Below the pieces are notes generated by a model that was not told the origin of the DNA, did not search any database, and worked only from the letters and a program-made list of their open reading frames with translations. A program made the translations under genes and the position numbers. From contig NZ_SLWX01000015.1 of NCBI RefSeq assembly GCF_004340525.1, forward strand, positions 17,234 to 81,233: a DNA stretch of 64,000 bases, read 5' to 3'. This stretch comes from Chromatocurvus halotolerans (GTDB lineage Bacteria > Pseudomonadota > Gammaproteobacteria > Pseudomonadales > Halieaceae). Shown piece after piece: positions 1 to 64,000 of the stretch (positions within the stretch are counted from its first letter, which is position 1; each line of letters starts with the position of its first letter).

Positions 1-127
1 AACTATACATATTTCCCATATGGGAAAAGATGCTTTTTCTAAAGCCGCAATTTTTTTCTGATTGATTCTGATCGATCTTTCCTCCCGAACGCGCCAACGA
101 GGCGCTTGGCATTGAGGAGGATTGCCT

Positions 128-331
128 GTGAGTTCACTTGACCTAATCACCCCCGGCGACGTGGCTGAACTGCTCGGCATCAGCCAACAGACGCTCGCGG
201 TGTGGCGTTGTAATGGCCGCTATGACTTGCCTTATGTGAAAGTCGGCCGCTACGTCCGGTATCGCCGCGATGATGTATCGGCTTTTGTGCAGCGTCGTTG
301 CATCGGTGCTGGGGGGAAGAGCGATGGATAA
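128..331 (+). CDS. AlpA/excisionase-like helix-turn-helix protein
   Basis: This small (67 aa) MerR/AlpA-type DNA-binding protein probably acts as excisionase or transcriptional activator of the surrounding mobile element. The sequence shows a winged HTH: a 'TPGDVAELLGISQQTLAVWR' helix pair, then 'YVKVGRYVRYRRDDVSAFV', the standard AlpA ending. The GTG at 128 is chosen as start because AGGAGG at 115-120 lies 7 nt upstream; the in-frame TTG at 122 is too close to that site. Its stop overlaps the ATG of the next gene by 8 nt, so the two are translationally coupled. A second AlpA-like gene sits in the element at the right end of the window, but the two are not close copies. Confidence 0.8.
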   Translation: MSSLDLITPGDVAELLGISQQTLAVWRCNGRYDLPYVKVGRYVRYRRDDVSAFVQRRCIGAGGKSDG

Positions 332-824
332 TCCCAACAATTCGCTAGGGGATCAGGAGGCAATGTATTCCCAAAAAAGCGGCGTTGGTGGGGTTTCTAA
401 GGTGACCGCCTATTTACGTCGGAAAATGGTTCCCCCGGGTAATCCCGGGCCCGCACATCGGGATTTCGCTGGGAATCCGGAAGCATCGGGTAGCTCCAAT
501 GCGGGTGAGGCGGGTCGATCCGCTGGGAACGACCCAGTACTTCCCAGTGCGGTTTGCGTATGCAGCCTCGGCCGGCATCTATGCCCGCTCCATAGCGATA
601 TGGCATTGGTTGGCCCCAGCAAGCCATGTGAAACGGTGGCCGAGGGTTTGGCGCGGGAAGGTTTGCGTGAAGAGAAGTATCGGGGTTTCTGGATCTTGTG
701 GGGTCCTGCCTATGGCCGCTGGTGCTATATAGCGGCGCCACCAAGGGAGATGAGTACGAATCGACACAGGACAGTCGAGTTTGCTCGCACGGAAATCGAT
801 CAATATTGGAGGCTATATGGCTGA
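324..824 (+). CDS. hypothetical element protein
   Basis: A 166-aa protein of no recognised family. The ATG at 324 follows a purine-rich GGGGGGAAGAG stretch and overlaps the end of the AlpA-like gene by 8 nt; its own stop overlaps the start of the replication gene by 8 nt (ATGGCTGA). It is therefore the middle cistron of a tightly coupled three-gene operon. The C-terminal third ('GFWILWGPAYGRWCYIA' and 'TEIDQYWRLYG') looks like ordered protein, while the middle is Gly/Pro/Ser-rich and low in confidence. An upstream in-frame ATG at 270 would bury the start inside alpA and is less likely. Confidence 0.45.
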   Translation: MDNPNNSLGDQEAMYSQKSGVGGVSKVTAYLRRKMVPPGNPGPAHRDFAGNPEASGSSNAGEAGRSAGNDPVLPSAVCVCSLGRHLCPLHSDMALVGPSKPCETVAEGLAREGLREEKYRGFWILWGPAYGRWCYIAAPPREMSTNRHRTVEFARTEIDQYWRLYG

Positions 825-2622
825 TGCGCCCCATATAGTGCAGCGCAAGCCTGGGGTGACCCCCCAGGACTGTCGTAAAGCACCAGCGGATTTGCTGGCC
901 TATTATTTTCATGACCCAGGCCGTCCGCCTGTTGGCGAGCCCCCTTCCGAAATTTTATATTCTAATAAGCCGGCAAAGCCGGCTTTTTTGGGTCCCGGCG
1001 ATAGCCGGGACCATAGGCTAGTCCGGGAGTCCAAAAGTCAGACATGCCCCAACAGCGAGCAAATTTTGGACGATGGGCGGGCCTGGCGGTCGACTCTAGC
1101 CTCTGCGCCCGACCCATGGATCGCGCCACGCCCCAGAAGCGCGGCAGGCGCGCCAGGCGTTTACGGCGTGGTCGAATATCGGGCGTGGTGCGACGAATAT
1201 CGAATCCGCACAGAGGCAGATTGCGGGCCCGCACCGCCCCCACAGGCAGGCGGCCGCCGCTCGGCGATGCTCACCGAGCGCGCGGCGATGAAGCTCGCGG
1301 AGGCGGGGCGTTATATGGCGAGCTGCCACGGTGGCTTTAGGACTTTCCTGACCCTAACGTTTGACGCAGTTAGCCGCGCTCGCCTGGCCTTACCGAAGAA
1401 TTCGGACATCAGCGGGCCCTGGTCGCCGTTCCCGCGGATCATTGATCGCCCCGCGTCCTGTCTCCGGACCGCCACGCCGACCACGATACAGAGCGAGGTG
1501 TCGCGATTCTTCGACGGCGCGCGAAAGATGCATTACCGAGGCTGGGTAACGCGGAAAGGCCGCCGTGTCCCGGGCTCGCCGCCCTGCCACGACGACGCCG
1601 TAACCCGCGCTGCTCTCGCGAATAAACGAAAAGAGGCGGCAGGCATGGTGTCACCCTGGCCACGCAGCAAACGGGCGCCTATGCGGGCGGTGGAGGCGAC
1701 GCGCGACTATTTCCCGGAAGTCCCGCGTCGGCCGCTGAGGTACTGCTGGGTGGCGGAGAACCCGGTAAACGCATCGGGCGAGCAGAACCCCCACGTTCAT
1801 GTACTGATGGATTGGGGCGTCCCATATCATCTATTCAAGGATTGGGCGGTACGCCTCGAGAAATTGTGGGGGCAGGGCTTTGCCCATCTCGAGAAAATTC
1901 GCGAGGCCCAGGCCGCGACTGGCTACCTGCTCAAGGCGTTGGGTTATATGACGAAAGGCGCGCAGGCTGCCGACCAAGGGCCGATACGGGGCAACCGTTA
2001 TGCAATCTCGCAAGGCGCGCACGCACCGCCCTGGGTGACCATCGAAAAAAGGGAGCTGCGGGCCCTTGGCGCCCTCATCGCCGATATCGCGGACCATTGT
2101 CAGCATGTCTATGCCCGGCAACAGGCCGAGCTGCGCCGCTCGCGTGAGGAATGTGAGGCCGCAAGAGACGCCTCGAGGAAGATCCGCGAACAGGGTCGAG
2201 AGCCCTCAAAGGAGCGCCGGGCTATCCTTGAGCGTGCCCGGCGCCGGCTTGAGAGGTGTCGCCGCCACGACCGCGCGAGGCCGATCGTTGCGAACCGTTA
2301 CCGGATAATTTGCCGGGGGCGTGATGCGTTCCGCGAGGTCCGTACTTGGCTGGGCCAAGCGAGACACTACCCCTCGGGCGTGGTTTCGTATCTGCCGGAA
2401 AAGCCGGCGGGTGAATACTGGGAAGTGACCAAGAAACCGCCGCCGGCCGATGTAGCCGAGATGCGCCGCTGTATCGGCTGGCGCCGGCAGTGTAGGGAGG
2501 CTGAGCGACGCAAGTGGACAGACTGGGAATGGATGCAAGCTCGGGACGAGTATGAACAATGCGCCACGATGCTTTCGGAGCGCGAATTAGAGCGCGCTGA
2601 ATGTACTTTGCGCCCTCGCTAA
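817..2622 (+). CDS. rolling-circle (HUH-type) replication-associated protein
   Basis: This 601-aa protein is the probable replication initiator of the left element. It contains the landmarks of a rolling-circle Rep: a first motif 'FRTFLTLTFD' (about residue 170), the HUH metal-binding motif 'NPHVHVLMDW' (about residue 324), and downstream 'GYLLKALGYMTKG', with tyrosines and lysine in the catalytic-Tyr position. The C-terminal half is Arg/Glu-rich, probably helical. The ATG at 817 has GGAGG 4 nt upstream and overlaps the previous stop; an in-frame TTG at 781 is less likely. The first 150 residues are poorly conserved-looking and contain a terminator-like hairpin pair (968-1012), so a later start (ATG 1267) cannot be excluded. 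Family membership is inferred from motifs only. Confidence 0.7.
   Translation: MADAPHIVQRKPGVTPQDCRKAPADLLAYYFHDPGRPPVGEPPSEILYSNKPAKPAFLGPGDSRDHRLVRESKSQTCPNSEQILDDGRAWRSTLASAPDPWIAPRPRSAAGAPGVYGVVEYRAWCDEYRIRTEADCGPAPPPQAGGRRSAMLTERAAMKLAEAGRYMASCHGGFRTFLTLTFDAVSRARLALPKNSDISGPWSPFPRIIDRPASCLRTATPTTIQSEVSRFFDGARKMHYRGWVTRKGRRVPGSPPCHDDAVTRAALANKRKEAAGMVSPWPRSKRAPMRAVEATRDYFPEVPRRPLRYCWVAENPVNASGEQNPHVHVLMDWGVPYHLFKDWAVRLEKLWGQGFAHLEKIREAQAATGYLLKALGYMTKGAQAADQGPIRGNRYAISQGAHAPPWVTIEKRELRALGALIADIADHCQHVYARQQAELRRSREECEAARDASRKIREQGREPSKERRAILERARRRLERCRRHDRARPIVANRYRIICRGRDAFREVRTWLGQARHYPSGVVSYLPEKPAGEYWEVTKKPPPADVAEMRRCIGWRRQCREAERRKWTDWEWMQARDEYEQCATMLSERELERAECTLRPR
968..1012 (+). other. 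tandem hairpins inside the rep gene (terminator-like, origin candidate)
   Basis: Two perfect hairpins lie back to back inside the rep reading frame. The first has a 7-bp stem AGCCGGC (968-974 with 978-984), an AAA loop and a T6 tract (984-989), the form of an intrinsic terminator. The second has a 9-bp stem GGTCCCGGC (991-999 with 1004-1012) with a GATA loop. Known rolling-circle replicons such as phiX174 carry the nicking origin inside the initiator gene, so the second hairpin is a candidate double-strand origin. That function is inference. Confidence 0.45.
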
Positions 2623-2677
2623 GAAGCCGCCCGGGTCACTCATGTGGCACCGCCAATGCCTTTGAGTGAATGCTGAA

Positions 2678-3778
2678 TTATCTTTGACGCGAGCGCGAAA
2701 CCTGAAACGTGACGGCCCGCGAATCCCAATCGGCAATATCCCAGGGATTGAAAAGTTCGAGCTTGCCCCCCGCCGCCGCTGGCGGTGAGACCGATTTATC
2801 GAGCTCTATGTTACTTACCAGGGCGAGAGCGGTTTTGCCGGCTTGCTCGGTGTGCAACGCGACTTCGTTGGCGGTCATCAATACTGCGTCCAGGAGTGCG
2901 CTGGTCGTTCCCTTGACCTCGACTTTGATCGCGACGCCGTCGCGTTCCGCCAGGAAGTCATAGGGCTTGCTAGCCGATGTGTCCTCCACGGCATACCCTT
3001 CAAGCTCAAGCTGGCGCTTGGCAACCGCCATTGCGCACAGCTCGACTGCACGCCTCTCGTCGCCGGTAAGCGCGAATCCCTGGCGGTTGGCTGCCGTCTG
3101 GCGGGTTGGGTTCGTAATCGCCTCTATAGCGCTTAAATCGATTTCTCGGGCGTTCAAGTTGCGCCCGCGATCAACGGACGCGTATATGATCGCGAGCAGC
3201 CCCAGCGCCTCCGCTATGGCGTCGAGAAACGCCTGCTCGTCTAGGTTCTCGGGGTCAAACGCCCGAGCCAGCGCCGTAGCGCGTTCAAAAGACTTCGGCA
3301 GTGCGGCGGTCGCACCTAGCTCTATTTGGTCCGGGAAGCCGGAAACATCGGCGCCGGCTTCCTCCAATTCTTGAAGCATCCATAAGATGCGGGCATCGAG
3401 TTCTTCGCCGGATGTTGTCCGAAGGTCTCCGCGCTCCGCATCCCAGGTCGAAGAGCTGCACCCCAGGGTGACGTATACGCGCCGACCATCCCGAGAAAAA
3501 TGAATAACGACGTAGTAGCCATCGGTCGCGTTCGGCGAGCGCTCTCGGCAATGGAAGCGCACCCAGGGAGCTTCTGTTTTGCGCCCTATGCCGTCTTTAC
3601 CGTGCACAGCTAGGGTGGCAGCGAACTGCCCCATTCGCGCTGTGAGGGCCGGCCAGGCGCTCCTGAAAAGGTTAGGCAAAGTTTGGCGAATTAATTCCCC
3701 TCGTTGCTTCATCGCGGGGGTGTTTTCGCTGGTGTACTCGCGTTGCAAGTTTGCTATCCGAGCAATTTCACTTTTCAT
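2678..3778 (-). CDS. McrB-N (DUF3578)/NO VEIN (DUF3883) two-domain nuclease, restriction-like
   Basis: This 366-aa protein probably acts as a modification-dependent or stand-alone restriction enzyme. Residues about 20-190 resemble the MrcB N-terminal DNA-recognition domain, with 'WVRFHCRERSPNATDGYYVV' and 'RRVYVTLGCSS'. Residues about 240-360 match the NO VEIN C-terminal (DUF3883) fold of the PD-(D/E)XK class: 'SASKPYDFLAERDG' then 'IKVEVKGT' supplies the D...ExK active-site pattern. There is no AAA+ GTPase domain, unlike classical McrB, so the recognition and cleavage domains are fused directly. It is divergent from the DUF4145 gene and part of a small defence cluster with the downstream reverse transcriptase. 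The defence role is inferred from the domain pair and context. Confidence 0.7.
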   Translation of the reverse strand: MKSEIARIANLQREYTSENTPAMKQRGELIRQTLPNLFRSAWPALTARMGQFAATLAVHGKDGIGRKTEAPWVRFHCRERSPNATDGYYVVIHFSRDGRRVYVTLGCSSSTWDAERGDLRTTSGEELDARILWMLQELEEAGADVSGFPDQIELGATAALPKSFERATALARAFDPENLDEQAFLDAIAEALGLLAIIYASVDRGRNLNAREIDLSAIEAITNPTRQTAANRQGFALTGDERRAVELCAMAVAKRQLELEGYAVEDTSASKPYDFLAERDGVAIKVEVKGTTSALLDAVLMTANEVALHTEQAGKTALALVSNIELDKSVSPPAAAGGKLELFNPWDIADWDSRAVTFQVSRSRQR

Positions 3779-3927
3779 TGTTTCATCCGTGCTGGTCTTG
3801 ATTCGGGATAGTTCGCGGCATTTACTTCCGGGCCTGATTCCTTAGCGACTAACTACATTACATCAAGCCGTATAGTTGCTAGCATCTCCGTGCAAAGCCT
3901 TCCCGCCCCTCACAAAAGAGATTGGGT

Positions 3928-4506
3928 ATGTCGAAATATCAGGGTGTTCCATGGGCCAACGCGTCCAATCTCGGTTCAAAAGGTTATCGTTGCGGCTACT
4001 GCGGAATCAATGTTGCCTCAAGCCTGGGGTTCGTCGCTGCCGACTCGATCGAGGGGCGCTATGCCGAAATTCGCCTTTGCTCTCATTGCGCCAAGCCGAC
4101 ATTTTTCCACGGGCAGAGCAGATGCCCTGACGTAGCTCCCGGGAATGAGGTCGACCACGTTCCAGATGGGGTGTACGCGTTATACCAGGAGGCGAGGAAT
4201 GCCGCAGCCGCTAACGCCTACACGGCCTCCGTGCTCGCGAGCCGGAAGTTGCTGATGAACATTGCGGTCTCGCAAGGAGCCCCCGAAAAACTTCGGTTCA
4301 TCGAATATGTAGATTTTCTTGCGGATGGGGGCTTTATTCCTCCAAACGGAAGGGGCTGGGTTGACCACATTAGAACCAAGGGAAATGAAGCCACCCACGA
4401 AATTGTCTTAATGGAACGTGAGGGTGCTGCAGAACTCATTTCCTTTTCGGAAATGCTACTTAAGTTTATTTTTGAATTCCCGGCAAGAGTGCCGATTGAA
4501 CAATAA
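3928..4506 (+). CDS. DUF4145 domain-containing protein
   Basis: This 192-aa protein has an N-terminal zinc-ribbon-like segment ('CGYCG' and 'CSHCAKP', about residues 20-55) followed by a helical DUF4145 domain. The latter includes the 'YTASVLASRKLLMNIA' helix and the closing 'IRTKGNEATHEI' motif, which resembles the R...N..H active-site region of HEPN-clan proteins. DUF4145 proteins are frequent in defence islands and restriction loci, but their biochemical role is not settled. ATG 3928 is preferred over the TTG at 3922 because the purine-rich AAAAGAGA lies at a workable distance. It sits between the nuclease gene (divergent) and the DRT2 ncRNA/RT, so a shared antiviral function is plausible but unproven. 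Confidence 0.65.
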   Translation: MSKYQGVPWANASNLGSKGYRCGYCGINVASSLGFVAADSIEGRYAEIRLCSHCAKPTFFHGQSRCPDVAPGNEVDHVPDGVYALYQEARNAAAANAYTASVLASRKLLMNIAVSQGAPEKLRFIEYVDFLADGGFIPPNGRGWVDHIRTKGNEATHEIVLMEREGAAELISFSEMLLKFIFEFPARVPIEQ

Positions 4507-4739
4507 AACGCCAACGCGGCCGGTTGTAGGAGAATAACCTACAGTTTGCTGAGTAGCTCTGTTGAGGCGCGGTCAGGCGCTCGGACTCGGAATTGAATGG
4601 GCGTTCTCGCACTAGATTGCTGACCCAAAGATAGACTACTCAGAAAGGGATGCTGATGAAATCGAGGTTTTCAAAACCTCGTAAGATAAACGCAGCGAGA
4701 TCCTGATCAATTACGCGAAAACCACGAGAATCTCCAGCA
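4507..4739 (+). other. non-coding stretch upstream of the DRT2 ncRNA
   Basis: No credible gene is seen here. It holds a near-perfect palindrome at 4664-4682 (9-bp arms CGAGGTTTT/AAAACCTCG around one base). The ncRNA promoter should lie in or just after this stretch. The best -10 I can offer is GAGAAT at 4726-4731, with a poor -35, so the transcription start is not resolved. Confidence 0.5.
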
Positions 4740-4792
4740 CTCGAAAAGTATGCTACCATACTTAGGCCTGGCGGCTCGGGCGCTAGGGAATG

Positions 4793-4873
4793 TCACAGAA
4801 TGTCAAGCCATTCCAGGCAGCCTTCACGGCAGCCTGTCATGATTGACGCGAGCATTGCGACGGTAATCCGCAT
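4793..4873 (-). CDS. neo: neo repeat ORF (26 codons linear, endless when concatenated)
   Basis: On the minus strand AGGAGG (4879-4884) stands 5 nt before ATG (4871-4873). In the chromosome the frame runs 26 codons and stops at TGA (4793-4795). If the interval 4795-4914 is joined head to tail, that stop becomes TTA (Leu) and the frame continues through GCA ATG ATA TAT AAT back to the same ATG. One turn is exactly 40 codons with no stop, so the concatemer encodes an endless repeat protein; each unit starts MRITVAMLAS and ends YNVYITKEVS. In known DRT2 systems phage infection triggers the cDNA concatemer, and expression of the repeat protein arrests growth. The linear ORF alone is not expected to be the functional product. 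Confidence 0.8.
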   Translation of the reverse strand: MRITVAMLASIMTGCREGCLEWLDIL

Positions 4874-4914
4874 GGATACCTCCTTTGTGATATAGACATT
4901 ATATATCATTGCTA
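4795..4914 (-). repeat. 120-nt cDNA repeat unit bounded by ACAGAA motifs
   Basis: ACAGAA occurs at 4795-4800 and again at 4915-4920, exactly 120 nt apart. Flanking bases differ on both sides (4794 c versus 4914 a; 4801 t versus 4921 g), so a jump anywhere within the six identical bases gives the same 120-nt unit. 120 is divisible by three, so the neo frame is kept from unit to unit. Confidence 0.85.
4801..4903 (-). promoter_or_regulatory. split neo promoter (-35 and -10 joined only in concatemer)
   Basis: A perfect -35, TTGACA, is at 4801-4806 and a perfect -10, TATAAT, at 4898-4903, both on the minus strand. In the chromosome the -10 precedes the -35, so no promoter exists. Across the concatemer junction the spacer is 4800-4795 (6 nt) plus 4914-4904 (11 nt), 17 bp in total, the optimum for sigma-70. 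The -10 then lies just upstream of the AGGAGG and the neo ATG. Confidence 0.85.
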
Positions 4915-5041
4915 ACAGAAGCGGCGCGGCCCCGAGTTATGCTCTGGGTGGGATGGTGAGAGAAAGTCCACTTGGTTAAGCCGGAGAGGGGTTTGGATCG
5001 CCGCAGTCCTTTACCCTCTCCGGTTTTGCTAAGAGGAAAAG

Positions 5042-6319
5042 ATGGCAACAGACGACTTCAGCTGGTATCGCCATCGTAACTATCTGCACTTCGATAACCC
5101 GTTAGGTAAAAAATCGGCAGAAGCGCTTGTTAAAAATCCGCTAAGAGTTAAATCTCATTCTTTCTACCCCCTGATTTCCTACGAAATTGAGTCAATCAAG
5201 ATCGCCAAGGATGCGGCATCAGGTAGTATTGAAAAGAAAAAGAAGCCGCGGCCTATCCGTTATGCTGCCCACGCAGACAGTCATATATATAGCTTCTACT
5301 CAACAATCCTTTCGCAAAAATACGAAGATCTACTTAGAGACAAAGCGCTATCAGAGCATGTTCTGGCGTTCAGGCCGCTGGGAAAAAATAATATAGATTT
5401 TGCGGCCGAAGCATTCGAAGACATACGAGTCATGGGGACTTGTGCTGCAGTAGCTCTCGATATCACCGGATTTTTCGACAATATAGATCACGCTATTCTT
5501 AAAGATGCGTGGTGCGATTTGTTGGGCGAAGCTCGGCTGCCGGGCGACCACTTCGCAATCTTCAAGTCCCTTACCGCTTACTCTTATGTCCCCAAGCTTG
5601 CGCTTTATCGCCAGTTGGGAATATCGCAACATAACCCAAAAAATAACCGGAAAAGAGTTTGCGAGCCGCGGATATTTCGCGAAATAGTGCGAGGTGGGAA
5701 CCTCATTACAACTAATGAGAATGCTTATGGAATTCCGCAGGGCTCACCGATCAGTGCGCTGCTTTCGAATATTTATATGGTTGAATTTGATGAAGAGGCG
5801 TCCAAACTCGCGCGCTCTATAAACGGAAAGTATTATCGGTATTGCGATGACATTTTGTTCATTGTTCCAATTGACCAAAAGGACCGCATAGCAAACAAAG
5901 CGAAGACCATGATCAGAGGTCTCAAGTTAGAAATAAATAAAAAGAAAATAGCGGTTAGAAGCTTTACTCAGCGCGGGAATATCCAAAGAGCCGATTACCC
6001 CCTTCAATACCTTGGGTTCACATTTGATGGCGAGCGGATACTTATACGCTCGGCGGCGCTAGCTCGATATTCTGACAAAATGAAACGGGGGGTTAAATTC
6101 GCCAAAGCCACGATGCGGAAAAGGAACGGCCTAAGGGTTTTACGGGGGGAGCCGGTAAAGCCTCTTTATCGCAAAAGTTTGTATCGACTTTACTCCCACG
6201 TCGGAAGGCGAAATTTTCTTAGCTACGGGTATAGAGCCGCAAGAAGGATGAACTCCCCTGCGATAAAGCGTCAACTTAAACCCTTATGGCGTAGGCTGGA
6301 AGAGGAAATTGAAAGGTAA
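5042..6319 (+). CDS. drt2: DRT2-type antiviral reverse transcriptase
   Basis: This 425-aa RT is the size expected for DRT2 (unknown-group UG2). Visible RT motifs: 'RPIRYAAHADSHIYSFYS' (motif 1), 'CAAVALDITGFFDNIDH' (motif A, catalytic Asp), 'NAYGIPQGSPISALLSNIYM' (motif B), and 'YYRYCDDILFIV' (motif C, YCDD catalytic pair rather than the YADD of retrons and group II introns). Next come 'LEINKKK' and 'LQYLGFTFDG'. No maturase, endonuclease or effector domain is present. The start has AAGAGGA 5-11 nt upstream, directly after the terminal hairpin of the ncRNA, so RT and ncRNA are probably co-transcribed. The assignment rests on these motifs and on the neo signature upstream. Known DRT2 enzymes make concatemeric cDNA by rolling around their ncRNA template. 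Confidence 0.85.
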   Translation: MATDDFSWYRHRNYLHFDNPLGKKSAEALVKNPLRVKSHSFYPLISYEIESIKIAKDAASGSIEKKKKPRPIRYAAHADSHIYSFYSTILSQKYEDLLRDKALSEHVLAFRPLGKNNIDFAAEAFEDIRVMGTCAAVALDITGFFDNIDHAILKDAWCDLLGEARLPGDHFAIFKSLTAYSYVPKLALYRQLGISQHNPKNNRKRVCEPRIFREIVRGGNLITTNENAYGIPQGSPISALLSNIYMVEFDEEASKLARSINGKYYRYCDDILFIVPIDQKDRIANKAKTMIRGLKLEINKKKIAVRSFTQRGNIQRADYPLQYLGFTFDGERILIRSAALARYSDKMKRGVKFAKATMRKRNGLRVLRGEPVKPLYRKSLYRLYSHVGRRNFLSYGYRAARRMNSPAIKRQLKPLWRRLEEEIER

Positions 6320-6444
6320 GCAATGTCCGGGCGCCCTTGGCCCGAGAAGCTGCAGTGACCCCGGCAATTCATCTAAAAAGTAGCACATTGGTAGCACGAG
6401 GGCTCTACGTAAGAAGGCAATTGATCGTAACTTATTGAAAGTAT

Positions 6445-6521
6445 TGGTGGGCCCAGTAGGACTTGAACCTACGACCAATCGATTATGAGTCGACTGCTCT
6501 GACCAACTGAGCTATGGGCCC
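6445..6521 (-). tRNA. tRNA-Ile2 (CAU anticodon)
   Basis: A full 77-nt cloverleaf on the minus strand. The acceptor stem is GGGCCCA with TGGGCCC, the D arm contains AGCTCAGTTGGT, the anticodon loop CTCATAA carries CAT, the T arm is GTAGG-TTCAAGT-CCTAC, and the 3' CCA is encoded (6445-6447). The body closely follows the minor isoleucine tRNA whose C34 is converted to lysidine, not initiator or elongator Met. Its 3' end faces the left element (last gene ends at 6319), so it is the likely attachment target of that element. Confidence 0.92.
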
Positions 6522-6750
6522 TTCAGAGATGTCGCCAGACACGCGCGATCAGCGCGAAGTATAAACCGGCCGCCCTGGCGTGGCCAGACACCACGTTGTT
6601 CAATATCCAGTCGTCATGTCACGGTAGTGGCCGGTTTAGTCGCGCTGGCTTTGTGTCATGAGCCTGATGTTTCTCCGACAAAGTGATAACGTAAGCTGGC
6701 GAGGCGTCGATGACGCAGATCGTGGACTATCCATAACAGGGGGCTAGGTT

Positions 6751-7383
6751 ATGATGTTTGTTGAATTTCTTTTCCGCTGGGGGCACGTGCTGTTCGGTAT
6801 CACCTGGATTGGCATGCTCTACTATTTCAATTTTGTACAGGGTGAGTACTTCAAGGAAGCAGAGGCGGACGCCAAGGCTGACGCCACGCGTAAGCTCGCG
6901 CCACGTGCCTTATGGTGGTTTCGCTGGGGAGCTATGTTCACCTTCCTTACGGGGCTGTATCTTCTCTATGCCCTTGGTGGCGGCATCAACCAGTACATCG
7001 CGCTAGGTGCGGTCATGGGCATCCTCATGTTCCTCAACGTCTGGCTGGTTATCTGGCCGGCCCAGAAGATTGTGGTCGGCCTTGTCGAGGGGGATAAGGC
7101 AAAGGCGGCGCCCAAAGCGCTGTTGGCATCGCGCACAAACACGCTGTTTTCGGCCCCGATGCTCTGGGGCATGCTCGCCTCGAAGCACGGCGGCTACAGT
7201 GCTGCGGGTCTTGGCGGGATCAGTTTCGCCGATATGGGTTTTCTCATTCCCCTCCTGTTGATCGTCGCGTTGGAAGTGAACGCGCTGGTCGGCAAGCTGG
7301 GTCCCATGGCGTCCGTGAAAGGCGTTATCCACATGAGTCTTGCGCTCACGGCTGTCGTGTACCTGCTGGTACATTTCCTGTAA
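6751..7383 (+). CDS. PuuD-like urate hydroxylase membrane domain protein
   Basis: This 210-aa integral membrane protein matches the PuuD membrane domain, whose founding member is a bacterial urate hydroxylase with a C-terminal cytochrome c. Here only the membrane part is present, with about six hydrophobic segments: 'FLFRWGHVLFGITWIGMLYY' at the N terminus, then stretches near residues 55-75, 80-105, 130-150, 165-180 and 190-210. Conserved His and Trp in the first helix (RWGHVLFGITWIG) could bind haem. No cytochrome c domain or other purine-catabolism gene is adjacent, so the substrate is uncertain. It is a single gene downstream of the tRNA and convergent with slyD. Confidence 0.7.
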   Translation: MMFVEFLFRWGHVLFGITWIGMLYYFNFVQGEYFKEAEADAKADATRKLAPRALWWFRWGAMFTFLTGLYLLYALGGGINQYIALGAVMGILMFLNVWLVIWPAQKIVVGLVEGDKAKAAPKALLASRTNTLFSAPMLWGMLASKHGGYSAAGLGGISFADMGFLIPLLLIVALEVNALVGKLGPMASVKGVIHMSLALTAVVYLLVHFL

Positions 7384-7504
7384 CTGACGGGATTCGGGCG
7401 AGTTTGCTGGCAACGGTTCAATAGGGGGCCAGAGAAAAAACCAAAGCACCGGACGAGCGCGTTAACTTACGTTTGCATCGCCCGGTGGTCGCCCGCTCAT
7501 GCCA

Positions 7505-7987
7505 TTAATGTTGATGCCCACCCGGCCCATGCACGTGCCGGTGGGCTATCTCTTCACGTGAGGCGGCACGCACGTCCACGATCTCGATATCGAACACGAG
7601 GTCCTGCCCGGCCAGGGGGTGGTTGGTGTCGAGATCGGCGCTGAATTTCCCCGCCTTGATCACGGTCGCTGCGCGGCGGCCCTTGTCAGTGTTGATCTGC
7701 ACCAGCATGCCGGGTCTTAGTCGACCCTTGAACACCAGGTGTTTTACCGGTACCCGCTGCTGGCGCTCTGGGTCGCGTTCACCGTAGGCATCCTGGGCGG
7801 TGAGGCTGACGCTGAAGATATCCCCTGCGGTTCTGCCCTCCATGTCTTTTTCGAGCCCCGGGAGAATGTTGCCGGCGCCGTGAAGGTAGGCGGATGGATC
7901 GCCGCCCCGGGAGGTTTCCAGTTGATCGCCGGCGGCGTTGCGGAGCGTGTAATGGAAGGTGACGACAGTATTTCGGTCAATATTCAT
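7505..7987 (-). CDS. slyD: FKBP-type peptidyl-prolyl cis-trans isomerase, SlyD-like
   Basis: This 160-aa cytoplasmic prolyl isomerase and folding helper. The FKBP core ('VVTFHYTLRNAAGDQLETS', 'LPGLEKDMEGRTAGD') is interrupted by the insert-in-flap chaperone domain (about residues 75-130), followed by the diagnostic SlyD ending of the core 'DTNHPLAGQDLVFDIEIVDV'. The short C-terminal tail has several histidines ('AHRHVHGPGGHQH'), consistent with the nickel-binding tail of SlyD but much shorter than in E. coli. It is monocistronic between puuD-like and the aminotransferase. Confidence 0.9.
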   Translation of the reverse strand: MNIDRNTVVTFHYTLRNAAGDQLETSRGGDPSAYLHGAGNILPGLEKDMEGRTAGDIFSVSLTAQDAYGERDPERQQRVPVKHLVFKGRLRPGMLVQINTDKGRRAATVIKAGKFSADLDTNHPLAGQDLVFDIEIVDVRAASREEIAHRHVHGPGGHQH

Positions 7988-8095
7988 CGAGTATTGCGCT
8001 ATTGAAAGTTCGGGAGCGCGATTACAGGGGAAAATGGTCTCGCAGGCAAGTCTCCTTTCGCCTGCCCGGCTGGCTACCGAGGAGAGTAACGCCCT

Positions 8096-9439
8096 TTACC
8101 CATTCTCAACCAACGCCTCCCCCAGCGCATTCACCAGACTGTCAATTTCCTCCCGCTCTATCACGAAAGGCAGCCCCATCTGCAGGGTGTCGCCGCCGTA
8201 GCGCACGTAGAACCCCTTGTCCCACAGGCGCATGGCCACCTCGAAGGGACGTCGCGTGGGGTCCCCGTCTTTCGCCTCAAGCGTCAGTGCTGCGGCGAAG
8301 CCGTAGTTGCGGATATCCGCAACATGCGGGCAGCATTTCAGCTGGTGCACGGCATCTTCGAAATGCGGCGCCAGGTCCGCGACCTGCGCCGGCAGTTCTT
8401 CTTTTACCAACAGGTCCAGCGCAGCAAGCCCAGCGGCGCAGGCCACCGGATGCGCGGAATAGGTGTAGCCGTGGGCAAATTCCAGCAGGTGTTCCGGCGT
8501 ATCCTGCGCCATGAAGGTCTGGTAGATCTCGCTGGAGGCGATCACCGCACCCATGGGTACGGCGCCGTTGGTCATCTGCTTGGCAATGTTCATGATGTCG
8601 GGGACGACCCCGAAGGCATCGGCGCCGGTCATGGCACCGCAGCGACCGAACGCGGTAATCACCTCGTCGAAAATCAGCAGGATGTCGTGTGCGCTGCAGA
8701 TGTCGCGCAGGCGCTGCAGGTAGCCCACCGGGGGCGGCAGTACGCCGGTGGAGCCGGCCATGGGCTCAACGATCACCGCGGCAATGTTACTGGCGTCGTG
8801 CAGGGCGATGAGCTCGAGCAGTTCGTCGGCGAGGTGGGCGCCGTGCTCGGGCATGCCGCGACTGAAGAGGTTTTCGGGCAGCAGCGTGTGGCGCAGGTGA
8901 TCGGCCTCCACGGCCTGGCCGAACATCTTGCGGTTGGCGCCGATGCCGCCCACGGAAATGCCGCCGAAGTTCACGCCGTGGTAGCCCCTGGCGCGACCGA
9001 TGAGACGGGTCTTTTCCGGCCGGCCGCGCAAACGCCAGTAGGCCCGGGCCATTTTCAGGGAGGTGTCGGTGGATTCAGAACCGGAATTGGTGAAAAACAC
9101 ATGATCCAGACCCGCTGGGGTCAGATCCCGCAGGCGGTTGGCCAGCTGGAAAGACAGGGGCTGGCCGACCTGGAAGGCGGGGGAGTAGTCCAGGGTCTTC
9201 AGCTGCCGGTAGACCGCCTCGGCGATTTCGGGGCGATTGTGCCCAAGGCCGCAGGTCCAGAGGCCGGAGAGTCCGTCCAGAATGCGCCTTCCGCGATCGT
9301 CAATGTAGTAGATGCCCTGTGCGCCCACCAGCATACGCGGGTCGTTCTTGAACTGGCGGTTGCCCGTGTAGGGCATCCAGTGGGCTTCCAGTTCGTCACG
9401 GGTGAGGGGACTGTGTGTCTCGGGGAGTACGGAAGTCAT
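8096..9439 (-). CDS. class III omega-amino acid (beta-alanine)-pyruvate aminotransferase
   Basis: This PLP-dependent enzyme probably transfers the amino group of beta-alanine or a related omega-amino acid to pyruvate, giving alanine. Landmarks: 'HWMPYTGNRQFKNDPRM' near the N terminus (the usual start of this subfamily), 'NSGSESTDTSLKMARAYWR' (PLP phosphate binding), 'LLIFDEVITAFGR' (PLP-binding Asp), and 'NIAKQMTNGAVPMGAV' with the Schiff-base Lys. The ATG at 9439 (447 aa) is preferred because homologues begin just before the HWMPY segment; in-frame ATGs at 9463 and 9574 would only add unlikely extensions. Alanine dehydrogenase lies directly upstream on the same strand, so the two probably work together: the alanine made is oxidatively deaminated to pyruvate and ammonium. 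Confidence 0.85.
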   Translation of the reverse strand: MTSVLPETHSPLTRDELEAHWMPYTGNRQFKNDPRMLVGAQGIYYIDDRGRRILDGLSGLWTCGLGHNRPEIAEAVYRQLKTLDYSPAFQVGQPLSFQLANRLRDLTPAGLDHVFFTNSGSESTDTSLKMARAYWRLRGRPEKTRLIGRARGYHGVNFGGISVGGIGANRKMFGQAVEADHLRHTLLPENLFSRGMPEHGAHLADELLELIALHDASNIAAVIVEPMAGSTGVLPPPVGYLQRLRDICSAHDILLIFDEVITAFGRCGAMTGADAFGVVPDIMNIAKQMTNGAVPMGAVIASSEIYQTFMAQDTPEHLLEFAHGYTYSAHPVACAAGLAALDLLVKEELPAQVADLAPHFEDAVHQLKCCPHVADIRNYGFAAALTLEAKDGDPTRRPFEVAMRLWDKGFYVRYGGDTLQMGLPFVIEREEIDSLVNALGEALVENG

Positions 9440-9594
9440 CGCGGTTGCCTCGCTGGCTGTCATCGCATGATGCACACCAGTGTACGCCCGGTTTCCCGCC
9501 TGGAGAAGCGCCCGCTCAGAAGGCCCGTGCAGAGGTGTTTGCCGCAGTGTCGGTCCCGGCAGGTGCCAGGGCACCCGCCGGGTCTGCCGTACCG

Positions 9595-10713
9595 TCAGCC
9601 GCGGAGTATGTCAGCCACAGGGGTGTACGCGTGGCCGAGTGCGTCAGCGACAGCCTTGTAGGTGACCTTGCCGTGGCAGACGTTGAGGCCATTGGCGAGG
9701 TGCTTGTCCTCGGCCAGGGCGCCGCGCCATCCGAGGTCTGCAATGCGCAGTGCGCGGGGCAGTGTCACGTTGTTCAGCGCGTAAGTGGAGGTGCGGGCGA
9801 CGGCGCCGGGCATATTGGCAACGCAGTAGTGCACGACGCCTTCCTCAACATAGGTGGGGTCGTCGTGCGTGGTGGCGTGGGAGGTCTCAAAGCAGCCGCC
9901 CTGGTCGATGGCGACATCGACGACGACCGCTCCACGATGCATGGTCTTGAGCATGTCCCGGGTCACCAGTTTGGGCGCGGCGGCGCCAGGTACCAGAACG
10001 GCGCCGATCACCAGGTCGGCCTCGGCCACGCATTCGGCGAGATTGGCGGTGTTCGAGAAGCGCGTCTTGGCGCGGGCCTCGAAATAAATGCCCAGGCGCT
10101 CCAGCACCGTGGGTGAGCGGTCGAGAATGGTGACATCGGCACCCAGGCCGACCGCCATCTGCGCCGCATTGAAGCCAACCACGCCACCGCCGATAATCGC
10201 CACTTTGCCCGGTGCAACGCCGGGAACGCCACCCAGCAGTACGCCGCGTCCGCCGCGGGCTTTTTCCAGCGCGCCGGCGCCGGCCTGGGCCGACATGCGC
10301 CCGGCCACCTGGCTCATGGGCTTGAGCAGCGGCAGGCCACCGTCCTCGTCGGTCACGGTTTCGTAGGCAATGCAGACGGCGCCGGAAGCGATCAGGTCGC
10401 GGGTCTGGTCCGGGTCGGGCGCCAGGTGCAGGTAGGTATACAGAATCTGGCCTTCGCGCAGCATCTTGCGCTCGTCCGCCTGCGGCTCTTTCACCTTCAC
10501 GACCATGTCGCAGCGTTCAAAAATCTCTGCCGCGGTGTCCACCACTTCCGCCCCGGCGGCGCGATAGGCGTCATCGGTGGCATCGATACCCAGGCCCGCG
10601 CCCGTCTGCACGAGAACCTCATGGCCGCGGGCCGTGAGCTCCTGTGTGCTTTCTGGTGTCAGGCCCACGCGGTATTCGTGATTTTTTATTTCTTTAGGGG
10701 TACCTACGATCAT
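9595..10713 (-). CDS. ald: alanine dehydrogenase
   Basis: This 372-aa NAD-dependent enzyme interconverts L-alanine and pyruvate plus ammonium. The sequence is typical from the first residue: '[20 protein letters not shown]', catalytic Lys/His region '[10 protein letters not shown]' and '[10 protein letters not shown]', the dinucleotide-binding '[20 protein letters not shown]', and the signature '[17 protein letters not shown]'. Length is that of the family. It is divergent from an Lrp/AsnC regulator, the usual arrangement for ald control, and is followed by an omega-aminotransferase, suggesting a small amino-acid catabolic unit. Confidence 0.95.
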
Positions 10714-10913
10714 GGGAGTCTCCGGTGGTGTCTGGGCTGGTAAGTGTCCGCAGATTGCCTGTCACTCCGCTGCCGTTGGCTGCGTGAGCAGTACATATCT
10801 CGCCCTGCGAGTGTGACATTACTCCGCGTGAAAATTTTCCGGTTTTTTGACTGAAAAGGGCCGAGTTATGCGTTTTAATGGCGCGCAGATGCAAAATAGC
10901 AGGAAAAAAACGC

Positions 10914-11384
10914 ATGGATCGCTTTGATCGCAGGATAATTGCCGCGCTGCAGCAGGATTCTGCCCAGCCGATTGCCGCCCTCGCTGATGCTATCGGCCTG
11001 TCCACCTCGGCCTGTCACCGGCGCATACGATCGCTGGAAGAGGCGGGGGTGATTGTCGGCTACGCGGCGCGTATCAACCGGGCGGCGCTTGGGCTGTCAC
11101 TGCTGGTGTTTGTCGAGATCAGTCTGAACTCCCAGGCGCTGGAGGTGCTTGAGGCCTTCGAAAATGCCGTGCAGGGATTCGATGACATTCTGGAGTGCCA
11201 TCTCACCAGCGGCGATGCCGACTACATCCTGCGGGTGGTTGCCAGGGACATGGAAGACTACGCCGACATCCACCGCAACTGCCTGGCGCGGCTGCCCCAC
11301 GTCTCGAGCATGCAGACCATTTTCACCCTGCGCCCGGTCAAGACTTGGCGTGGCTATCCGATACCCGTGGCGCCGGCGGTCTAG
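10914..11384 (+). CDS. Lrp/AsnC-family transcriptional regulator
   Basis: This 156-aa regulator has the N-terminal HTH ('MDRFDRRIIAALQQDSAQPIA...LSTSACHRRIRSLEEAGVI') and the C-terminal RAM ligand-binding domain ('DDILECHLTSGDADYILRVVA'). ATG 10914 is chosen over the upstream in-frame ATG at 10878 because the family starts at the MDxxDRxI motif and AGGA lies 9 nt before it. It is divergent from ald across about 200 bp that should contain the operator. By analogy it activates ald in response to alanine or a related amino acid. Its 3' end overlaps the convergent peptidase gene by 4 nt. Confidence 0.9.
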   Translation: MDRFDRRIIAALQQDSAQPIAALADAIGLSTSACHRRIRSLEEAGVIVGYAARINRAALGLSLLVFVEISLNSQALEVLEAFENAVQGFDDILECHLTSGDADYILRVVARDMEDYADIHRNCLARLPHVSSMQTIFTLRPVKTWRGYPIPVAPAV

Positions 11385-12493
11385 GCGGCTTCCGCGGCAG
11401 ACTGGGCCGACAGGCGTCCAAGCACGTCGAGGAAGGCGTTGACGGAGGTGATCGGCGCCGATTCCAGCATGGTGTGATAGCCGGAGGTGGGTATCTGCAG
11501 GGTGGTCCCATCCACCAGGCCGCTGGATGCGGCAATAATCCGACCGAGCTCGGTAGAGCCCAGGCTGGCTGGTGGCTCGCCGCGTTCGGCGGCGCGCCTG
11601 TTCTGGTCTTCCACCCAGGTATCCTTGTAGAGCACGCCATAGCCGGCTTCCCTGCAGGAGGCAGCAAGGCGTTGCGTCAGCGCGCGATTGAAGCTGGCAT
11701 TGGCATCACGGTTGCGCAACACCAGATGCTGTGCGGCGGCGGCTTCCAGCGTCGGGAAGGGACTGGTATCCACCACAATCAGCTGGTTGGTGGAGCCGCC
11801 GAAGCGCCGGAACCACTCCAGCAGATAGCGCCAGCTCTTGCCGGCCTCTTCCTGGGCGGTGAAGAATGCTGTGCCTTCGAACCCGCACTCGAACAGATAC
11901 ACGAGGGCGGCAATGGTAATGACGTTGTCCAGCTGGCCCTGAAGCGCCTGCGGCGTGATCTTCAGGTGATCGGTGAAGGCGACCGGCGTGCCCGCAATCA
12001 GGTGGTTCAGGCCGTTGATCTCGAAGATGAGATTGTTGCGGAATTCACAGATATAGCTGCTGCGGGTATCGCCACGACCCAGGTAGGCGCCGGACCAGGG
12101 ATCGTAGGCGAACACGGGCATCTGGGTGAAGCGGCCGACAATCTTGCGCATCAGCTGCTCCGAGACGGAATTGCCGAGCAGGTCGGAGCGCGCGCCGGCC
12201 ACGAAGGCGGCGTACTGGAATTCGTTGGGCCCGGTGCAGACCAGGCCGTGACGGTCGGCGTGAGCCGAGAACATGATGCTGTTCGGCTTGCGCCCCTGGG
12301 CCACCAGCAGACCCTCGTACCAGGTGACATTGGCGCCGCGCTCTTCCAGTTCGCGCTGCAGGCAGCGGAAAAACGCATGCTCGGCGCCGACAACCGAGGG
12401 CTGGCGCAGCAGCGATGCCAGCAGCGCGGTGAAGCGATCGGGCAGTGCGCCGCCCGGCCTGTCGGATACGCTTTTCTGGGAAGAGTCGCTCAT
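11381..12493 (-). CDS. M42-like metallo-aminopeptidase
   Basis: This 370-aa zinc-dependent peptidase is of the M42/M20 type. The co-catalytic metal ligands are visible in order: 'IMFSAHADRHG' (His-x-Asp), the bridging Asp in 'GQLDNVI', 'FTAQEEAGKS' (catalytic Glu pair), 'VVDTSPFP' (Asp) and C-terminal 'IPTSGYHTMLES' (His). It is cytoplasmic, with no signal peptide. It probably trims N-terminal residues from short peptides. It is encoded convergently to the Lrp gene with a 4-nt overlap. Confidence 0.75.
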   Translation of the reverse strand: MSDSSQKSVSDRPGGALPDRFTALLASLLRQPSVVGAEHAFFRCLQRELEERGANVTWYEGLLVAQGRKPNSIMFSAHADRHGLVCTGPNEFQYAAFVAGARSDLLGNSVSEQLMRKIVGRFTQMPVFAYDPWSGAYLGRGDTRSSYICEFRNNLIFEINGLNHLIAGTPVAFTDHLKITPQALQGQLDNVITIAALVYLFECGFEGTAFFTAQEEAGKSWRYLLEWFRRFGGSTNQLIVVDTSPFPTLEAAAAQHLVLRNRDANASFNRALTQRLAASCREAGYGVLYKDTWVEDQNRRAAERGEPPASLGSTELGRIIAASSGLVDGTTLQIPTSGYHTMLESAPITSVNAFLDVLGRLSAQSAAEAA

Positions 12494-12558
12494 CGGTCAA
12501 GTATATCCGTAAATCGCCCGGTGTCGTCATGCGACATGTCGCGATGGCCCCTCCCGGA

Positions 12559-13188
12559 TTACTCTTCACGCTTGCGGCCAGTGATCATCGCGCGCGGCAG
12601 GTTTTCGCGGTGTGCCAGGCTTGACGCGAGTACACCCAGGATGTGCAGGCCTACCAGCCACAGTGTCGACGTTGCTGCGACCTCGTGGATGTCTTCCCAG
12701 CGCTCCTCTGACGCTGACTCATCATCATGCTTTTCTCGAGTCATCGAGGACGCCGTCGATCGATCCTCCACCGGATTTATGTAAGCTGCCAGTGGACCTG
12801 CGTTCTCCTCTATGGCGTACAGCACCATTCCCGAGCCGGCGGTCACACTGAGCGCCAGCAGGAGCGCTATCGTCATGGCGCCGCCTGCGGGGTTGTGACC
12901 GAGGTAGCGCGGCGCCTTGCCGCGGGGGAGCGCCTTCAGGTAAGCAATAACGGTGCGTGGACTGCGAACGAAATCGGTGAATCGCGCGCGCCGGGGTCCA
13001 ACGATGCCCCAGACAAGACGAATGGCTATCGCCGCTGCGATAGCGTAGCCGGACCAGACGTGGACAAGATCCCACTCCTCTGCACTCAGCCAGGCGACCA
13101 GAAAGCCAATGGCCAAAACCCAGTGTCCGACGCGTACAATCGGATCCCACACGTAAACTGTTTTCGGTGTCTCTAACATTGTTTTCAC
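12559..13188 (-). CDS. cytochrome b561-type membrane haem protein
   Basis: This 209-aa protein has four hydrophobic segments: 'GHWVLAIGFLVAWLSA', 'HVWSGYAIAAAIAIRLVWGIVG', 'MTIALLLALSVTAGSGMVLYAI' and 'TLWLVGLHILGVLASSL'. Histidines sit in positions fit for b-type haem ligation (VGHW, VHVWSGY, LHILGV). It belongs to the bacterial cytochrome b561 / Ni-hydrogenase b subunit group and would carry electrons between quinone and a periplasmic c-type partner. A charged insert (about residues 145-165, 'REKHDDESASEERWED') between helices 3 and 4 is unusual. No redox partner gene is adjacent, so the partner is unknown. Confidence 0.75.
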   Translation of the reverse strand: MKTMLETPKTVYVWDPIVRVGHWVLAIGFLVAWLSAEEWDLVHVWSGYAIAAAIAIRLVWGIVGPRRARFTDFVRSPRTVIAYLKALPRGKAPRYLGHNPAGGAMTIALLLALSVTAGSGMVLYAIEENAGPLAAYINPVEDRSTASSMTREKHDDESASEERWEDIHEVAATSTLWLVGLHILGVLASSLAHRENLPRAMITGRKREE

Positions 13189-13295
13189 TCCTTGTCGTGA
13201 TCTTGTACCGACGAGTGAGTGTTGGTGTTACTGGCGCCTGCGTCCATGCGCCAAATGGCCCATGCCGCGGGATCGCCGCCTAGGGAGGGGTTTTT

Positions 13296-13817
13296 ATGTC
13301 GAATGACCTATCGGACAGGGCTGCAATGACCTTGATGTTTGGCCTTTTTTTCCTGATCGGCGGTGTGATGCTGTTTGACGTCGTGACCGATTACCGGGAG
13401 GGCGTGAGTGTGGCGCATCTGCTTGTCGAAAGCGTTGTGCTGTTGTTGGCGGGGATCGGCTGTGGCGTTGTAGTGATTCGTACATACCAGGCGCGGCGTT
13501 CGCTGGCGACGCTGCGCAACGATCTACAGCATGCTCAACGCCGGGCGGTGCACTGGCAGCGTGAGAACGAAAAGCAAGTGCAGGGAATCGCCCAGTCGAT
13601 CAAGGCGCAATTTGCCGTCTGGGGGTATACGGAGGCCGAGTCAGACGTCGCTCTGCTGCTGATAAAGGGGCTGAGTCATCGCGAAATCGCGAGCTTGCGC
13701 GACACTAGCGAGCGCACGGTAAGCCACCAGGCCCAGGCGGCGTATCGGAAAGCATCGCTGCCCGGTCGGACCGCGCTATCCGCCTTCTTTTTGGAAGATA
13801 TGCTACCTGGCAGGTGA
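13296..13817 (+). CDS. membrane-anchored LuxR-type HTH regulator
   Basis: This 173-aa protein combines two N-terminal transmembrane helices ('LMFGLFFLIGGVMLFDVV' and 'LVESVVLLLAGIGCGVVVI') with a coiled-coil-like linker (residues about 65-105). A C-terminal LuxR/GerE HTH follows ('YTEAESDVALLLIKGLSHREIASLRDTSERTVSHQAQAAYRKA'). The DNA-binding domain faces the cytoplasm, so it could regulate from the membrane. It lacks a receiver or autoinducer domain. It is divergent from the cytochrome b gene and its 3' end overlaps the convergent ubiC by 15 nt. The target genes cannot be told from the sequence; the cytochrome next door is the nearest candidate. Confidence 0.7.
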   Translation: MSNDLSDRAAMTLMFGLFFLIGGVMLFDVVTDYREGVSVAHLLVESVVLLLAGIGCGVVVIRTYQARRSLATLRNDLQHAQRRAVHWQRENEKQVQGIAQSIKAQFAVWGYTEAESDVALLLIKGLSHREIASLRDTSERTVSHQAQAAYRKASLPGRTALSAFFLEDMLPGR

Positions 13818-14378
13818 TGCGCCGGACAGTGTCCGGGACGACCAGCGGCGCTGGCTGCGCTGCAGCGAGCGGTGATCACACCAGGGACGGAAGGACTCGA
13901 GAAAAATCTCGGCCACCAGCAGCGGGCGCCGGTTGAGCAGAAAGACAGACCGTCGACCCCAGGCGGGCTGATCCTGGTGCAGGTCCTCGGGTATCAGCGG
14001 CGTCGAGCCGGGCAACCGGGCAACTTCAAAGGGCCTGCGCCGTAGCCCCGGGCTGCTGAACAGGATGCTGCCCAGGGAGCGATTCTGCAGCTGTCGCAGC
14101 CAGCGCAGTTCCCCGGTGAGGGTAGTGCTGGGAAACACACTGCGGGCAAAGACCACGGGCTGTCCATCGCGTAGCAGAACCACTTCCCGGATCAACGCCA
14201 TCTGTTTCGACGGCAGGTTGAGCGCCTTGCGTTCGCTGAGCGTCGGCTTGTGCCAGCCCTGGCTGCGTCGCTGCACGCTGAAGGGCGCGCCACCGAGCTG
14301 CAGCCGCTGCGTCAGCGAATCGGTATCCAGCAGCCAATGGCTGACGGGCTGCAGCTGACGCTTCGGCCAGGCGGCCAA
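13803..14378 (-). CDS. ubiC: chorismate lyase
   Basis: This 191-aa enzyme converts chorismate to 4-hydroxybenzoate and pyruvate, the first committed step of ubiquinone synthesis. Conserved features are the N-terminal 'HWLLDTDSLTQRL', the arginine-bearing strand 'IREVVLLRDGQPVVFARSVFP', 'LRWLRQLQNRSLGSILF', and the C-terminal 'WGRRSVFLLNRRPLLVAEIFL'. The protein is cytoplasmic. ubiA is not adjacent. It lies downstream of rpoD on the same strand with a roughly 100-nt gap. Confidence 0.88.
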   Translation of the reverse strand: MAAWPKRQLQPVSHWLLDTDSLTQRLQLGGAPFSVQRRSQGWHKPTLSERKALNLPSKQMALIREVVLLRDGQPVVFARSVFPSTTLTGELRWLRQLQNRSLGSILFSSPGLRRRPFEVARLPGSTPLIPEDLHQDQPAWGRRSVFLLNRRPLLVAEIFLESFRPWCDHRSLQRSQRRWSSRTLSGASPAR

Positions 14379-14481
14379 AGGCCGCCAGGGAGATGTGAAC
14401 GGTGCGCTGATCAGGGTGCTGCGAGTCCCGGGGCCGCGATGGGGTCAGATGGCTGCCGGCGACTGCCTTTCACGCTGCGGC

Positions 14482-16287
14482 TTATTCATCGAGGAAACTG
14501 CGCAGGTAGTCGGAGCGCGTGGGATGGCGCAGCTTGCGCAGTGCCTTGGCTTCGATCTGCCGGATACGCTCGCGGGTGACGTCGAACTGTTTGCCGACCT
14601 CCTCCAGCGTGTGATCCGTGTTCATGTCGATGCCAAAGCGCATGCGCAGCACTTTCGCTTCGCGCGCGGTAAGGCCACCCAGCACATCCTTGGTGGCTTC
14701 CTGCAGGCCCTGGCCGGTTGCCGAATCCACCGGTGAGTGGATGGTGTGATCCTCAATGAAATCGCCCAGGTGCGAATCTTCGTCGTCGCCGATGGGTGTC
14801 TCCATGGAAATGGGCTCTTTGGCGATCTTCAGCACCTTGCGCACCTTGTCTTCCGGCATGTCCATGCGTTCGCCCAGTTCTTCCGGCGTCGGCTCGCGGC
14901 CCATTTCCTGCAGCATCTGGCGGGAAATGCGGTTCAGCTTGTTGATCGTCTCGATCATGTGCACGGGAATACGGATGGTGCGCGCCTGGTCGGCAATGGA
15001 GCGGGTGATCGCCTGGCGAATCCACCAGGTGGCGTATGTGGAGAACTTGTAGCCGCGGCGGTACTCGAACTTGTCCACCGCCTTCATCAGGCCGATGTTG
15101 CCTTCCTGGATGAGGTCGAGGAACTGCAGGCCGCGGTTGGTGTACTTCTTGGCGATGGAGATCACCAGGCGCAGGTTGGCCTCGACCATTTCCTTCTTGG
15201 CGCGACGCGCGCGGGCCTCACCCATCGACATGCGGCGGTTGATTTCCTTGATTTCCAGGACGCTGAGCCCGGCCTGCTCTTCTATCTGCTGAATGCGCCG
15301 CTGTGCCCGCTGAATGTCTTCCTTGCGTGCCGTCAGCTTTGCACCGTAATCCTTTTTACGGGCGAGGCGGGTAACCCACTTGACGTCGGCTTCGCTGCCC
15401 TGGAACGACTGGATGAAGTCCTTGCGCGGCATGCCGCAATCACGCACCGCGATGGCCATGATCTCGCGTTCCTGATCGCGAACCATGTTCAGTGAGCTGC
15501 GCGCCGCTTCGTTCAGCGGCTCGAAGGTTTTTGGCGTGAACTTGAAGAACTTGAACAGCTCGCCGAGCTTTTCCATTTCGGCAATGGTGGTCTTGTCGCT
15601 GCGGCCCTTGTCGGCAATCGCCTTCTCGACCTTGTTGTACTGGCGCTTGAGCGCCGTGAAGCGCTTTTTTGCCTCGACGGGGTCAGGTCCGGTTTCGGTC
15701 TCTTCCTCGGTGTCTTCGCTGGCGGCAGCGGCGGCTTCGGCGATCTGTGCCGCCGAGGGGACGTGGTCTGCGGGGTCGAGGTAGCCAACAAGAATGTCAC
15801 TCAGGCGACGCTCTTCCTTGGTGACGAGGGCGTACTCGTCGAGGATGGTCTTCACGGCGCCGGGATAGAACGCGAGGGCAGCCATTAATTCACGGATGCC
15901 TTCTTCAATGCGCTTGGCGATAACGATCTCGCCTTCCCGGGTGAGCAGCTCGACGGTGCCCATTTCGCGCATGTACATGCGCACCGGGTCGGTGGTGCGA
16001 CCGGCTTCGGTCTCGACGGCGGCGAGGGCGGCGGCGGCTTCGGCGGCGGCGATGTCATCCGCAGAGCTGTCGCCCTCGGTCATGATCAGCTCGTCGGTGT
16101 CCGGCGCCTGCTCGTAGACATGGATACCCATGTCGTTGATCATCTGTATGATGTCTTCGACCTGATCCGGATCGGAAATGTCTTCCGGCAGGTGATCGTT
16201 GACTTCCGCGTACGTCAGATAACCCTGTTCTTTGCCCTTGGCGATCAGGGATCTCAGGCGAGACTGCTGTTTAACGACATTGGCCAT
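14482..16287 (-). CDS. rpoD: RNA polymerase sigma-70 factor
   Basis: This 601-aa protein is the housekeeping sigma factor. Region 1.1 is at the N terminus ('[25 protein letters not shown]'), followed by the acidic spacer. Region 2 ('[36 protein letters not shown]') contains the -10 and melting determinants. Region 3 follows, then region 4 with the -35-binding HTH ('[21 protein letters not shown]'). Length and domain order are standard. It follows dnaG in the macromolecular-synthesis cluster, with 314 bp between them holding its own promoter. Confidence 0.97.
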
Positions 16288-16601
16288 TAATAAACCCTAC
16301 GTCAATATGTAAAATACAAAAAAGTCAGCCGGCCATTATAGCGTGAAACGGCAGAATATGCCCACAATGTGTCCGGGAAATATTTCGTTGCACTTTTTTT
16401 GCGTGCGTTTTGCGTGCTTTTTGCGCTTTGTGCTCAGGTGCTCTGTCAGGTGTCCCTTCTTGCTCTGTGCACCTTGCACTGGCTCTGCCGGGCGTCGCGA
16501 GATGCATGCTGTAACGGCCTGGCCTGGCAGCTGCCCGCAAAGGGGCGAAAGCAGGGCGCGAACTTTGCAGTGGCAGCGTTGCAGCTGCGCCAGAGAAGGG
16601 A
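16288..16601 (-). promoter_or_regulatory. dnaG-rpoD intergenic region with rpoD promoter
   Basis: The 314 bp between dnaG and rpoD contain no credible gene. On the minus strand a perfect TATAAT lies at 16335-16340, about 48 nt before the rpoD ATG, giving a 5' leader of about 40 nt. The matching -35 is weak (GGGCAT at 17 bp). The rest is T- and G-rich on the plus strand with no clear terminator. An internal rpoD promoter at this position is usual in this operon. Confidence 0.5.
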
Positions 16602-18545
16602 TTATCCCCCTCTGTGTCTCTTGTCGAGTTGTTGCAGTTGGTGCAATAGCTCTTTCAATTCCTGTTTTTGTTCCACGCCCATGAGAGCGTAGTCGGTACT
16701 TCGCAATTTGTCGACTTGTGCTTCAAGGCGTGCGCGCTGGGGCAGCAGTACGAGGCGCGACATGGTGTCCCGGAACTGCTCTTCAATGCCGTCGGCCGGA
16801 ATCAGGCGCTCCTGACCAGCAAGGCGGTTCAGCAATTCGCCCTCGGGCGTGCCATACCAGTGGCCCAGCAGCATCGCGGTGCTGGACTCGGGCCGGCGCT
16901 GCAGCAGCGTGAGAATGTCGCGCAGCAGCGCCGCATCGTCGCCCTGCAGATCCGCCAGTTCACCCGGGTCGGCGATGGCCGCCGCCTCCGGCTTGTGCAG
17001 CAGCAGGGCAATGGCGCTTTGCGCCAGGTTGGCGTGGCCGCCGTTGGCGGCGCGCAGGGGCTGGCGCTTGCGCGGGGAGTCTGCGGATGGGTAGTCGTCG
17101 GCCGGGTCCGGGCCGTAGGGTCCGTCGTACTCAGGACCGGGGTCTCCGGCTTCCCTGTGCTCCGCAGTCTGCTGCCCGGCGGCATCAAACCGCGGATCGT
17201 GCGCTTTGGCGTCGCCGTCCGCCGGACGGGCTGGCAACGGCGGTACCTCCAGCTTCATGAGGCTGGCCAGTTCCAGGCCGGTGCGCTCTGCCAGCTCACG
17301 GAACATCAGTTCGCGGTACACCCCGACCGGCAGCTGGCGCAGGTACGGCAGCACCTGCTGGCTGTAGCGGGCGCGACCGTCCAGCGTTGCGGTATCCAGA
17401 CCCTCGGCGAGATTCTCGAACAGGAACTGCTCCAGTGGCCGGGCGCTGGCAACCTGGTGGCTGAAGGCATCCGCCCCCTCGCGGCGGACCATGGTATCCG
17501 GGTCATCCCCTTCGGGCAGGAACAGGAATCGCGCCTGGCGACCATCGGTCATGCAGGGCAGTGTGGCTTCCAGCGCGCGAAAGGCCGCCTTGCGTCCGGC
17601 CTCATCGCCATCAAAACAAAACACCACTTCCGGACTCAGGCGAAAAATGCGCTCGAGGTGGGTCTTGCTGGTGGCGGTGCCGAGGGTGGCGGTGGCGTTG
17701 CTGATGCCGCTCTGAGCCAGGGCAATCACGTCCATATAGCCCTCGACCACCAGCAGGCGGTCGAGTTTGCGGTTGGCCTGGCGTGCCTCGTAAAGGCCGT
17801 AGAGCTCGCGGCCCTTGTTGAAGATGGGGGTTTCCGGCGAATTCAGGTATTTCGGCTTGTCATCGCCAAGTACGCGGCCGCCGAAGGCAACGATGCGTCC
17901 GCGCTGGTCGCGGATGGGAAAGACGATGCGATCGCGGAAGCGGTCGTACAGGCGGCCGGCGTCGTTCCTGACCAGCATGCCCGTGTCCAGCAGCTGTCGC
18001 CGCGGTTCGTCGCCGTCGCCCAGGGCCTTGAGCAGGTTGTCCCAGCCCGGGGGGGCAAAGCCCAGGCCAAAGCTGCGGGCAATTTCGCCGGACAGGCCGC
18101 GCCCTTTCAGGTAGTCGACCGCCCGGCTGGCCTGGGCGTGTGTGCGCAGGGCGTGCTGGTAAAAGCGCGCGGTCTTCTCCAGCAGGGCATACAGGGGTCG
18201 GTGCTGTGATTCGGCGGATGCCGTCTGCCCGCCGCGGCCGCTGTCTTCCCGGGGAATGGCCAGGCCCAGCCCATTGGCCAGGGTTTCCACGGCCTGGGGG
18301 AAGTCCACGTTGTCGTAATCCATGATAAAGCCGAGGGCGTTGCCGCCGGCGCCGCAGCCAAAGCAGTAGAAGAACTGCTTGTCAGGATTGACCGTGAAGG
18401 AGGGCGTTTTTTCGTCGTGGAAGGGACAGCGGGCGCTGTAGTTCTTGCCGGTCTTCTTCAGCTTGACCCGCCGGTCGACGATATCGACCAGGTCAACCCG
18501 CTCCAGCAGATCGTCGAGAAAGCTTTGTGGAATGCGTCCTGCCAT
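16602..18545 (-). CDS. dnaG: DNA primase
   Basis: This 647-aa primase makes RNA primers at the replication fork. The CHC2 zinc finger is at residues about 40-65 ('CPFHDEKTPSFTVNPDKQFF' then 'CFGCGAGG'). It is followed by the catalytic core with 'VVFCFDGDEAGRKAA' and the Toprim segment 'LLVVEGYMDVIALAQSGI', and a C-terminal helicase-binding domain after a Pro/Asp-rich linker (about residues 425-510). The ATG at 18545 (MAGRIPQSF) is the family start; the longer frame to 18599 adds an atypical extension. It lies between yqeY and rpoD. Confidence 0.96.
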   Translation of the reverse strand: MAGRIPQSFLDDLLERVDLVDIVDRRVKLKKTGKNYSARCPFHDEKTPSFTVNPDKQFFYCFGCGAGGNALGFIMDYDNVDFPQAVETLANGLGLAIPREDSGRGGQTASAESQHRPLYALLEKTARFYQHALRTHAQASRAVDYLKGRGLSGEIARSFGLGFAPPGWDNLLKALGDGDEPRRQLLDTGMLVRNDAGRLYDRFRDRIVFPIRDQRGRIVAFGGRVLGDDKPKYLNSPETPIFNKGRELYGLYEARQANRKLDRLLVVEGYMDVIALAQSGISNATATLGTATSKTHLERIFRLSPEVVFCFDGDEAGRKAAFRALEATLPCMTDGRQARFLFLPEGDDPDTMVRREGADAFSHQVASARPLEQFLFENLAEGLDTATLDGRARYSQQVLPYLRQLPVGVYRELMFRELAERTGLELASLMKLEVPPLPARPADGDAKAHDPRFDAAGQQTAEHREAGDPGPEYDGPYGPDPADDYPSADSPRKRQPLRAANGGHANLAQSAIALLLHKPEAAAIADPGELADLQGDDAALLRDILTLLQRRPESSTAMLLGHWYGTPEGELLNRLAGQERLIPADGIEEQFRDTMSRLVLLPQRARLEAQVDKLRSTDYALMGVEQKQELKELLHQLQQLDKRHRGG

Positions 18546-18662
18546 GGGGTCTCTGCGCTGCGCGGGCCGGAGTGGCTCAGCCGGCGGATGGTAACGCAAA
18601 ATCCGGCGACGCTGTCGAGGTGACTGCCGCGGAAGGAGTCGCCGCTGGACGGATTGCCGGGG

Positions 18663-19118
18663 TCAGGCGTTCAGTCTGGCCTTGACCCGCTGGCTGACAG
18701 TGCCCATGTCGGCGCGGCCCTGCAGTTTTGGCTTGAGTTCTGCCATCACTGTACCCATCGCCTGCATACCGCTGGCGCCGCTGCTGGCAATAGCCTCGTC
18801 AATCAGGGTGTCGAGTTCGGCGTCCGAGAGCTGGCGGGGCAGGAATTCCTGGATCACGGCTATTTCCGCCGCTTCCTTGTCGGCCAGCTCCTGGCGCCCG
18901 GCGTCTTCGTACTGGGACTGGGAATCCCGGCGCTGCTTGACCATCTTGTCGAGAACGGCAAGCGCCCTTGCATCATCAACGTCGACACGCTCGTCCACTT
19001 CAATGCGCTTGAACTCTGACTGAATCAGCCGGATGGTGCCCAGCCTGTCCTTGTCCCGCGCCCGCATGGCGTCCTTCATGGCCGCCTTGATGGTGTCTAC
19101 GAGGGAGGTGTCACTCAT
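18663..19118 (-). CDS. yqeY: GatB/YqeY domain protein
   Basis: This 151-aa helical protein is of the YqeY family, which resembles the tail domain of the amidotransferase subunit GatB and is thought to bind tRNA. The family pattern is clear: 'MKDAMRARDKDRLGTIRLIQSEFKRIEVDER', 'VLDKMVKQRRDSQSQYEDAGR', 'EIAVIQEFLPRQLSDAEL' and 'MGTVMAELKPKLQGRADMGTVS'. It sits between rpsU and dnaG on the same strand, the common gammaproteobacterial order. The precise role is not known. Confidence 0.92.
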   Translation of the reverse strand: MSDTSLVDTIKAAMKDAMRARDKDRLGTIRLIQSEFKRIEVDERVDVDDARALAVLDKMVKQRRDSQSQYEDAGRQELADKEAAEIAVIQEFLPRQLSDAELDTLIDEAIASSGASGMQAMGTVMAELKPKLQGRADMGTVSQRVKARLNA

Positions 19119-19142
19119 GGTGCGAGGGCGGGAAAGGCGCGA

Positions 19143-19358
19143 TCAGTACAGACGGACGCGCTTGCGGTTTTCCCGGGAGAGCTTCTTCAGGTGACGCTTC
19201 ACGGCAGCGGCAGCAGCGCGCTTGCGCACAGTGGTCGGCTTTTCGTAATGCTCGCGACGACGCACTTCCGACAGTACGCCGGCCTTTTCACAGGAGCGCT
19301 TGAAACGGCGCAGGGCGACGTCAAAGGGCTCGTTGTCTTTTACCTTGATCTGAGGCAT
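19143..19358 (-). CDS. rpsU: 30S ribosomal protein S21
   Basis: This 71-aa basic ribosomal protein starts '[21 protein letters not shown]' and ends '[10 protein letters not shown]', the canonical S21. It helps the small subunit initiate translation. It is the first gene of the rpsU-yqeY-dnaG-rpoD cluster, divergent from tsaD, so the promoter region for both lies at 19359-19572. Confidence 0.97.
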
Positions 19359-19474
19359 TCACAATTCCTGTCAATTAATCCACGGCAAATGGGCAAGCAG
19401 GCCACATCGCCAGAAAGGGCGCGCATTCTAAACGCAAGACGCGCGGTTTGCAAAGCCCCGTTTTGCGGTGCCCT

Positions 19475-19509
19475 TTTCGGGTCAGGCCGCGATCGGACCT
19501 GACCCGAAA
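19475..19509. promoter_or_regulatory. 12-bp inverted repeat between rpsU and tsaD
   Basis: Perfect arms TTTCGGGTCAGG (19475-19486) and CCTGACCCGAAA (19498-19509) are separated by 11 nt that contain a further CCG/CGG pair. The genes on both sides diverge, so this is not a terminator for either. It could be a cruciform, an operator, or a leader hairpin in the tsaD message (64-98 nt before its ATG). Confidence 0.5.
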
Positions 19510-19572
19510 GAGGGACCTCACTCCATCGGTGCGGTATCATGCCGCCCTCAGACTTTCCCGGAAGCAGAAACG

Positions 19573-20616
19573 ATGCGCGTTCTCGGACTGGAAACCTCAT
19601 GCGACGAAACCGGCGTGGCGATCTACGACACGGATCGGGGCCTGCTCGCGCACGCGCTGTACAGCCAGATCGCGGTGCACGCCGAGTACGGCGGCGTGGT
19701 GCCGGAGCTGGCGTCCCGCGATCACATCCGCAAGACGCTTCCTTTAATACAGCAGGTTCTGGACGAGGCGGACTGCGCAGCCACCGATATCGACGGTATT
19801 GCCTACACGGCAGGCCCCGGCCTGGTGGGCGCCCTGATGGTGGGTGCCACGCTGGCGCGCTCGCTCGCGCTGGGCTGGGGCATCCCCTCGCTGGGCGTGC
19901 ATCATATGGAAGGCCATCTGCTGGCGCCGATGCTCGAAGCGCGCGCCCCCGACTTTCCGTTCATTGCTCTCCTGGTGTCTGGCGGCCACACGCAGCTGGT
20001 GCGCGTGGACGACATTGGTGAGTACCGGGTGCTCGGTGAGTCGGTGGATGACGCCGCCGGGGAGGCCTTCGACAAGGTGGCGAAAATGCTCAACCTGCCG
20101 TACCCCGGCGGTCCGCACGTGGCGCGCCTGGCCGAGGCCGGCACGCCGGGCCGCTTTGATTTCCCCCGTCCCATGGTCAACCGCCCCGGGCTCGACTTCA
20201 GCTTCAGCGGATTGAAGACCCACACCCTCACCACGGTGCGCGAGTGCTCGGTGGATGGCGTGCTGCCGGAGCAGGATCGCTGCGATATCGCGCGCGCCTT
20301 TGAGGAGGCGGTGGTGGCGACCCTGGTGATCAAGTGTCGCCGCGCCCTGGAGCAGGAACAGCTCTCTACCCTGGTCATGGCGGGCGGGGTGAGCGCCAAC
20401 CGCAACCTGCGCGCACGGCTGGATGCCGATCTGGGCAAGCGCGGCATGCAGGTGTTCTACCCGGCGCCGGAGTTCTGCACCGATAACGGCGCCATGATTG
20501 CCTATGCCGGCGCCCGGCGACTGGCGGTCGGGCAGGTGGACGCCTTTGAGACCGCCGTGCGCCCAAGATGGCCCATGCACGAACTGCCGCCGCTGACGGG
20601 CGAGCGCGCCGCATGA
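19573..20616 (+). CDS. tsaD: tRNA N6-adenosine threonylcarbamoyltransferase
   Basis: This 347-aa protein transfers the threonylcarbamoyl group to A37 of ANN-decoding tRNAs, working with TsaB and TsaE. ASKHA-fold features are '[19 protein letters not shown]' at the start, '[16 protein letters not shown]' (metal-binding His in the following 'GVHHMEGHL'), '[10 protein letters not shown]', and '[13 protein letters not shown]'. The ATG at 19573 is the family start; the longer frame adds an unrelated extension through the inverted repeat. Its stop overlaps the folB start (ATGA). Confidence 0.97.
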
Positions 20617-20972
20617 GCGATACCGTGTTTATCCGCGAGTTGCGCATCGACACCGTGATCGGCGTGTACGAGTGGGAGCGGCAGGTGCAGCAGACGCTGC
20701 TGCTGGATATCGACATGTGCGCGGACGTCGCCGCGGGCGCCGCTACCGACAAGGTGGAAGACGCCCTGGATTACAGCGCCGTATCCGATCGCCTGCGGCA
20801 ATACGCCGCAGAAAACAGCGTGCAGCTGGTGGAAACCCTGGCCGAGCGCTTTGCCAGCCTGGTGCGGGAGGAATTCCGGGTCAGCTGGCTGCGCCTGCGC
20901 CTGTGCAAGCCCGGCGCCGTGGCGGGCGCCCGGGATGTGGGCGTGATCATCGAGCGCGGCGAGCGCCCCTGA
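20613..20972 (+). CDS. folB: dihydroneopterin aldolase
   Basis: This 119-aa enzyme of folate synthesis cleaves 7,8-dihydroneopterin to 6-hydroxymethyl-dihydropterin. Features are '[21 protein letters not shown]' (active-site Glu), '[14 protein letters not shown]' and '[13 protein letters not shown]'. ATG 20613 overlaps the tsaD stop as ATGA, which fixes the start. Its own stop overlaps the folK ATG by one base (TGATG), so folB and folK are translationally coupled and catalyse consecutive steps. Confidence 0.93.
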
Positions 20973-21484
20973 TGGCAACGGTGTTTCTCGGGCTCGGCAG
21001 CAATATTCGCCGCGAGCATTACATCGGCGTGGGGCTGGACGCGCTGGCAGCGCTTTTCGGTGAGCCTTGCACTTCCTCTGTGTACGACGGCGATGCTATC
21101 GGCTTCAGCGGCGAGCCCTTCCTCAACCTCGTGGCGCGCATCGAGACCGACCTTCCCGTCGGCGAACTTGCCCGGCAGCTGCGCCAGCTGGAGTACGCCC
21201 ACGGCCGTCCCGAGAACGCCACCCGCAACAGCCCGCGCCAGCTGGATATCGACATCCTCACCTATGACAACCGGGTGGCCGTGGTGGACGGGGTGATTCT
21301 GCCGCGCCCGGAGATTCTCACCAATGCCTTTGTGCTGCGCCCGCTGGCGGAGCTGGCGCCGCAGCGGCTGCACCCCGCGGAAGGCAAAAGCTACGCGGCG
21401 CTGTGGGCGGACTATGACCATAGGGCGCAGCGGCTCAAGGCCGTGGAATTTTCCTGGCGGGGCCGGGAGTTGCCGCTGTTGTAG
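20972..21484 (+). CDS. folK: 2-amino-4-hydroxy-6-hydroxymethyldihydropteridine pyrophosphokinase
   Basis: This 170-aa enzyme pyrophosphorylates the FolB product using ATP. It begins '[18 protein letters not shown]', with the family GLGSN motif, and contains 'PFLNLVARIETDLP' and the catalytic 'SPRQLDIDILTYD' followed by 'PRPEILTNAFVLRPLAELAP'. The start is set by the TGATG junction with folB. The longer frame beginning at 20672 is only read-through in a shadow frame. Confidence 0.92.
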   Translation: MATVFLGLGSNIRREHYIGVGLDALAALFGEPCTSSVYDGDAIGFSGEPFLNLVARIETDLPVGELARQLRQLEYAHGRPENATRNSPRQLDIDILTYDNRVAVVDGVILPRPEILTNAFVLRPLAELAPQRLHPAEGKSYAALWADYDHRAQRLKAVEFSWRGRELPLL

Positions 21485-21525
21485 AGCTCTTCGCGCTGAG
21501 TGGCGGTTGTCAACGTGGCGCTGTG

Positions 21526-21903
21526 TCAGGCCAGTTGCACGATCTGATTGAGAAGAGCCAGTGTTTCGGCAAAGCGTGCATCACTGATTTTCTTCATCGG
21601 GTGAGGTGCGCCATTACGCTGTCGCCAGTCGAAGGACTTCGGCTGGTGGCAAAGCACATAGCTCGTGCGCCCCGCTTTGCGCCCGCCGGCAACACCCGCC
21701 GCCACGGCAAAAGGGTTGTCAGCGTTGTAGGCGGCGGTGGTCATGGGTAGCCCCACCACGAGTGAGGTGTGCTCGTTGAACGCTCGTGGCGACAGGACGA
21801 GGAAAGGATGCACATCTCGCATTTCCTTGCCGCGCTGGGGGCTACAATCAATCCAGATGATGTCCTGGCGGTCGGGTACCCAGCCCTTTGCCGGTTTTAC
21901 CAC
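21526..21903 (-). CDS. mazF: MazF/PemK-type endoribonuclease toxin
   Basis: This 125-aa toxin probably cuts single-stranded mRNA at short sequence motifs. The fold is marked by 'GWVPDRQDIIWIDCSPQRGKEM' (start of the beta barrel), 'HPFLVLSPRAFNEHTSLVVGLPMT' and 'TSYVLCHQPKSFDW', then the closing helix 'DARFAETLALLNQIVQL'. It follows the antitoxin with a 7-nt overlap on the minus strand, so both are made from one message. The tail strand and length agree with active family members. The cleavage sequence is unknown. Confidence 0.88.
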   Translation of the reverse strand: MVKPAKGWVPDRQDIIWIDCSPQRGKEMRDVHPFLVLSPRAFNEHTSLVVGLPMTTAAYNADNPFAVAAGVAGGRKAGRTSYVLCHQPKSFDWRQRNGAPHPMKKISDARFAETLALLNQIVQLA

Positions 21904-22151
21904 CGTTCCGCGCCCAGACTCTCATCGACAGGCATGGCCTCTCCGCCGTGACGTTCGGGATCGAATCTCGCGAGGCGCTGCTCCAGGCTCAGGGCTTCAT
22001 CATGTATTGGGGTGATGATGATCCGTTCGCCTTCCACGGTAATGCGCACCCGCTGGTCGGCATGCAGGTGCGCTGCGCGGGCGATGGCCGCAGGGAGGCG
22101 CACGCCGAGATTGTTACCCCAGTGCTTGATGTCAAGAACGGTCTCGGTCAT
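21897..22151 (-). CDS. mazE: MazE/AbrB-type antitoxin
   Basis: This 84-aa antitoxin has an N-terminal AbrB swapped-hairpin DNA-binding domain ('VLDIKHWGNNLGVRLPAAIARAAHLHADQRV') and an acidic, flexible C-terminal tail that would bind MazF. ATG 22151 is preferred over an upstream start at 22271, because the AbrB domain begins immediately after it. It overlaps the toxin gene. The pair is expected to bind its own promoter. Confidence 0.85.
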   Translation of the reverse strand: MTETVLDIKHWGNNLGVRLPAAIARAAHLHADQRVRITVEGERIIITPIHDEALSLEQRLARFDPERHGGEAMPVDESLGAERW

Positions 22152-22340
22152 GGTCGCTCCAGTATCGATGTTTAAACTAAGTATAGACTTTGGCTGCCGT
22201 GTTTGCCATGGCCGGCCCTGCCGAGGGCGGATGCTACCGTTGTGAGGAGTGCGGATTTCGAAAACATGCACCCTTGCGTCAAATTCGCTTGCTTTCTATG
22301 GAAATAACGACTAGCGATTATTTCTTCGGAGGTAGGGAAA

Positions 22341-22636
22341 ATGTCACAGGTAAAGGTCGCCAAAAGCCAGGAGCGGGGACGCGTCATCACCGTTGCCGTG
22401 TTGCGTGCGTCTGAAACGCTGGGTCTCTCTGGTAAAGAATTAGGCCGGGTGCTCGGCGTTTCCGAACCTTCGGTGTCTCGCTTGACGCCATCACAGCGGG
22501 TGATTCGAAGGTGGCGCGTGCCTGGCTACGGAATGAGAACCGAGCGTTAGGGGGTAGGCCCATCGACCAGATTCAGACGATTTCGGGTTTGACGCATGAC
22601 CTTGCCTACCTGGATTCCCGGCGCGCTCCGCTCTGA
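22341..22636 (+). pseudogene. broken Xre/MbcA/ParS-type antitoxin
   Basis: The first 48 codons encode the N terminus of an Xre/MbcA/ParS antitoxin ('VLRASETLGLSGKELGRVLG' then 'VSEPSVSRL'). After SVSRL the frame is lost and the intact frame ends at 22550 with an unrelated tail. In another frame, from about 22486 to the TGA at 22634-22636, the C-terminal toxin-binding domain reappears: 'LDAITAGDSKVARAWLRNEN', 'GGRPIDQIQTISGLTHDL' and 'YLDSRRAPL'. The middle of the protein (about 30 residues expected between the halves) is missing. The gene therefore suffered an internal, frame-changing deletion. The usual partner, a RES-domain toxin, is absent downstream. Confidence 0.8.
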
Positions 22637-22690
22637 GAAGCGGCCTCTCGAGGCGGGCTGTGTTTTGTCTGGTTTGACTTAGCTCAACGT

Positions 22691-23911
22691 TTACCTGCGC
22701 CGAAACGCTTCCAGCCTCCGCACACGCTCCCGAGCAATGCCTTCCCCGATGTCCTTGCCCTGCAAACCCCGCTCGACAAAAGACTTCGCCGTAATGCCCA
22801 CCGCAATATCTCGTGCCTCGCGCAGGTAGTCGGCCTGCGGGTAGGGCGCGTCTTCCTTGCCCATCCGTCCGCGGGCATCGGCCTCGCAGACCGCGAGAAA
22901 GGCGTCGAAGCGCCCTTCCGGACGCAGGGCGCCGGTCGCGGTGAGCAGCCTGAGCAGGGTCTTGCCGGTCAGTTCACGGCAGCGATGGGCGAGCAGGTGG
23001 TATTCGCAGGCAGTGAGGGCGAGCTCCCGGTGAGCATTGGGGGCCTTGATGCGATCGCACAGGGTATTGACCCGCCGCAGGCCGCGCTTTTCGTGGCCAA
23101 TGTGCCGTGGCAGTTCGTCTCTGGGGGTGTCGGCCTTGCCGAGATCGTGCAGCAGGGCGGCCCAGCGTACCTCGCTTCTGTCCGACAGGCGCGCGGCTTG
23201 GGTCAGTACCATCAGGGTGTGCACGCCGCTGTCGACTTCGGGATGGTATTCCGCCCGCTGCGGCACACCGAACAGCGCGTCGACTTCCGGGAACAGCGCA
23301 GCGAGAGCGCCACAGTCGCGCAGCACGCGGAAATAGGTGGCGGGATCGTCCTCGCGCAGGGCGCGCTCTGTCTCCACCCAGACCCGCTCCATCGCCAGGT
23401 GTGCCAGCTCGCCCTGCTCGGTGATGGTGGCCATGAGCTCGAGGGTTTCCGGCGCGACGCGAAAGCCGAGTGGCGCGTAGCGGGCGGCAAAGCGGGCCGT
23501 GCGCAGGACGCGCAGCGGGTCTTCCACGAAGGCCTCGCTGACGTGGCGCAGTACCCGCTGTTCCAGATCGCGGCGGCCACCGTAGGGGTCGATCAGGGTG
23601 CCGTCGGGATGCTGGGCAATCGCATTGATGGTGAGATCGCGCCGGCGCAGGTCCTCCTCCAGCGTGACCGAGGGCTCGAAGTGCACCGCAAAGCCCGTGT
23701 AGCCGTGGCCCTGCTTGCGCTCGGTGCGCGCGAGGGCGTATTCCTCCTTTGTCTCCGGATGCAGAAAGACCGGAAAGTCCTTGCCGACAGGTGTGAAGCC
23801 CTGATCGAGGAGGTCCTGGGGTGTGGCGCCAACGACAACCCAGTCCCGCTCGTGGAAGGGGACGCCGAGGAGTGCATCGCGGACCGCGCCGCCGACCAGG
23901 TAGGTTTGCAT
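22691..23911 (-). CDS. cca: multifunctional CCA tRNA nucleotidyltransferase with HD domain
   Basis: This 406-aa enzyme adds or repairs the 3' CCA of tRNAs. The N-terminal nucleotidyltransferase has 'MQTYLVGGAVRDALLGVPFHERDWVVVGATP' with the catalytic D-x-D context, and 'DLRRRDLTINAIAQHPDGTL'. A C-terminal HD phosphohydrolase domain ('RWAALLHDLGKADTPRDELP', 'GHEKRGLRR') marks the multifunctional gammaproteobacterial type with 2'3'-cyclic phosphodiesterase activity. Length is standard. It stands alone, between the broken antitoxin and the AbiE pair. Confidence 0.94.
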   Translation of the reverse strand: MQTYLVGGAVRDALLGVPFHERDWVVVGATPQDLLDQGFTPVGKDFPVFLHPETKEEYALARTERKQGHGYTGFAVHFEPSVTLEEDLRRRDLTINAIAQHPDGTLIDPYGGRRDLEQRVLRHVSEAFVEDPLRVLRTARFAARYAPLGFRVAPETLELMATITEQGELAHLAMERVWVETERALREDDPATYFRVLRDCGALAALFPEVDALFGVPQRAEYHPEVDSGVHTLMVLTQAARLSDRSEVRWAALLHDLGKADTPRDELPRHIGHEKRGLRRVNTLCDRIKAPNAHRELALTACEYHLLAHRCRELTGKTLLRLLTATGALRPEGRFDAFLAVCEADARGRMGKEDAPYPQADYLREARDIAVGITAKSFVERGLQGKDIGEGIARERVRRLEAFRRR

Positions 23912-24060
23912 GAGGGGAGTCTACCAGCTGGCAGCGTTGATGGAGTTAAAGCTGGCAGTATGACAGCCAGCGGTGAAAACGGTCCGGCTATCGCAATGAC
24001 ATGAGCAGCCACCTGGGGATCCAGTTCGGCGGGGGTGTCTTCCGGCTTGGCGTCGACAGC

Positions 24061-24993
24061 TCAACGGACTGGTTTGACCGCAGGAGAGTCCTGCACCTGC
24101 TGCAATAAGGCAGAGACTTCGGCGATCAGGTGCTGCTTGAACTTCGGTTTCTGCAACGTGCGCTGCAACACCTCCTGGGGAACGAAGCGAGAGATCTCCC
24201 GTTGAAATACCGCGTCCTCAACGATCGCAGGTAGTCGGTCAGACATCTGCGCGAGCTTATCCGGGTAGTCTTCAATGCGGTAATCGGCAATCTTGTTCGC
24301 GACCCAGTCAGCGCGCACTTTCGCGCCCTGCTGTTTCAGCCAGCGTAAATCCCAGATATCGCGGTGGCGCACGTAGCCGGTGGTATTGACCAGGGATACC
24401 AGCTTGTCGGCCATTACCTCGTCCAGAGTTTCCGTCAGTACAAGGGTGTCACTGTAGCCGTCTGGCAGGAATCTGTAGTTAAGCTGCAAGGCTTTAGGTT
24501 CGCGTGAGTAGGCGTTGATATTGGCGACCTCCAGCTTGATGCGCTGTCGGGGAATATCCCTCCGCGCCGGGGAGGTGGTGACGGCGATCTGCCATTTGTC
24601 GATTTTCAGATCGGCATATTCACGCTCATATCTCAGGTCCTGCGGTTCTCTGACGCTGACTTCCAGCCCATAGCGCTGCCCAATGTAATGTTCGATACAG
24701 TCCTTTATTGGCTCTAGCTGTTGCCTGTTAAAGCCACTGCCGCCGACGAAGTCCAGATCCTCACTGAATCGGGGAGAATTGTGGCACAGACGTAACGCAG
24801 TTCCTCCCTGAAAGGTCAGCCGGTCCAGCAGGCCGGCATTGTCCAGGCAGTAGAGAATATCGTAGTGCAGCAACTCTTTCTGAATCACTGGCCGCATGTG
24901 GCCGCGGCCAGGCTCGCTCATGGCCAATGCGGTCAGGCGCTCCAGGTCCGCTTTGTTGACGGGTTCAGCCACGGGCTGACAACTCCTGCTCAT
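24061..24993 (-). CDS. AbiEii-type nucleotidyltransferase toxin
   Basis: This 310-aa protein is the toxin of a type IV-like AbiE system and belongs to the nucleotidyltransferase superfamily. The core reads 'LTFQGGTALRLCHNSPRFSEDLDFVG', giving the GGTALR and SEDLDF motifs. It is followed by 'DETLDEVMADKLVSLVNTTGYVRHRDIWDLRWL', the conserved Lys/Asp helix. AbiEii blocks growth during phage infection and is reversed by AbiEi. Its start region overlaps the antitoxin: ATG 24993 gives a 29-nt overlap, but GTG 24972, with AGGAG 10 nt upstream and an 8-nt GTGGCTGA overlap, is an attractive alternative. Confidence 0.88.
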   Translation of the reverse strand: MSRSCQPVAEPVNKADLERLTALAMSEPGRGHMRPVIQKELLHYDILYCLDNAGLLDRLTFQGGTALRLCHNSPRFSEDLDFVGGSGFNRQQLEPIKDCIEHYIGQRYGLEVSVREPQDLRYEREYADLKIDKWQIAVTTSPARRDIPRQRIKLEVANINAYSREPKALQLNYRFLPDGYSDTLVLTETLDEVMADKLVSLVNTTGYVRHRDIWDLRWLKQQGAKVRADWVANKIADYRIEDYPDKLAQMSDRLPAIVEDAVFQREISRFVPQEVLQRTLQKPKFKQHLIAEVSALLQQVQDSPAVKPVR

Positions 24994-25504
24994 TCACCAG
25001 ATGGGTGTTCCTGCCCACTCTCTTCAGGTCGCGCCAGGCTGCCGCCGGGGTCGCCAACTTCAGAGGCCTGCCAACGTCACGAATGCCCGGCAGGATGTCG
25101 ATCGGCTCACGCTTGGTGTGGGTAAATTCGATAGTACCAAAGGGCGTCCGGTACTCGCCCTTGCGTCCCGTGGTCATTACGGTTAACCGGTCTACCGGAA
25201 TCTGGGAAATCGCCCCGTATTCACTCAAGGCCGATTCCAGGCTGACATAATTGTAGTCGCCCCGACGCAGCGCCCTGGCAACGTGCTCTATGGTGTCGCT
25301 GCCCGCGCTGCGGCTGCGCGCGTAAACATACACCCCACGCACCGGGCGCAGCAGAATTTCCTTTGTTACCAGTCGTTGCAGGCCGGCCTTCAGGGCGCGA
25401 GGGTGGTCTTCGTGAAAAATCTTCGCGAGGTCTGCGCGAGCAAACACGTAACGTCCCTGTCTGTCCCAGAGATCAAGTCGTTTGAGCGCGGTGAGGGTGT
25501 CCAT
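24965..25504 (-). CDS. AbiEi-type antitoxin/transcriptional regulator
   Basis: This 179-aa antitoxin has an N-terminal winged-helix ('LKRLDLWDRQGRYVFARADLAKIF' then 'RALKAGLQRLVTKEILLRPVRGVYVY') and a C-terminal antitoxin domain ('YNYVSLESALSEYGAISQIP', 'TPFGTIEFTHTKREP'). ATG 25504 is preferred to 25552, whose extension is basic and atypical. A TATACT box 7 nt before this ATG suggests either a leaderless message or an operator close to the gene; AbiEi proteins repress their own promoter. The toxin gene follows with overlap. Confidence 0.85.
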   Translation of the reverse strand: MDTLTALKRLDLWDRQGRYVFARADLAKIFHEDHPRALKAGLQRLVTKEILLRPVRGVYVYARSRSAGSDTIEHVARALRRGDYNYVSLESALSEYGAISQIPVDRLTVMTTGRKGEYRTPFGTIEFTHTKREPIDILPGIRDVGRPLKLATPAAAWRDLKRVGRNTHLVNEQELSARG

Positions 25505-25622
25505 GGATTTAAGTATACGTGAAGGACGCTCTTTCGTGGCCTTCGTGTGCACTTGTTATTCAGGAGTAAAAGAGGCGTAGCAAATCGCATTTGTTGATCA
25601 ATTCTGGCGCTCTATCTCGAGA

Positions 25623-26426
25623 TCAGCTCCTACCAGGACCTGAGCCCACAGCACCACCGTCAAATAAGGCATTGAGATAAGCGGCAGTGCGCACACCAGC
25701 CTGGGAGATCCTGCGCTGGATCGTGCTGGTCCAGGCATAGCGATAATCCCAGCCCAGGTCAGGGTCCTCGGGGTAGATGCGGTCACGTAGCGCGGCGCTT
25801 TCGGCAATCCACACCAGCGGGTCCGGGTCGTTCCATGCGCGAAACTCCTCGCTCGAGAGTTTTCTGTCCAGCCACTCCACCCACTCGCTGTAGGCGAGCT
25901 GCTCACTGTCAATGATCTGACTGTCCCACAACCGGTGCAGGTTGGTGGACTGCCCGAAATACGTGACCCGCGCGTCATTGCCGCCGCGGTCGGTGCCGTT
26001 GCCCGCGTGCAGCGGCTGATGCAGATCGCCAATGATGTGCACGATGAAACGCAGCGCCAGGGCCCGGTCCTGCGCCGAGGTGCCCTTCGCGCGCAGATCG
26101 TCCGAGAACTTCTGTAAGGCGCTGTAGGCATCCCCTTCCCTCGGCGCTCCCACTTCCTCATAGGTCTTGCCTTCCGGCACCGTCACGTAATGCCAGGGGC
26201 TGGCGGTTCGCTGCCAGAATTCGGAGGGGTCCGAGCGCATGAAGTCCGGCCAGGTGGACGCCTCCACCAGGGTCTCCTGGCCCAGGATGTCCGCTATCGC
26301 GAGGCGCGCTTCCGGCGACAGGTAGCGCTCGGCTATCCCGGCCGCAGCCCGGTGCCCCGTTGCGCCCCAGCCGAAGGCCGAGACGGAGAAAAAGAATAGC
26401 AGTAGTGGGGTAAGACGCGTTTTCAC
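25623..26426 (-). CDS. secreted S1/P1-type nuclease
   Basis: This 267-aa zinc-dependent nuclease probably degrades single-stranded DNA or RNA outside the cytoplasm. The signal peptide is 'MKTRLTPLLLFFFSVSAFG', cleaved so that the mature chain starts at Trp (WGATGHRAAAGIAERYL), as needed because the N-terminal Trp is itself a zinc ligand. Other ligands are in order: 'STWPDFMRS' (Asp), 'PWHYV' (His), 'ALRFIVHIIGDLHQPLHAGN' (His, Asp, His) and 'NLHRLWDS' (His, Asp). Length is typical. Phosphate or nucleotide scavenging is the likely role. Confidence 0.9.
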   Translation of the reverse strand: MKTRLTPLLLFFFSVSAFGWGATGHRAAAGIAERYLSPEARLAIADILGQETLVEASTWPDFMRSDPSEFWQRTASPWHYVTVPEGKTYEEVGAPREGDAYSALQKFSDDLRAKGTSAQDRALALRFIVHIIGDLHQPLHAGNGTDRGGNDARVTYFGQSTNLHRLWDSQIIDSEQLAYSEWVEWLDRKLSSEEFRAWNDPDPLVWIAESAALRDRIYPEDPDLGWDYRYAWTSTIQRRISQAGVRTAAYLNALFDGGAVGSGPGRS

Positions 26427-26661
26427 GGCGTTGTCCTCTGGCAGTCGGGTCGTGTCCCGGGTAATGATGCCATTGTGAAGCCCGATGGCAGCATTTGCGA
26501 GGGGGTATCGGGCGGAACCTGATCCTGACGCTGTGCTCGCCGTGCTTCCGGGCGCACAGCGTGAGCCGTGCCGCCATCGGTCTTGTCCGGGGCATATGAT
26601 GCTTTGGTGCTTTGGTGATAAGCTGCTATGCTTGTTTGGTGTTTAGCTGGAAGTCGTCAAC

Positions 26662-26898
26662 ATGAGCCGTCTGACAATCACCCTTGATGATGAGATGCAT
26701 CGTGCCCTCAAGGAAACAGCGGCGCGGCAGGGGCGTTCAATTGCGTCGATTATTGATGAAAGCTTGCGTCTGCGTGGCATTCAGGGTTCGGCGAGCGCGC
26801 GGGTCCTGGTCGCACAGGCCCGTGAGCGTTCGCAGTTGAGTGACGATGAGGCAATGGCGGTGGCGGTCGACGAGACGCATGTAGCGCGCGACCGGTGA
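26662..26898 (+). CDS. ribbon-helix-helix (CopG-like) antitoxin
   Basis: This 78-aa protein has an N-terminal RHH DNA-binding motif ('MSRLTITLDDEMHRALKETAARQGRSIASIIDESLRL') and a C-terminal tail for toxin binding. Its stop overlaps the GTG of the PIN toxin (GTGA), so the pair is translationally coupled, as expected for an antitoxin-toxin operon. A direct repeat GCTTTGGT at 26604-26618 upstream could be part of the operator. Confidence 0.8.
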   Translation: MSRLTITLDDEMHRALKETAARQGRSIASIIDESLRLRGIQGSASARVLVAQARERSQLSDDEAMAVAVDETHVARDR

Positions 26899-27326
26899 GG
26901 CCGCCTGTAGTCGTTGATACCAACGTAGTGGTCGCCGGGCTGATTACGGGCGCAAAAGAGAGTCCGGTGGTGGTTATTCTGGATGCAATGTTGTCCGGCC
27001 AGTTGCTCTATCTGCTATCGCCAGCATTGCTTGCGGAGTATCGCGCTGTGTTACTGCGGCCAAAGCTGACCGCGCTGCACGGGCTGGTGGTAGCCGACGT
27101 CGATCAGCTACTGGTCGAGCTTACCGCCAACGGAATATGGCGCGAGCCGGCTGCCGCACCACACGCGCCGGATCGCAATGATGATCATCTTTGGGAACTG
27201 CTCCATGATTTTCCGGGGAGTGCCTTGATCACCGGAGATCGCCTGCTGCAGGAGAAACCGCCTGCGGGAATCTCTGTCATCTCTCCGTCAGCCTGGATTC
27301 ACGGCATCGCCAGCTCGCTTCAGTAA
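26895..27326 (+). CDS. PIN-domain toxin ribonuclease
   Basis: This 143-aa toxin is of the COG1569 type. It opens with 'PPVVVDTNVVVAGLITGAKESP', whose Asp is the first metal ligand. The conserved Glu follows in 'LLAEYRAVLLRPKL', with Asp residues in 'APDRNDDHLWELLHDFPGSALITGDRLL'. PIN toxins cleave RNA, often tRNA or rRNA. GTG 26895 is fixed by overlap with the antitoxin stop. It converges on apaH. Confidence 0.82.
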   Translation: MRPPVVVDTNVVVAGLITGAKESPVVVILDAMLSGQLLYLLSPALLAEYRAVLLRPKLTALHGLVVADVDQLLVELTANGIWREPAAAPHAPDRNDDHLWELLHDFPGSALITGDRLLQEKPPAGISVISPSAWIHGIASSLQ

Positions 27327-27327
27327 C

Positions 27328-27348
27328 CGCTGTCTGAACCTGACAGCG
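27328..27348. terminator. hairpin between convergent PIN toxin and apaH genes
   Basis: A 7-bp stem CGCTGTC/GACAGCG (27328-27334 and 27342-27348) with a 7-nt loop fills the 23-bp gap between two convergent genes. There is no U tract on either side, so termination, if any, would be inefficient or Rho-assisted. Confidence 0.3.
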
Positions 27349-27349
27349 C

Positions 27350-28186
27350 TTAGCCAGCCACCCCATCCCGACACCGACAGCTCTCCCGCTCCCCCGTCTC
27401 CAGGCAGTACAGGGTCATGTGTCCGCCCCACACGCAGCCGGTATCCAGCGCGATCGCGTTGGGGTCACCGGTCTGGCCCTGAATGGACGCCCAGTGGCCG
27501 AAGACGATGCGGTCCTTCGCGGCGCGGCGCTGCGGGTGCTGGAACCAGGCGCGCAGGCCGGGATCGCTGGCCGCGGGCTCACCGGGGTCGTGCAGCGGGC
27601 CCTTGCTCACCAGGTCCAGCCGGCCCTCGGCCGTGCAGTAGCGCATGCGAGTGAAGTAGTTGGTAATCACTCGCAGGCGGTCGTTGCCGGTCAGGGCGTC
27701 GTTCCAGATATCCGGTGAGTTGCCGTACATGGCGGCAAAGAAGTCTTCATAACAGTCACCGCGCAGCACCGCCTCCACTTCCCGCGCCCGCGCCGCCGAC
27801 TCAGCCACCGACCACTGCGGCGGAATCCCTGCGTGCACCATCGTCACGCCGTGCTCCTGCCATAGCAGCGGCCGCTGGCGCAGCCAGTCAAGGAGGGTGT
27901 CGCGATCGGGCGCGGCCAGAATCGGCGCCAGGGTATCGCTACGGGACAGCGTCTTGTGCCCCGCGGCGGCGGCCAGCAGGTGCAGATCGTGATTGCCCAG
28001 CACCATGCGGATATTGTCCCGGCGCTCGTGGAACCAGCGCAGGGTGTCGAGGCAGCTCGGACCGCGATTGACGATATCCCCCACCGACCACAGCATGTCC
28101 CGGTCGGTGTTGAAGTTCACCCGCTCCAGCAGGCACTGCAGCGGCTGCAGACAGCCCTGGAGATCACCAACGGCCCAGGTGCTCAC
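27350..28186 (-). CDS. apaH: symmetrical bis(5'-nucleosyl)-tetraphosphatase
   Basis: This 278-aa metallophosphatase hydrolyses Ap4A to two ADP. The phosphoesterase motifs are in order: 'AVGDLQGC', 'WSVGDIVNRGPSCLDTLR', 'MVLGNHDLHLLA' and 'MVHAGIPPQWS'. It ends the rsmA-apaG-apaH cluster on the minus strand, a conserved gammaproteobacterial unit linked to stress and RNA-cap metabolism. Confidence 0.95.
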   Translation of the reverse strand: MSTWAVGDLQGCLQPLQCLLERVNFNTDRDMLWSVGDIVNRGPSCLDTLRWFHERRDNIRMVLGNHDLHLLAAAAGHKTLSRSDTLAPILAAPDRDTLLDWLRQRPLLWQEHGVTMVHAGIPPQWSVAESAARAREVEAVLRGDCYEDFFAAMYGNSPDIWNDALTGNDRLRVITNYFTRMRYCTAEGRLDLVSKGPLHDPGEPAASDPGLRAWFQHPQRRAAKDRIVFGHWASIQGQTGDPNAIALDTGCVWGGHMTLYCLETGERESCRCRDGVAG

Positions 28187-28225
28187 GCCCGCGTCTCTCT
28201 CAGCCTAGCCGCTCAACCCAGCTGC

Positions 28226-28639
28226 TCAGTTCAGCGCCGTGGGCGTGTGCAGGGTGAAAGCGCGGATGGGCACCTCGAAGGCGGGCTGCTCTTTCGGGTC
28301 CATCTCGCCGCCATCGTGCACGATCATCGTGTATTCCCCCTGCATATAGCCCACTGGCGTCGGCAGCGTGGCGCCGCTGGTGTAGCGAAAGTGGGTGCCG
28401 GGCTCGATCACCGGCTGCTCGCCCACCACGCCGTCGCCGCGCACTTCCTGTACGTCGCCGTTGCCATCGGTGATCTGCCAGTGCCGGGACAGCAGCTGCA
28501 CCGGCTGCCTGCCGAAATTGGTGATGTCGATGGTGTAGGCAAAGGTGAACTGGCCACTCTCCGGGCTGGAGTGCGAGGGCAGGTAGGTGGTGCGGACGTC
28601 GACGGTGACGTTGTCAGGGTCGAAGGCTTTCTCAGTCAT
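28226..28639 (-). CDS. apaG: ApaG/CorD-like protein
   Basis: This 137-aa Fn3-like protein has the family pattern 'VTVDVRTTYLPSHSSPESGQFTFAYTIDITNFGRQPVQLLSRHW', then 'GEQPVIEPGTHFRYTSGATLPTPVG' with 'MQGEYTMIV'. The family was linked genetically to Co/Mg resistance, but the molecular role is unsettled. It overlaps the 3' end of rsmA by 8 nt and is followed by apaH after 39 nt. Confidence 0.94.
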   Translation of the reverse strand: MTEKAFDPDNVTVDVRTTYLPSHSSPESGQFTFAYTIDITNFGRQPVQLLSRHWQITDGNGDVQEVRGDGVVGEQPVIEPGTHFRYTSGATLPTPVGYMQGEYTMIVHDGGEMDPKEQPAFEVPIRAFTLHTPTALN

Positions 28640-29432
28640 GAAGTTGGTTCGCTATGGCAATGAAATCAGTGAGTTGCAGTGTTTCGGCGCGGGCGCCCGG
28701 GTCTATATCCAGGTCCTTGAGCTGCGCATCCGTGGCGATGCCCTTCAGGTTGTTACGCAGTGTCTTGCGGCGCTGGGCAAAGGCGGCCTGCACCGTGCTG
28801 CGCAGCGTCTCCACATCCACTGCGGGGTAGGGCGAGTGGCGCCAGGGTGTGAGTCGCACGATGGCGGACTGCACTTTGGGCGGTGGGTTGAAGGCGCTGG
28901 GTGGCACGTCAAACAGGTGCTCCACATAGCAGTGATACTGCGCCATGATGCCCAGGCGCCCCCAGTCCCCGCCGCCGGGCTGGGCCGCGAGGCGCTTCAC
29001 CACCTCAAGCTGCAGCATGAAGTGCATGTCCTCGATGATGGCGGTGTTCTCCAGCAGCCGGAAAATCAGCGGGGTGGAGATGTTGTAGGGCAGGTTGCCG
29101 ACCACGCGCAGGCGCTCGTCGCGTTCGCCGTTGCGCCCGTCATTCAGCAACGCCGCGTAGTCGAACTCGAGCGCATCGGCACTGTGCAGCTTGAAGCGGG
29201 GGTAAATGCTGAAGGCCGCCAGCAGGCCGGCGGTGAGGTCGCGATCCAGCTCGATGGCGTCCAGGTAGCAGCCGCTGCTGACCAGCGCCTCGGTGAGTGC
29301 GCCGCGTCCGGGACCGATTTCCACCACGCGATCATCGGTGCGCGGCGCTACCGCACTTTCAATGCGGCTGACAATGGCACCATCTTCCAGAAAATTCTGG
29401 CCAAAGCGCTTTCTGGGGCGTGCGGCTCTCAT
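28632..29432 (-). CDS. rsmA: 16S rRNA (adenine1518/1519-N6) dimethyltransferase
   Basis: This 266-aa SAM-dependent enzyme (KsgA) dimethylates two adenines at the 3' end of 16S rRNA. Features are 'PRKRFGQNFLEDGAIVSRI' at the start, 'VVEIGPGRGALTEAL' (SAM site), and catalytic 'VVGNLPYNISTPLIF'. The ATG at 29432 gives the canonical N terminus; the frame to 29567 runs through the divergent promoter region. It is divergent from the ABC permease gene. Confidence 0.95.
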   Translation of the reverse strand: MRAARPRKRFGQNFLEDGAIVSRIESAVAPRTDDRVVEIGPGRGALTEALVSSGCYLDAIELDRDLTAGLLAAFSIYPRFKLHSADALEFDYAALLNDGRNGERDERLRVVGNLPYNISTPLIFRLLENTAIIEDMHFMLQLEVVKRLAAQPGGGDWGRLGIMAQYHCYVEHLFDVPPSAFNPPPKVQSAIVRLTPWRHSPYPAVDVETLRSTVQAAFAQRRKTLRNNLKGIATDAQLKDLDIDPGARAETLQLTDFIAIANQLHD

Positions 29433-29511
29433 GCCGGCAATTGTACGGCGTGGGGGTGGGAAGTACAGCGCGGGCTGGTAACATTGCGCCTCCATTGCCG
29501 CAGATGCCCGC

Positions 29512-30288
29512 ATGACACTCCGCCACACCCTCAGCCTGATGGACACCATGGCCCGCATGTCGCTCAAGGCCGACGCGTCCCGCTATTTCCTGGGGTATAT
29601 CTGGTGGGTGCTGGAGCCGCTGCTCTATGTGGCCGTGTTCTACGTGGTGTTCGAGATCATTCTGCAGAACCGGCAGGAAAACTTCCTGGTGTTCCTGATG
29701 TGCGGCAAGCTGGTGTTCATCTGGTTCTCCAAGTCCATCAACCAGGCCTCCCGCAGCATCGTGCTGGCGCAGGGGCTGATCGCCAAGATCGACATTCCCA
29801 AGGCGCTGTTTCCGCTCGCCACCATTCATGAAGGGCTATACAAACAGGCCTCGGTATTCCTGCTGCTGGTTGTTGTGCTGTGGATGAACGGCTACGGCGT
29901 CAGCGCCAGCTGGCTGTGGCTGCTGCCGCTGATGCTGGTGAGCTACCTGATGATTGTGGCGGGGTCGCTGATCGGCGCATTTCTGGTGTGTCTGGCGTTT
30001 GATTTCAGCATGTTCATCAGTCTGGGGATGATCTTTCTGATGTTTACTTCGGGGGTGTTCTGGGACGTGCGCAGCCTCACCGATCCGGCGATGATCCAGA
30101 CCGTGCTGACCGTGAATCCGCTGGCGTTCATGCTGGATGCGTACCGGCAGGTGCTGATGCATGGTGTGGCGCCGGCGGGCGGGCATCTGCTTGCGATTGG
30201 CCTGGGTTCCCTGGCGGTGGCGCTGCTGATGGTTCGCGTAATGCAGCGGCGTGGGCAGTTTCTGGCGCTGAAGGCGATTACGGCGTGA
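29512..30288 (+). CDS. polysaccharide ABC transporter permease (Wzm-like)
   Basis: This 258-aa ABC-2 type membrane protein has six hydrophobic segments and the typical 'SRYFLGYIWWVLEPLLYVAVFYVVFE' first helix region and 'NPLAFMLDAYRQVLMHG' near the end. It would form the channel that exports a lipid-linked surface glycan. Its ATPase partner should follow directly, but here lies 3.2 kb away (33495), separated by decayed genes. The last 21 bases, including the stop, recur at 33373-33393, right before the ATPase, which shows the pair was once adjacent and was split by duplication or insertion. Confidence 0.88.
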   Translation: MTLRHTLSLMDTMARMSLKADASRYFLGYIWWVLEPLLYVAVFYVVFEIILQNRQENFLVFLMCGKLVFIWFSKSINQASRSIVLAQGLIAKIDIPKALFPLATIHEGLYKQASVFLLLVVVLWMNGYGVSASWLWLLPLMLVSYLMIVAGSLIGAFLVCLAFDFSMFISLGMIFLMFTSGVFWDVRSLTDPAMIQTVLTVNPLAFMLDAYRQVLMHGVAPAGGHLLAIGLGSLAVALLMVRVMQRRGQFLALKAITA

Positions 30289-30344
30289 CCTGAGCCCACA
30301 AGCGACATACGCGCCTTTGTCGCATTCACGCAGATTACGGCGAA

Positions 30345-30660
30345 TGGATGGGCCATCCGGCGGGCCCAGCCTGCTGCAGCGAATCCAGGTCCTGCGAGGC
30401 GTTTTCGATGCCAAACACGCCGCTCAAGGGCGAATGTCGGGCAGCCAGCTGCGCGTCAGTATAGCGTCCCTCATCGATTAGATAATAGCGCAGGTGGGGC
30501 TGATACATTCGCAGGAACTCCGGTGGTTCCGGCCGGATCATCTTCTAGATGTCGTCAAATAGCGGTGTGATGTGGTTGCCGAAGTGGATCTGCAACGTTG
30601 TACGGTCCATTGGCGCGGCGATCCTGGGCGGGGCAAATCACTCAACCAACTGCTACAGGA
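30345..30660 (-). pseudogene. decayed copy of Rpn-family nuclease gene
   Basis: This is a second, broken copy of the rpn gene at 32044-33012. Bases 30367-30542 match 32417-32590 closely (for example 'HSPLSGVFGIENASQDLDSL' is encoded in both), then the homology jumps to 32855-32960 at about 30552, so about 260 nt of the coding region are deleted. The remaining open piece (30335-30541) encodes 68 aa without a start domain. The copy is oriented like the intact gene and is followed on its 5' side by a flank repeat at 30661-30740. Confidence 0.75.
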
Positions 30661-30740
30661 AATATGGAACAGAGAGCGGGCCCCGGCAAGCCGATGGCCA
30701 CATCTGTTGGAAAGTGCGCCTCCGCGGAAGCCGCTGACGG
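30661..30740 (-). repeat. rpn 5'-flank repeat, copy 1
   Basis: About 75 bp shared with 31428-31505 and 33064-33140, with a core of GGCAAGCCGATGGCC, then TGGAAAGTGC and CTCC-CGGAA. It directly abuts the 5' end of the decayed rpn copy, as copy 3 abuts the intact gene. Confidence 0.7.
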
Positions 30741-30891
30741 CGGTGATAGTCTCGGCACATGACGCAGCGGGAACTGGGCATTACCGAAAGTCCTGTGTCC
30801 CTCCTCGTTAAGCAAGCAGTTGCAAGGGTATACTGCACAAATCGCCTGACATCTCTTTGGCGCCTCTTTGGGTGGGGCTTGGGAGCAAGGC

Positions 30892-31185
30892 ATGGAAAAA
30901 CGCAGAGTACTTTCGTTGCTCAAGAAAAGCATGGGCGAGGTGCGTGACGACTTCGGTGTCACCAGGCTCAGCCTGTTTGGGTCTACCGCTCGCGATGAGG
31001 CCGGTGAACGCAGCGATGTGGATGTCCTTGTGGCCTTTGATGGGCCGGCGACTTCGGCGCGTTATTTCGGTCTGTTGTTCTACCTGGAGGATCTTTTGGG
31101 GTGTCCGGTTGACCTGGTGACGGACAAGGCCTTGAGAGCAGAGCTCCGCCCCTATATTGAACGAGAGCTGATCCGTGTCGGATGA
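30892..31185 (+). CDS. MntA-type minimal nucleotidyltransferase antitoxin
   Basis: This 97-aa minimal nucleotidyltransferase has the 'LSLFGSTARDEAGERSDVDVLVAF' core, giving GSxxR and D-x-D. In MntA-HepT pairs this enzyme AMPylates and silences the HEPN RNase toxin. ATG 30892 follows AGCAAGG. The C terminus reads 'VDLVTDKALRAELRPYIERELIRV', the standard ending. It overlaps the downstream hepT start by 11 nt. Because the toxin next door is truncated, the antitoxin may be surplus. Confidence 0.85.
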   Translation: MEKRRVLSLLKKSMGEVRDDFGVTRLSLFGSTARDEAGERSDVDVLVAFDGPATSARYFGLLFYLEDLLGCPVDLVTDKALRAELRPYIERELIRVG

Positions 31186-31474
31186 GAGCAGTCGAGCCTG
31201 GATGTTCTATCTTGACGATATGATTGGTTTTACAGAGCGAGTCCTTACATACACTGAGGGCTACGACAAAACAGGCTTCGTGTCGAGTGGCATCACGTAC
31301 GATGCAACATTGCGAAACCTCGAGCTAATCGGCGAAGCGGCAACACATGTTCCTACTGAAGTGCGCGAGCGGTATCCAAGGGTGCCCTGGCGCCTGCTGG
31401 TCAGTGTTTGTGGGCGCTCAGAATCAGAATATGGGACAGAGCAGAGGCCCCGGCAAGCCGATGGCCACATCTGA
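31175..31474 (+). pseudogene. HepT-type HEPN toxin, C-terminally truncated
   Basis: The first 75 codons match HepT (DUF86): 'WMFYLDDMIGFTERVLTYTEGYDKTGF', 'YDATLRNLELIGEAATHVP' and 'EVRERYPRVPWR'. In intact family members the catalytic 'R-x4-6-H' segment (typically ...RNRLVHAYF...) follows within about 15 residues. Here the reading frame instead enters the rpn-flank repeat at about 31396 and stops at 31474. The RNase motif is therefore gone and the toxin should be inactive. Confidence 0.8.
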
Positions 31475-31505
31475 TGGAAAGTGCACCTCCGCGGAAACGC
31501 CAATG
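31428..31505 (-). repeat. rpn 5'-flank repeat, copy 2
   Basis: This is a second copy of the 75-bp flank sequence. It lies over the end of the truncated hepT and is not followed by a rpn coding remnant. Similarity to copy 3 extends further left to about 31400 (GCTGGTC...GGGCGCTC). Confidence 0.7.
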
Positions 31506-31583
31506 CAATGTGCAAGCCAGGGCAGGGACGACCCAATATAGCTGTTACAGGTCCCGGTTAAACGAGATATCGGTGCTGAGATA

Positions 31584-31841
31584 TTGGATGGCATCAGAGA
31601 AATCCAGCAGTACAAGAAGGGCAAGGTTGAATTAAAAGCCACGGAGCTTTCGGAACCCTCAGCTCCGCAAGTCATTCGCTCAAAACTCAACATGTCGCAA
31701 TCGGCATTTGCTGGTTTACTGGGTGTCAGTATGCGTACGCTCCAGGATTGGGAGCAAGGTCGCCGTGAACCGCAAGGCCCGGCCGTGGCTCTGTTGCGTA
31801 TTGCGGAGCAACACCCCGAGGTTTTTACGCAGCTCCACTAA
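31584..31841 (+). CDS. XRE-family antitoxin-like regulator (HigA/NadS type)
   Basis: This 85-aa protein has a C-terminal Xre HTH ('VIRSKLNMSQSAFAGLLGVSMRTLQDWEQGRREPQGPAVALLRIAEQHPEV'), typical of antitoxins that follow a RelE/HigB-like toxin gene. The open frame extends upstream to CTG 31542 ('VKRDIGAEILDGI', which looks like genuine family sequence) with no ATG, so the natural N terminus may have been cut off by the repeat insertion; TTG 31584 is the first usable start. No toxin gene is found on either side. It is probably an orphan. Confidence 0.6.
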   Translation: MDGIREIQQYKKGKVELKATELSEPSAPQVIRSKLNMSQSAFAGLLGVSMRTLQDWEQGRREPQGPAVALLRIAEQHPEVFTQLH

Positions 31842-32043
31842 ACGTGTAACACGTGCAGGCTGTCGGAAAGATTCTCGCTGCACTCTCGTCGCACTCTCGT
31901 CGCACTCTCGCAATTTGCCGCAGCTGCAGGCGCCATGCGATCTGGGCGGTTTTTTGGTCACTGTCTGGCGTTCTTGATCACCAAAAAACGACTCCGCGGA
32001 GATTTTTTTGCCAGCGTAAAAGCCGGGTCAGCCTTTCGATAGC

Positions 32044-33012
32044 CTATTTTGCATTCCCAAGCAGCTCCTCAACACTCGCCGTCACCAGAATTTCATCGGC
32101 CCAGGCCTCCAGCTGCTCGGCGGAAGCGGTTTCCAGCCGCTTCGCAGCCCAGTCCGGCAGCTCGCCGAAGCGGCGGGCCAGCTGCCGCTGCAGAACGCGT
32201 CGCTCACCTTCAAGGCGACCTTCCCGCCGCTCCTTCTCACCCAGGTACCCCCATTTTTTCGCCAGCATATCTTTTTGCTCCACGACACTGTTCAGTTGAT
32301 CCAGGTCTACACTCACCCCCAGCCGCTGCAGGTGACGCTTCAGCCAGCGGGTGATTATCGCGTCTGTGCGCTCCTTGTTCGGGTCTGCGCGGATGATGGC
32401 AATTACCCGATCCACAGCCTGCTGCAGCGAATCCAGGTCCTGCGAGGCGTTTTCGATGCCAAACACGCCGCTCAAGGGCGAATGTCGGGCACGTAACTCT
32501 TCGCCAGTATAGCTCCCCTCATCGATTAGATAATAGCGCAGGTGGGGCTGATACACTCGCAGGAACTCCGGTGGTTCCGGCCGGATCATGTTGTAGATGT
32601 CCTGGTGGGCGGTCCAGCGCCGCGAGCCGTTGTAGAGCACAATCGGCAGTACCGGCGGCAGTCCCTTGCCGGCGGTGGTGGCGCCTGACTTCAGCAGGTT
32701 GTCGTAGAAACAGGCCACGTAGTGCAACAGCCGGAGCGGCATGCGCCGGTCCAGGCTGGACTGGAATTCCAACAGCATGTAGAGGTACACCCTGGTTTCC
32801 ATTCCCTGCGAGTGGATCGCCACCGACCACACCACGTCCTCGAACTTCTCCTCAAATAGCGGTGTGATGTAGTTGCCGGAGTGGATCTGCAGCGTTGTAA
32901 AGTCCATTAGCGCGGCGATCCTGGGCGGGGCAAATTCCTCAACCAACTGCTGCACAAACTCCGGGTGACTGAAGAGCTCCTTGTAGCCGGTATCGTGGTG
33001 CTGGCTGGCCAT
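32044..33012 (-). CDS. Rpn-family recombination-promoting nuclease (transposase_31/PD-(D/E)XK)
   Basis: This 322-aa protein is of the Rpn/YhgA group, PD-(D/E)XK DNA endonucleases that raise RecA-independent recombination. The N terminus 'HHDTGYKELFSHPEFVQQLVEEF' and 'GMETRVYLYMLLEFQSSLDRRMPLRLLHYVACFYDNLL' (the E-x-Q nuclease core) are diagnostic. They are followed by 'LPPVLPIVLYNGSRRWTAHQDIYNMI'. The ATG at 33012 is the family start; the frame to 33129 runs into the flank repeat. A decayed copy lies at 30345-30660. The gene sits inside the split ABC transporter operon. Confidence 0.85.
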   Translation of the reverse strand: MASQHHDTGYKELFSHPEFVQQLVEEFAPPRIAALMDFTTLQIHSGNYITPLFEEKFEDVVWSVAIHSQGMETRVYLYMLLEFQSSLDRRMPLRLLHYVACFYDNLLKSGATTAGKGLPPVLPIVLYNGSRRWTAHQDIYNMIRPEPPEFLRVYQPHLRYYLIDEGSYTGEELRARHSPLSGVFGIENASQDLDSLQQAVDRVIAIIRADPNKERTDAIITRWLKRHLQRLGVSVDLDQLNSVVEQKDMLAKKWGYLGEKERREGRLEGERRVLQRQLARRFGELPDWAAKRLETASAEQLEAWADEILVTASVEELLGNAK

Positions 33013-33063
33013 CGCGCCCTCCGTGGCGGTGCTGGTCGGCGTTTTTTGGGCGCTCGAAATCAG

Positions 33064-33140
33064 AGCATGGAACAGAGAAGAGGCCCCCGGCAAGCCGATG
33101 GCCGCATCTGATGGAAAGTGCACCTCCACGGAAACGTTAT
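33064..33140 (-). repeat. rpn 5'-flank repeat, copy 3
   Basis: This is the copy immediately upstream of the intact rpn gene. It shares the GGCAAGCCGATGGCC core and the following TGGAAAGTGCACCTCC with copies 1 and 2, so it is probably the native 5' flank of the rpn element. Confidence 0.7.
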
Positions 33141-33214
33141 TTGCCAGCGTGAAAGCCGGCTCAGCCTTTCTGTCACCTATTTTGCATTCCCAGGCAGCGT
33201 CTCAAATTGCTCCA

Positions 33215-33393
33215 CGACAGTTGTACGGCCTTGTTTGTACGATGTAGGGGTGGGAAGTGCAGTTGAGGCTGGTAACATGCGCTTTATAATCGACGCAGAC
33301 AGCCGCATGCCGCTCAGACAAACCCTCAGCCAGAATCTCAGCCGCCTTATCGACTCGAAGGCCCGCATGGCACTGAAGGCGATTACGGCGTGA
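33215..33393 (+). pseudogene. remnant of a second ABC permease gene (5' flank plus ends)
   Basis: This stretch resembles the promoter and first codons of the permease gene at 29440-29580: both have 'ggggtgggaagt.cag...ggctggtaacat', then an ATG followed by CTCxGxCA-type codons for MxLRxTLS. It then jumps to the exact last 21 bases of that gene (CTGAAGGCGATTACGGCGTGA). About 600 nt of the middle are missing. It directly precedes the ATPase gene, so it is the decayed original or duplicate permease partner. Confidence 0.75.
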
Positions 33394-33494
33394 GCGTAGA
33401 GAAGGGCCAGCAAAGGGTGGCGGGCGCTGTCGGGGACGCGCCTGGCGACAGGTGCGTCTCCAGCGCTGGCGCTGGCGTCGCCCGTGGCGAGGTA

Positions 33495-34190
33495 ATGCTG
33501 GAGCTGGTGGATGTCTACCACAGTTACCATGCCCGCAAGGACAACTTCGAGCACGGCGTGCACCGGGTGCTCGATGGCGTGTCCCTCAAGCTGCACCGCG
33601 GCGAGACCCTGGGCATTATTGGTCGCAACGGCGCCGGCAAGACCACCCTGCTGCGGCTGATGGCGGGTATTCTGGCGCCCTCGCGGGGAACCGTGTGGCG
33701 CCGGCCGGGCATCAGCTGTTCCTTGCTCACCATTGGACTGGGCTTTCAGCCCTCGCTGTCCGGGCGGGATAATGCGCTGCTTTCCGCGATGTTGCAGGGC
33801 GCGACGAAGCGTGAGGCTGAGGGGTATCTTGCTGATATTCAGGAGTTTTCCGAGCTCGGACATTCCTTTGACGAGCCGGTGAAAACCTATTCTGCAGGCA
33901 TGCGTGCGCGGTTGGGGTTCACCACCGCATTGATGACCCATGTGGATGTGTTGCTGATTGATGAAGTGCTGGGGGTGGGCGATGCCGCTTTCCGGCAGAA
34001 GGCGTCAACGGCCATGCGCGACAAGGTGGGTGGGGATCAGACGGTGGTGCTGGTGTCGCATATGGCGGAGCAGGTGCGGCAGCTGTGTGGGCGGGCGGTG
34101 TTGTTGGAGGAGGCGCGGGTAGCGGCTGAGGGGGAGGTTGACGGGGTGCTGGACGTGTATGCCCAGCCCTCGGGGACTGCGCCCGCCTGA
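33495..34190 (+). CDS. polysaccharide ABC transporter ATPase (Wzt-like)
   Basis: This 231-aa ATPase powers export of a surface glycan with the permease at 29512. Features are Walker A 'IIGRNGAGKTTLLRLMAGIL', the Q-loop region 'LTIGLGFQPSLSGRDN', the signature 'KTYSAGMRARLGF', Walker B 'DVLLIDEVLGVGD', and the switch 'VLVSHM'. There is no C-terminal carbohydrate-binding domain, unlike the Wzt at 46648. ATG 33495 (MLELVDVYHSY) is preferred. The GTG at 33390, overlapping the permease remnant's stop, would add 35 unlike residues. Confidence 0.87.
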   Translation: MLELVDVYHSYHARKDNFEHGVHRVLDGVSLKLHRGETLGIIGRNGAGKTTLLRLMAGILAPSRGTVWRRPGISCSLLTIGLGFQPSLSGRDNALLSAMLQGATKREAEGYLADIQEFSELGHSFDEPVKTYSAGMRARLGFTTALMTHVDVLLIDEVLGVGDAAFRQKASTAMRDKVGGDQTVVLVSHMAEQVRQLCGRAVLLEEARVAAEGEVDGVLDVYAQPSGTAPA

Positions 34191-34218
34191 TCTCGCATAA
34201 GGCTTGCCAGCTCTCTGG

Positions 34219-35526
34219 TCATTGCGACAGCAGCACGTCGAGCTGCTGCAAAACGTCGGCATCCAGGGCACCGGCCTCGCGCTGAAGGCTCAACCAGTTG
34301 AAGAGATAGCCATACACGGCCTGCCAGTAGTCACGCTGGGCCCGAGTGCGGTTGTGTAGGGCCTCGAGCACGGCGGCTGACGTGGCGCTTCCCAGGCCAC
34401 GCGCCTTGCGCATGGCCTCATAGGAGGTGTTGGCGGATTCGACGCTGAGCTTGCTTGCCTCCACGCGGCGCTTCGCCGCCGTGGTGGTAAGCCAGGCGCT
34501 GCGCACGCGTTTGAGCACTTCGCGCCGCACGGCCGTTTCTTCCTCTTGTGCAATGTAGTAATTGGACCAGGCCTCGCGCATGCGTCCGCGCGTGGCACCG
34601 CCGCGAAACAGCGGTATGCTTACTTCAATGCCAATGTATTCCACTTCACGCGGCGGCGACTGCAGGTTATCAAAGCCAACGTCGGCTTCCTGGTAACTGA
34701 GCACCAGATCTGCGGTTGGCAGGTGTCCACCGCGCTGCTCTTCAACGCTCATGCGCGAGGCCTCTATCGCGTCCTGCTTGCTCAGCAGCAGCGCATTATC
34801 AGACACCGCACGGGCTTCCCAGGTTTTTATATCGCCCGACAGTGGCGGTAACTCCGCCGATTCCCTCACATCTGCGAGCGCCGCTACCCCCGTGCCGGTG
34901 AGTGCGGTAATTTCCTCCCGCGCCAGCGCGGCCTCGTTTTCAGCGTCGATCAGTTCTGTGCGCACGGTGTCGACGCGGGCACGGGTTTCCAGCAGGTCGG
35001 TAATGCGGGCAAGCTTGCGCTCGTAAAGCGCAGTTGCCTCTTCAAGCTGCTCTTCAACCAGCGTCTTTTCGGCCTGCAGCAGCTCGACGTTGCGATCGGC
35101 CAGCAACACATTGAGGTAACGTTCAGACACGTCGATGGAGAGCTGACCGAGTGCCTCGAGCAGTTCATTCTCCCGCTGATCGACAACGCGACTGGCGCGC
35201 CGACTGGCGGAAATGCTTTGCCAGTTGAACAGCATCTGCCGCAGCTGGATATTGCGCCGCTCGCCCGGGAAATTCTGTCGGGTGCCCTGGGCATCATCAA
35301 ACGCGACCTGGTTGTCTGTCCACTGGCCGCTGGCAGTGACCTGTGGCAGCAGGCTACCTCGCGCAATCTGACTGCCCGCCTCGCCGCCCTCGACGCGCAG
35401 GCGCGCAATGTTGATGTTGGGGTCATTTTCCAGCGCCAGTCCGTACACGTCGAGCAGCGTATCCATGGCGGTGGCGGCAACGCTGGTTTGCAGCGCCAGA
35501 AAAAACAGCGCGAGGCGAAGAACCAT
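34219..35526 (-). CDS. TolC-family outer-membrane channel of type I secretion system
   Basis: This 435-aa outer-membrane efflux protein has a signal peptide ('MVLRLALFFLALQTSVAATA') and two repeated coiled-coil/beta segments ('YGLALENDPNINIARLRVEGGEAGSQIARGSLLPQVTASGQW' and 'DAIEASRMSVEEQRGGHLPTADLVLSY'). It would form the trimeric tunnel for type I secretion. It is the last gene of a three-gene set with the HlyD-like adaptor (8-nt gap) and the ABC exporter, so it is dedicated rather than a general TolC. Confidence 0.9.
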   Translation of the reverse strand: MVLRLALFFLALQTSVAATAMDTLLDVYGLALENDPNINIARLRVEGGEAGSQIARGSLLPQVTASGQWTDNQVAFDDAQGTRQNFPGERRNIQLRQMLFNWQSISASRRASRVVDQRENELLEALGQLSIDVSERYLNVLLADRNVELLQAEKTLVEEQLEEATALYERKLARITDLLETRARVDTVRTELIDAENEAALAREEITALTGTGVAALADVRESAELPPLSGDIKTWEARAVSDNALLLSKQDAIEASRMSVEEQRGGHLPTADLVLSYQEADVGFDNLQSPPREVEYIGIEVSIPLFRGGATRGRMREAWSNYYIAQEEETAVRREVLKRVRSAWLTTTAAKRRVEASKLSVESANTSYEAMRKARGLGSATSAAVLEALHNRTRAQRDYWQAVYGYLFNWLSLQREAGALDADVLQQLDVLLSQ

Positions 35527-35534
35527 ATGGCGCG

Positions 35535-36881
35535 TCAGTCCTCGTTCAGGGAGCGTGCCAGCATATTGCTGGCAGGCGTTATCAGGTATTGCAGCAGTGT
35601 GCGTTCGCCGGTCTTGATCAGCACTTCGGCGGGCATGCCCGGAAGCAGTTGACCACCGTTCAGGCGCTCGCTGAGTCCCGCGCGCTCTATGGCGACATCG
35701 GCGGCGTAATAGGGATTGCCGGTCTGCTCATCAACAAGGCGGTCTGCGGAGATCTTGACCAGTGTTCCCTGCACCGTATACGTGTTTTTGAACGCGCTGA
35801 AGCGGATTTCCGCCTGTGTGCCAATTTCTACCCGGTCAATGTCTGCCGGCGATACTCTGGCATCCACAATCAGCTCATCGTTCTCCGGGACAATTTCCAG
35901 AAGCGTGTCGCCGGGTTTCACGACGCCGCCGATGGTATGGGTGTTCATGCCGAAGGCCAGGCCAGAGACGGGCGCCCGCAGTATCACGCGGCGTGTGCGA
36001 TCCTCCAGTGCGATGCGTCGCTGCGTGAGGTCAAAGAGCTTTGCCTGCGTCTCCGAGGCTTCATCGGCCACGTCTTTCACAAAGGTGCGGTTAAGCTGCA
36101 GAATTTCCAGCCGCGCCTCACCGATGCGGACGCGTGAAGCCGCGATGGATGACTCATGATTGGCAATTTCGCCAAGGACGGTGGAGCGCGTGCGCTGCAA
36201 TTCCCGCAGGCGCTGTTTGTCGACAAAGCCCTCTTCCAGCATGGCGGTGAGGTCGACAATTTCCTCGTCGAGAAGCCTGGCAACGGTGCGCTTGCCCTCG
36301 AGCTGCGCCTGCAGCCCTTCAATCTGGGCCTCCAGCTGCTCTATCTGGAGTTCAAACACGTTGATCTGTCCGAGCCGCTCATCCCGTCGTGCATCGAAAA
36401 TGCTGCGCTCATTCAGCCTGGCTTCGCGCGCCCGCTCATCGTCGACCTCAAGCTCCAGCGAAAAGGTAATGTCGTCCACGCCAGCGCGTTCAGCGGCAAG
36501 CCGGTCGGAGAGTGCCCGGGCGGCATAATACTGCCCCATCACAATGCCGAGTTCTGCCCGTGACTGCGTTGCATCAAGCTCCAGTAGCGGCTGTCCTTCC
36601 TGGACGCGCTCGCCTTCCTGGACATGAATCTGTTTAACAATGCCGCCCTCAAGGTGCTGCACGGCCTTGCGATGGCCCTGTACGGCGACAACGCCCGGTG
36701 CCAGTGCCGCACTGTCCAGCGGGGCGAGCACGGACCACAGGCCGAAAACGCCGAACACCAGCAGCACGATTATTGTGCCAATGCGCCGTGGGCTGGCGTC
36801 CGAGGTCTCGGCGACCGGGAGGTTGGCCGGGGCGTCCGTGGTGGTGCTGGGTAACTGCTCTTGCTGTGTGGGTTCGCTCAT
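35535..36881 (-). CDS. HlyD/PrtE-family type I secretion adaptor
   Basis: This 448-aa membrane-fusion protein bridges the inner-membrane ABC exporter and the TolC channel. It has a short cytoplasmic N terminus, one transmembrane helix ('IGTIIVLLVFGVFGLWSVLAPLD'), a lipoyl half 'HLEGGIVKQIHVQEGERVQEGQPLLELDAT', a long coiled coil (about residues 140-290), and the second lipoyl/beta-barrel part ('RRVILRAPVSGLAFGMNTHT', 'PADIDRVEIGTQAEIRFSAF'). Its gene lies 4 nt from the ABC exporter and 8 nt from the channel gene. Confidence 0.92.
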   Translation of the reverse strand: MSEPTQQEQLPSTTTDAPANLPVAETSDASPRRIGTIIVLLVFGVFGLWSVLAPLDSAALAPGVVAVQGHRKAVQHLEGGIVKQIHVQEGERVQEGQPLLELDATQSRAELGIVMGQYYAARALSDRLAAERAGVDDITFSLELEVDDERAREARLNERSIFDARRDERLGQINVFELQIEQLEAQIEGLQAQLEGKRTVARLLDEEIVDLTAMLEEGFVDKQRLRELQRTRSTVLGEIANHESSIAASRVRIGEARLEILQLNRTFVKDVADEASETQAKLFDLTQRRIALEDRTRRVILRAPVSGLAFGMNTHTIGGVVKPGDTLLEIVPENDELIVDARVSPADIDRVEIGTQAEIRFSAFKNTYTVQGTLVKISADRLVDEQTGNPYYAADVAIERAGLSERLNGGQLLPGMPAEVLIKTGERTLLQYLITPASNMLARSLNED

Positions 36882-36885
36882 GCCC

Positions 36886-38643
36886 TTAGCCCTGCCCCGT
36901 GGTCGATGGCGGCGCTGTGTTTGCGCCCGGGCGGGGCGCCGGGCTTGCCAGTTTCAGGCCCTCGGTCTGCCCCTTCAGGCGGGTCAATACCGTATCACGA
37001 GGGCCAAAATCGGCGACGCGTCCCTCGCGCATCAGCAGCAGTTTGTCGACCTCACTGAGAATTGCCGTGCGATGGCTGATAATCAGGAGCGTGCAGCCGC
37101 GTTCCTTCAGTTTGCGCAGCGCCTGCTGCAGCGCGGCATTGCCCTGGTCATCAAGGTTGGAGTTGGGCTCATCCAGAATCACGATGGCGGGCTCGCCATA
37201 CAGCGCCCGTGCCAGGCCAATGCGCTGGCGCTGGCCACCTGACAGTACGCCGCCACTCTGGCCGATGACCGTGTCATAGCCGTTGGGCAACTGCAGAATC
37301 ATCTCGTGCACACCGGCATCGCGAGCCGCCTGCACAATGCGCTCGGCATCCAGCTCACCAAAGCGGGCAATGTTCTCGCCCACCGTGCCGTCGAACAGCT
37401 CAATGTCCTGGGGCAGATAGCCGATGTGTGGGCCCAGCTGCTCCCGGTTGTAAGACGTGGACTCGGCCCCATCGATGCGTACGGCCCCGGCAGCGGTTGG
37501 CCAGATGCCGATAATGGCGCGGATAAGCGTGGACTTGCCGGCCGCGCTTGGCCCGATGACGCCCACGGCGTCGCCCGGCGCAATGGCAAACGTGGCTCCC
37601 ATCACCACTGGCGTACGCGCCCCCGGCGGGACGATGGCGGCACCTTCAGCGCTGATGGCGCCCTCGGGCGCGGGCAGCGTGAGGCCGGACTCCGTTGCCG
37701 GAAATTTGTCGAGAAGCTCATTCAGACGCTGGTACTGGCCGCGGGCGGAGACAAAGCCTTTCCAGGCACCGATCATCTGGTCCACCGGCGCCAGCGCCCG
37801 ACCCAGCAGGATGGCACCCGCAATCATGGTGCCCGGGGAGATTTCCTGCTGCACGGCGAGATAGGCGCCAAGACCAAGCGCCAGCGACTGCACGGCAAGC
37901 CGCAGGGTTTTGGACGCGGCGGTGAAGATGCCGGCGCGGTCGCTGGCCAGCCCCTGGTAATAGACCACGCTCTGGTTGCGCTCGGACCAGCGGCTTCTCA
38001 GGCGCTCCAGCATGCCCATGGAGGCGATGACTTCGGCGTTGCGCAGGTTGGTGGTGGTGGCGGCCGAGGTTGTGCTGTGTTCGCGGTTTGCCTCGGACAG
38101 CGGTGGCGATGTCAGGCGCTCGTTGGCGATGGCCAGGGTTATCAGCAGCATGGCCGCGACCACGCCGAGTACGCCAATCAACGGGTGGAACAGGAACATG
38201 ATCAGCAGATAAACGGGAAGCCAGGGGGCATCAAAAAACGCGTAGGGGCCGTTGCCGCTGAGGAACTGCCGCAGCCCATTCAGATCCTGCAAAGGCTGCG
38301 TGCTGCCGGTTTCTGTGCCGCTCATCAGGGCGCGCTTGAAACACAGATCGTAGAGCCGCGGGCTCAGGGATGCCTCCAGCCGGGCGCTGACGCGCACCAG
38401 AATGCGCGAGCGCACCCACTCCAGCGCGCCCATCGTGCCGAGCAGGAACATGGCGATCAGGGTCAGCATCGTGAGGGTGGGCAGGCTGCCGCTCGTGACC
38501 ACGCGGTCGTATACCTGCAGCATGTAAAACGCGGGCACGAGCATGAGCAGGTTGCTGAACATGCTGAACACGCCAACCGCAAAAAAGGAATCGCGGCACT
38601 GCTGCAACGCCTTCTGCAGGTCGGTTTTTGGCTTCTCGGTCAA
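36886..38643 (-). CDS. type I secretion permease/ATPase (PrtD family)
   Basis: This 585-aa ABC exporter half has an N-terminal membrane domain ('FFAVGVFSMFSNLLMLVPAFYMLQVYDRVVTSGSLPTL') and a C-terminal ATPase. The ATPase shows Walker A 'GVIGPSAAGKSTLIRAIIGI', signature 'LSGGQRQRIGLARALYGEPAIVILDEPNS', and switch 'LIISHR'. No C39-like domain is present. PrtD-type exporters secrete RTX proteases, lipases and S-layer proteins without a cleaved signal. The best substrate in the window is the cysteine-free RTX protein at 51946. Confidence 0.93.
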   Translation of the reverse strand: MTEKPKTDLQKALQQCRDSFFAVGVFSMFSNLLMLVPAFYMLQVYDRVVTSGSLPTLTMLTLIAMFLLGTMGALEWVRSRILVRVSARLEASLSPRLYDLCFKRALMSGTETGSTQPLQDLNGLRQFLSGNGPYAFFDAPWLPVYLLIMFLFHPLIGVLGVVAAMLLITLAIANERLTSPPLSEANREHSTTSAATTTNLRNAEVIASMGMLERLRSRWSERNQSVVYYQGLASDRAGIFTAASKTLRLAVQSLALGLGAYLAVQQEISPGTMIAGAILLGRALAPVDQMIGAWKGFVSARGQYQRLNELLDKFPATESGLTLPAPEGAISAEGAAIVPPGARTPVVMGATFAIAPGDAVGVIGPSAAGKSTLIRAIIGIWPTAAGAVRIDGAESTSYNREQLGPHIGYLPQDIELFDGTVGENIARFGELDAERIVQAARDAGVHEMILQLPNGYDTVIGQSGGVLSGGQRQRIGLARALYGEPAIVILDEPNSNLDDQGNAALQQALRKLKERGCTLLIISHRTAILSEVDKLLLMREGRVADFGPRDTVLTRLKGQTEGLKLASPAPRPGANTAPPSTTGQG

Positions 38644-38745
38644 AACGGCCTCGGACTGGCTTTGAATGGTGGTGGCACCGGGGACGCAGTGTATCGCGAA
38701 GCCAGGTGGGTAAACACCCCCACGCCAGGGGGCGCGCGGCCCGCG

Positions 38746-39522
38746 TCAGGAAAAACTGAGCTCGTCGTCGCCGTCGCCAAACAGCGATTCGAGGTCGACT
38801 TCTGCCGGCTGCGTCCGGGCGGCATGAAAACGCGCGCGGTCTTTGAGGTGCCGGAACTGCTGCCCGGCCAGCATCTGCGTGTAGGCGAGTGCGAGTGCGC
38901 CGCCGTCGCGCAGCGCTGCAAAGGCATCCGCCGGCAGTTGATTCAGCGCGGTCTCATCGACGCGCCACAGCCCCTCGAGCATCACCGGGTCGGCGTTTTC
39001 ATCCGCGGCGACCTTGAGCGGCCAGGGCGCGAGCACGCCAGCGGACGCCAGTGCCGCGGCGGCGGCCAGTGTGGCTTTCCGGTTGGCGGCGCACTGGGTG
39101 AGAAAATCCAGGGTCTCCTGCGCCTTGGCGGTAAGGTTGCCACTGGCATCAAAAAGCGCGGTGCCCTCATCGGGGCTGCAAAGGTGCGTTTTTTCAATGC
39201 AGAACACCTCCTCGCCCTGGCCCTCCGTCGTTGGCAGCAGGCGGAACGGATAACCGCGCAGCGCCGCGGGCACATACTCGGCCAGCCACTGGCCATCGGT
39301 GTTGACGTACAGGTTGCCGGCCCCCGGCAAAGTCAGCAATGCGACCGGCGTCATGACTTCGGCATCGCGGATGAAGGCCAGTACATAATGCGGCATAAGC
39401 CGCGGCAGCTCCGCCATCAGCACCGGGACCACTTTCTGCGCCGCAGCGAAGGCATAATCGCTGCGCGCCAGGTACGCCGCGTCGGCATGCGCTGATCGGG
39501 AAACCGCTGTCCACTCGCTCAT
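38746..39522 (-). CDS. SapC-family protein
   Basis: This 258-aa protein matches the SapC family, first named from the surface-layer locus of Campylobacter fetus, where it sits with a type I exporter. Family pattern: 'LPRLMPHYVLAFI', 'PVALLTLPGAGNLYVNTDGQWLAEYVPAALRGYPFRLLP', 'CSPDEGTALFDASGNLTAKAQETLDFL', and near the end 'LQPADAF..LRDGGALALAYTQMLAGQQ'-like sequence. There is no signal peptide. Biochemical function is unknown. It overlaps the methyltransferase gene by 4 nt and shares a strand with the type I secretion genes, so a role in S-layer secretion or modification is plausible. Confidence 0.8.
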   Translation of the reverse strand: MSEWTAVSRSAHADAAYLARSDYAFAAAQKVVPVLMAELPRLMPHYVLAFIRDAEVMTPVALLTLPGAGNLYVNTDGQWLAEYVPAALRGYPFRLLPTTEGQGEEVFCIEKTHLCSPDEGTALFDASGNLTAKAQETLDFLTQCAANRKATLAAAAALASAGVLAPWPLKVAADENADPVMLEGLWRVDETALNQLPADAFAALRDGGALALAYTQMLAGQQFRHLKDRARFHAARTQPAEVDLESLFGDGDDELSFS

Positions 39523-41051
39523 ACCGCCACCCCGAGTGCCAGCAGCGCCGGCAGGGCTTTCTCGTCAAAGGTGAGCGCCTGTGCCTCCAGTTCCGCCAGA
39601 TTGTCCTGCGCCGATTCAATCGGTGCGCCGTCTCTGACCAGCCGCTGTCCCTGCGCGTTGAGCAGATCCCAGGCGTAATGAGCCCAGTCTTTGGGCGTCT
39701 GGTAGCCGGCCTCACGAGCCAGCAGGAACAGCTGGGCGAAGCGACCGACGCTCAATCCGCCGCCGGTGACCGGGCTTGCCAGATGCGCCACGCTGCCAGC
39801 GCCGCGTGCCTGCTTCATCAATGCCCGGTTGAGCTTGCCGCAGCTATCTGTCGTGGCACGGGTGTCGGGCTGCACCAGATGAAGATGCCCCGCGCCCGAC
39901 AGTATCGTTGCCACCTCCACCAGCTGCGGCAGGTTAAGGCCATGATCCGCCAGTGAGGTTTCCAGCTCGCCGAGGCGGCGCGGCCGATGATCACCCAGCT
40001 GGCGAAGGACGGGGGCGTACACGGATTCCGTGAGCGTTGCCTCGCCGAGGGCTCCATTGACCTTGAGCGGCACGTCGTCGGCGGGGGTTACCAGCACCAC
40101 CGACAGGTCACGCAGAGCCTCCAGCCGGGTCAGCGCGTCCAGCTCACGCCTGCCCTTTATCCAGTAGTCGCGCCGAAACTGCTGATTCACCATGAAATCG
40201 CGGGTGCTCTCGCGCAGAAGCGGGTCGGGGATATCCCGCAGCAGTTGCTGCTGATCGTCGGTGAGGTTGATGCTGTCAACGGTGTCAAGTGGATGGGCGG
40301 AGCAGGCGAAGGTGAGCCTGGCCGGTGCCAGCCAGTCGGCCAGCGTGTCGACATGCATCGGCTGCCAGCTGGCGTTGAAGTATTCGTGGGCCAGGTATTG
40401 CCGGTTCTGTTCCCTGAGCTTTTTCAGGCGCTCCGCGATTTGCGGGTTGGCCCGGGCGTAGGCCGGGTTGGTGTCCATCAGTCGCTCGGCAAAGCCGATG
40501 GCATCGCCAATGCGATCCTCGATGTTGCGCCCCGGGGCCGCCAGCGTTTCTGCATGCGCGTGGAGCAGATGACGCAGGGGCGCGAAGGCGGCCCATCCCG
40601 GCTGGGTGTTGTAACTGATGTAAAGCACGCCGCCCACCCGCAGCCGGCGGGCCAGCAAATCCACGATGTGTTGACGGTTGGTGTCCGAGATCCAGCTCCA
40701 GATGCCATGCAGCGCAATGAAGTCGAACTCGGGCAGGTCATCCCGCTGACAGAATTGCTCGAACGCCTCGTCATGCAGCGCTGCGGGGCTACCTGCGGCT
40801 GCCGCTAGCGATCGGGCGTAGCCGGCCTGTGCCGGGTTGAAGTCTGTGCCGTACCAGCGGGCAGCGCCGGCGGCTGCGTGTACATTGATGCTGACTCCCT
40901 GGCCAAACCCCAGCTCGCAGGCGTTGGTGACTGACGGTGGCACAATTCCCGCTTTCAGCAAGGGCAGGGCCATGCGCGCAGGATTGAGCTCGGGGTAATA
41001 GCCATGGGTATAGGTAATGTCTGCCCGATACCCGGCGGTCCAATCATTCAT
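39519..41051 (-). CDS. SAM methyltransferase with regulatory (PKMT) domain
   Basis: This 510-aa protein has an N-terminal class I methyltransferase ('NACELGFGQGVSINVHAAAGAARWYGTDFNP', then 'FDFIALHGIWSWI' and 'LRVGGVLYISYNTQPGW'). A middle regulatory domain characteristic of protein-lysine methyltransferases of the rickettsial PKMT type follows ('AHEYFNASWQPMHVDTLADWLAPARLTFACSA'), and a C-terminal winged-helix-like segment. Together with overlapping sapC it could methylate lysines on a surface protein. The substrate is inference only. Confidence 0.75.
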   Translation of the reverse strand: MNDWTAGYRADITYTHGYYPELNPARMALPLLKAGIVPPSVTNACELGFGQGVSINVHAAAGAARWYGTDFNPAQAGYARSLAAAAGSPAALHDEAFEQFCQRDDLPEFDFIALHGIWSWISDTNRQHIVDLLARRLRVGGVLYISYNTQPGWAAFAPLRHLLHAHAETLAAPGRNIEDRIGDAIGFAERLMDTNPAYARANPQIAERLKKLREQNRQYLAHEYFNASWQPMHVDTLADWLAPARLTFACSAHPLDTVDSINLTDDQQQLLRDIPDPLLRESTRDFMVNQQFRRDYWIKGRRELDALTRLEALRDLSVVLVTPADDVPLKVNGALGEATLTESVYAPVLRQLGDHRPRRLGELETSLADHGLNLPQLVEVATILSGAGHLHLVQPDTRATTDSCGKLNRALMKQARGAGSVAHLASPVTGGGLSVGRFAQLFLLAREAGYQTPKDWAHYAWDLLNAQGQRLVRDGAPIESAQDNLAELEAQALTFDEKALPALLALGVAV

Positions 41052-41069
41052 GAATAGGTAACCTTTCTG

Positions 41070-42098
41070 TCAGTGCGCTGAGTGTTGTTGCCGCGCCGCG
41101 TACTCATCCGATGCGCGAAGTTCTGCCTTGATGCCCCGAATATCCAGCTGCCCAGCCAGCAGCCGCGCATGGTAGTGCTCAAGGCCAGCTGCGTCAGGCG
41201 CCCGACTCAGCACCTCACGGTAGGCCGCCTCAATGTCCGCTCGACCCCGCCCGGGGCGCAGTGCGTGGCGCAGGCGCTGCCACCACCGCGTACCCTCGCC
41301 TGTCGCATGACGGTGTTGCGCGGCGGCGGGCACGGGCCAGGCGTGCGAGTCGAGACGCCGGCTCACCTGCTCTGCCTTTTCACTGGGCACCAGCAGGAAG
41401 TCCCAGTAATACGCGTCCACCAACGACAGCCAATCGGCACGGTCGACACAGCGGTGGCCCAGCAGGTCCATGATGCAGTAGTCCATGGATGCCGCGAGCT
41501 CGAACAGGTCTCCCGGCTGGCGCCCGTACACGCTGAAGGAGGGTGAGCCATACTCGACGGCCAGAAGAGGCCGGAACCGCTGTATAGCGGCGTTGCCCCC
41601 CTGCAGAACGTCAATCTCGGCGCCCTCAACGTCAACCTTGATAAAGTGCAGGGCGCTCAGCTGTTCGTCCGCCACCAGCTGGTCGACGGTGCCGACGTCG
41701 ACATCGATTTCCCGTATCCTCGCCGAGGATTCATCGTTGTAGTGGCGTCGACGCAGTCCACTCTCTTCCGGTGCGGCGCTGTTGACGGTAAAGCGTGCCG
41801 TGCCGGCCTCCGCCCCCAGTGCACGGGTCACTACCTGTACATCCACGGCATCTCGGTAACGCGTCTGCAAGTAGCTGGCCTGTTCAGGCTGGGGTTCCAC
41901 GGCGTAGATACGGGCACAGCGAACGGGGTGCCGAAAGCAGTCGACATGCCTGCCGGTATGGGCGCCAACATCAATCACAACGGCGCCGGGCTGAAGAAGC
42001 TGGCTGTAGCTTCGCGCCAGCGTGGCTTCCCAATCCCAGTGCTGCGCGTTCGGGGCCTGCTTTTGCAGCCGTGCCAGGTAATCTGTCGCCGATTCCAA
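41070..42098 (-). CDS. FkbM-family methyltransferase with C-terminal DUF4214 segment
   Basis: This 342-aa protein has an FkbM-type methyltransferase domain ('GAVVIDVGAHTGRHVDCFRHPVRCARIYAVEPQPEQ', 'LHFIKVDVEGAEIDVLQGG'), usual for O-methylation of sugars. After a linker the last 60 residues ('ADIEAAYREVLSRAPDAAGLEHYHARLLAGQLDIRGIKAELRAS') resemble one DUF4214 repeat, as in the secreted protein at 51946. It is divergent from the glycosyltransferase gene at 42340 across 241 bp. Confidence 0.8.
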   Translation of the reverse strand: MESATDYLARLQKQAPNAQHWDWEATLARSYSQLLQPGAVVIDVGAHTGRHVDCFRHPVRCARIYAVEPQPEQASYLQTRYRDAVDVQVVTRALGAEAGTARFTVNSAAPEESGLRRRHYNDESSARIREIDVDVGTVDQLVADEQLSALHFIKVDVEGAEIDVLQGGNAAIQRFRPLLAVEYGSPSFSVYGRQPGDLFELAASMDYCIMDLLGHRCVDRADWLSLVDAYYWDFLLVPSEKAEQVSRRLDSHAWPVPAAAQHRHATGEGTRWWQRLRHALRPGRGRADIEAAYREVLSRAPDAAGLEHYHARLLAGQLDIRGIKAELRASDEYAARQQHSAH

Positions 42099-42339
42099 CC
42101 GTGTCTCCCTTGAGCATCATGGCACGCCTCTTTGCACAGGGCGTGGGCGCGATCCGCCGGCCACCAAAACCCCAGATGGTATCGGGACTCTCGCCTTCTT
42201 GCGAGCGCCAGTAACAGCCAGTCGTCAGGGCTGCGTGATCTTTATTCCCGTGGCGGCTGCGTCTCTAGGCATAGTTGAACGCCATGTTACACTGCCGCGC
42301 TTTCGCGCAGCTCCAGCAAGGCAGAGCCTCCCCGTAGCC

Positions 42340-44724
42340 ATGAAAATTGCCCTCGTCGCGCCCAGTCCCGTCCCGTTTGCTATTGGTGGCGCCGAAAATC
42401 TCTGGGCGTCCTGGCTCGCGGCGTTCAATGCCGCCCCCGGCGTGCAGGCAGATCTGATCAAGCTGCCCTCTCCCGAGGCCGACTTCTGGTCCATTATCGA
42501 TAGCTACCGGCAGTTCTGCGAACTCGATCTGCAGCATTTTGATCGCGTGATCAGCACGAAATACCCGGCGTGGATGGTGGCTCATCCGGATCACCATGTG
42601 TATCTGCAGCACACCTTGCGCGGACTCTACGATAGCTGGCCGGCGGATCTGTCCCCTGAGGTGCCGGCCGCGGACGCAGCGCCTGTCGCGGCGCTGCTCT
42701 CCCTGCTGGCGCGCGCGCGGGGCTCACGCGACGCGCTGCCGGACATCTTTGCCAGCCTGGCGGCGCTGCGGGCAGCGCGTGAGACCCTGCCACTTGAGCT
42801 GTTCACCCTGCCGGGAGCGCTACTGCGACAGGTAGTGCACACGCTGGACAGCATCGGGCTCGCGCGCCAGGCCGTGCGTCGCTATGCCGCCATTTCGCAT
42901 GAGGTTGCCGCGCGCCCGGCCTACTTCCCGCCGGAAGTCGATCGGGAGTCCGAGGTGGAGGTGTGGCATCACCCCACGCTGACCCGGCCACCCCCGGATC
43001 CTGATATGCGTCTGCCGGCGGGCGCCATTTTTACCGCCAGTCGGCTGGACGCGCCGAAGCGACTGGACCTGATTATCCGCGCCTATCAGCAGTCGGATCT
43101 GGGGCAGCCGCTGGTGATCGCCGGTGAGGGACCGCAACGGGCAGAGCTGGAAGCGCTGGCGGAGCAGGGCTGTGATGTACGGCTGCTCGGGCGGCTGGAC
43201 GATGCGGCACTGGCTGCGGCGTACCGCCAGGCGGCTTTTGTGGTTTTTGTGCCACAGCGTGAAGATTATGGCCTGATCACGCTTGAAGCGCTGCAGGCGG
43301 GCCGCCCGGTGCTGACCTGCAGCGACAGCGGCGGCGTACTGGAACTTGTGCGCGATGGCGAAAATGGGCTGGTAAGCGCGCCGGAGCCGGCGGCCCTGGC
43401 GGGCGCCATGCGTCGCCTGGCGACGGAGCCCGGCTTGCAGGCGCGGCTGGCGCGTTCGGCAAAAGGCAGTGTGGCACACATTCAGTGGCCGCCTTTAGTG
43501 AAGGCGTTTACCGGGTGTCCGCGTCGGCTCCTGGTGGTGAATACCTTCAGTGCCCTGCCGGCGATGAGCGGTGGCCAGCTCAGGCTGTTTCATCTGTACA
43601 GTGAGCTGGCGCGTCTGGCGGATGTGCACCTGGTCAATCTGGATCACAACGCGACTGAAGCGCAGACCCGGTGGCTGGCCCCGGGACTGCGCGAAACACG
43701 CGTGCCCATGAGCGCGGAGCATCGTGCCTGTGAGCGTGCGCTGAGCGCGCGTCTGGGGGCATCCAGCGTGGATATGGCGGCGGCGCTTCATCCGGAGCTC
43801 AGCCCCGAGTGGCTCACGGCGATTGCGCGTGCGGCCGACACCGCGGATATGGTGATACTGAGCCATCCCTATGGCTGGCCAGCGCTGCAGGCCTGTGACG
43901 TGAGCCTTCCTACCGTTTATGAGGCGCACAATGTCGAGGCAGATCTGAAGGCCTCACTATTCACGGCTGACGCGCCGGAGCTGGCGGCGGTGCGCCGGAT
44001 AGAGGGCAGCTGTGCTCGCACGGCACAGGCCGTTGTGTGCTGCAGCGTGCAGGACGCGGCGCGCATGCAGGAACTCTACGACCTGCCGCAATGCCCGGAG
44101 GTGGTGGCCAATGGCGTGGCGGCACACAGCTATACGGCGCCGGAGACGGCAAGCCGCGAGGCGCTGCGGGAGCGCCTCGGCCTTGCGCCCGCGCAGTCGC
44201 TGGCCGTGTTTGTCGGCAGCCTGCACGGCCCGAATGTTGAAGCTGCACTGGCGCTGCCCGCCCTTGCCCGTGCATGCCCGGACACCGTGATTTGCCTGAT
44301 CGGCAGTGTTTGCGAGGCCCCTGAGCTGGGTGATCTGGCGCCACTGCCCGGGAATCTCTGGCGGACAGGTCGGGTCAGTCATGCCGAGCTTCGCGTGTGG
44401 CTGGCGGCGGCAGATGTCGGCTTGAACCCGGTGCGAAGCGGCTCGGGCACCAATCTCAAACTGCTGGAGTACGCTGCCGCGGGTCTGCCGATACTGAGCA
44501 CACCGTTTGGCGGGCGCGGCGGCCTGCTGCGGGCCGATGAGCATTTCATGACCGCCGAGCCGGAAGGTTTCGCTGATGCGCTGCGCACCTTGCTCGCAGC
44601 GCCGGCGGCGCCCGAACGCTCAGCCCGCGCTGACGCGGCGCGGCGGCAAGCCCGGGGGGCGGGTGACTGGAGGCATATCGCCAAATCCTTCTGGCGCGTC
44701 CTGGAGCCGGTGCTGTGCGACTGA
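42340..44724 (+). CDS. two-domain glycosyltransferase (tandem GT4-like)
   Basis: This 794-aa fusion of two GT-B glycosyltransferases. The first (residues about 1-385) reads 'MKIALVAPSPVPFAIGGAENLW', 'FTASRLDAPKRLDLIIRAY' and 'FVPQREDYGLITLEALQAGRPVLTCSDSGG'. The second (about 390-794) starts anew with 'LLVVNTFSALPAMSGGQLRLFHLY', then 'VYEAHNVEADLK', 'VFVGSLHGPNVEAAL' and 'RSGSGTNLKLLEYAAAGLPILSTPFGGRGG'. One polypeptide could add two successive sugars. ATG 42340 is the natural start; the frame back to 42199 crosses the promoter region. Its 3' end overlaps the next gene by 10 nt. Confidence 0.85.
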   Translation: MKIALVAPSPVPFAIGGAENLWASWLAAFNAAPGVQADLIKLPSPEADFWSIIDSYRQFCELDLQHFDRVISTKYPAWMVAHPDHHVYLQHTLRGLYDSWPADLSPEVPAADAAPVAALLSLLARARGSRDALPDIFASLAALRAARETLPLELFTLPGALLRQVVHTLDSIGLARQAVRRYAAISHEVAARPAYFPPEVDRESEVEVWHHPTLTRPPPDPDMRLPAGAIFTASRLDAPKRLDLIIRAYQQSDLGQPLVIAGEGPQRAELEALAEQGCDVRLLGRLDDAALAAAYRQAAFVVFVPQREDYGLITLEALQAGRPVLTCSDSGGVLELVRDGENGLVSAPEPAALAGAMRRLATEPGLQARLARSAKGSVAHIQWPPLVKAFTGCPRRLLVVNTFSALPAMSGGQLRLFHLYSELARLADVHLVNLDHNATEAQTRWLAPGLRETRVPMSAEHRACERALSARLGASSVDMAAALHPELSPEWLTAIARAADTADMVILSHPYGWPALQACDVSLPTVYEAHNVEADLKASLFTADAPELAAVRRIEGSCARTAQAVVCCSVQDAARMQELYDLPQCPEVVANGVAAHSYTAPETASREALRERLGLAPAQSLAVFVGSLHGPNVEAALALPALARACPDTVICLIGSVCEAPELGDLAPLPGNLWRTGRVSHAELRVWLAAADVGLNPVRSGSGTNLKLLEYAAAGLPILSTPFGGRGGLLRADEHFMTAEPEGFADALRTLLAAPAAPERSARADAARRQARGAGDWRHIAKSFWRVLEPVLCD

Positions 44725-45884
44725 TCCTCGCCGTCGATGCCATTTTTCCACCCCTCACCGGTATTGGGCGCTATGCGCTTGAGCTGGCGCAGGGGCTGGC
44801 GGCGAGCGGTGAATTCGACTCGCTGCGCTATTATCTGCACGGCCGCTGGTTGACCGCAGCGCCGGGTGCCTCGCCCGAGGACAACAGCGCCATCGCCGAC
44901 GGCGGCCGGCCCGGTATACTGGCCAAAGCCCGGGTGCAGCTGGCGCAGGTTCCCCTGGCGGTGCGTGTCTATGCGGCGCTGGCGCCGCGCGTGGCCAGCC
45001 TGCGACTGCGCCGCTACCGCGATCATGTTTTTCACTCGCCCAATTTCATCCTGCCGCCCTTTGCCGGACCCTCAGTGGCCACCGTGCACGATTTATCCAC
45101 CGTCATGTATCCGCAGTTTCACCCGGCGGCGCGGGTCGCGCTGATGCAGCGGGCCATGCCGCAAACGGTGGCACGCGCCACGCGGCTGATCACGCCGTCC
45201 GAGTCTGTGCGCCGGGAGGTGATTGCCCACTTCGGTCTGGCGGCGGGCCGCGTGGTGGCGACGCCGCTGGGGGTTGATCCTGTATTTGCGCCGCGGTGTG
45301 CCACGGATCTGGCCTCCGACCTGCGGACGCTCGGGCTGCAAGCGGGCACCTACCTTCTTTGTGTCGCCACGCTGGAGCCGCGCAAGAACATCGGGCGCTT
45401 ACTGGATGCCTACCAGGATCTGCCGCAGGCGCTGCGGCAGCGCTACCCGCTGGTGCTGGCGGGTGCACCCGGCTGGCATGGCGAAGCCCTGAACCGGCGC
45501 ATCCGCGACCTGGCGCAGGGCGGCCAGGTGCGCCAGCTTGGCTATGTGTCCCAGGCGCAACTGCCTGCGCTGTATGCCGGCGCGCGCCTGTTTGCCTTTC
45601 CCGCCCTGTATGAGGGTTTCGGTCTGCCGGTACTGGAGGCGATGGCCAGTGGAGTGCCCGTGGTGACCAGTGACTGCTCCTCGTTGCCGGAGGTGGCGGG
45701 CGATGCGGCGCTGCTGGTCAATCCTCTGGACACCGATGCGCTTCGTGCCGCACTGGCGCGCGGCCTGGAGGATGAGGGCTGGCGCGGTGTGGCGCGCGAG
45801 CGCGGCCTGGCGCGGGCCGCGGAGCGCAGTTGGCCGCAGTGCGTTGCCCGAACACTGGCGGTATATCGGAGCCTGTCGGCATGA
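44715..45884 (+). CDS. family 4 glycosyltransferase
   Basis: This 389-aa GT-B enzyme shows 'ILAVDAIFPPLTGIGRYALELAQGL' (acceptor domain), 'SPNFILPPFAGPSVATVHDLSTVMYP', 'YLLCVATLEPRKNIGRLLDAYQDL' and the donor-site 'FAFPALYEGFGLPVLEAMASGVPVVTSDCSSLPEVAGDAALLV'. This matches mannosyltransferase-like members of GT4. GTG 44715 overlaps the preceding stop, and its own stop overlaps the permease ATG (ATGA), so it belongs to one operon from 42340 to 51638. Confidence 0.87.
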   Translation: MRLILAVDAIFPPLTGIGRYALELAQGLAASGEFDSLRYYLHGRWLTAAPGASPEDNSAIADGGRPGILAKARVQLAQVPLAVRVYAALAPRVASLRLRRYRDHVFHSPNFILPPFAGPSVATVHDLSTVMYPQFHPAARVALMQRAMPQTVARATRLITPSESVRREVIAHFGLAAGRVVATPLGVDPVFAPRCATDLASDLRTLGLQAGTYLLCVATLEPRKNIGRLLDAYQDLPQALRQRYPLVLAGAPGWHGEALNRRIRDLAQGGQVRQLGYVSQAQLPALYAGARLFAFPALYEGFGLPVLEAMASGVPVVTSDCSSLPEVAGDAALLVNPLDTDALRAALARGLEDEGWRGVARERGLARAAERSWPQCVARTLAVYRSLSA

Positions 45885-46651
45885 ATCCGTCACTGGTCTG
45901 GAACTTCACCCGCCAGGAACTGGTGGACCGATACGCCGGCTCCTCTCTCGGTTTCGCCTGGGCATTCATTCAGCCGCTGGTGCTGCTGTTTATTTTTGTC
46001 GTGATTTTCGGCGGCATCATGGGCGCGCGCCTGCCCGGGGTGGAGGGCGGCTGGGCCTACAGCATTTATCTGGTGGCCGGCATGCTGCCGTGGCTGGCGT
46101 TTTCCGCCACGCTGATGCGCACATCCACGGTGTTTGTGGACAAACAGGGCGTGCTGTCCAAGGTGGGCCTGTCGCTGCCGGTGCTGCCGCTGTTCATCGT
46201 GATCGCCGAGACAGTCACCTTTGCGATCGCCCTCGGACTGTTTGCGCTGCTGCTGGTGAGTATTGATCACCCCTGGCGGTTGCAGGTGCTGGCGCTGCCG
46301 CTGGTGTTTGCGGTGCAGCAGGCGCTGGCGCTGGGCCTGGGGCTGTTGCTGGCAACGCTGAACGTGTTCCTGCGCGATGTGCGCGAGTTCGTGGCCGTGC
46401 TCACGCAGCTGTGGTTCTGGCTGACGCCCATTGTGTGGGTGCCCGGCATTGTGGACACGGGCCTTTACAGCAGGCTTTACCGCCTAAACCCCCTGCTGCC
46501 GCTTACCGAGTCCTACCACGCCATGTTTATCGGCGAGGCCGTGCTGCCGCTGAAGGCGCTCGCCGGCGTCGCTGCGCTGGCGCTGGCAGCGCTCGCGCTG
46601 GGCTGGTTTACGGTGCGCTGGCTGGAGCGGGAAATTCGGGACACGCTATGA
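45881..46651 (+). CDS. O-antigen/polysaccharide ABC transporter permease (Wzm)
   Basis: This 256-aa ABC-2 permease has six hydrophobic segments ('NFTRQELVDRYAGSSLGFAWAFIQPLVLLFIFVVIFGGIM', 'YLVAGMLPWLAFSATLM', 'LWFWLTPIVWVPGIV'). It exports an undecaprenyl-linked polysaccharide to the periplasm with the Wzt ATPase next door. ATG 45881 overlaps the upstream stop (ATGA), and its own stop overlaps the wzt ATG (ATGA). This is a second such transporter in the window; the other is at 29512/33495. Confidence 0.9.
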   Translation: MNPSLVWNFTRQELVDRYAGSSLGFAWAFIQPLVLLFIFVVIFGGIMGARLPGVEGGWAYSIYLVAGMLPWLAFSATLMRTSTVFVDKQGVLSKVGLSLPVLPLFIVIAETVTFAIALGLFALLLVSIDHPWRLQVLALPLVFAVQQALALGLGLLLATLNVFLRDVREFVAVLTQLWFWLTPIVWVPGIVDTGLYSRLYRLNPLLPLTESYHAMFIGEAVLPLKALAGVAALALAALALGWFTVRWLEREIRDTL

Positions 46652-47883
46652 TTCAGGTCGATAACGTGTGCAAGCAGTTCCGCCTTTACCGTCGCCCGGT
46701 GGATCGTGTCAAGGAGCGGCTATTCCGCCGCTCTTTTCACAGCGTGCACCAGGCGCTGGATAACGTCAGCTTCAGCGTGCCCTCCGGCCAGACGCTAGGC
46801 ATTATCGGCCATAACGGTGCCGGTAAATCCACGCTGCTGAAGCTGTTAAACGGTGTCTTGCTGCCAGACAGTGGTCGCATTCATGCCGGCGGGCGCATTA
46901 CTGGACTGCTGGAGCTGGGCACCGGGTTCAACGTCGATCTCAGCGGACTGGCGAACATCGAGAATAATGGCCTGCTGATTGGCATGAGCCGTGAGGAAGT
47001 CAACGCCCGGCGCGAGGCCATTATCGATTTTTCCGAGCTTGGCGACTTTATTCACGAGCCACTGCGCACCTATTCCTCCGGCATGGTGATGCGCCTGGGC
47101 TTTGCCATCGCCATCCATGCGCAGCCGGATACCTTTCTGGTTGACGAGGCGCTGGCGGTGGGTGACGCGCATTTCCAGCAGAAGTGCTACCGCGCCATCC
47201 GCGCTTTCCGCGAGGGTGGGGGCAGCATTCTGCTGGTATCCCATGACCTCAACGCCATCAAGCGACTGAGCGACCAGGCGCTGCTGCTGGATCACGGTCG
47301 GGTATTCGAGCTGGGCGAGCCGGAGGCGGTGGTCAACAGCTACAACTTCCTGGTGGCGCAGCAGGGCGACGCCGATGTCGTGATGCGCAGCGACAGCGGT
47401 AGTGAAGACGGCACCGGCGCCCATGGCCACCAGGGTGCAGATTATGGCGACGGCAGGGCGCAGATTGTCGCGCTGTCCGTGGCCGGCAATGATTCCAGAG
47501 GCAGCACGGTCAGTGCGGGGGAGACAACGCGCATCCGTGTGCGCTATCAGGTGAACCAGGCATTGCCGGAGCTCACGGTCGGCATACTGGTGCGCGACCG
47601 CTTTGGCCAGGATATATTCGGCACCAACACCTACCAGCTTGGCGTGACCGCAGCCAGCGGTGCAGGCGAGTGGGTACTGGATTTCACCGTGGATATGGCG
47701 ATTGCGCCGGGCCGCTACTCGCTGAGTGTGGCCCTGCATACCGAGGAAAATCACCTCGATACCTGTCACCACTGGCGTGACCTGGCTGGCGGCTTTGAGG
47801 TGGCCGGGGTGCACGGGCCTCGCTTCACCGGGGTGTGTCGACTGCCCACCACAGTGCGAGCGATCCCGGGTAACGGGGTATAG
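46648..47883 (+). CDS. Wzt-type ATPase with C-terminal carbohydrate-binding domain
   Basis: This 411-aa ATPase has Walker A 'IIGHNGAGKSTLLKLLNGVL', signature 'RTYSSGMVMRLGFAIAI', Walker B 'DTFLVDEALAVGD' and switch 'LLVSHDL' in the first 240 residues. The C-terminal domain (about 280-411, 'GETTRIRVRYQVNQALPELTVGILVRDRFGQDIFGTNTY') is the Wzt_C immunoglobulin-like fold that recognises the glycan's terminal modification before export. Such systems usually export chains capped by methyl or phosphate groups, which suits the methyltransferases in this locus. ATG 46648 overlaps the permease stop. Confidence 0.92.
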   Translation: MIQVDNVCKQFRLYRRPVDRVKERLFRRSFHSVHQALDNVSFSVPSGQTLGIIGHNGAGKSTLLKLLNGVLLPDSGRIHAGGRITGLLELGTGFNVDLSGLANIENNGLLIGMSREEVNARREAIIDFSELGDFIHEPLRTYSSGMVMRLGFAIAIHAQPDTFLVDEALAVGDAHFQQKCYRAIRAFREGGGSILLVSHDLNAIKRLSDQALLLDHGRVFELGEPEAVVNSYNFLVAQQGDADVVMRSDSGSEDGTGAHGHQGADYGDGRAQIVALSVAGNDSRGSTVSAGETTRIRVRYQVNQALPELTVGILVRDRFGQDIFGTNTYQLGVTAASGAGEWVLDFTVDMAIAPGRYSLSVALHTEENHLDTCHHWRDLAGGFEVAGVHGPRFTGVCRLPTTVRAIPGNGV

Positions 47884-47890
47884 CGCCGCC

Positions 47891-49075
47891 ATGGCCTCTG
47901 ACAAAAATCCGAGCGCGGCTACCGGACAGCATCCTCCTGGGCGCCTGTTTATCGACGTCACCCGTACGCTGGACAGCGGGCTGCATACGGGCATACAGCG
48001 TGTGGTGCGCGGCCTGGTTCGCGGCGCCAGCGCGGCGAGTGGTTCGCATGGTATCCGCGTGCATGCTGTGCGCTATGCCGGCACGCAGTGGTTTGATATC
48101 GGGACACTGCCTTCCCATCCGCTGGAGGCCTCCGGCGCCTGTGCTGCGCCGCCGGGCCCCGAGCGCGAACTGTCGTTGCGCCTGCAGCCGCGCCCGGGCG
48201 ACGTCCTGCTGCTGGCGGATGCCAGCTGGTATGGCCAGCCCTGGCCGGCCGTGGATGCTTTGCTTCGGGCTGGCGGCCGGTTGACGGGGTTTGTACATGA
48301 CCTGCTGCCACTGCGGCACCCGCAGTGGTTTCCCCCGGGTGTCGGGCAGCGCTTTGCCCGGCATTTCCGTGCCTTGCTTGCGCGAAGTTCGCTGCTCTTT
48401 ACCGCCAGCGAGCATGTTCGCAGTCAGGTCCAGGCACAGTCAGCGTCGCACCTGCCGCTTGTCTGTACGCCGCTGTCGGGCGTGCTACCCGCGGCGGGCG
48501 GCGCGGTGCCACTGGCATTGTCGCGGGATCGCCCCTGGTTTCTGTGCGTGGCTACCCTGGAGCCGCGCAAACAGCATCATCAGCTGCTCGATGCCATGGA
48601 GACGTACTGGCGTGACGGCGGGCGCGCTGGGTTGCTGCTGGTGGGTGCCTCGGGCTGGCGCAACGATACGGTGCTGGAGCGTGTTCGCACTCACCCGGAG
48701 CAGGGCGGGCGGCTGTACTGGCTTCGCGGCGTCAGCGATGCCGAGCTGTCCGCGCTCTATCGTGAGGCGCTGGCGATGGTGTATCTTTCGCGCGATGAGG
48801 GCTTCGGCCTGCCGGTGCTGGAAGCCCGGGAGGCTGGCTGTCCCGTGATTGCCAGCGACATTGCCCCCTTGCGCGAGGCTGGCGGCGACTGGCCGCGCTA
48901 TGTCGATTCGTCATGCCCCCAGCGTTTGTGCGCGGCGCTGCGGCAGGCAACACCGGCGACTCCCCGAAAGGCGGGTTGCCGGGTGCGCACCTGGGAGGCT
49001 GTTGCCTCTGATCTGATACACGCGCTCGAGAGCATGACGGAAAACCCGTGTCAACAAGGAGTGATCGCGCGATGA
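47891..49075 (+). CDS. family 4 glycosyltransferase
   Basis: This 394-aa GT-B protein begins its fold at 'GRLFIDVTRTLDSGLHTGIQRVVRGLV', with 'FVHDLLPLRHPQWFP', 'WFLCVATLEPRKQHHQLLDAMETYW' and 'MVYLSRDEGFGLPVLEAREAGCPVIASDIAPLREAGG'. The donor-binding E-x7-E pattern is intact. ATG 47891 lies 7 nt after the wzt stop; the longer frame into wzt is a shadow. The 3' end overlaps the methyltransferase start (ATGA). Confidence 0.85.
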   Translation: MASDKNPSAATGQHPPGRLFIDVTRTLDSGLHTGIQRVVRGLVRGASAASGSHGIRVHAVRYAGTQWFDIGTLPSHPLEASGACAAPPGPERELSLRLQPRPGDVLLLADASWYGQPWPAVDALLRAGGRLTGFVHDLLPLRHPQWFPPGVGQRFARHFRALLARSSLLFTASEHVRSQVQAQSASHLPLVCTPLSGVLPAAGGAVPLALSRDRPWFLCVATLEPRKQHHQLLDAMETYWRDGGRAGLLLVGASGWRNDTVLERVRTHPEQGGRLYWLRGVSDAELSALYREALAMVYLSRDEGFGLPVLEAREAGCPVIASDIAPLREAGGDWPRYVDSSCPQRLCAALRQATPATPRKAGCRVRTWEAVASDLIHALESMTENPCQQGVIAR

Positions 49076-50613
49076 GCAATGCGCCCGACCTGGATGCTGT
49101 GATTGCCCATGTGCGCGAAGAGGCCCGGCGCCCGGAGTATCAGGTCCCCGAGGCGACGCCGCTGCAGCCTCTCGCTGCGCAAACCCGCGAGTGGGCGGTC
49201 TCGGGCGCCGAACGCGGCGGGCGATCTTTCGAGGGGGGCCACGCGGAATACGCCGGGAGCGGCTCCCCGCCGCGCAGTCTCGACGCGTTTCTCGTCATTG
49301 GAGACGATGCACGCTTCATCGAGCAGGCCTACCAGTGCCTGTTTGAACGCAGCGCCGATCCGGTGGGTCTGCGCGACTACGGCAGCCGGCTCGATGCGGG
49401 CTACGGTCGTCCCTTCGTGCTTGCGGCGCTCGCCGCAGCGCCCGAAGCCGGCCCCCGGCGACGTCGCATACAGGGACTGGGCCTGGCGCCGCTGCTGTAT
49501 AACCTGTGGCGGGTGAGCCGGCGCATTGGTCTTGAGTGGCTGGGTCGCTGGTGCAATCGGGCTTACGCACAGTGGCGGCAATGGCGGCTTCTGGTCGACC
49601 CCCAGTGGCTGGCCACGCTGCAGCAGTGGCAGTCCACGCAACAGCACCAGCTGGCGCAGCTCGACGACGATGCCCGCAGCCAGCTGAAGGCGGTGACCGA
49701 CGCGCTGGGACGGCATGTTCAGACCACCGCAAGTTCGCTTGCGGACAGCGAGAGCGTCAGCAGTGAACTGCGCCACACCCTGGAGCGCCTGATGCAAGAG
49801 CAGCGCATACTGCAGGCCAGTGTGCAGGCGTTCCGCCTCCAGCAGTCGCCTGCCGGCGGCGCGCCGGCAATGCGCCGGCAGGCCTCCAGCGCGGAGCGCT
49901 CGCCGCCTGCGCAGGAGGGTGTTGTCGATAACGCCCTCGCCACACGTCTCGACACCTATTACCTCGCCTTCGAGGCGACCCACAGAGGCACCGAGGCCGA
50001 GATCCGCGCCGCGCAAATGCCCTATCTCAATGAAATCAGCCAGCTGCCGTCATCGCTGCTGGCGCTGCCCGTGCTGGACCTCGGCTGTGGACGCGGCGAG
50101 TGGCTGGCGCTGCTGCGCGAGCATGGCTTCCAGGGGCGGGGCATCGACAGCAGCACCGCCATGGTGAATCACTGCCAGCGCCACGGTTTATCGGTGGCCC
50201 AGGGTGACGCTGTCAGCGCGCTGGAGGAATATAAAGAAGGGAGTCTGGCGGCGGTCAGCGCGTTTCACCTGGTGGAGCATTTGCCGTTCCCGGTGCTTTT
50301 TCGGCTGTTAGAGGAAGCCGCCAGGGCACTGGCGCCTGGCGGTATGCTTCTGGTGGAGACGCCTAACGCCGAGAATGTGCTGGTCGGCAGTCATACGTTC
50401 TACCATGACTTCAGCCACCGCAATCCGGTGACGCACAGCTCGCTCGACTTTTTGCTGGGTTACTTCGGGCTGGTGGATCGTGTCACCCTGCGCCTCAATC
50501 CCTATCCGCCCGAGGCCCGGATTGAAGAGCCGACGCTGGCAGCGGCGCGCCTCAACGGGCATTTATACGGGCCGCAGGACCTGGGCATGGTCGCCCGCAA
50601 GCCCGTGCCGTGA
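49072..50613 (+). CDS. methyltransferase with DUF4214-like and coiled-coil regions
   Basis: This 513-aa protein has three parts. Residues about 70-120 ('DDARFIEQAYQCLFERSADPVGLRDYGSRLD') resemble one DUF4214 repeat. Residues about 185-265 are a long Gln/Leu-rich coiled coil. The last 200 residues are a class I methyltransferase ('LPVLDLGCGRGEWLALLREHGFQGRGID', 'SAFHLVEHLPFPVLFRLLEEAARALAPGGMLLVETPN'). This plan resembles chain-terminating WbdD-type enzymes, where a methyltransferase and a coiled-coil ruler cap O-antigen. That role fits the Wzt_C transporter but is inferred. ATG 49072 overlaps the upstream stop. Confidence 0.75.
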   Translation: MSNAPDLDAVIAHVREEARRPEYQVPEATPLQPLAAQTREWAVSGAERGGRSFEGGHAEYAGSGSPPRSLDAFLVIGDDARFIEQAYQCLFERSADPVGLRDYGSRLDAGYGRPFVLAALAAAPEAGPRRRRIQGLGLAPLLYNLWRVSRRIGLEWLGRWCNRAYAQWRQWRLLVDPQWLATLQQWQSTQQHQLAQLDDDARSQLKAVTDALGRHVQTTASSLADSESVSSELRHTLERLMQEQRILQASVQAFRLQQSPAGGAPAMRRQASSAERSPPAQEGVVDNALATRLDTYYLAFEATHRGTEAEIRAAQMPYLNEISQLPSSLLALPVLDLGCGRGEWLALLREHGFQGRGIDSSTAMVNHCQRHGLSVAQGDAVSALEEYKEGSLAAVSAFHLVEHLPFPVLFRLLEEAARALAPGGMLLVETPNAENVLVGSHTFYHDFSHRNPVTHSSLDFLLGYFGLVDRVTLRLNPYPPEARIEEPTLAAARLNGHLYGPQDLGMVARKPVP

Positions 50614-51638
50614 ACATTATTGTGACTGCCTGCCAGGTGCCTTTTATCGGTGGCGGCGCGTCTTATCATGTTTCAGGGCTGGTGGCCGCGCTGCGCGAGG
50701 CCGGGCACCGCGTTGAGCTGTTGCGGCTGCCCTTCCAGTTTGCCCCCGCAAGCGCGGTTCGCGGGGTGATGACCTTTGCCGAGCAGCTTGATCTCAGCCA
50801 CCCCAATGGCCAGCCGGTGGACCGGGTCATCAGCCTGCAGTTTCCGGGTTACGGTATTCAGCATCCACACCATGTGGTCTGGTTGATGCATCAGTACCGT
50901 GCCGCCTACGAACTGTTCGATCAGGCCGGGGCGGACAGCGAGACGATCGCGCTGCGGGATGCTGTTCTCTCCTTCGATGATCGCGCACTGTCCCGGGTGC
51001 AGCACCGCTTCGCCAATTCGCCGCGAGTGGCGGAGAGGCTCAGGCACTACAATGGCCTGGACGCCGAGCCGCTGTCGCATCCACCGCCATTTGCAAATTT
51101 GTACCGCTGTGCGCCGGCACAGCCCTACATTTTCTGCCCCAGCCGGCTCGAGAGCCTGAAACGTCAGGATCTGTTAATAGAAGCCGCAGCACTCATGCGC
51201 AGCCCGGTGGGTATTGTTATCGCCGGCAGCGGCGGGCAGGCAGCACGCTATCGCGAGCTCGCCGCGGCGCGCGGCGTAGAAGGCCGTGTGCGCTTCGTCG
51301 GCGAATTGAGTGAGCGCGAGAAAATCGCCTTTTACGCCCATGCCCTCGCGGTGTTCTTTGCTCCCTATGATGAAGACTATGGCTATGTGACGCTGGAGGC
51401 GATGCTCTCCGGGAAGCCCGTCATTACCTGTACGGACTCGGGGGGACCCCTGGCCTACGTGGAGGAGGGGGTTACCGGGCGAGTGCTGGCCCCCGAGCCT
51501 CCGGTGGTGGCAGAGGCAATAGATGCCATGCACAGAGAGACCGCTCGGGCCGCAAATTACGGTCGCGCCGGCCGGGAAGCCTACCAGGCGCTGAATCTCA
51601 GCTGGGAGCGCACAGTGGACAGGCTGCTTAGTGTGTAG
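50610..51638 (+). CDS. family 4 glycosyltransferase
   Basis: This 342-aa GT-B enzyme has 'CQVPFIGGGASYHVSGLVAALREAGHRVELLRLPFQF', 'HPHHVVWLMHQYRAAYELFD', 'IFCPSRLESLKRQDLLIEAA' and 'VFFAPYDEDYGYVTLEAMLSGKPVITCTDSGGPLAYVEEG'. It is most like the N-terminal domain of the two-domain enzyme at 42340 (both contain a DRVIS segment and a QxxHxxY-type region). GTG 50610 overlaps the upstream stop (GTGA). It is the last gene of the run that starts at 42340. Confidence 0.85.
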   Translation: MNIIVTACQVPFIGGGASYHVSGLVAALREAGHRVELLRLPFQFAPASAVRGVMTFAEQLDLSHPNGQPVDRVISLQFPGYGIQHPHHVVWLMHQYRAAYELFDQAGADSETIALRDAVLSFDDRALSRVQHRFANSPRVAERLRHYNGLDAEPLSHPPPFANLYRCAPAQPYIFCPSRLESLKRQDLLIEAAALMRSPVGIVIAGSGGQAARYRELAAARGVEGRVRFVGELSEREKIAFYAHALAVFFAPYDEDYGYVTLEAMLSGKPVITCTDSGGPLAYVEEGVTGRVLAPEPPVVAEAIDAMHRETARAANYGRAGREAYQALNLSWERTVDRLLSV

Positions 51639-51771
51639 GGTTGCATGAAAAACCTTAAGAAATCGTGTAAACAGATTGATTTTGCGGATGTATTTCGTTT
51701 ACTTTAAGAAGCTGCAACTAAAAACAAGTGGAACGTTGCACAGTGCTTAAGTGATCGGTTGCATGAAAAAC
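51639..51771 (+). repeat. 15-bp direct repeats upstream of the S-layer-like gene
   Basis: GGTTGCATGAAAAAC occurs at 51639-51653 and again at 51757-51771, 118 bp apart, in the 307-bp gap before the large secreted protein. The gap is AT-richer than its surroundings and has no gene. The repeats may be regulatory sites. Confidence 0.6.
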
Positions 51772-51823
51772 AGTAAATATGGCAGGTGTAAAGCCTTAAC
51801 GGTGCGGAATGGCGAGTTCCGTG

Positions 51824-51852
51824 TTGACAAGGTTTTATGCAGGGCCTAATGT
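51824..51852 (+). promoter_or_regulatory. candidate promoter of S-layer-like gene
   Basis: A consensus -35 TTGACA (51824-51829), a 17-bp spacer and a weaker -10 TAATGT (51847-51852) would start transcription near 51860, leaving a leader of about 86 nt. AGGAG at 51934-51938 precedes the ATG at 51946 by 7 nt. Confidence 0.5.
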
Positions 51853-51945
51853 TCTGTTTCGGTGAGAGGCGGCAGGATAGTTGCGTTCTCATGTCTGAAA
51901 CATGGCGACCGAAGACCCGTTCAGGAGTGACCTCAGGAGAACAAC

Positions 51946-54900
51946 ATGGCTAATGCTAGTAGCTACGAAACTGCTCAAAAACTGTACATTGCGTACTATC
52001 AAAGGCCCGCCGATCCCGAAGGATTGCGTTTTTGGGCGGATCAAATTGAAAATGCCGGCGGCTCACTTGAGGTCGCGTTAAGCTCGTTTGCCAATTCAGT
52101 AGAGGCGCAGGAGCTGTACGGTGATATCACCGCAGACAACATTGAATCTGTTGTTGAAAATTTCTACCAGGCAGCGTTTGGGCGAGCTGCAGATGCTGAA
52201 GGTCTTGCCTTCTACGTTAACGGCTTTAACGATGGCACCTTCACACCCGCTTCAATCGCCCTGAACATTCTGGATGGCGCTTCTGGTGGCGACCTTGCCG
52301 TCATCAACAACAAGGTCATTGCCGCAGATCGTTTCACCAACGCGATTGACGGTGGCGCACGCGACGAAGAGTTTGGTCAGCGCGATCCGCAATTCACCTA
52401 TGATGCTGACGATATCGTTGCCGCACGCGAGTGGCTTGAGGCTGTGTCTTCAGCCCCCAGCTCAGTGCCCACTGCGTCCGAAACGCTCACCAATATTGAA
52501 GACGACTTTTCTAATCCGGGTGATGCAGGAGTTGGCTCTTCAGGGCAGACTTTTACGCTTACTACGGATCTGGACAGCTTCACCGGTACCTCTAGCAACG
52601 ATTTGTTCGTGGGCACGGTTGATGATGCAACGCCGGCAGATGCAACCTTGAACGGCCTTGACAGCCTCGACGGCGGAGCTGGCATCGACACGCTGCGTGT
52701 TGCCGATACCGATCCTGCTGGCTCTGGCTTCCCCGCTGGCCTTACGCTTTCGTCTATCGAAAATGTGACAGCACGCGCGGCTGGTACAGCAAAATTCGAC
52801 ACGAGCGACTTCGCCGATGTTGTATCCCTGGCGTCCACACAATCCGCTGCTGCGGAACTGACTGGCTCTGCGACTCAGGACATCTCTGTGTCTGGAGCAA
52901 CGGGCGCGATTGATGTCGAAGGCGGTAATAATATCACCGTCAATGACGCAGCCGACAACCAGAACATCAATGTTGGTGAATCTGGTGCAGGTTCTACCAA
53001 CGCAGCAGGCACCATCAGCGTGACTGACAGCAAGCAGGGTGACGGCGACATCACAATCGATGGTGGTACCGATGTTACTGTTAATGCCACGACTGACGCC
53101 GCTGCGGCGATTGCTGACGCCGGTGATGTTGTGATTGGCGCGACTAAAGCTGCTTCAGGCGATGTCGTCGTCGTGCAAAATGTCAAGCATAACGGCGAGG
53201 GCGGTAACGTTGCTCAGGCGGATATTTCTGTCACTGGTGGCACTACAGTGGACGTTACCGTTAACGCAACATCGACTGCAAAAGATCAAGACTCAGACAA
53301 CGATATCCTCAACGGTACCGTCACTGTGACTGGAGATGATGCCACTAAGTCTGTGTCTGTGGTTCAGAACAATTCCGCCACAACGTTCACCAAGCCTGCG
53401 GTCGCGGTCATCAAAGAAACTAGCGTCGTTACGTTCAAGGCAATGAGTGCGAATGAAACGCTCATCGTGAATGGCTTGACATTTACGGCTAGCAAGGCAC
53501 TGACTGCCGAGCAAGTTGCCGGGGCCTTTGCAGATCTCGCAGCTGCTGATACTCAGTCGGCGACAGGGCCAACCGCGAATGGTATATACACCGGCACTTT
53601 TAATACGGCAGTTTGGACCTCTGGCGCCAGAGATGGTGCTACGGTTACGTTCACCGCGAATGACGAGGATGAAGCCGACCTCGTTTTCACCGGAACGGCC
53701 ACGACTAACGACGCTGGCGCCCGTGCACCCACTCAGGTCAAGAGCGCCGGAGCGGCTTCTGTCGACGCGGACACTTCTACAAATACTGTCACTATAGGTG
53801 ATGTAGTTGTAAACGAGGGTGGTTCGGATAGCATTACTGAAATCACTCTTGATACTTACAAAGCCGCTACTCTTGGCGCCGGAGGTAGTCTTGACGCTCT
53901 AACTACGCTATCTCTGGCCAACAGTGCTGACGAGGCAACCGTGACGACCGCCGCGACTACGCTGGCTCTGAACGTCGATGACGTGGACGACGCGGTTAGC
54001 TTAGATGGGACTGCCGCGACTGTTGAGACATTGAACTTGACTGCTTCAGGCGATGCGTCAACTTTCGCACTCACGTCAGAGGCCACCAAAACCCTGAACG
54101 TCACTGCAAACGCTGCACTCAACCTGACCGGCTCCACGCTAACAGTTCTGGAATCTGCTGTTGTCTCGGGCGCTGGTAACGTCACTCTTGGCGACATTTC
54201 CGGCGCTACCAAAACGCTGGACGCGTCTGGTGCTACGGGTAACATCTCCGCCACGGTCGACGGCACCACGGCAACCGTTACTACGTCCTCTGGCAACGAC
54301 TCAATCACGGTTGACACTGCTGGTCTCAGCAAGAATATTTCGCTGGGCGGTGGTAACGATACCCTGACATTCTCTGAAGCGACGGCTAATGTGCCGACAG
54401 CTGGAACAGTTGATGGTGGTGACGGTGTCGACACGGTTGCGATGACCTCGGCCAGTGCCCAGGCGCTGGACAACAACACCAACTTCGCAACGGCGATCTC
54501 TGGTTTTGAGCGTCTGACTATCACCGATACGGTGGTTAATGATGATACGGTCGACCAAGTTGACACAATAGTGATAGACACCGCGGCTTTGGGCTTTAGT
54601 TACATCACGACGTCAGGAACGGTTTCTGATCCGGTTGCGACAGCCGACACCGTCGCAACGAGGGATGTCTTGCAGCTTGACAACCTGGCAAATGACGGCA
54701 CGGTCGTACTCACTGCAACGGGTAACGTGGTAGTAAACGTCAAAGATGCGGCAACCGGCGCTTCTGACGTAGTCAACCTTCAAGTGTCTCAGAATGGTGA
54801 CACTGACTTTGGATCTGCAACCATTGCTAACGTAGAGACGGTAAATATTGACGCTATCGATTCGGTGCCAGTTTTGGCCAACGGAACAGCAGATATCGAC

Positions 54901-55575
54901 GAGCATACTCTGAGTGTCTCTGTTGACTCTGCTACCAGTCTGAACCTGACTGGTAGCGCTGATCTTGATTTGACTGTCACGGATGATGCGGTCCTCACCA
55001 CGGTCAATGCCTCAGCAATGACAGGTGCTCTGACTTATGTAGCTGATGGCACACTTGCTCAGACGGTAACGGGTGGCAGTGGCGATGACCATCTCACTGG
55101 GGCTGGCTCTGGCGATACGCTGATAGGCGGCGCAGGTAAAGATACATTTGTAGTCGGCGCTGCCGTTGATCTTTTGAAACTCGACGGCGGTGACGGCACC
55201 GATACGTTCGATTTTAACGGCGTATCATCCAACAAGAGCAATTTTGCCGTTGTACAAGGCGTCAATACAGGGGACATCTTTGACTTCGACGGAATTACCG
55301 GTGGTGATGCCTCGTTCAGGCAGGCGCAGATCACTTTGTCCCAGGGCGCGACTGAGTCTACTCAGGCATTCCTTGATCAAGCCATGACGAACCTTGGTGA
55401 CAATGGCTTTGGTTGGTTCCAGTTCAATGGCAATACCTACATTGCGGGTGATGTTGGTGGCGACAGCGCTAACGCCTTCGTGGACGGCACAGACTTTGTG
55501 GTGATGCTCACCGGTCTGGTGGATCTCTCAGCTGCTTCGTTCAACGGAACGAATGCGACGCTGGAACTCGGCTAA
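51946..55575 (+). CDS. cysteine-free DUF4214/RTX secreted protein, S-layer candidate
   Basis: This 1209-aa acidic protein is rich in Thr, Ala, Asp, Val and Gly. There is no signal peptide and no cysteine, both usual for type I secretion substrates and S-layer proteins. The N terminus ('YETAQKLYIAYYQRPADPEGLRFWADQIENAGGSLE', then 'FYQAAFGRAADAEGLAFYVNGFNDG') is a DUF4214 tandem. The middle is made of many short beta-strand repeats (LTLSSIENVT, TLNLTASGD, TLNVTANA types). Near residue 1045 there are RTX-like nonapeptides ('GGSGDDHLTGAGSGDTLIGG', 'GAGKDTF') that bind calcium. The last about 60 residues (ending in hydrophobic 'FNGTNATLELG') fit a type I secretion signal. It has its own promoter and a strong terminator. 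Confidence 0.82.
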   Translation: MANASSYETAQKLYIAYYQRPADPEGLRFWADQIENAGGSLEVALSSFANSVEAQELYGDITADNIESVVENFYQAAFGRAADAEGLAFYVNGFNDGTFTPASIALNILDGASGGDLAVINNKVIAADRFTNAIDGGARDEEFGQRDPQFTYDADDIVAAREWLEAVSSAPSSVPTASETLTNIEDDFSNPGDAGVGSSGQTFTLTTDLDSFTGTSSNDLFVGTVDDATPADATLNGLDSLDGGAGIDTLRVADTDPAGSGFPAGLTLSSIENVTARAAGTAKFDTSDFADVVSLASTQSAAAELTGSATQDISVSGATGAIDVEGGNNITVNDAADNQNINVGESGAGSTNAAGTISVTDSKQGDGDITIDGGTDVTVNATTDAAAAIADAGDVVIGATKAASGDVVVVQNVKHNGEGGNVAQADISVTGGTTVDVTVNATSTAKDQDSDNDILNGTVTVTGDDATKSVSVVQNNSATTFTKPAVAVIKETSVVTFKAMSANETLIVNGLTFTASKALTAEQVAGAFADLAAADTQSATGPTANGIYTGTFNTAVWTSGARDGATVTFTANDEDEADLVFTGTATTNDAGARAPTQVKSAGAASVDADTSTNTVTIGDVVVNEGGSDSITEITLDTYKAATLGAGGSLDALTTLSLANSADEATVTTAATTLALNVDDVDDAVSLDGTAATVETLNLTASGDASTFALTSEATKTLNVTANAALNLTGSTLTVLESAVVSGAGNVTLGDISGATKTLDASGATGNISATVDGTTATVTTSSGNDSITVDTAGLSKNISLGGGNDTLTFSEATANVPTAGTVDGGDGVDTVAMTSASAQALDNNTNFATAISGFERLTITDTVVNDDTVDQVDTIVIDTAALGFSYITTSGTVSDPVATADTVATRDVLQLDNLANDGTVVLTATGNVVVNVKDAATGASDVVNLQVSQNGDTDFGSATIANVETVNIDAIDSVPVLANGTADIDEHTLSVSVDSATSLNLTGSADLDLTVTDDAVLTTVNASAMTGALTYVADGTLAQTVTGGSGDDHLTGAGSGDTLIGGAGKDTFVVGAAVDLLKLDGGDGTDTFDFNGVSSNKSNFAVVQGVNTGDIFDFDGITGGDASFRQAQITLSQGATESTQAFLDQAMTNLGDNGFGWFQFNGNTYIAGDVGGDSANAFVDGTDFVVMLTGLVDLSAASFNGTNATLELG

Positions 55576-55624
55576 GCTCAACCCGAGCGCCCTCGGGCGC
55601 TCACTCCTGAACTACTAGCACTCA

Positions 55625-55654
55625 CCCTCGACCCTCACGGGTCGGGGGTTTTTT
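55625..55654 (+). terminator. Rho-independent terminator after S-layer-like gene
   Basis: A 10-bp stem (55625-55634 with 55639-55648, one T-G pair), TCAC loop and T6 tract at 55649-55654. A second GC-rich hairpin (GAGCGCC/GGCGCTC, around 55584-55601) precedes it. A strong terminator is expected for a highly expressed surface protein. Confidence 0.9.
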
Positions 55655-55751
55655 CGTTATGGGGCAGGAGGACAGCGGCCATGCGCTGCGGTAGCATCAC
55701 ACGCAAGCGATATATATGACCGTTTGATACCAGAGTTTGAGGTTATCAGCA

Positions 55752-56357
55752 GTGGCGCTATTGAAACACCAGCTGGTATTGCACCCTGACATCGTTAGTC
55801 AGTTTGCCGTGGACAAACCGATTATGCCCTATGAGCGCCGGTTTGGATTCTCATGGCAACTGTGCCCATGGACCTTGGCTGATGATCAGGGATGGCTGCT
55901 CATCAATGTCGAGTTTGCTTACTGTAATCTGGTCGAGTCGGGGAGCGCTGCCGACATCGAGGAGAGCGCGCTCGATGCCATCGAGTCCCACCTGCCCTAT
56001 GACCGCGAGGAAGACAATGTCAGCGTGAGCTTCAATCCAGACGACATCACTTGGCACACGCTCACCAAGATGCCCGAGCACGTTGCCAAACGCTATCAAA
56101 AGGCACTGAAGCTGATCCGCAAGTGCCCTGATCGATTTGAAGCGATGGATAAGATAGAGAGGCTCAACAACACACCGGTGACCTTGGGCGGGCGAACATT
56201 CTCACCAAGCGAAGCGTTGGATGGGTTGCTGCTGGAGCTGGCCGACAACTTCCGCGACTACATCGAGACCACCCCCTGGTGGAAGCTTCATTGGCACATC
56301 TGGACGAAGAAGGACGCGCCGTGGTTGGAGCAAGACAGCAGAGGTGAAGGCGATTGA
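55752..56357 (+). CDS. hypothetical protein
   Basis: This 201-aa soluble protein is not recognised. It is acidic, with recognisable ordered segments ('FGFSWQLCPWTLADDQGWLLINVEFAYCNLVESG', 'LTKMPEHVAKRYQKALKLIRKCPDRFEAMDKIERLNNTPV', 'WWKLHWHIWTKKDAPWLEQ'). GTG 55752 is taken as start; a TTG at 55737 is possible. No signal peptide or membrane segment is present. It lies just before the right-hand mobile element and may belong to it. Confidence 0.5.
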   Translation: MALLKHQLVLHPDIVSQFAVDKPIMPYERRFGFSWQLCPWTLADDQGWLLINVEFAYCNLVESGSAADIEESALDAIESHLPYDREEDNVSVSFNPDDITWHTLTKMPEHVAKRYQKALKLIRKCPDRFEAMDKIERLNNTPVTLGGRTFSPSEALDGLLLELADNFRDYIETTPWWKLHWHIWTKKDAPWLEQDSRGEGD

Positions 56358-57107
56358 ACCTGCCGTGGCTCATGTCTGCAAAACCCAGGTATACGGCGGC
56401 CTTTGCGGACAGAGCACGAGCGTGACCGGCCTATGCCTGTACCGGAGCGATCCAGGATGCTGAAGGCTGAGCATGCGAAGGCGATGGGACGTGGGCAGCG
56501 TGCGGCCAGGCGGCGGCCGCAGAAGAAGCCGAACCTGTTGCTGGTGAAACCGCCGGCGCAGAAGGAGGCCGGGCTGATTACGCTGGTGGCGCGGGTGGTC
56601 GTGGCCTGGGTGCGGCAATGGTGAGCGGGTTGCGATCAATCTGTCGCTCGGTGATCCTGATTTCGTAGTGCCAAAAGTAACTCTTGAGCGCTTATTTGTC
56701 CGGCGGGCTTGCGCGACTATCAGTCATGCTCAAAGCAGCGTGGTCCAGGGGCAAGAGAGAGCATGTTCCGCTCGCAGAGGAGATCCAGTGCAGAGGCGCC
56801 GATCGCCGAAGAGAAGCCATGCATGTCAGCCGTAAGAAAGCCAGTCGCCGCACGACGGGAGATTTGGCCGGCGAAGAAGGCGGGTGATTCGCGCTCTAAG
56901 GGCAAGCCAAACCAGCGCGGGACAAGATCGAGGAGCAGCGCAGTCTGGTGGGTCGGCTCGTGGACTGGTTTAAAGCATGGTGGCTGTGCCGAGCGTGCAA
57001 ACTGCGCGATAATCGCTCTGCAGCGCCTAGGCTGATCCCCGAACACCCGCGTCCCTGGCGGGCTGGTGCTGCTCTTTTTACCAGGGGTGCCGTAGGGAGG
57101 TAAGGAG
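56358..57107 (+). other. region without a convincing gene
   Basis: These 750 bp contain only short, basic, low-complexity frames. The best is 56460-56624 (54 aa, MLKAEHAKAMGRGQ... with a hydrophobic C terminus), preceded by no clear ribosome-binding site. It may be degraded element sequence. The left boundary of the mobile element probably falls here, but no direct repeat matching the right end was found by eye. Confidence 0.4.
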
Positions 57108-57635
57108 ATGTCGAGCAGGAAGGGGGCCCCTGCCCCTTACGTTCCAAGCCCAGAGAGCGTCCGGGAGCAGACCACTACCCCTATTCCACTGCCCGTCGAA
57201 GACGGAGACGACACAGACTGGTACGGCTGGTACTTTGATACCTACGCGGCCATCGGCGAATTGGAGGCCTACGCTGAAAGCGAAGACGCCGACGAAAGGC
57301 TAAAGGAAGGCGCACGCAACTACGCTCAGAAGCTTCGGGTGGCCGCAGAGTGGACAGAGATACTAATCGAGCACTGCTACGTACAGGTTCCAGCCGAGGT
57401 TCGGGAAAAGCTTCGCAAATCCTTCCGGTCGGAGGATGCGCGTAAAGCCGTCAACACACGGCACAGAAAGACTGAGCAAGAGCGAGTCGAGCGCAAGATG
57501 AAAATTCATGCCCGGTGGGCGACCGGCGTCTACCAATCTCGGGACGAATGCGCGCAAGAAGAATATGAGACGCTCGGTTACAAGAGTTTCCGTCGCGCAC
57601 GTAATGACCTGATGAACACGCCCGACCCCGAGTAA
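57108..57635 (+). CDS. hypothetical mobile-element protein
   Basis: This 175-aa hydrophilic, mostly helical protein starts at ATG 57108 with GGAGGTAAGGAG just upstream, a very good ribosome-binding site. It contains an acidic 'VEDGDDTDWYGWYFDTYAAIGELEAYAESEDADERLKEG' region and a basic C-terminal part with 'RKAVNTRHRKTEQERVERKMKIHARW' and 'YKSFRRARNDLMNTP' that looks like a nucleic-acid-binding element. No family is recognised. It precedes the AlpA-like regulator by about 120 bp. Confidence 0.6.
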   Translation: MSSRKGAPAPYVPSPESVREQTTTPIPLPVEDGDDTDWYGWYFDTYAAIGELEAYAESEDADERLKEGARNYAQKLRVAAEWTEILIEHCYVQVPAEVREKLRKSFRSEDARKAVNTRHRKTEQERVERKMKIHARWATGVYQSRDECAQEEYETLGYKSFRRARNDLMNTPDPE

Positions 57636-57647
57636 TCTCCCCCTGCA

Positions 57648-57678
57648 CGCTACGCGTAAGCTGTAACCGCTACGCGTA
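57648..57678. promoter_or_regulatory. two CGCTACGCGTA sites 20 bp apart upstream of alpA-like gene
   Basis: CGCTACGCGTA occurs at 57648-57658 and 57668-57678, an offset of 20 bp (two helical turns), and each contains the palindrome TACGCGTA. Such phased sites suggest binding of a dimeric regulator, perhaps AlpA itself, or iterons. Confidence 0.5.
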
Positions 57679-57756
57679 GGGCGGATTCGCGCCTGCCCCC
57701 ACGAGTGTTCTTATGCCTCGAGCAACGCAATGAAGCGTTTGTGACTGGAGGCAGAC

Positions 57757-57972
57757 ATGGCGAAACACACCATCAGCTACACCCCTGCAACTGACCCACT
57801 GCTATCTGCAAACGAAGTCCGCCGCGAACTCGGCGGCATTACCCGCGTTACGTTATGGCGCTGGCGGCAAGAGGGATTACTACCAGAGCCTGTGGCGCTG
57901 CGTGGGCGTCTGTACTGGCGGGCAAGCGTAATCGAGGCATTGAAGGGCGACGCACCCGAGGTGGAAGCATGA
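57757..57972 (+). CDS. AlpA-family helix-turn-helix regulator
   Basis: This 71-aa regulator has the AlpA/MerR HTH: 'DPLLSANEVRRELGGITRVTLWRWRQEG', then 'LPEPVALRGRLYWRASVIEAL'. In P4-like elements AlpA activates the integrase gene and helps excision. ATG 57757 follows GGAGG with 6-nt spacing. Its stop overlaps the ATG of the next small gene (ATGA). Confidence 0.85.
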   Translation: MAKHTISYTPATDPLLSANEVRRELGGITRVTLWRWRQEGLLPEPVALRGRLYWRASVIEALKGDAPEVEA

Positions 57973-58221
57973 GCGTCCCGCGGAGGCTCCCAGCCTACCC
58001 AGAACCCACCAGGGCCTCCGCAGTGGGGGGGTATCAGCCCATTCCACGTAACCGGAAAAAGATCGCTGCGACTCGTCGTGTTCGGCGCCATCGTCTACCC
58101 GGAAACCAAACCACTGGTCATTCGCAGACGGACGTACTACGGCCGCGCGGACCTCGACGCACTAAAGGCAGCTGCCGCCCGGCCAGGGGGTGTCGATGCG
58201 TCGGCGCCGGACTCAGCGTGA
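57969..58221 (+). pseudogene. small element gene interrupted at a G7 run
   Basis: ATG 57969 overlaps the alpA stop and reads 'MSVPRRLPAYPEPTRASAVG'. At the run of seven G (58025-58031) a protein-like sequence continues only in the +1 frame: 'GISPFHVTGKRSLRLVVFGA' then 'YPETKPLVIRRRTYYGRADLDALKAAAA', ending at TGA 58219-58221. With six G the two halves form one 83-aa ORF whose stop overlaps the next gene's GTG. So this is a one-base insertion, a programmed frameshift or a sequencing error. The in-frame reading that runs on to 58910 is misleading in this stretch. Confidence 0.65.
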
Positions 58222-58910
58222 GCGCCAGAGCGATGAATGCCCGCGGCATAGAATCTGGCCCCGCACTGCCCACGTACTCGATTTACCGCGACCATGATGC
58301 TCGCCGCCCGAGAGCCCAGACAACTATGCGCGAGCTGGTGGCAATGTCACGAGCTCCGTCGGCCCGTGATTGCAAGTCTCGCGCTGAACTGATCACGCCC
58401 TTCTCCGACTTCGCTAAGGTCAAGGCGGCAGCCGAACCGGCGCAATTCGCGCTCTTGATCGTCGATCACGACGACAATCGATCGCTCGCGGAGATCAAAG
58501 CGCTGTACCGCGCATGGGGCTGCGGCTTGCTGATCTATGCTACGGCGCACCACAACTGGCCAAAGGGTGACAAACCGCCGGCCCCGCGATGGTGGGGGGT
58601 AATTCCTCTTAGCCGAGCGGTTGATGCCGATGCTTGGCTGTCGATGCGGGAAGCACTCACCGCACTGGTCGGTTGCGATCCGGCCGCGGCGCGCATTCAG
58701 CAGGGATTTTATGCGCCGGGGCTGATCGGCACCTGTCCTAAGTACACTTCCCTGGACGCGACCGACAGGGCATCCCCCGACTCGATGGACAGCGACGCGC
58801 CGCTGCTCCGCGAGATCGCGGTCCACCTCGCGGACAAAGCAGGACCGGCAACCAAGGGCGGCGCACGAAAGCAACCGCACAGAAAAGCCCCCACCATGAG
58901 GCTGTTATGA
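58218..58910 (+). CDS. hypothetical element protein upstream of primase-helicase
   Basis: This 230-aa protein of unrecognised family has the best ordered part in 'QFALLIVDHDDNRSLAEIKALYRAWGCGLLIYATAHHNWPKGDKPPAPRWWGVIPLSRAVDADAW' followed by 'QQGFYAP'. The pattern VDHDD...YATAHH...RWWGVIPL resembles the early part of archaeo-eukaryotic-type element primases (catalytic Asp pair then His), so it may supply primase function for the helicase next door. That is inference. GTG 58218 is fixed by overlap with the previous stop (GTGA), and its end overlaps the next start (ATGA). Confidence 0.6.
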   Translation: MSARAMNARGIESGPALPTYSIYRDHDARRPRAQTTMRELVAMSRAPSARDCKSRAELITPFSDFAKVKAAAEPAQFALLIVDHDDNRSLAEIKALYRAWGCGLLIYATAHHNWPKGDKPPAPRWWGVIPLSRAVDADAWLSMREALTALVGCDPAAARIQQGFYAPGLIGTCPKYTSLDATDRASPDSMDSDAPLLREIAVHLADKAGPATKGGARKQPHRKAPTMRLL

Positions 58911-61198
58911 ACATACCGGATTTGACTTTGCACATCGCTTTTGGCGCGCACAAGAAAGATACGCATCTGTCCTGCGATGAATTGACACTCGCAGAGCTGG
59001 TGCCGCTGTTCACCACGCATCGTGAGGGGGGCAAGGACGGGCGTTATTGTGTGCTGGCGAAATTCAATGCGCCATACCGCAAGGCGGAGAACATCGCCAC
59101 ATATACTGGCGCAGTGGTAGACATAGACCGCGACACCGACGAGAAAGAAATCAGGCAGAAGCTACGCGGCATTGCCTATATCGCACACAGCACATACAGC
59201 CCGGGACGTGCGCGCGTGGTGGTGCCGTACAGTCAGCCCGTGCCGTTCAAACTGCATCAGCAAATCAGCAACAAGTTGAATACGCTGGTCGGCGAGGTAG
59301 ACACCTGCTCCGAAAAGGAATTGCAATTCTTCTACCTTCCAGCCTGCCCAAAAGGCGCCCCGCGCATGGCCTTCCACACGCTCGACGCGGACCCGCTGCT
59401 GCATCCTTTGAAGTTCCTCGATGGGGCAAAGGAAGAAGCGAGCGAGTCGCGGGTCAGCAAGGCGAAGGGCAAAAGCAAGCGCCGCGAGGGCGAATACAAG
59501 GACTGGCTCCAAGACCTGCTCGTCGGGGATGATCTGCATGGCAGTGCGTGTAGCACCATTGCCAGCATGGTGGCCCGGGGCCTGGACGCCGAAACTATTT
59601 GGGCGGTGTTTCTCGCGTTCGAGGATCAGCTAACCCGGGCGCGCGGCGCCGACCGCGTCGAGGCCCTGTACCGCGGCGAGCTCCGCAGAATGATCGACGG
59701 GGCATTCGATAAATTCGCGCCGGTATCGTTCGATGATCTGGTCGAAGCAGCGGCGGAGCTCTCGCCGGAGTCCGCGCCGGATGTCATCGAAGCCATCATC
59801 ACGCAGACCACGAAACTATCAGTCATCGAGCGCCGGCAAGTATTCAACGCCATTAAAAAGCACACGGGCATCACCCTTGGCGACCTTCGCAAGGCTGTGG
59901 CGCAGGAGTTCCAGGCTGAGGAAACGCCGCCGATCGAATATGCCCGCAAGGCCTTGGCCGAATACGGCCCAGGCAATATTGCATTCGCGTCGGATGCTTT
60001 TTGGCACTACCCTGGCCGGGGTGTGTGGACGGAGGAACATCCCGAGGGGGTCAAGCAGAAGATCCACGCGGCAATGCCGGATGAAGAGCTCGCAGGCGGC
60101 GTTGTCGAATCAGTACTGAAGCTATGCCGCACTGAGTGCTTCCAGCCTGGTGCGCAGTTCGGGCGGCCCTTCGAGGGTGTCAATGTTGAAAACGGATTAC
60201 TTGTGCATGACGGCGCGCAATGGATGCTGGAGCCTCACCGCAGAGAGCTGTACTTGCTGGCCAAACTGCCTGTGGAATATGACCCGGCTGCCCAGTGCCC
60301 GCGGTTCGAGCAGTTCCTTATGGAGGTGTTCGCGGGAGACCAAGACGGGGCGGAAAAGATACGACTGCTGCTGGAGCTGATCGGCTACACGCTGTTGCCA
60401 TCGGCACGGCACGAAAAGTTCGCAATGCTGATTGGCAGTGGCGGCAACGGGAAGAGCGTGCTGCTGGAAGTGCTCGCGGAGCTACTCGGGCTGGAAAACA
60501 CCGCCGGCGTTGCGCCCCATGAGCTGGACAACAACTTCAAGCGCGCCTATCTGCACGGTAAGCTGGCCAACATCGTTACCGAGATCGCAGAGGGCGCTGT
60601 CATCAATGATGCGGCGCTCAAAGCCATCACATCGGGCGAACTCGTCACCGCCGATCACAAGCACCGCCAGCCGTTCACGTTCCGGCCCTACTCGACGTGC
60701 TGGTTTGGCACCAACCACATGCCACACACCCGCGACTTCTCTGATGCGTTGTTCCGGCGTGCGTGCGTGATTACGTTCAACAACAAGTTCGAGGGTGCGA
60801 AAAAGGACGTCAATCTTAAATCCAAATTGCTGAACGAGCTGCCCGGTATTTTGAATCTCGCCCTGGGTGCTATTGGCGACGTGCTCAAAGGCAGATCGTT
60901 TGCAGAGCCATCTTCAATGCTGGAAGCGCGGCGGGAATGGCGCCTCGAGGCTGATCAAATATTGCAGTTCCTCGAGGAGCGTTGCCAGCGGGGGCGTGGT
61001 GAGGTCCAGAAGGGCACCCTGTACCGGGCCTATAAAGATTGGGCGATGGATGCCGGTATTAACCGCACGCTCACGCAAAAGTCTTTTGGGGGGCGTTTAA
61101 AGACAGCGGGCATCGGGGAACGGCGCGATAAGTATGCGCGATGGCACACCGGCATCGCTCTTTTGTCCCCATTCAGCGGGGGCGATGACGGGTGGTGA
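58907..61198 (+). CDS. element primase-helicase (D5/DUF5906, SF3 helicase)
   Basis: This 763-aa replication protein. The N-terminal 200 residues ('TGAVVDIDRDTDEKEIRQKL', 'YIAHSTYSPGRARVVVPYSQPV') match the primase-like region of phage and plasmid D5 proteins, with a conserved D-x-D and His-containing strand. The C-terminal half is an SF3 helicase: Walker A 'MLIGSGGNGKSVLLEVLAELL', Walker B-like 'KLANIVTEIAEGAVINDAALKAITSGELVTADHKHRQPF', sensor 'TCWFGTNHMPHTRDFSDALFRRACVITF'. It should initiate and drive replication of the excised element. Confidence 0.9.
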   Translation: MNIPDLTLHIAFGAHKKDTHLSCDELTLAELVPLFTTHREGGKDGRYCVLAKFNAPYRKAENIATYTGAVVDIDRDTDEKEIRQKLRGIAYIAHSTYSPGRARVVVPYSQPVPFKLHQQISNKLNTLVGEVDTCSEKELQFFYLPACPKGAPRMAFHTLDADPLLHPLKFLDGAKEEASESRVSKAKGKSKRREGEYKDWLQDLLVGDDLHGSACSTIASMVARGLDAETIWAVFLAFEDQLTRARGADRVEALYRGELRRMIDGAFDKFAPVSFDDLVEAAAELSPESAPDVIEAIITQTTKLSVIERRQVFNAIKKHTGITLGDLRKAVAQEFQAEETPPIEYARKALAEYGPGNIAFASDAFWHYPGRGVWTEEHPEGVKQKIHAAMPDEELAGGVVESVLKLCRTECFQPGAQFGRPFEGVNVENGLLVHDGAQWMLEPHRRELYLLAKLPVEYDPAAQCPRFEQFLMEVFAGDQDGAEKIRLLLELIGYTLLPSARHEKFAMLIGSGGNGKSVLLEVLAELLGLENTAGVAPHELDNNFKRAYLHGKLANIVTEIAEGAVINDAALKAITSGELVTADHKHRQPFTFRPYSTCWFGTNHMPHTRDFSDALFRRACVITFNNKFEGAKKDVNLKSKLLNELPGILNLALGAIGDVLKGRSFAEPSSMLEARREWRLEADQILQFLEERCQRGRGEVQKGTLYRAYKDWAMDAGINRTLTQKSFGGRLKTAGIGERRDKYARWHTGIALLSPFSGGDDGW

Positions 61199-61851
61199 CA
61201 CATATGACAGATTTCCTTATTGCTTTGCAGTAACGGAAAAAACGTATTTCTTCAAAACAGTGTTTTTTTTCATATAGGGACACAATAGAAAAACGCGTCA
61301 CATGTGTCACCACACGTCACTAGGAGGCCAAAGCATGAAAATCAACGACCAATGGCAGATCACCAGCGGCCCCGCGGGCGTTTTCCCACAATGTGGTGGT
61401 GACTGGCTCAAGCATAAGGACGGACCAGCGCAAGTATTGGCTGACGTTTGACTACGAGCGCAACCGCTTCAAGGAGCCCGACTGCCTGACGTACCTGCAG
61501 TAGCAGGACAATCACATTGCGCGCGCGATTGGAAACTACATGCGGGCAACTAGGCTGGCGTTCGCTCCTAAAATGCGCTAGCGCGGTTGGGGACAAGTAC
61601 GCGGACATCGAGCCGTGGTTCACCTCCAGGTTTGGTTATGACTTCGCCCGTCTCACACAGTCAGAAGCTCGATGCATCGTCAAAAGCGACCCCTGACGCC
61701 CTATGAACTCGAATCCTTGAGGCAAGAGATGCCCGCCGCTTCGGCTTACGCGAAGAAGTGGCTGGCAGAACGACGGAAGTCGAAGCAGCTAGTCCTCCGG
61801 TAGGCGGCAGCAATCCCGACATCCGTTTCAGCTGCCGCCGGGCGCCGCGGG
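61199..61851 (+). other. decayed coding region in the right element
   Basis: No intact gene is seen. A short frame at 61335-61451 begins with a good ATG ('MKINDQWQITSGPAGVFPQC') but ends early. Protein-like sequence such as 'KYWLTFDYERNRFKEPDCLTYLQ' appears in another frame at about 61431-61502, and further pieces at 61540-61700, interrupted by frameshifts and a TAG. This looks like one or two pseudogenes. Before it, 61240-61290 is AT-rich with an octamer T run. Confidence 0.45.
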
Positions 61852-62139
61852 CTACGCCAGCTGAGCGAGCGCCTCCTCATGCGACACCGCCACCTGCCCT
61901 GATACCTGCACTGCACTCAGCCGTGCATGACAGTAGGGCGCTGCGGCCTTGGCTGCCTCCAGCCTGCGCTCGAGCTCGGCATCCTCGTCGCGCATGACCC
62001 GCAGCAGGAACGCTAGCGGCGTCTCTCCGGTCTCCCGTGCAAACGCCACGCTCTCCTGCGTCAGCCGGTTGCGGATACCCGGCTTGCGGCCGGCGCCTGG
62101 CCTGGCACCACCGATGCGCCGTTGTCTATGTTCTGTCAT
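61852..62139 (-). CDS. small conserved phage-type protein
   Basis: This 95-aa protein starts 'MTEHRQRRIGGARPGAGRKPGIRNRL', the basic 'RPGAGRKPG' motif found at the N terminus of many small phage and element proteins (some of them terminase small subunits). It continues 'FARETGETPLAFLLRVMRDEDAELERRLEAAKAAAPYCHARLSAV'. Function is unknown, probably DNA binding. It lies between decayed sequence and the integrase gene, on the same strand as the integrase. Confidence 0.6.
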   Translation of the reverse strand: MTEHRQRRIGGARPGAGRKPGIRNRLTQESVAFARETGETPLAFLLRVMRDEDAELERRLEAAKAAAPYCHARLSAVQVSGQVAVSHEEALAQLA

Positions 62140-62192
62140 GTGGTCCCCCGTCGCGGCTCGGAAACGTTACGCCTGAAAAACAATGCCGGCAA

Positions 62193-63389
62193 TCACCCGG
62201 CGATAGGCGCAGGCGGCAGGGCAGGGGGCGTTGGAACGCCCGAGAAAGGCACCGACGCGCCAGCGGTGTTGGCTGCGGCAATCAGCGACTCCTGCGACAG
62301 GTGTGCATACCGCTGCGTGGTCTTAACCTGCGTGTGGCCGAGTATTTTCTGTACCTCGTAAAGGCTGCGCCCGCTATTGATCAGGAAGCTGGCAAAGCTG
62401 TGACGCAGGTCATGCATCCGCACCTCGGGCAACCCGGCCTCGACACGCGCCGTGTTCCAGCTGTAGTAGATGCTCACGAATGGCTTGCCGGTTTTCGGGT
62501 TGGCGAATACCCACGGGCAGCCCTCGTGGCGCGATACCTGCTCCAGCACTCGCGCCACACCGTCTGCGATGGGAATGTAGCGCGGGCGGCCGAGCTTGTT
62601 GAACTCAATGGTCCAGATGCGCCGCTGCAGGTCGAAGTCCTCCCACCGTGCGTCCAGTACCTCGCGCTTGCGCGCACCGGTCAGCAGCAGCAGGGCGACG
62701 ATGTACTTGAGGGACGGGTTATCGGAGTGCTCCAGCGCCGTGAACAGCCGCTTTGACTCATCCTGCGACAGGTACCGCTCCCGCTTGTTATTCTCCGGCA
62801 GTAGGGCGATGCCCTTGCTGGGGTTAGCCTCAATCCCGGGTGTCTCCCAGTTGATGGCACAGTTGAGGATGTAACGGCACAGGATCATCACCCGGTTGGT
62901 GGAGCCTGGCTTGTGGTCTTCGCGGTGCTTGGCGAACAGGCTGACCAGGTGGTGGCGTTTGATCTCATCCAGGTGCAGGTGTCCCACCGCCGGCAAGATG
63001 TGGTTGCGCAGCAGGGACTCATCTGAACGCCAACTGCGCTTATAGCCCTTGATGTGGGGCATGAAGGCGCCGTGTACGAAGGCGTTGAAGGTGGGGACGT
63101 CCTTGAGGGCGGCTTTTTCCTCAAAGGGATTCTGGCCGAGCTGAATGTCGCGAAGGTACCGGCGCGCCATGTTCCGCGCATCAGTCAGCTGCAGCACGTC
63201 TGCTCGCCCAAGCACCTTCCTGCGATTTTTACCGCGCTCGTCGCGATACCTCAGGTAATAGGACTTTCTCCCAGAGCGTACTTCAAGGAAGAGCCCGATG
63301 CAGTCGGTATCGTAAAATTCCTTCTTGTGGCACTCTTTAGACAGAGACTCGCGGTCAACAAATTTTTGGGTCAGCCTTTGCTTTGCCAT
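62193..63389 (-). CDS. tyrosine-type site-specific integrase
   Basis: This 398-aa integrase of the right element. It has the N-terminal DUF4102-like/SAM-like arm ('FYDTDCIGLFLEVRSGRKSYYLRYRDERGKNRRKVLGRADVL') and core-binding domain ('RSWRSDESLLRNHILPAVGHLHLDEIKRHH'). Catalytic residues: Arg in 'LLLTGARKREVLDARW', Lys in 'NKLGRPRYIP', 'HDLRHSFAS' (His-x2-Arg), 'LGHTQVKTTQRYAHL' (His and nucleophile Tyr). ATG 63389 follows AGGATCT and matches the family start; the ATG at 63416 is less likely. Its attachment site is not evident: no tRNA is near the right end within the window. Confidence 0.92.
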   Translation of the reverse strand: MAKQRLTQKFVDRESLSKECHKKEFYDTDCIGLFLEVRSGRKSYYLRYRDERGKNRRKVLGRADVLQLTDARNMARRYLRDIQLGQNPFEEKAALKDVPTFNAFVHGAFMPHIKGYKRSWRSDESLLRNHILPAVGHLHLDEIKRHHLVSLFAKHREDHKPGSTNRVMILCRYILNCAINWETPGIEANPSKGIALLPENNKRERYLSQDESKRLFTALEHSDNPSLKYIVALLLLTGARKREVLDARWEDFDLQRRIWTIEFNKLGRPRYIPIADGVARVLEQVSRHEGCPWVFANPKTGKPFVSIYYSWNTARVEAGLPEVRMHDLRHSFASFLINSGRSLYEVQKILGHTQVKTTQRYAHLSQESLIAAANTAGASVPFSGVPTPPALPPAPIAG

Positions 63390-63461
63390 AATGAGATCCT
63401 TTAATGATTCCATCAATATTAGAAACGATACTCACAGTATCAGTATGGCGTAGGTAAGCGT

Positions 63462-63905
63462 ATGTCGCAAGGCTCGTTTGTGCTTGAGTTCCAGGGGGTG
63501 CCCGCCCATGGCGTGCTCGTATGCCTTGCTGTTCGAGGCTGTAGAAATATTCTCGGCATGAGCCAGGCGGATCTCGCTTGGCTGTCTGGGGTGTCCAAGC
63601 CAACAATTGCTCGCATTGAAACTGGTAAGACAGACTCGGTCCGCACAGATACCGTGGACAAATTGCTTGCTGCATTCCGGGTGCTCGGGGTAGGTGTGCA
63701 GTGGGTGGAAGGCGGCTTCAGCATTCAGGTCAACGAGCAGGCCGCTCAGATAGGGTTCTTCGGCATTGTCGGCAAAAGGGAAGATGACGCAACGGTATTC
63801 TCACACGAGGATATTGAGACAGGCGAGGTAGTGGAGGAGAGCGCCCAGGCAGCATTGGACCGCCTCATAGCCATGAACCGAGAGCTGTCAAAGCGCGCGA
63901 CCTGA
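63462..63905 (+). CDS. XRE-family transcriptional regulator
   Basis: This 147-aa protein has an Xre HTH ('LGMSQADLAWLSGVSKPTIARIETGKTDSVRTDTVDKLLAAFRVLGVGVQWVEGG') followed by about 65 residues with no recognised domain. It is divergent from the integrase and could repress it or control excision. An AGGTAAG just upstream of ATG 63462 serves as ribosome-binding site. Codon use and position suggest it belongs to the element or its edge. Confidence 0.75.
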   Translation: MSQGSFVLEFQGVPAHGVLVCLAVRGCRNILGMSQADLAWLSGVSKPTIARIETGKTDSVRTDTVDKLLAAFRVLGVGVQWVEGGFSIQVNEQAAQIGFFGIVGKREDDATVFSHEDIETGEVVEESAQAALDRLIAMNRELSKRAT

Positions 63906-63926
63906 CACCTGCGTATTCCGGACCAA

Positions 63927-63995
63927 CGTGACCACTCATTCCGTTTCATCGTGACCGCCTGTTCCGGGTGATCGTGACCGCCCATTCCGTTTTAT
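63927..63995 (+). repeat. three tandem 23-bp repeats at the window edge
   Basis: The unit starts CGTGACCRCYYRTTCCG and repeats at 63927, 63950 and 63973, with the next beginning at 63996 as the window ends. Multiple short repeats of this type (GTGACC-N-TTCCG) occur at the ends of IS21-family insertion sequences, so an IS may start just outside; this is inference. Confidence 0.7.
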
Positions 63996-64000
63996 CGTGA

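Follow-up and report, generated by a model that had tools for sequence, protein, structure and literature searches.

A DRT2 reverse transcriptase and its ncRNA

The window, by which we mean the whole stretch of 64,000 nucleotides analysed, contains at positions 5042-6319 of the plus strand an intact gene for a reverse transcriptase (RT) of 425 amino acids, whose catalytic motif, YCDD, corresponds to residues 267-270 and is found in all 20 aligned RT sequences, that of the window included, as expected for the active site of this family. The product scores 589.7 bits against the Drt2 model of NCBIfam, NF041746 (cut-off 390), and 649.3 bits (E 7.6e-196) against the Drt2 model of PADLOC, compared with 49.4 bits against PADLOC Drt9, and in a phmmer comparison its residues 2-423 match the chain of the solved DRT2 structure 9c0i (E 7e-150). 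Based on two curated libraries and on the similarity to 9c0i, the enzyme is assigned to DRT2.

Directly upstream of the RT gene, as is characteristic of DRT2, lies a structured RNA with a 5' handle and a pseudoknot. The predicted DRT2 ncRNA, composed of 5' handle, template and 3' scaffold, occupies positions 4767-5032 of the plus strand; its ends are approximate, being derived from the Klebsiella numbering, in which the first ACA of the template (ACA-1) begins at base 29. The 3' scaffold (4913-5032, plus strand) is matched by the Rfam family RT-12 RNA (RF03016) with 69.6 bits (gathering threshold 44.2, E 1.2e-9) over the whole model (positions 1-117 of 117), the template and the 5' handle lying outside the match. 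Of 13 relatives scanned, 11 likewise have RT-12 before their RT gene, the remaining two, L003 and L113, being under the threshold (38.5 bits in L113). The fold covaries among DRT2 relatives, as judged from an alignment of 16 rows. It comprises a 5' handle hairpin (4767-4787), in which CCTGGCG (4767-4773) pairs with CGCTAGG (4781-4787), a pseudoknot helix (4921-5004) formed by GCGGC (4921-4925) and GCCGC (5000-5004), and a 3' hairpin stem (4980-5024) in which GCCGGAGAGG (4980-4989) pairs with CCTCTCCGGT (5015-5024), all on the plus strand. In the 15 of 16 rows having the handle 100% of the cells of its seven pairs are paired, with changes on both sides in six of them; the pseudoknot is paired in all 16 rows, two of its five pairs changing on both sides (GCGGC/GCCGC covarying with GTGGC/GCCAC) and three being invariable; and in the ten pairs of the 3' hairpin 83.7% of cells are paired, seven pairs showing changes on both sides. 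Over the three helices together (7, 5 and 10 pairs) 92.8% of cells are paired, both-side changes occur in 63 cells as against 19.7 in shuffles, and the covariation score of the 22 pairs is 0.498, compared with 0.205 in shuffled alignments and at most 0.225 when the partners are slid; sliding them by 1-3 columns reduces the pairing to 38-53%. The original prediction, which had proposed a DRT2-like neo gene and a search of the ncRNA and RT families as a check, is supported by this RT family, this RT-12 RNA and this covarying fold, as well as by a 120-nt unit that matches the published template. A promoter for the ncRNA itself was sought by a simple consensus scan of 4500-5060, and none was found.

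The RT gene is followed by a tRNA-Met (CAT) gene (6445-6521, minus strand), whose 3' end borders the element carrying DRT2. This 3' end (6445-6491) is one copy of a 47-bp direct repeat with a second copy at position 15113 of contig 15 (L134) and a 45-bp copy at 647, and these repeats bound two tandem integrative elements, one of about 8.6 kb and the other of about 14.5 kb. Both elements have a tyrosine integrase, and that of the approximately 8.6-kb element (L134:15310-16644) is located just inside the far repeat. Since the tRNA-Met 3'-end repeats bound the element, DRT2 is considered to be cargo at the tRNA end of the approximately 8.6-kb element. Partial tRNA-Met repeats recur in other genomes of the family, e.g. 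G625 and G565, and in an empty-site search beside relatives of the 6751 gene a tRNA was found in none of 11 stretches. The DRT2 element also encodes an MrcB_N and NOV_C protein (2678-3778, minus strand), perhaps related to restriction, and a DUF4145 protein (3922-4506, plus strand) weakly resembling PADLOC PD-T7-4 (E 3e-5); both are perhaps further defence genes. A large open reading frame of the same element (781-2622) has a weak match to a replication protein (REP_ORF2-G2P, E 5.7e-7), and elsewhere in the window an Rfam int-alpA RNA (57020-57086, 46.3 bits) is a sign of another integrative element.

The 120-nt unit and its junction

Within the ncRNA, the predicted neo proto-gene corresponds to a template of 120 nt (4795-4914, read on the minus strand), which upon head-to-tail joining gives 40 stop-free codons. 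As in the DRT2 of Klebsiella, it is bounded by two ACA words on the plus strand: ACA-1 (4795-4797), the 5' end of the template, which is identical in all 16 assigned units, the window included, and with whose copy, TGT, every cDNA unit is predicted to finish, a role described in PMC11100668, and ACA-2 (4915-4917), the predicted re-annealing site just beyond the template, which reads ACA in 12 of the 16 units. A third ACA is found inside the unit at 4896. The original prediction had placed the repeat ACAGAA at 4795-4800 and 4915-4920, 120 nt apart, and these coordinates are exact. Its description of the minus-strand frame also holds: from an ATG whose A is at 4873, 26 codons are read before a TGA (4795-4793) that closes the linear frame in the chromosome, and upon joining this stop is lost, the junction codon becomes TTA and the frame closes on itself after exactly 40 codons (AMIYNVYITKEVSMRITVAMLASIMTGCREGCLEWLDILL), the unit being divisible by three and stop-free across its junction as is typical of DRT2. 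The remaining frames of the joined unit are closed, the other two minus-strand frames by three stops each and the plus-strand frames, as had been claimed, by 3, 2 and 1. Across the 4795/4914 junction, joined units would read ...TTCTGT|TAGCAA..., and the tryptic peptides predicted for Neo are the junction-spanning EGCLEWLDILLAMIYNVYITK plus ITVAMLASIMTGCR.

In two respects the original prediction leaned too heavily on what it had noticed, the stop-free frame and the 6-nt repeat. The frame is real, but its openness by itself is a weak sign, as this frame stays free of stops in 11.3% of 2000 dinucleotide shuffles of the unit, or in 32.6% when any of the three frames is accepted, and in 31% of 5000 shuffles in which the promoter blocks were kept fixed; the stop-free frame alone was therefore rejected as evidence. 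ACAGAA as a functional 6-mer was likewise rejected, since only ACA is common to the relatives, in which the prefixes shared by the two ends are 3 to 4 nt long; the window is unusual in that its match continues through GAA, further than in any other locus whose unit has ACA at both of these ends.

The strongest local sign, absent from the original prediction, is a promoter assembled at the junction. A -35 box TTGACA (4801-4806) and a -10 box TATAAT (4898-4903), both on the minus strand and both matching the consensus in 6 of 6 bases, stand in the wrong order in the genome and are brought 17 bp apart across the junction only once units are joined, an arrangement that is itself a mark of DRT2. 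The joined unit then reads TTGACA (4806-4801), 17 bp, TATAAT (4903-4898), with 12 of 12 promoter bases, followed by the Shine-Dalgarno sequence AAAGGAGGT (4878-4886, minus strand), 4 nt upstream of the predicted neo start codon ATG (4871-4873, minus strand), which occupies unit position 42. In the linear DNA, a consensus scan of 4500-5060 found no sigma-70-like site on either strand, and when one mismatch and a spacer of 16-18 bp are allowed, the minus strand still has no promoter within the 450 nt preceding the RT gene.

This organization closely follows that of the DRT2 system of Klebsiella pneumoniae (KpnDRT2; UG2), in which the template spans ncRNA bases 29-148 (120 nt), the jump leads from 29 to 148, the junction reads TGT followed by TA, the promoter spacing is 17 bp, and of the 40 codons in a unit the genome as it stands shows 26 (PMC12039810, PMC11100668). 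The window shares the RT family over its full length, the pseudoknotted ncRNA upstream, the 120-nt template with its ACA bounds, the TGT and TA junction, the boxes rejoined at 17 bp with Shine-Dalgarno sequence and start codon downstream, and the 40 codons per unit of which 26 are visible in the linear genome. It differs in the Neo sequence and in the predicted primer: the putative primer-binding site (4908-4912, plus strand) was placed as the equivalent of Klebsiella bases 142-146, reported as such in PMC12039810, and the primer predicted for the window is GCAAT, where Klebsiella has GATAT. By its sequence, the window locus adds one more member to DRT2, an already known defence system. To our knowledge, DRT2 is the only immune system with a gene stored in such a way that it escapes ordinary gene finding. 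DRT9 and DRT10 resemble it in that an RT and an ncRNA make repetitive DNA, but the DNA that they make is poly-dA or consists of short tandem repeats, with no coding unit (PMC12483538, PMC12632851).

Close relatives and competing interpretations

The 450 nt upstream of the RT were compared in 22 loci, the window included, whose RTs were found by tblastn with more than 260 bits and with matches reaching near the RT start; L128, which lacked upstream DNA, was excluded, and the upstream sequence of L127 is shorter than 450 nt. The RTs of the two E. coli loci and of L122-L127, which lie on viral contigs, are 49-52% identical to that of the window. At a threshold of E 0.001, 3141 related proteins were counted. 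Further searches added little. E. coli genomes searched with the window DNA gave no match, none of the 301 genomes in the order of G249 matched at E 1e-60, and plasmids and phages searched with the DNA of L123 yielded two records with short partial matches and no additional locus. Viral scans with scaffold words of 17 and 15 nt returned four stretches corresponding to three known contigs and a contig-end locus (L151), and 19 others, none of which encodes DRT2 by tblastn; viral scans with the RTs of L007 and L014 gave a single match of 31 residues and no DRT2, and the viral scan with the window RT gave four matches at 26-27% identity, which were not taken as DRT2.

A unit could be assigned in 16 of the 22 loci, in 12 by an ACA/ACA pair and by eye in four with a deviating second word (L002, L113, L118, L127); because several loci (e.g. 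L003) hold further open ACA pairs, the one adjoining the conserved scaffold was taken as the unit. According to the original prediction, relatives with an interval not divisible by three or with stops in the equivalent frame would speak against a neo gene. In fact, all 16 assigned units, of 99, 111, 117, 120 or 132 nt, are divisible by three and keep the same single minus-strand frame open, some of them with an open plus-strand frame too. The lengths named in PMC12039810 are 111, 117, 120 and 129 nt, and the 99 nt of L004 and 132 nt of L127 fall outside these. The two boxes are 17 bp apart upon joining in 16 of 16 units, with all 12 promoter bases conserved in 12 of these; L126 and L132 match 5 of 6 bases at -35, and the -10 box is TATAGT in L127 and TACAGT in L004. 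The start codon, ATG in 14 units and GTG in two, is found at unit position 42 in 15 of 16, and GGAG precedes it in all 16. These 16 units do not amount to 16 independent tests, since seven are 117-nt loci resembling close kin. Nonetheless, a 12/12 promoter present at the junction and nowhere in the linear DNA, together with 16 of 16 units divisible by three with the same frame open, is by our sequence counts far beyond chance.

The second word is less constant, reading ACA in 12 units, ATA in two (L002, L118), GCA in one (L127) and ACT in one (L113). ATA and GCA could pair with TGT if G-U/G-T pairs are allowed, and ACT leaves one mismatch, which is no more than suggestive; wobble pairing of the variant words was not accepted as proven, 12, 2 and 1 pairable words against one ACT being too few. 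In six loci (L119, L120, L121, L129, L005, L006) no ACA-bounded unit could be assigned. In L119 (1180-1324) an exact split promoter is found, with the word ACTG at both ends, and the interval of 145 nt is not a multiple of three; this may be a genuine exception, reflect a different spacer or result from an error in the sequence. The closest relative found, the DRT2 of Parahaliea mediterranea (L002), is 70% identical to the window in its RT and has a 120-nt unit with the same open frame and a Neo with 27 of 40 residues identical; it differs in its second word, the ATA mentioned above, which could pair with TGT through one G-U pair, although in Klebsiella defence was abolished when the ACA homology was lost. 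Between the Neo frames of the window and L002 dN is 0.241 and dS 0.254, with 9, 9 and 7 differences at codon positions 1-3, and thus this comparison gives no sign of purifying selection on Neo amino acids. This fits the remark in PMC12039810 that conserved Neo residues mostly reflect conservation at the nucleotide level.

Taken together, we hypothesize that the window very probably holds a DRT2 antiphage system composed of an ncRNA and a hidden neo gene, whose template, joined head to tail, would create a sigma-70-type promoter and a 40-codon frame for a Neo protein predicted to arrest growth upon phage infection. The RT and ncRNA families, the covarying fold, the unit bounded by ACA words, the promoter at the junction with the ribosome-binding site, start codon and frame that follow it, and the conservation of all these can be read from the DNA; production of cDNA, mRNA and Neo at this locus is inferred from what is known in Klebsiella. 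There, as presumably here, the RT would be primed from the ncRNA 3' end and would copy the template from 4914 to 4795, the cDNA end TGT, copied from ACA-1, would re-anneal at ACA-2, and repeated rounds of copying would yield head-to-tail units; upon phage infection a second strand would be synthesized, transcription would run across the unit junction, and translation would give a repetitive Neo protein stopping growth.

It may be argued that DRT2 makes concatemeric cDNA in which the open frame is incidental and that the DNA or RNA product acts, not a Neo protein. This is improbable: a stop-free frame is indeed common by chance in one 120-nt unit (11-33%), and amino-acid constraint is not seen between the window and L002, but all 16 units, from 99 to 132 nt, keep a triplet length, a single minus-strand frame, a start codon and GGAG, and in Klebsiella stop codons abolished defence at 7 of 7 codons while synonymous changes did not (PMC12039810). 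That the RNA is copied between boundaries other than 4795 and 4914, through another ACA or another jump, seems very improbable, in spite of the third ACA at 4896 and the imperfect conservation of ACA-2 in the relatives, as the ACA at 4896 would give 101 nt, no multiple of three, and a promoter-only rule that ignores ACA yields the same 120-nt unit as the sole exact pair.

The intact RT of 425 residues with its YCDD motif, and the likewise intact RNA fold and junction promoter, speak against a decayed and inactive DRT2 remnant, which might be suspected from the position of the system as mobile-element cargo beside a second tandem element; we consider this also improbable. Finally, the Shine-Dalgarno sequence and ATG are already well placed in the linear form, as an ordinary small minus-strand gene of 26 codons (4873 to 4793) would require, but no promoter was found on either strand of 4500-5060 and the boxes are misordered until joined, which makes such a gene hardly credible. 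The hidden neo gene assembled from joined units is accordingly the interpretation that we retain for the window.

A split-promoter rule across the DRT2 family

In order to look for neo units independently of the ACA words, a rule was defined according to which the plus strand before the RT gene must have TGTCAA followed by ATTATA, the 17-bp spacer setting the unit length; this length must be a multiple of three, and the frame of the circularized unit must be open. As written, before the held-out loci were fetched, it admits 57-190 nt, one mismatch per box and the pair with fewest mismatches; a tightened form, set afterwards, admits 90-170 nt, one mismatch in all and any such pair, with 100 shuffles per locus. 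Among the close loci, 15 of 17 fit the rule, 13 with exact motifs, where 0.16 (tightened) or 2.4 (as written) are expected from shuffles.

The distant set comprises 26 relatives with RTs about 31-47% identical, whose genomes had been examined before the criterion of an end word was framed, and loci within one branch are non-independent. Under the tightened rule, nine of the 26 fit with exact motifs (expected 0.02) and ten when one mismatch is allowed (expected 0.33); requiring in addition an in-register end word of at least 4 nt leaves six (expected 0.00), with GTTT in L007, L009 and L010, of which the latter two are near-identical, TGTTT in L013, CGTT in L131 and TATTGA in L020. L006, L012 and L014 pass the rule with no in-register word of at least 3 nt, and the tightened rule is failed by 16 of the 26. 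These include two loci with exact pairs, L119 and L008, in which the resulting lengths of 145 and 152 nt are not divisible by three. Under the as-written rule, 13 of 26 fit by any tied pair (expected 3.63), ten by all tied pairs (0.9) and seven with the word (0.3).

The held-out set consisted of 17 further plasmid and phage loci, 16 of which were counted, L188 being dropped with 37 nt upstream. With the rule as written, seven of 16 fit by any tied best pair (expected 2.12) and four by all tied pairs (0.58), only modestly above chance; adding a word of at least 4 nt leaves five (L189, L194, L201, L202, L203; expected 0.15). The tightened rule is passed by seven of 16 (expected 0.14), five of them with the word (0.01), and failed by nine, L187, L190, L191, L192, L195 and L197-L200, L198 having only 188 nt upstream. 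L196 passes the tightened and not the as-written rule and looks like chance, and L199 passes only the as-written rule, without the word. In L189 and L201 only some of the tied pairs fit; the 135 nt of L201 was picked by the word, and a tied, non-fitting pair of 76 nt has a word of 5 nt. L204, a relative of the L202 phage RT found later, fits both forms with 150 nt and the word AGTATTA.

As controls, 66 loci of other RTs were used (80 matched, 14 skipped), whose upstreams begin at the most upstream possible start codon and are thus not placed exactly as those of DRT2. The rule as written is passed by 11 of 66 (expected 9.45), by two for all tied pairs (3.13) and by three with the word (0.7), and the tightened rule by one of 66, with neither an exact pair nor a word. 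Two of the three controls with a word, L036 and L051 of one Flavobacteriaceae assembly, pass the loose rule with 69 nt and an in-register word of 7 nt; their upstreams probably correspond to a single repeated sequence, which may be a simple repeat. In view of the held-out and control counts, split promoter and end word jointly carry the claim that the arrangement extends to the whole family, and the frame criterion alone does not.

On balance, we lean towards the view that neo assembly is a general trick of the whole DRT2 family, and not only of the clade near Klebsiella. Evolution would fix the geometry, that is boxes giving exactly 17 bp on joining, a unit of triplet length and an open frame, and the template-jump word would drift, taking forms such as ACA, GTTT, CGTT, GTAT up to AGTATTA, and TATTGA; one branch of Lachnospiraceae/Ruminococcus type would use another frame phase. 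The RTs of ten fitting loci, other than L009, L010, L014, L193, L194 and L204, were scanned and all have PADLOC Drt2 as best model (E at most 3.5e-108). The phase of the frame to the promoter is that of the window, TAT opening a codon and GAC of the -35 box reading D, in L006, L007, L009, L010, L013 and L131 as well as in L189, L193, L194, L201, L202 and L204, and it is another in the predicted units of L012 (4647-4769), L014 (4660-4785), L020 (4671-4808) and L203 (445-609).

Fitting loci occur among divergent DRT2 systems from Bacilli, Clostridia, alphaproteobacteria and phages, and if this view is correct, every such system would contain a hidden neo gene that escapes the ACA rule. The discoverers of Neo state in their preprint that its annotation is harder in divergent clades, and no neo annotation in such clades was found in the open-access literature searched, PMC12596737, PMC12632851 and PMC12483538 included, the final version of the preprint, supplements and subscription papers aside. 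The presence of Neo in divergent clades is hereby turned into about a dozen concrete predictions of unit length, junction word and frame, for example 138-nt units with a jump at the shared TGTTT in L013 (Exiguobacterium) and 147-nt units with a jump at the shared GTTT in L007 (Salinicoccus). It is this family-wide rule that deserves the attention of specialists, the system of the window being an ordinary member, one more, of DRT2.

The Bacillus-type RTs of L009 and L010 have, according to a translation check, one stop codon each in the aligned stretch (RT reference 5001-6329). Minus-strand hypothetical proteins are annotated just upstream of the RT in L189 (483-617), L191 (486-614) and L195 (468-620), and that of L189 overlaps the predicted neo unit at 527-655, so that some annotated genes may in fact be pieces of neo in its linear form.
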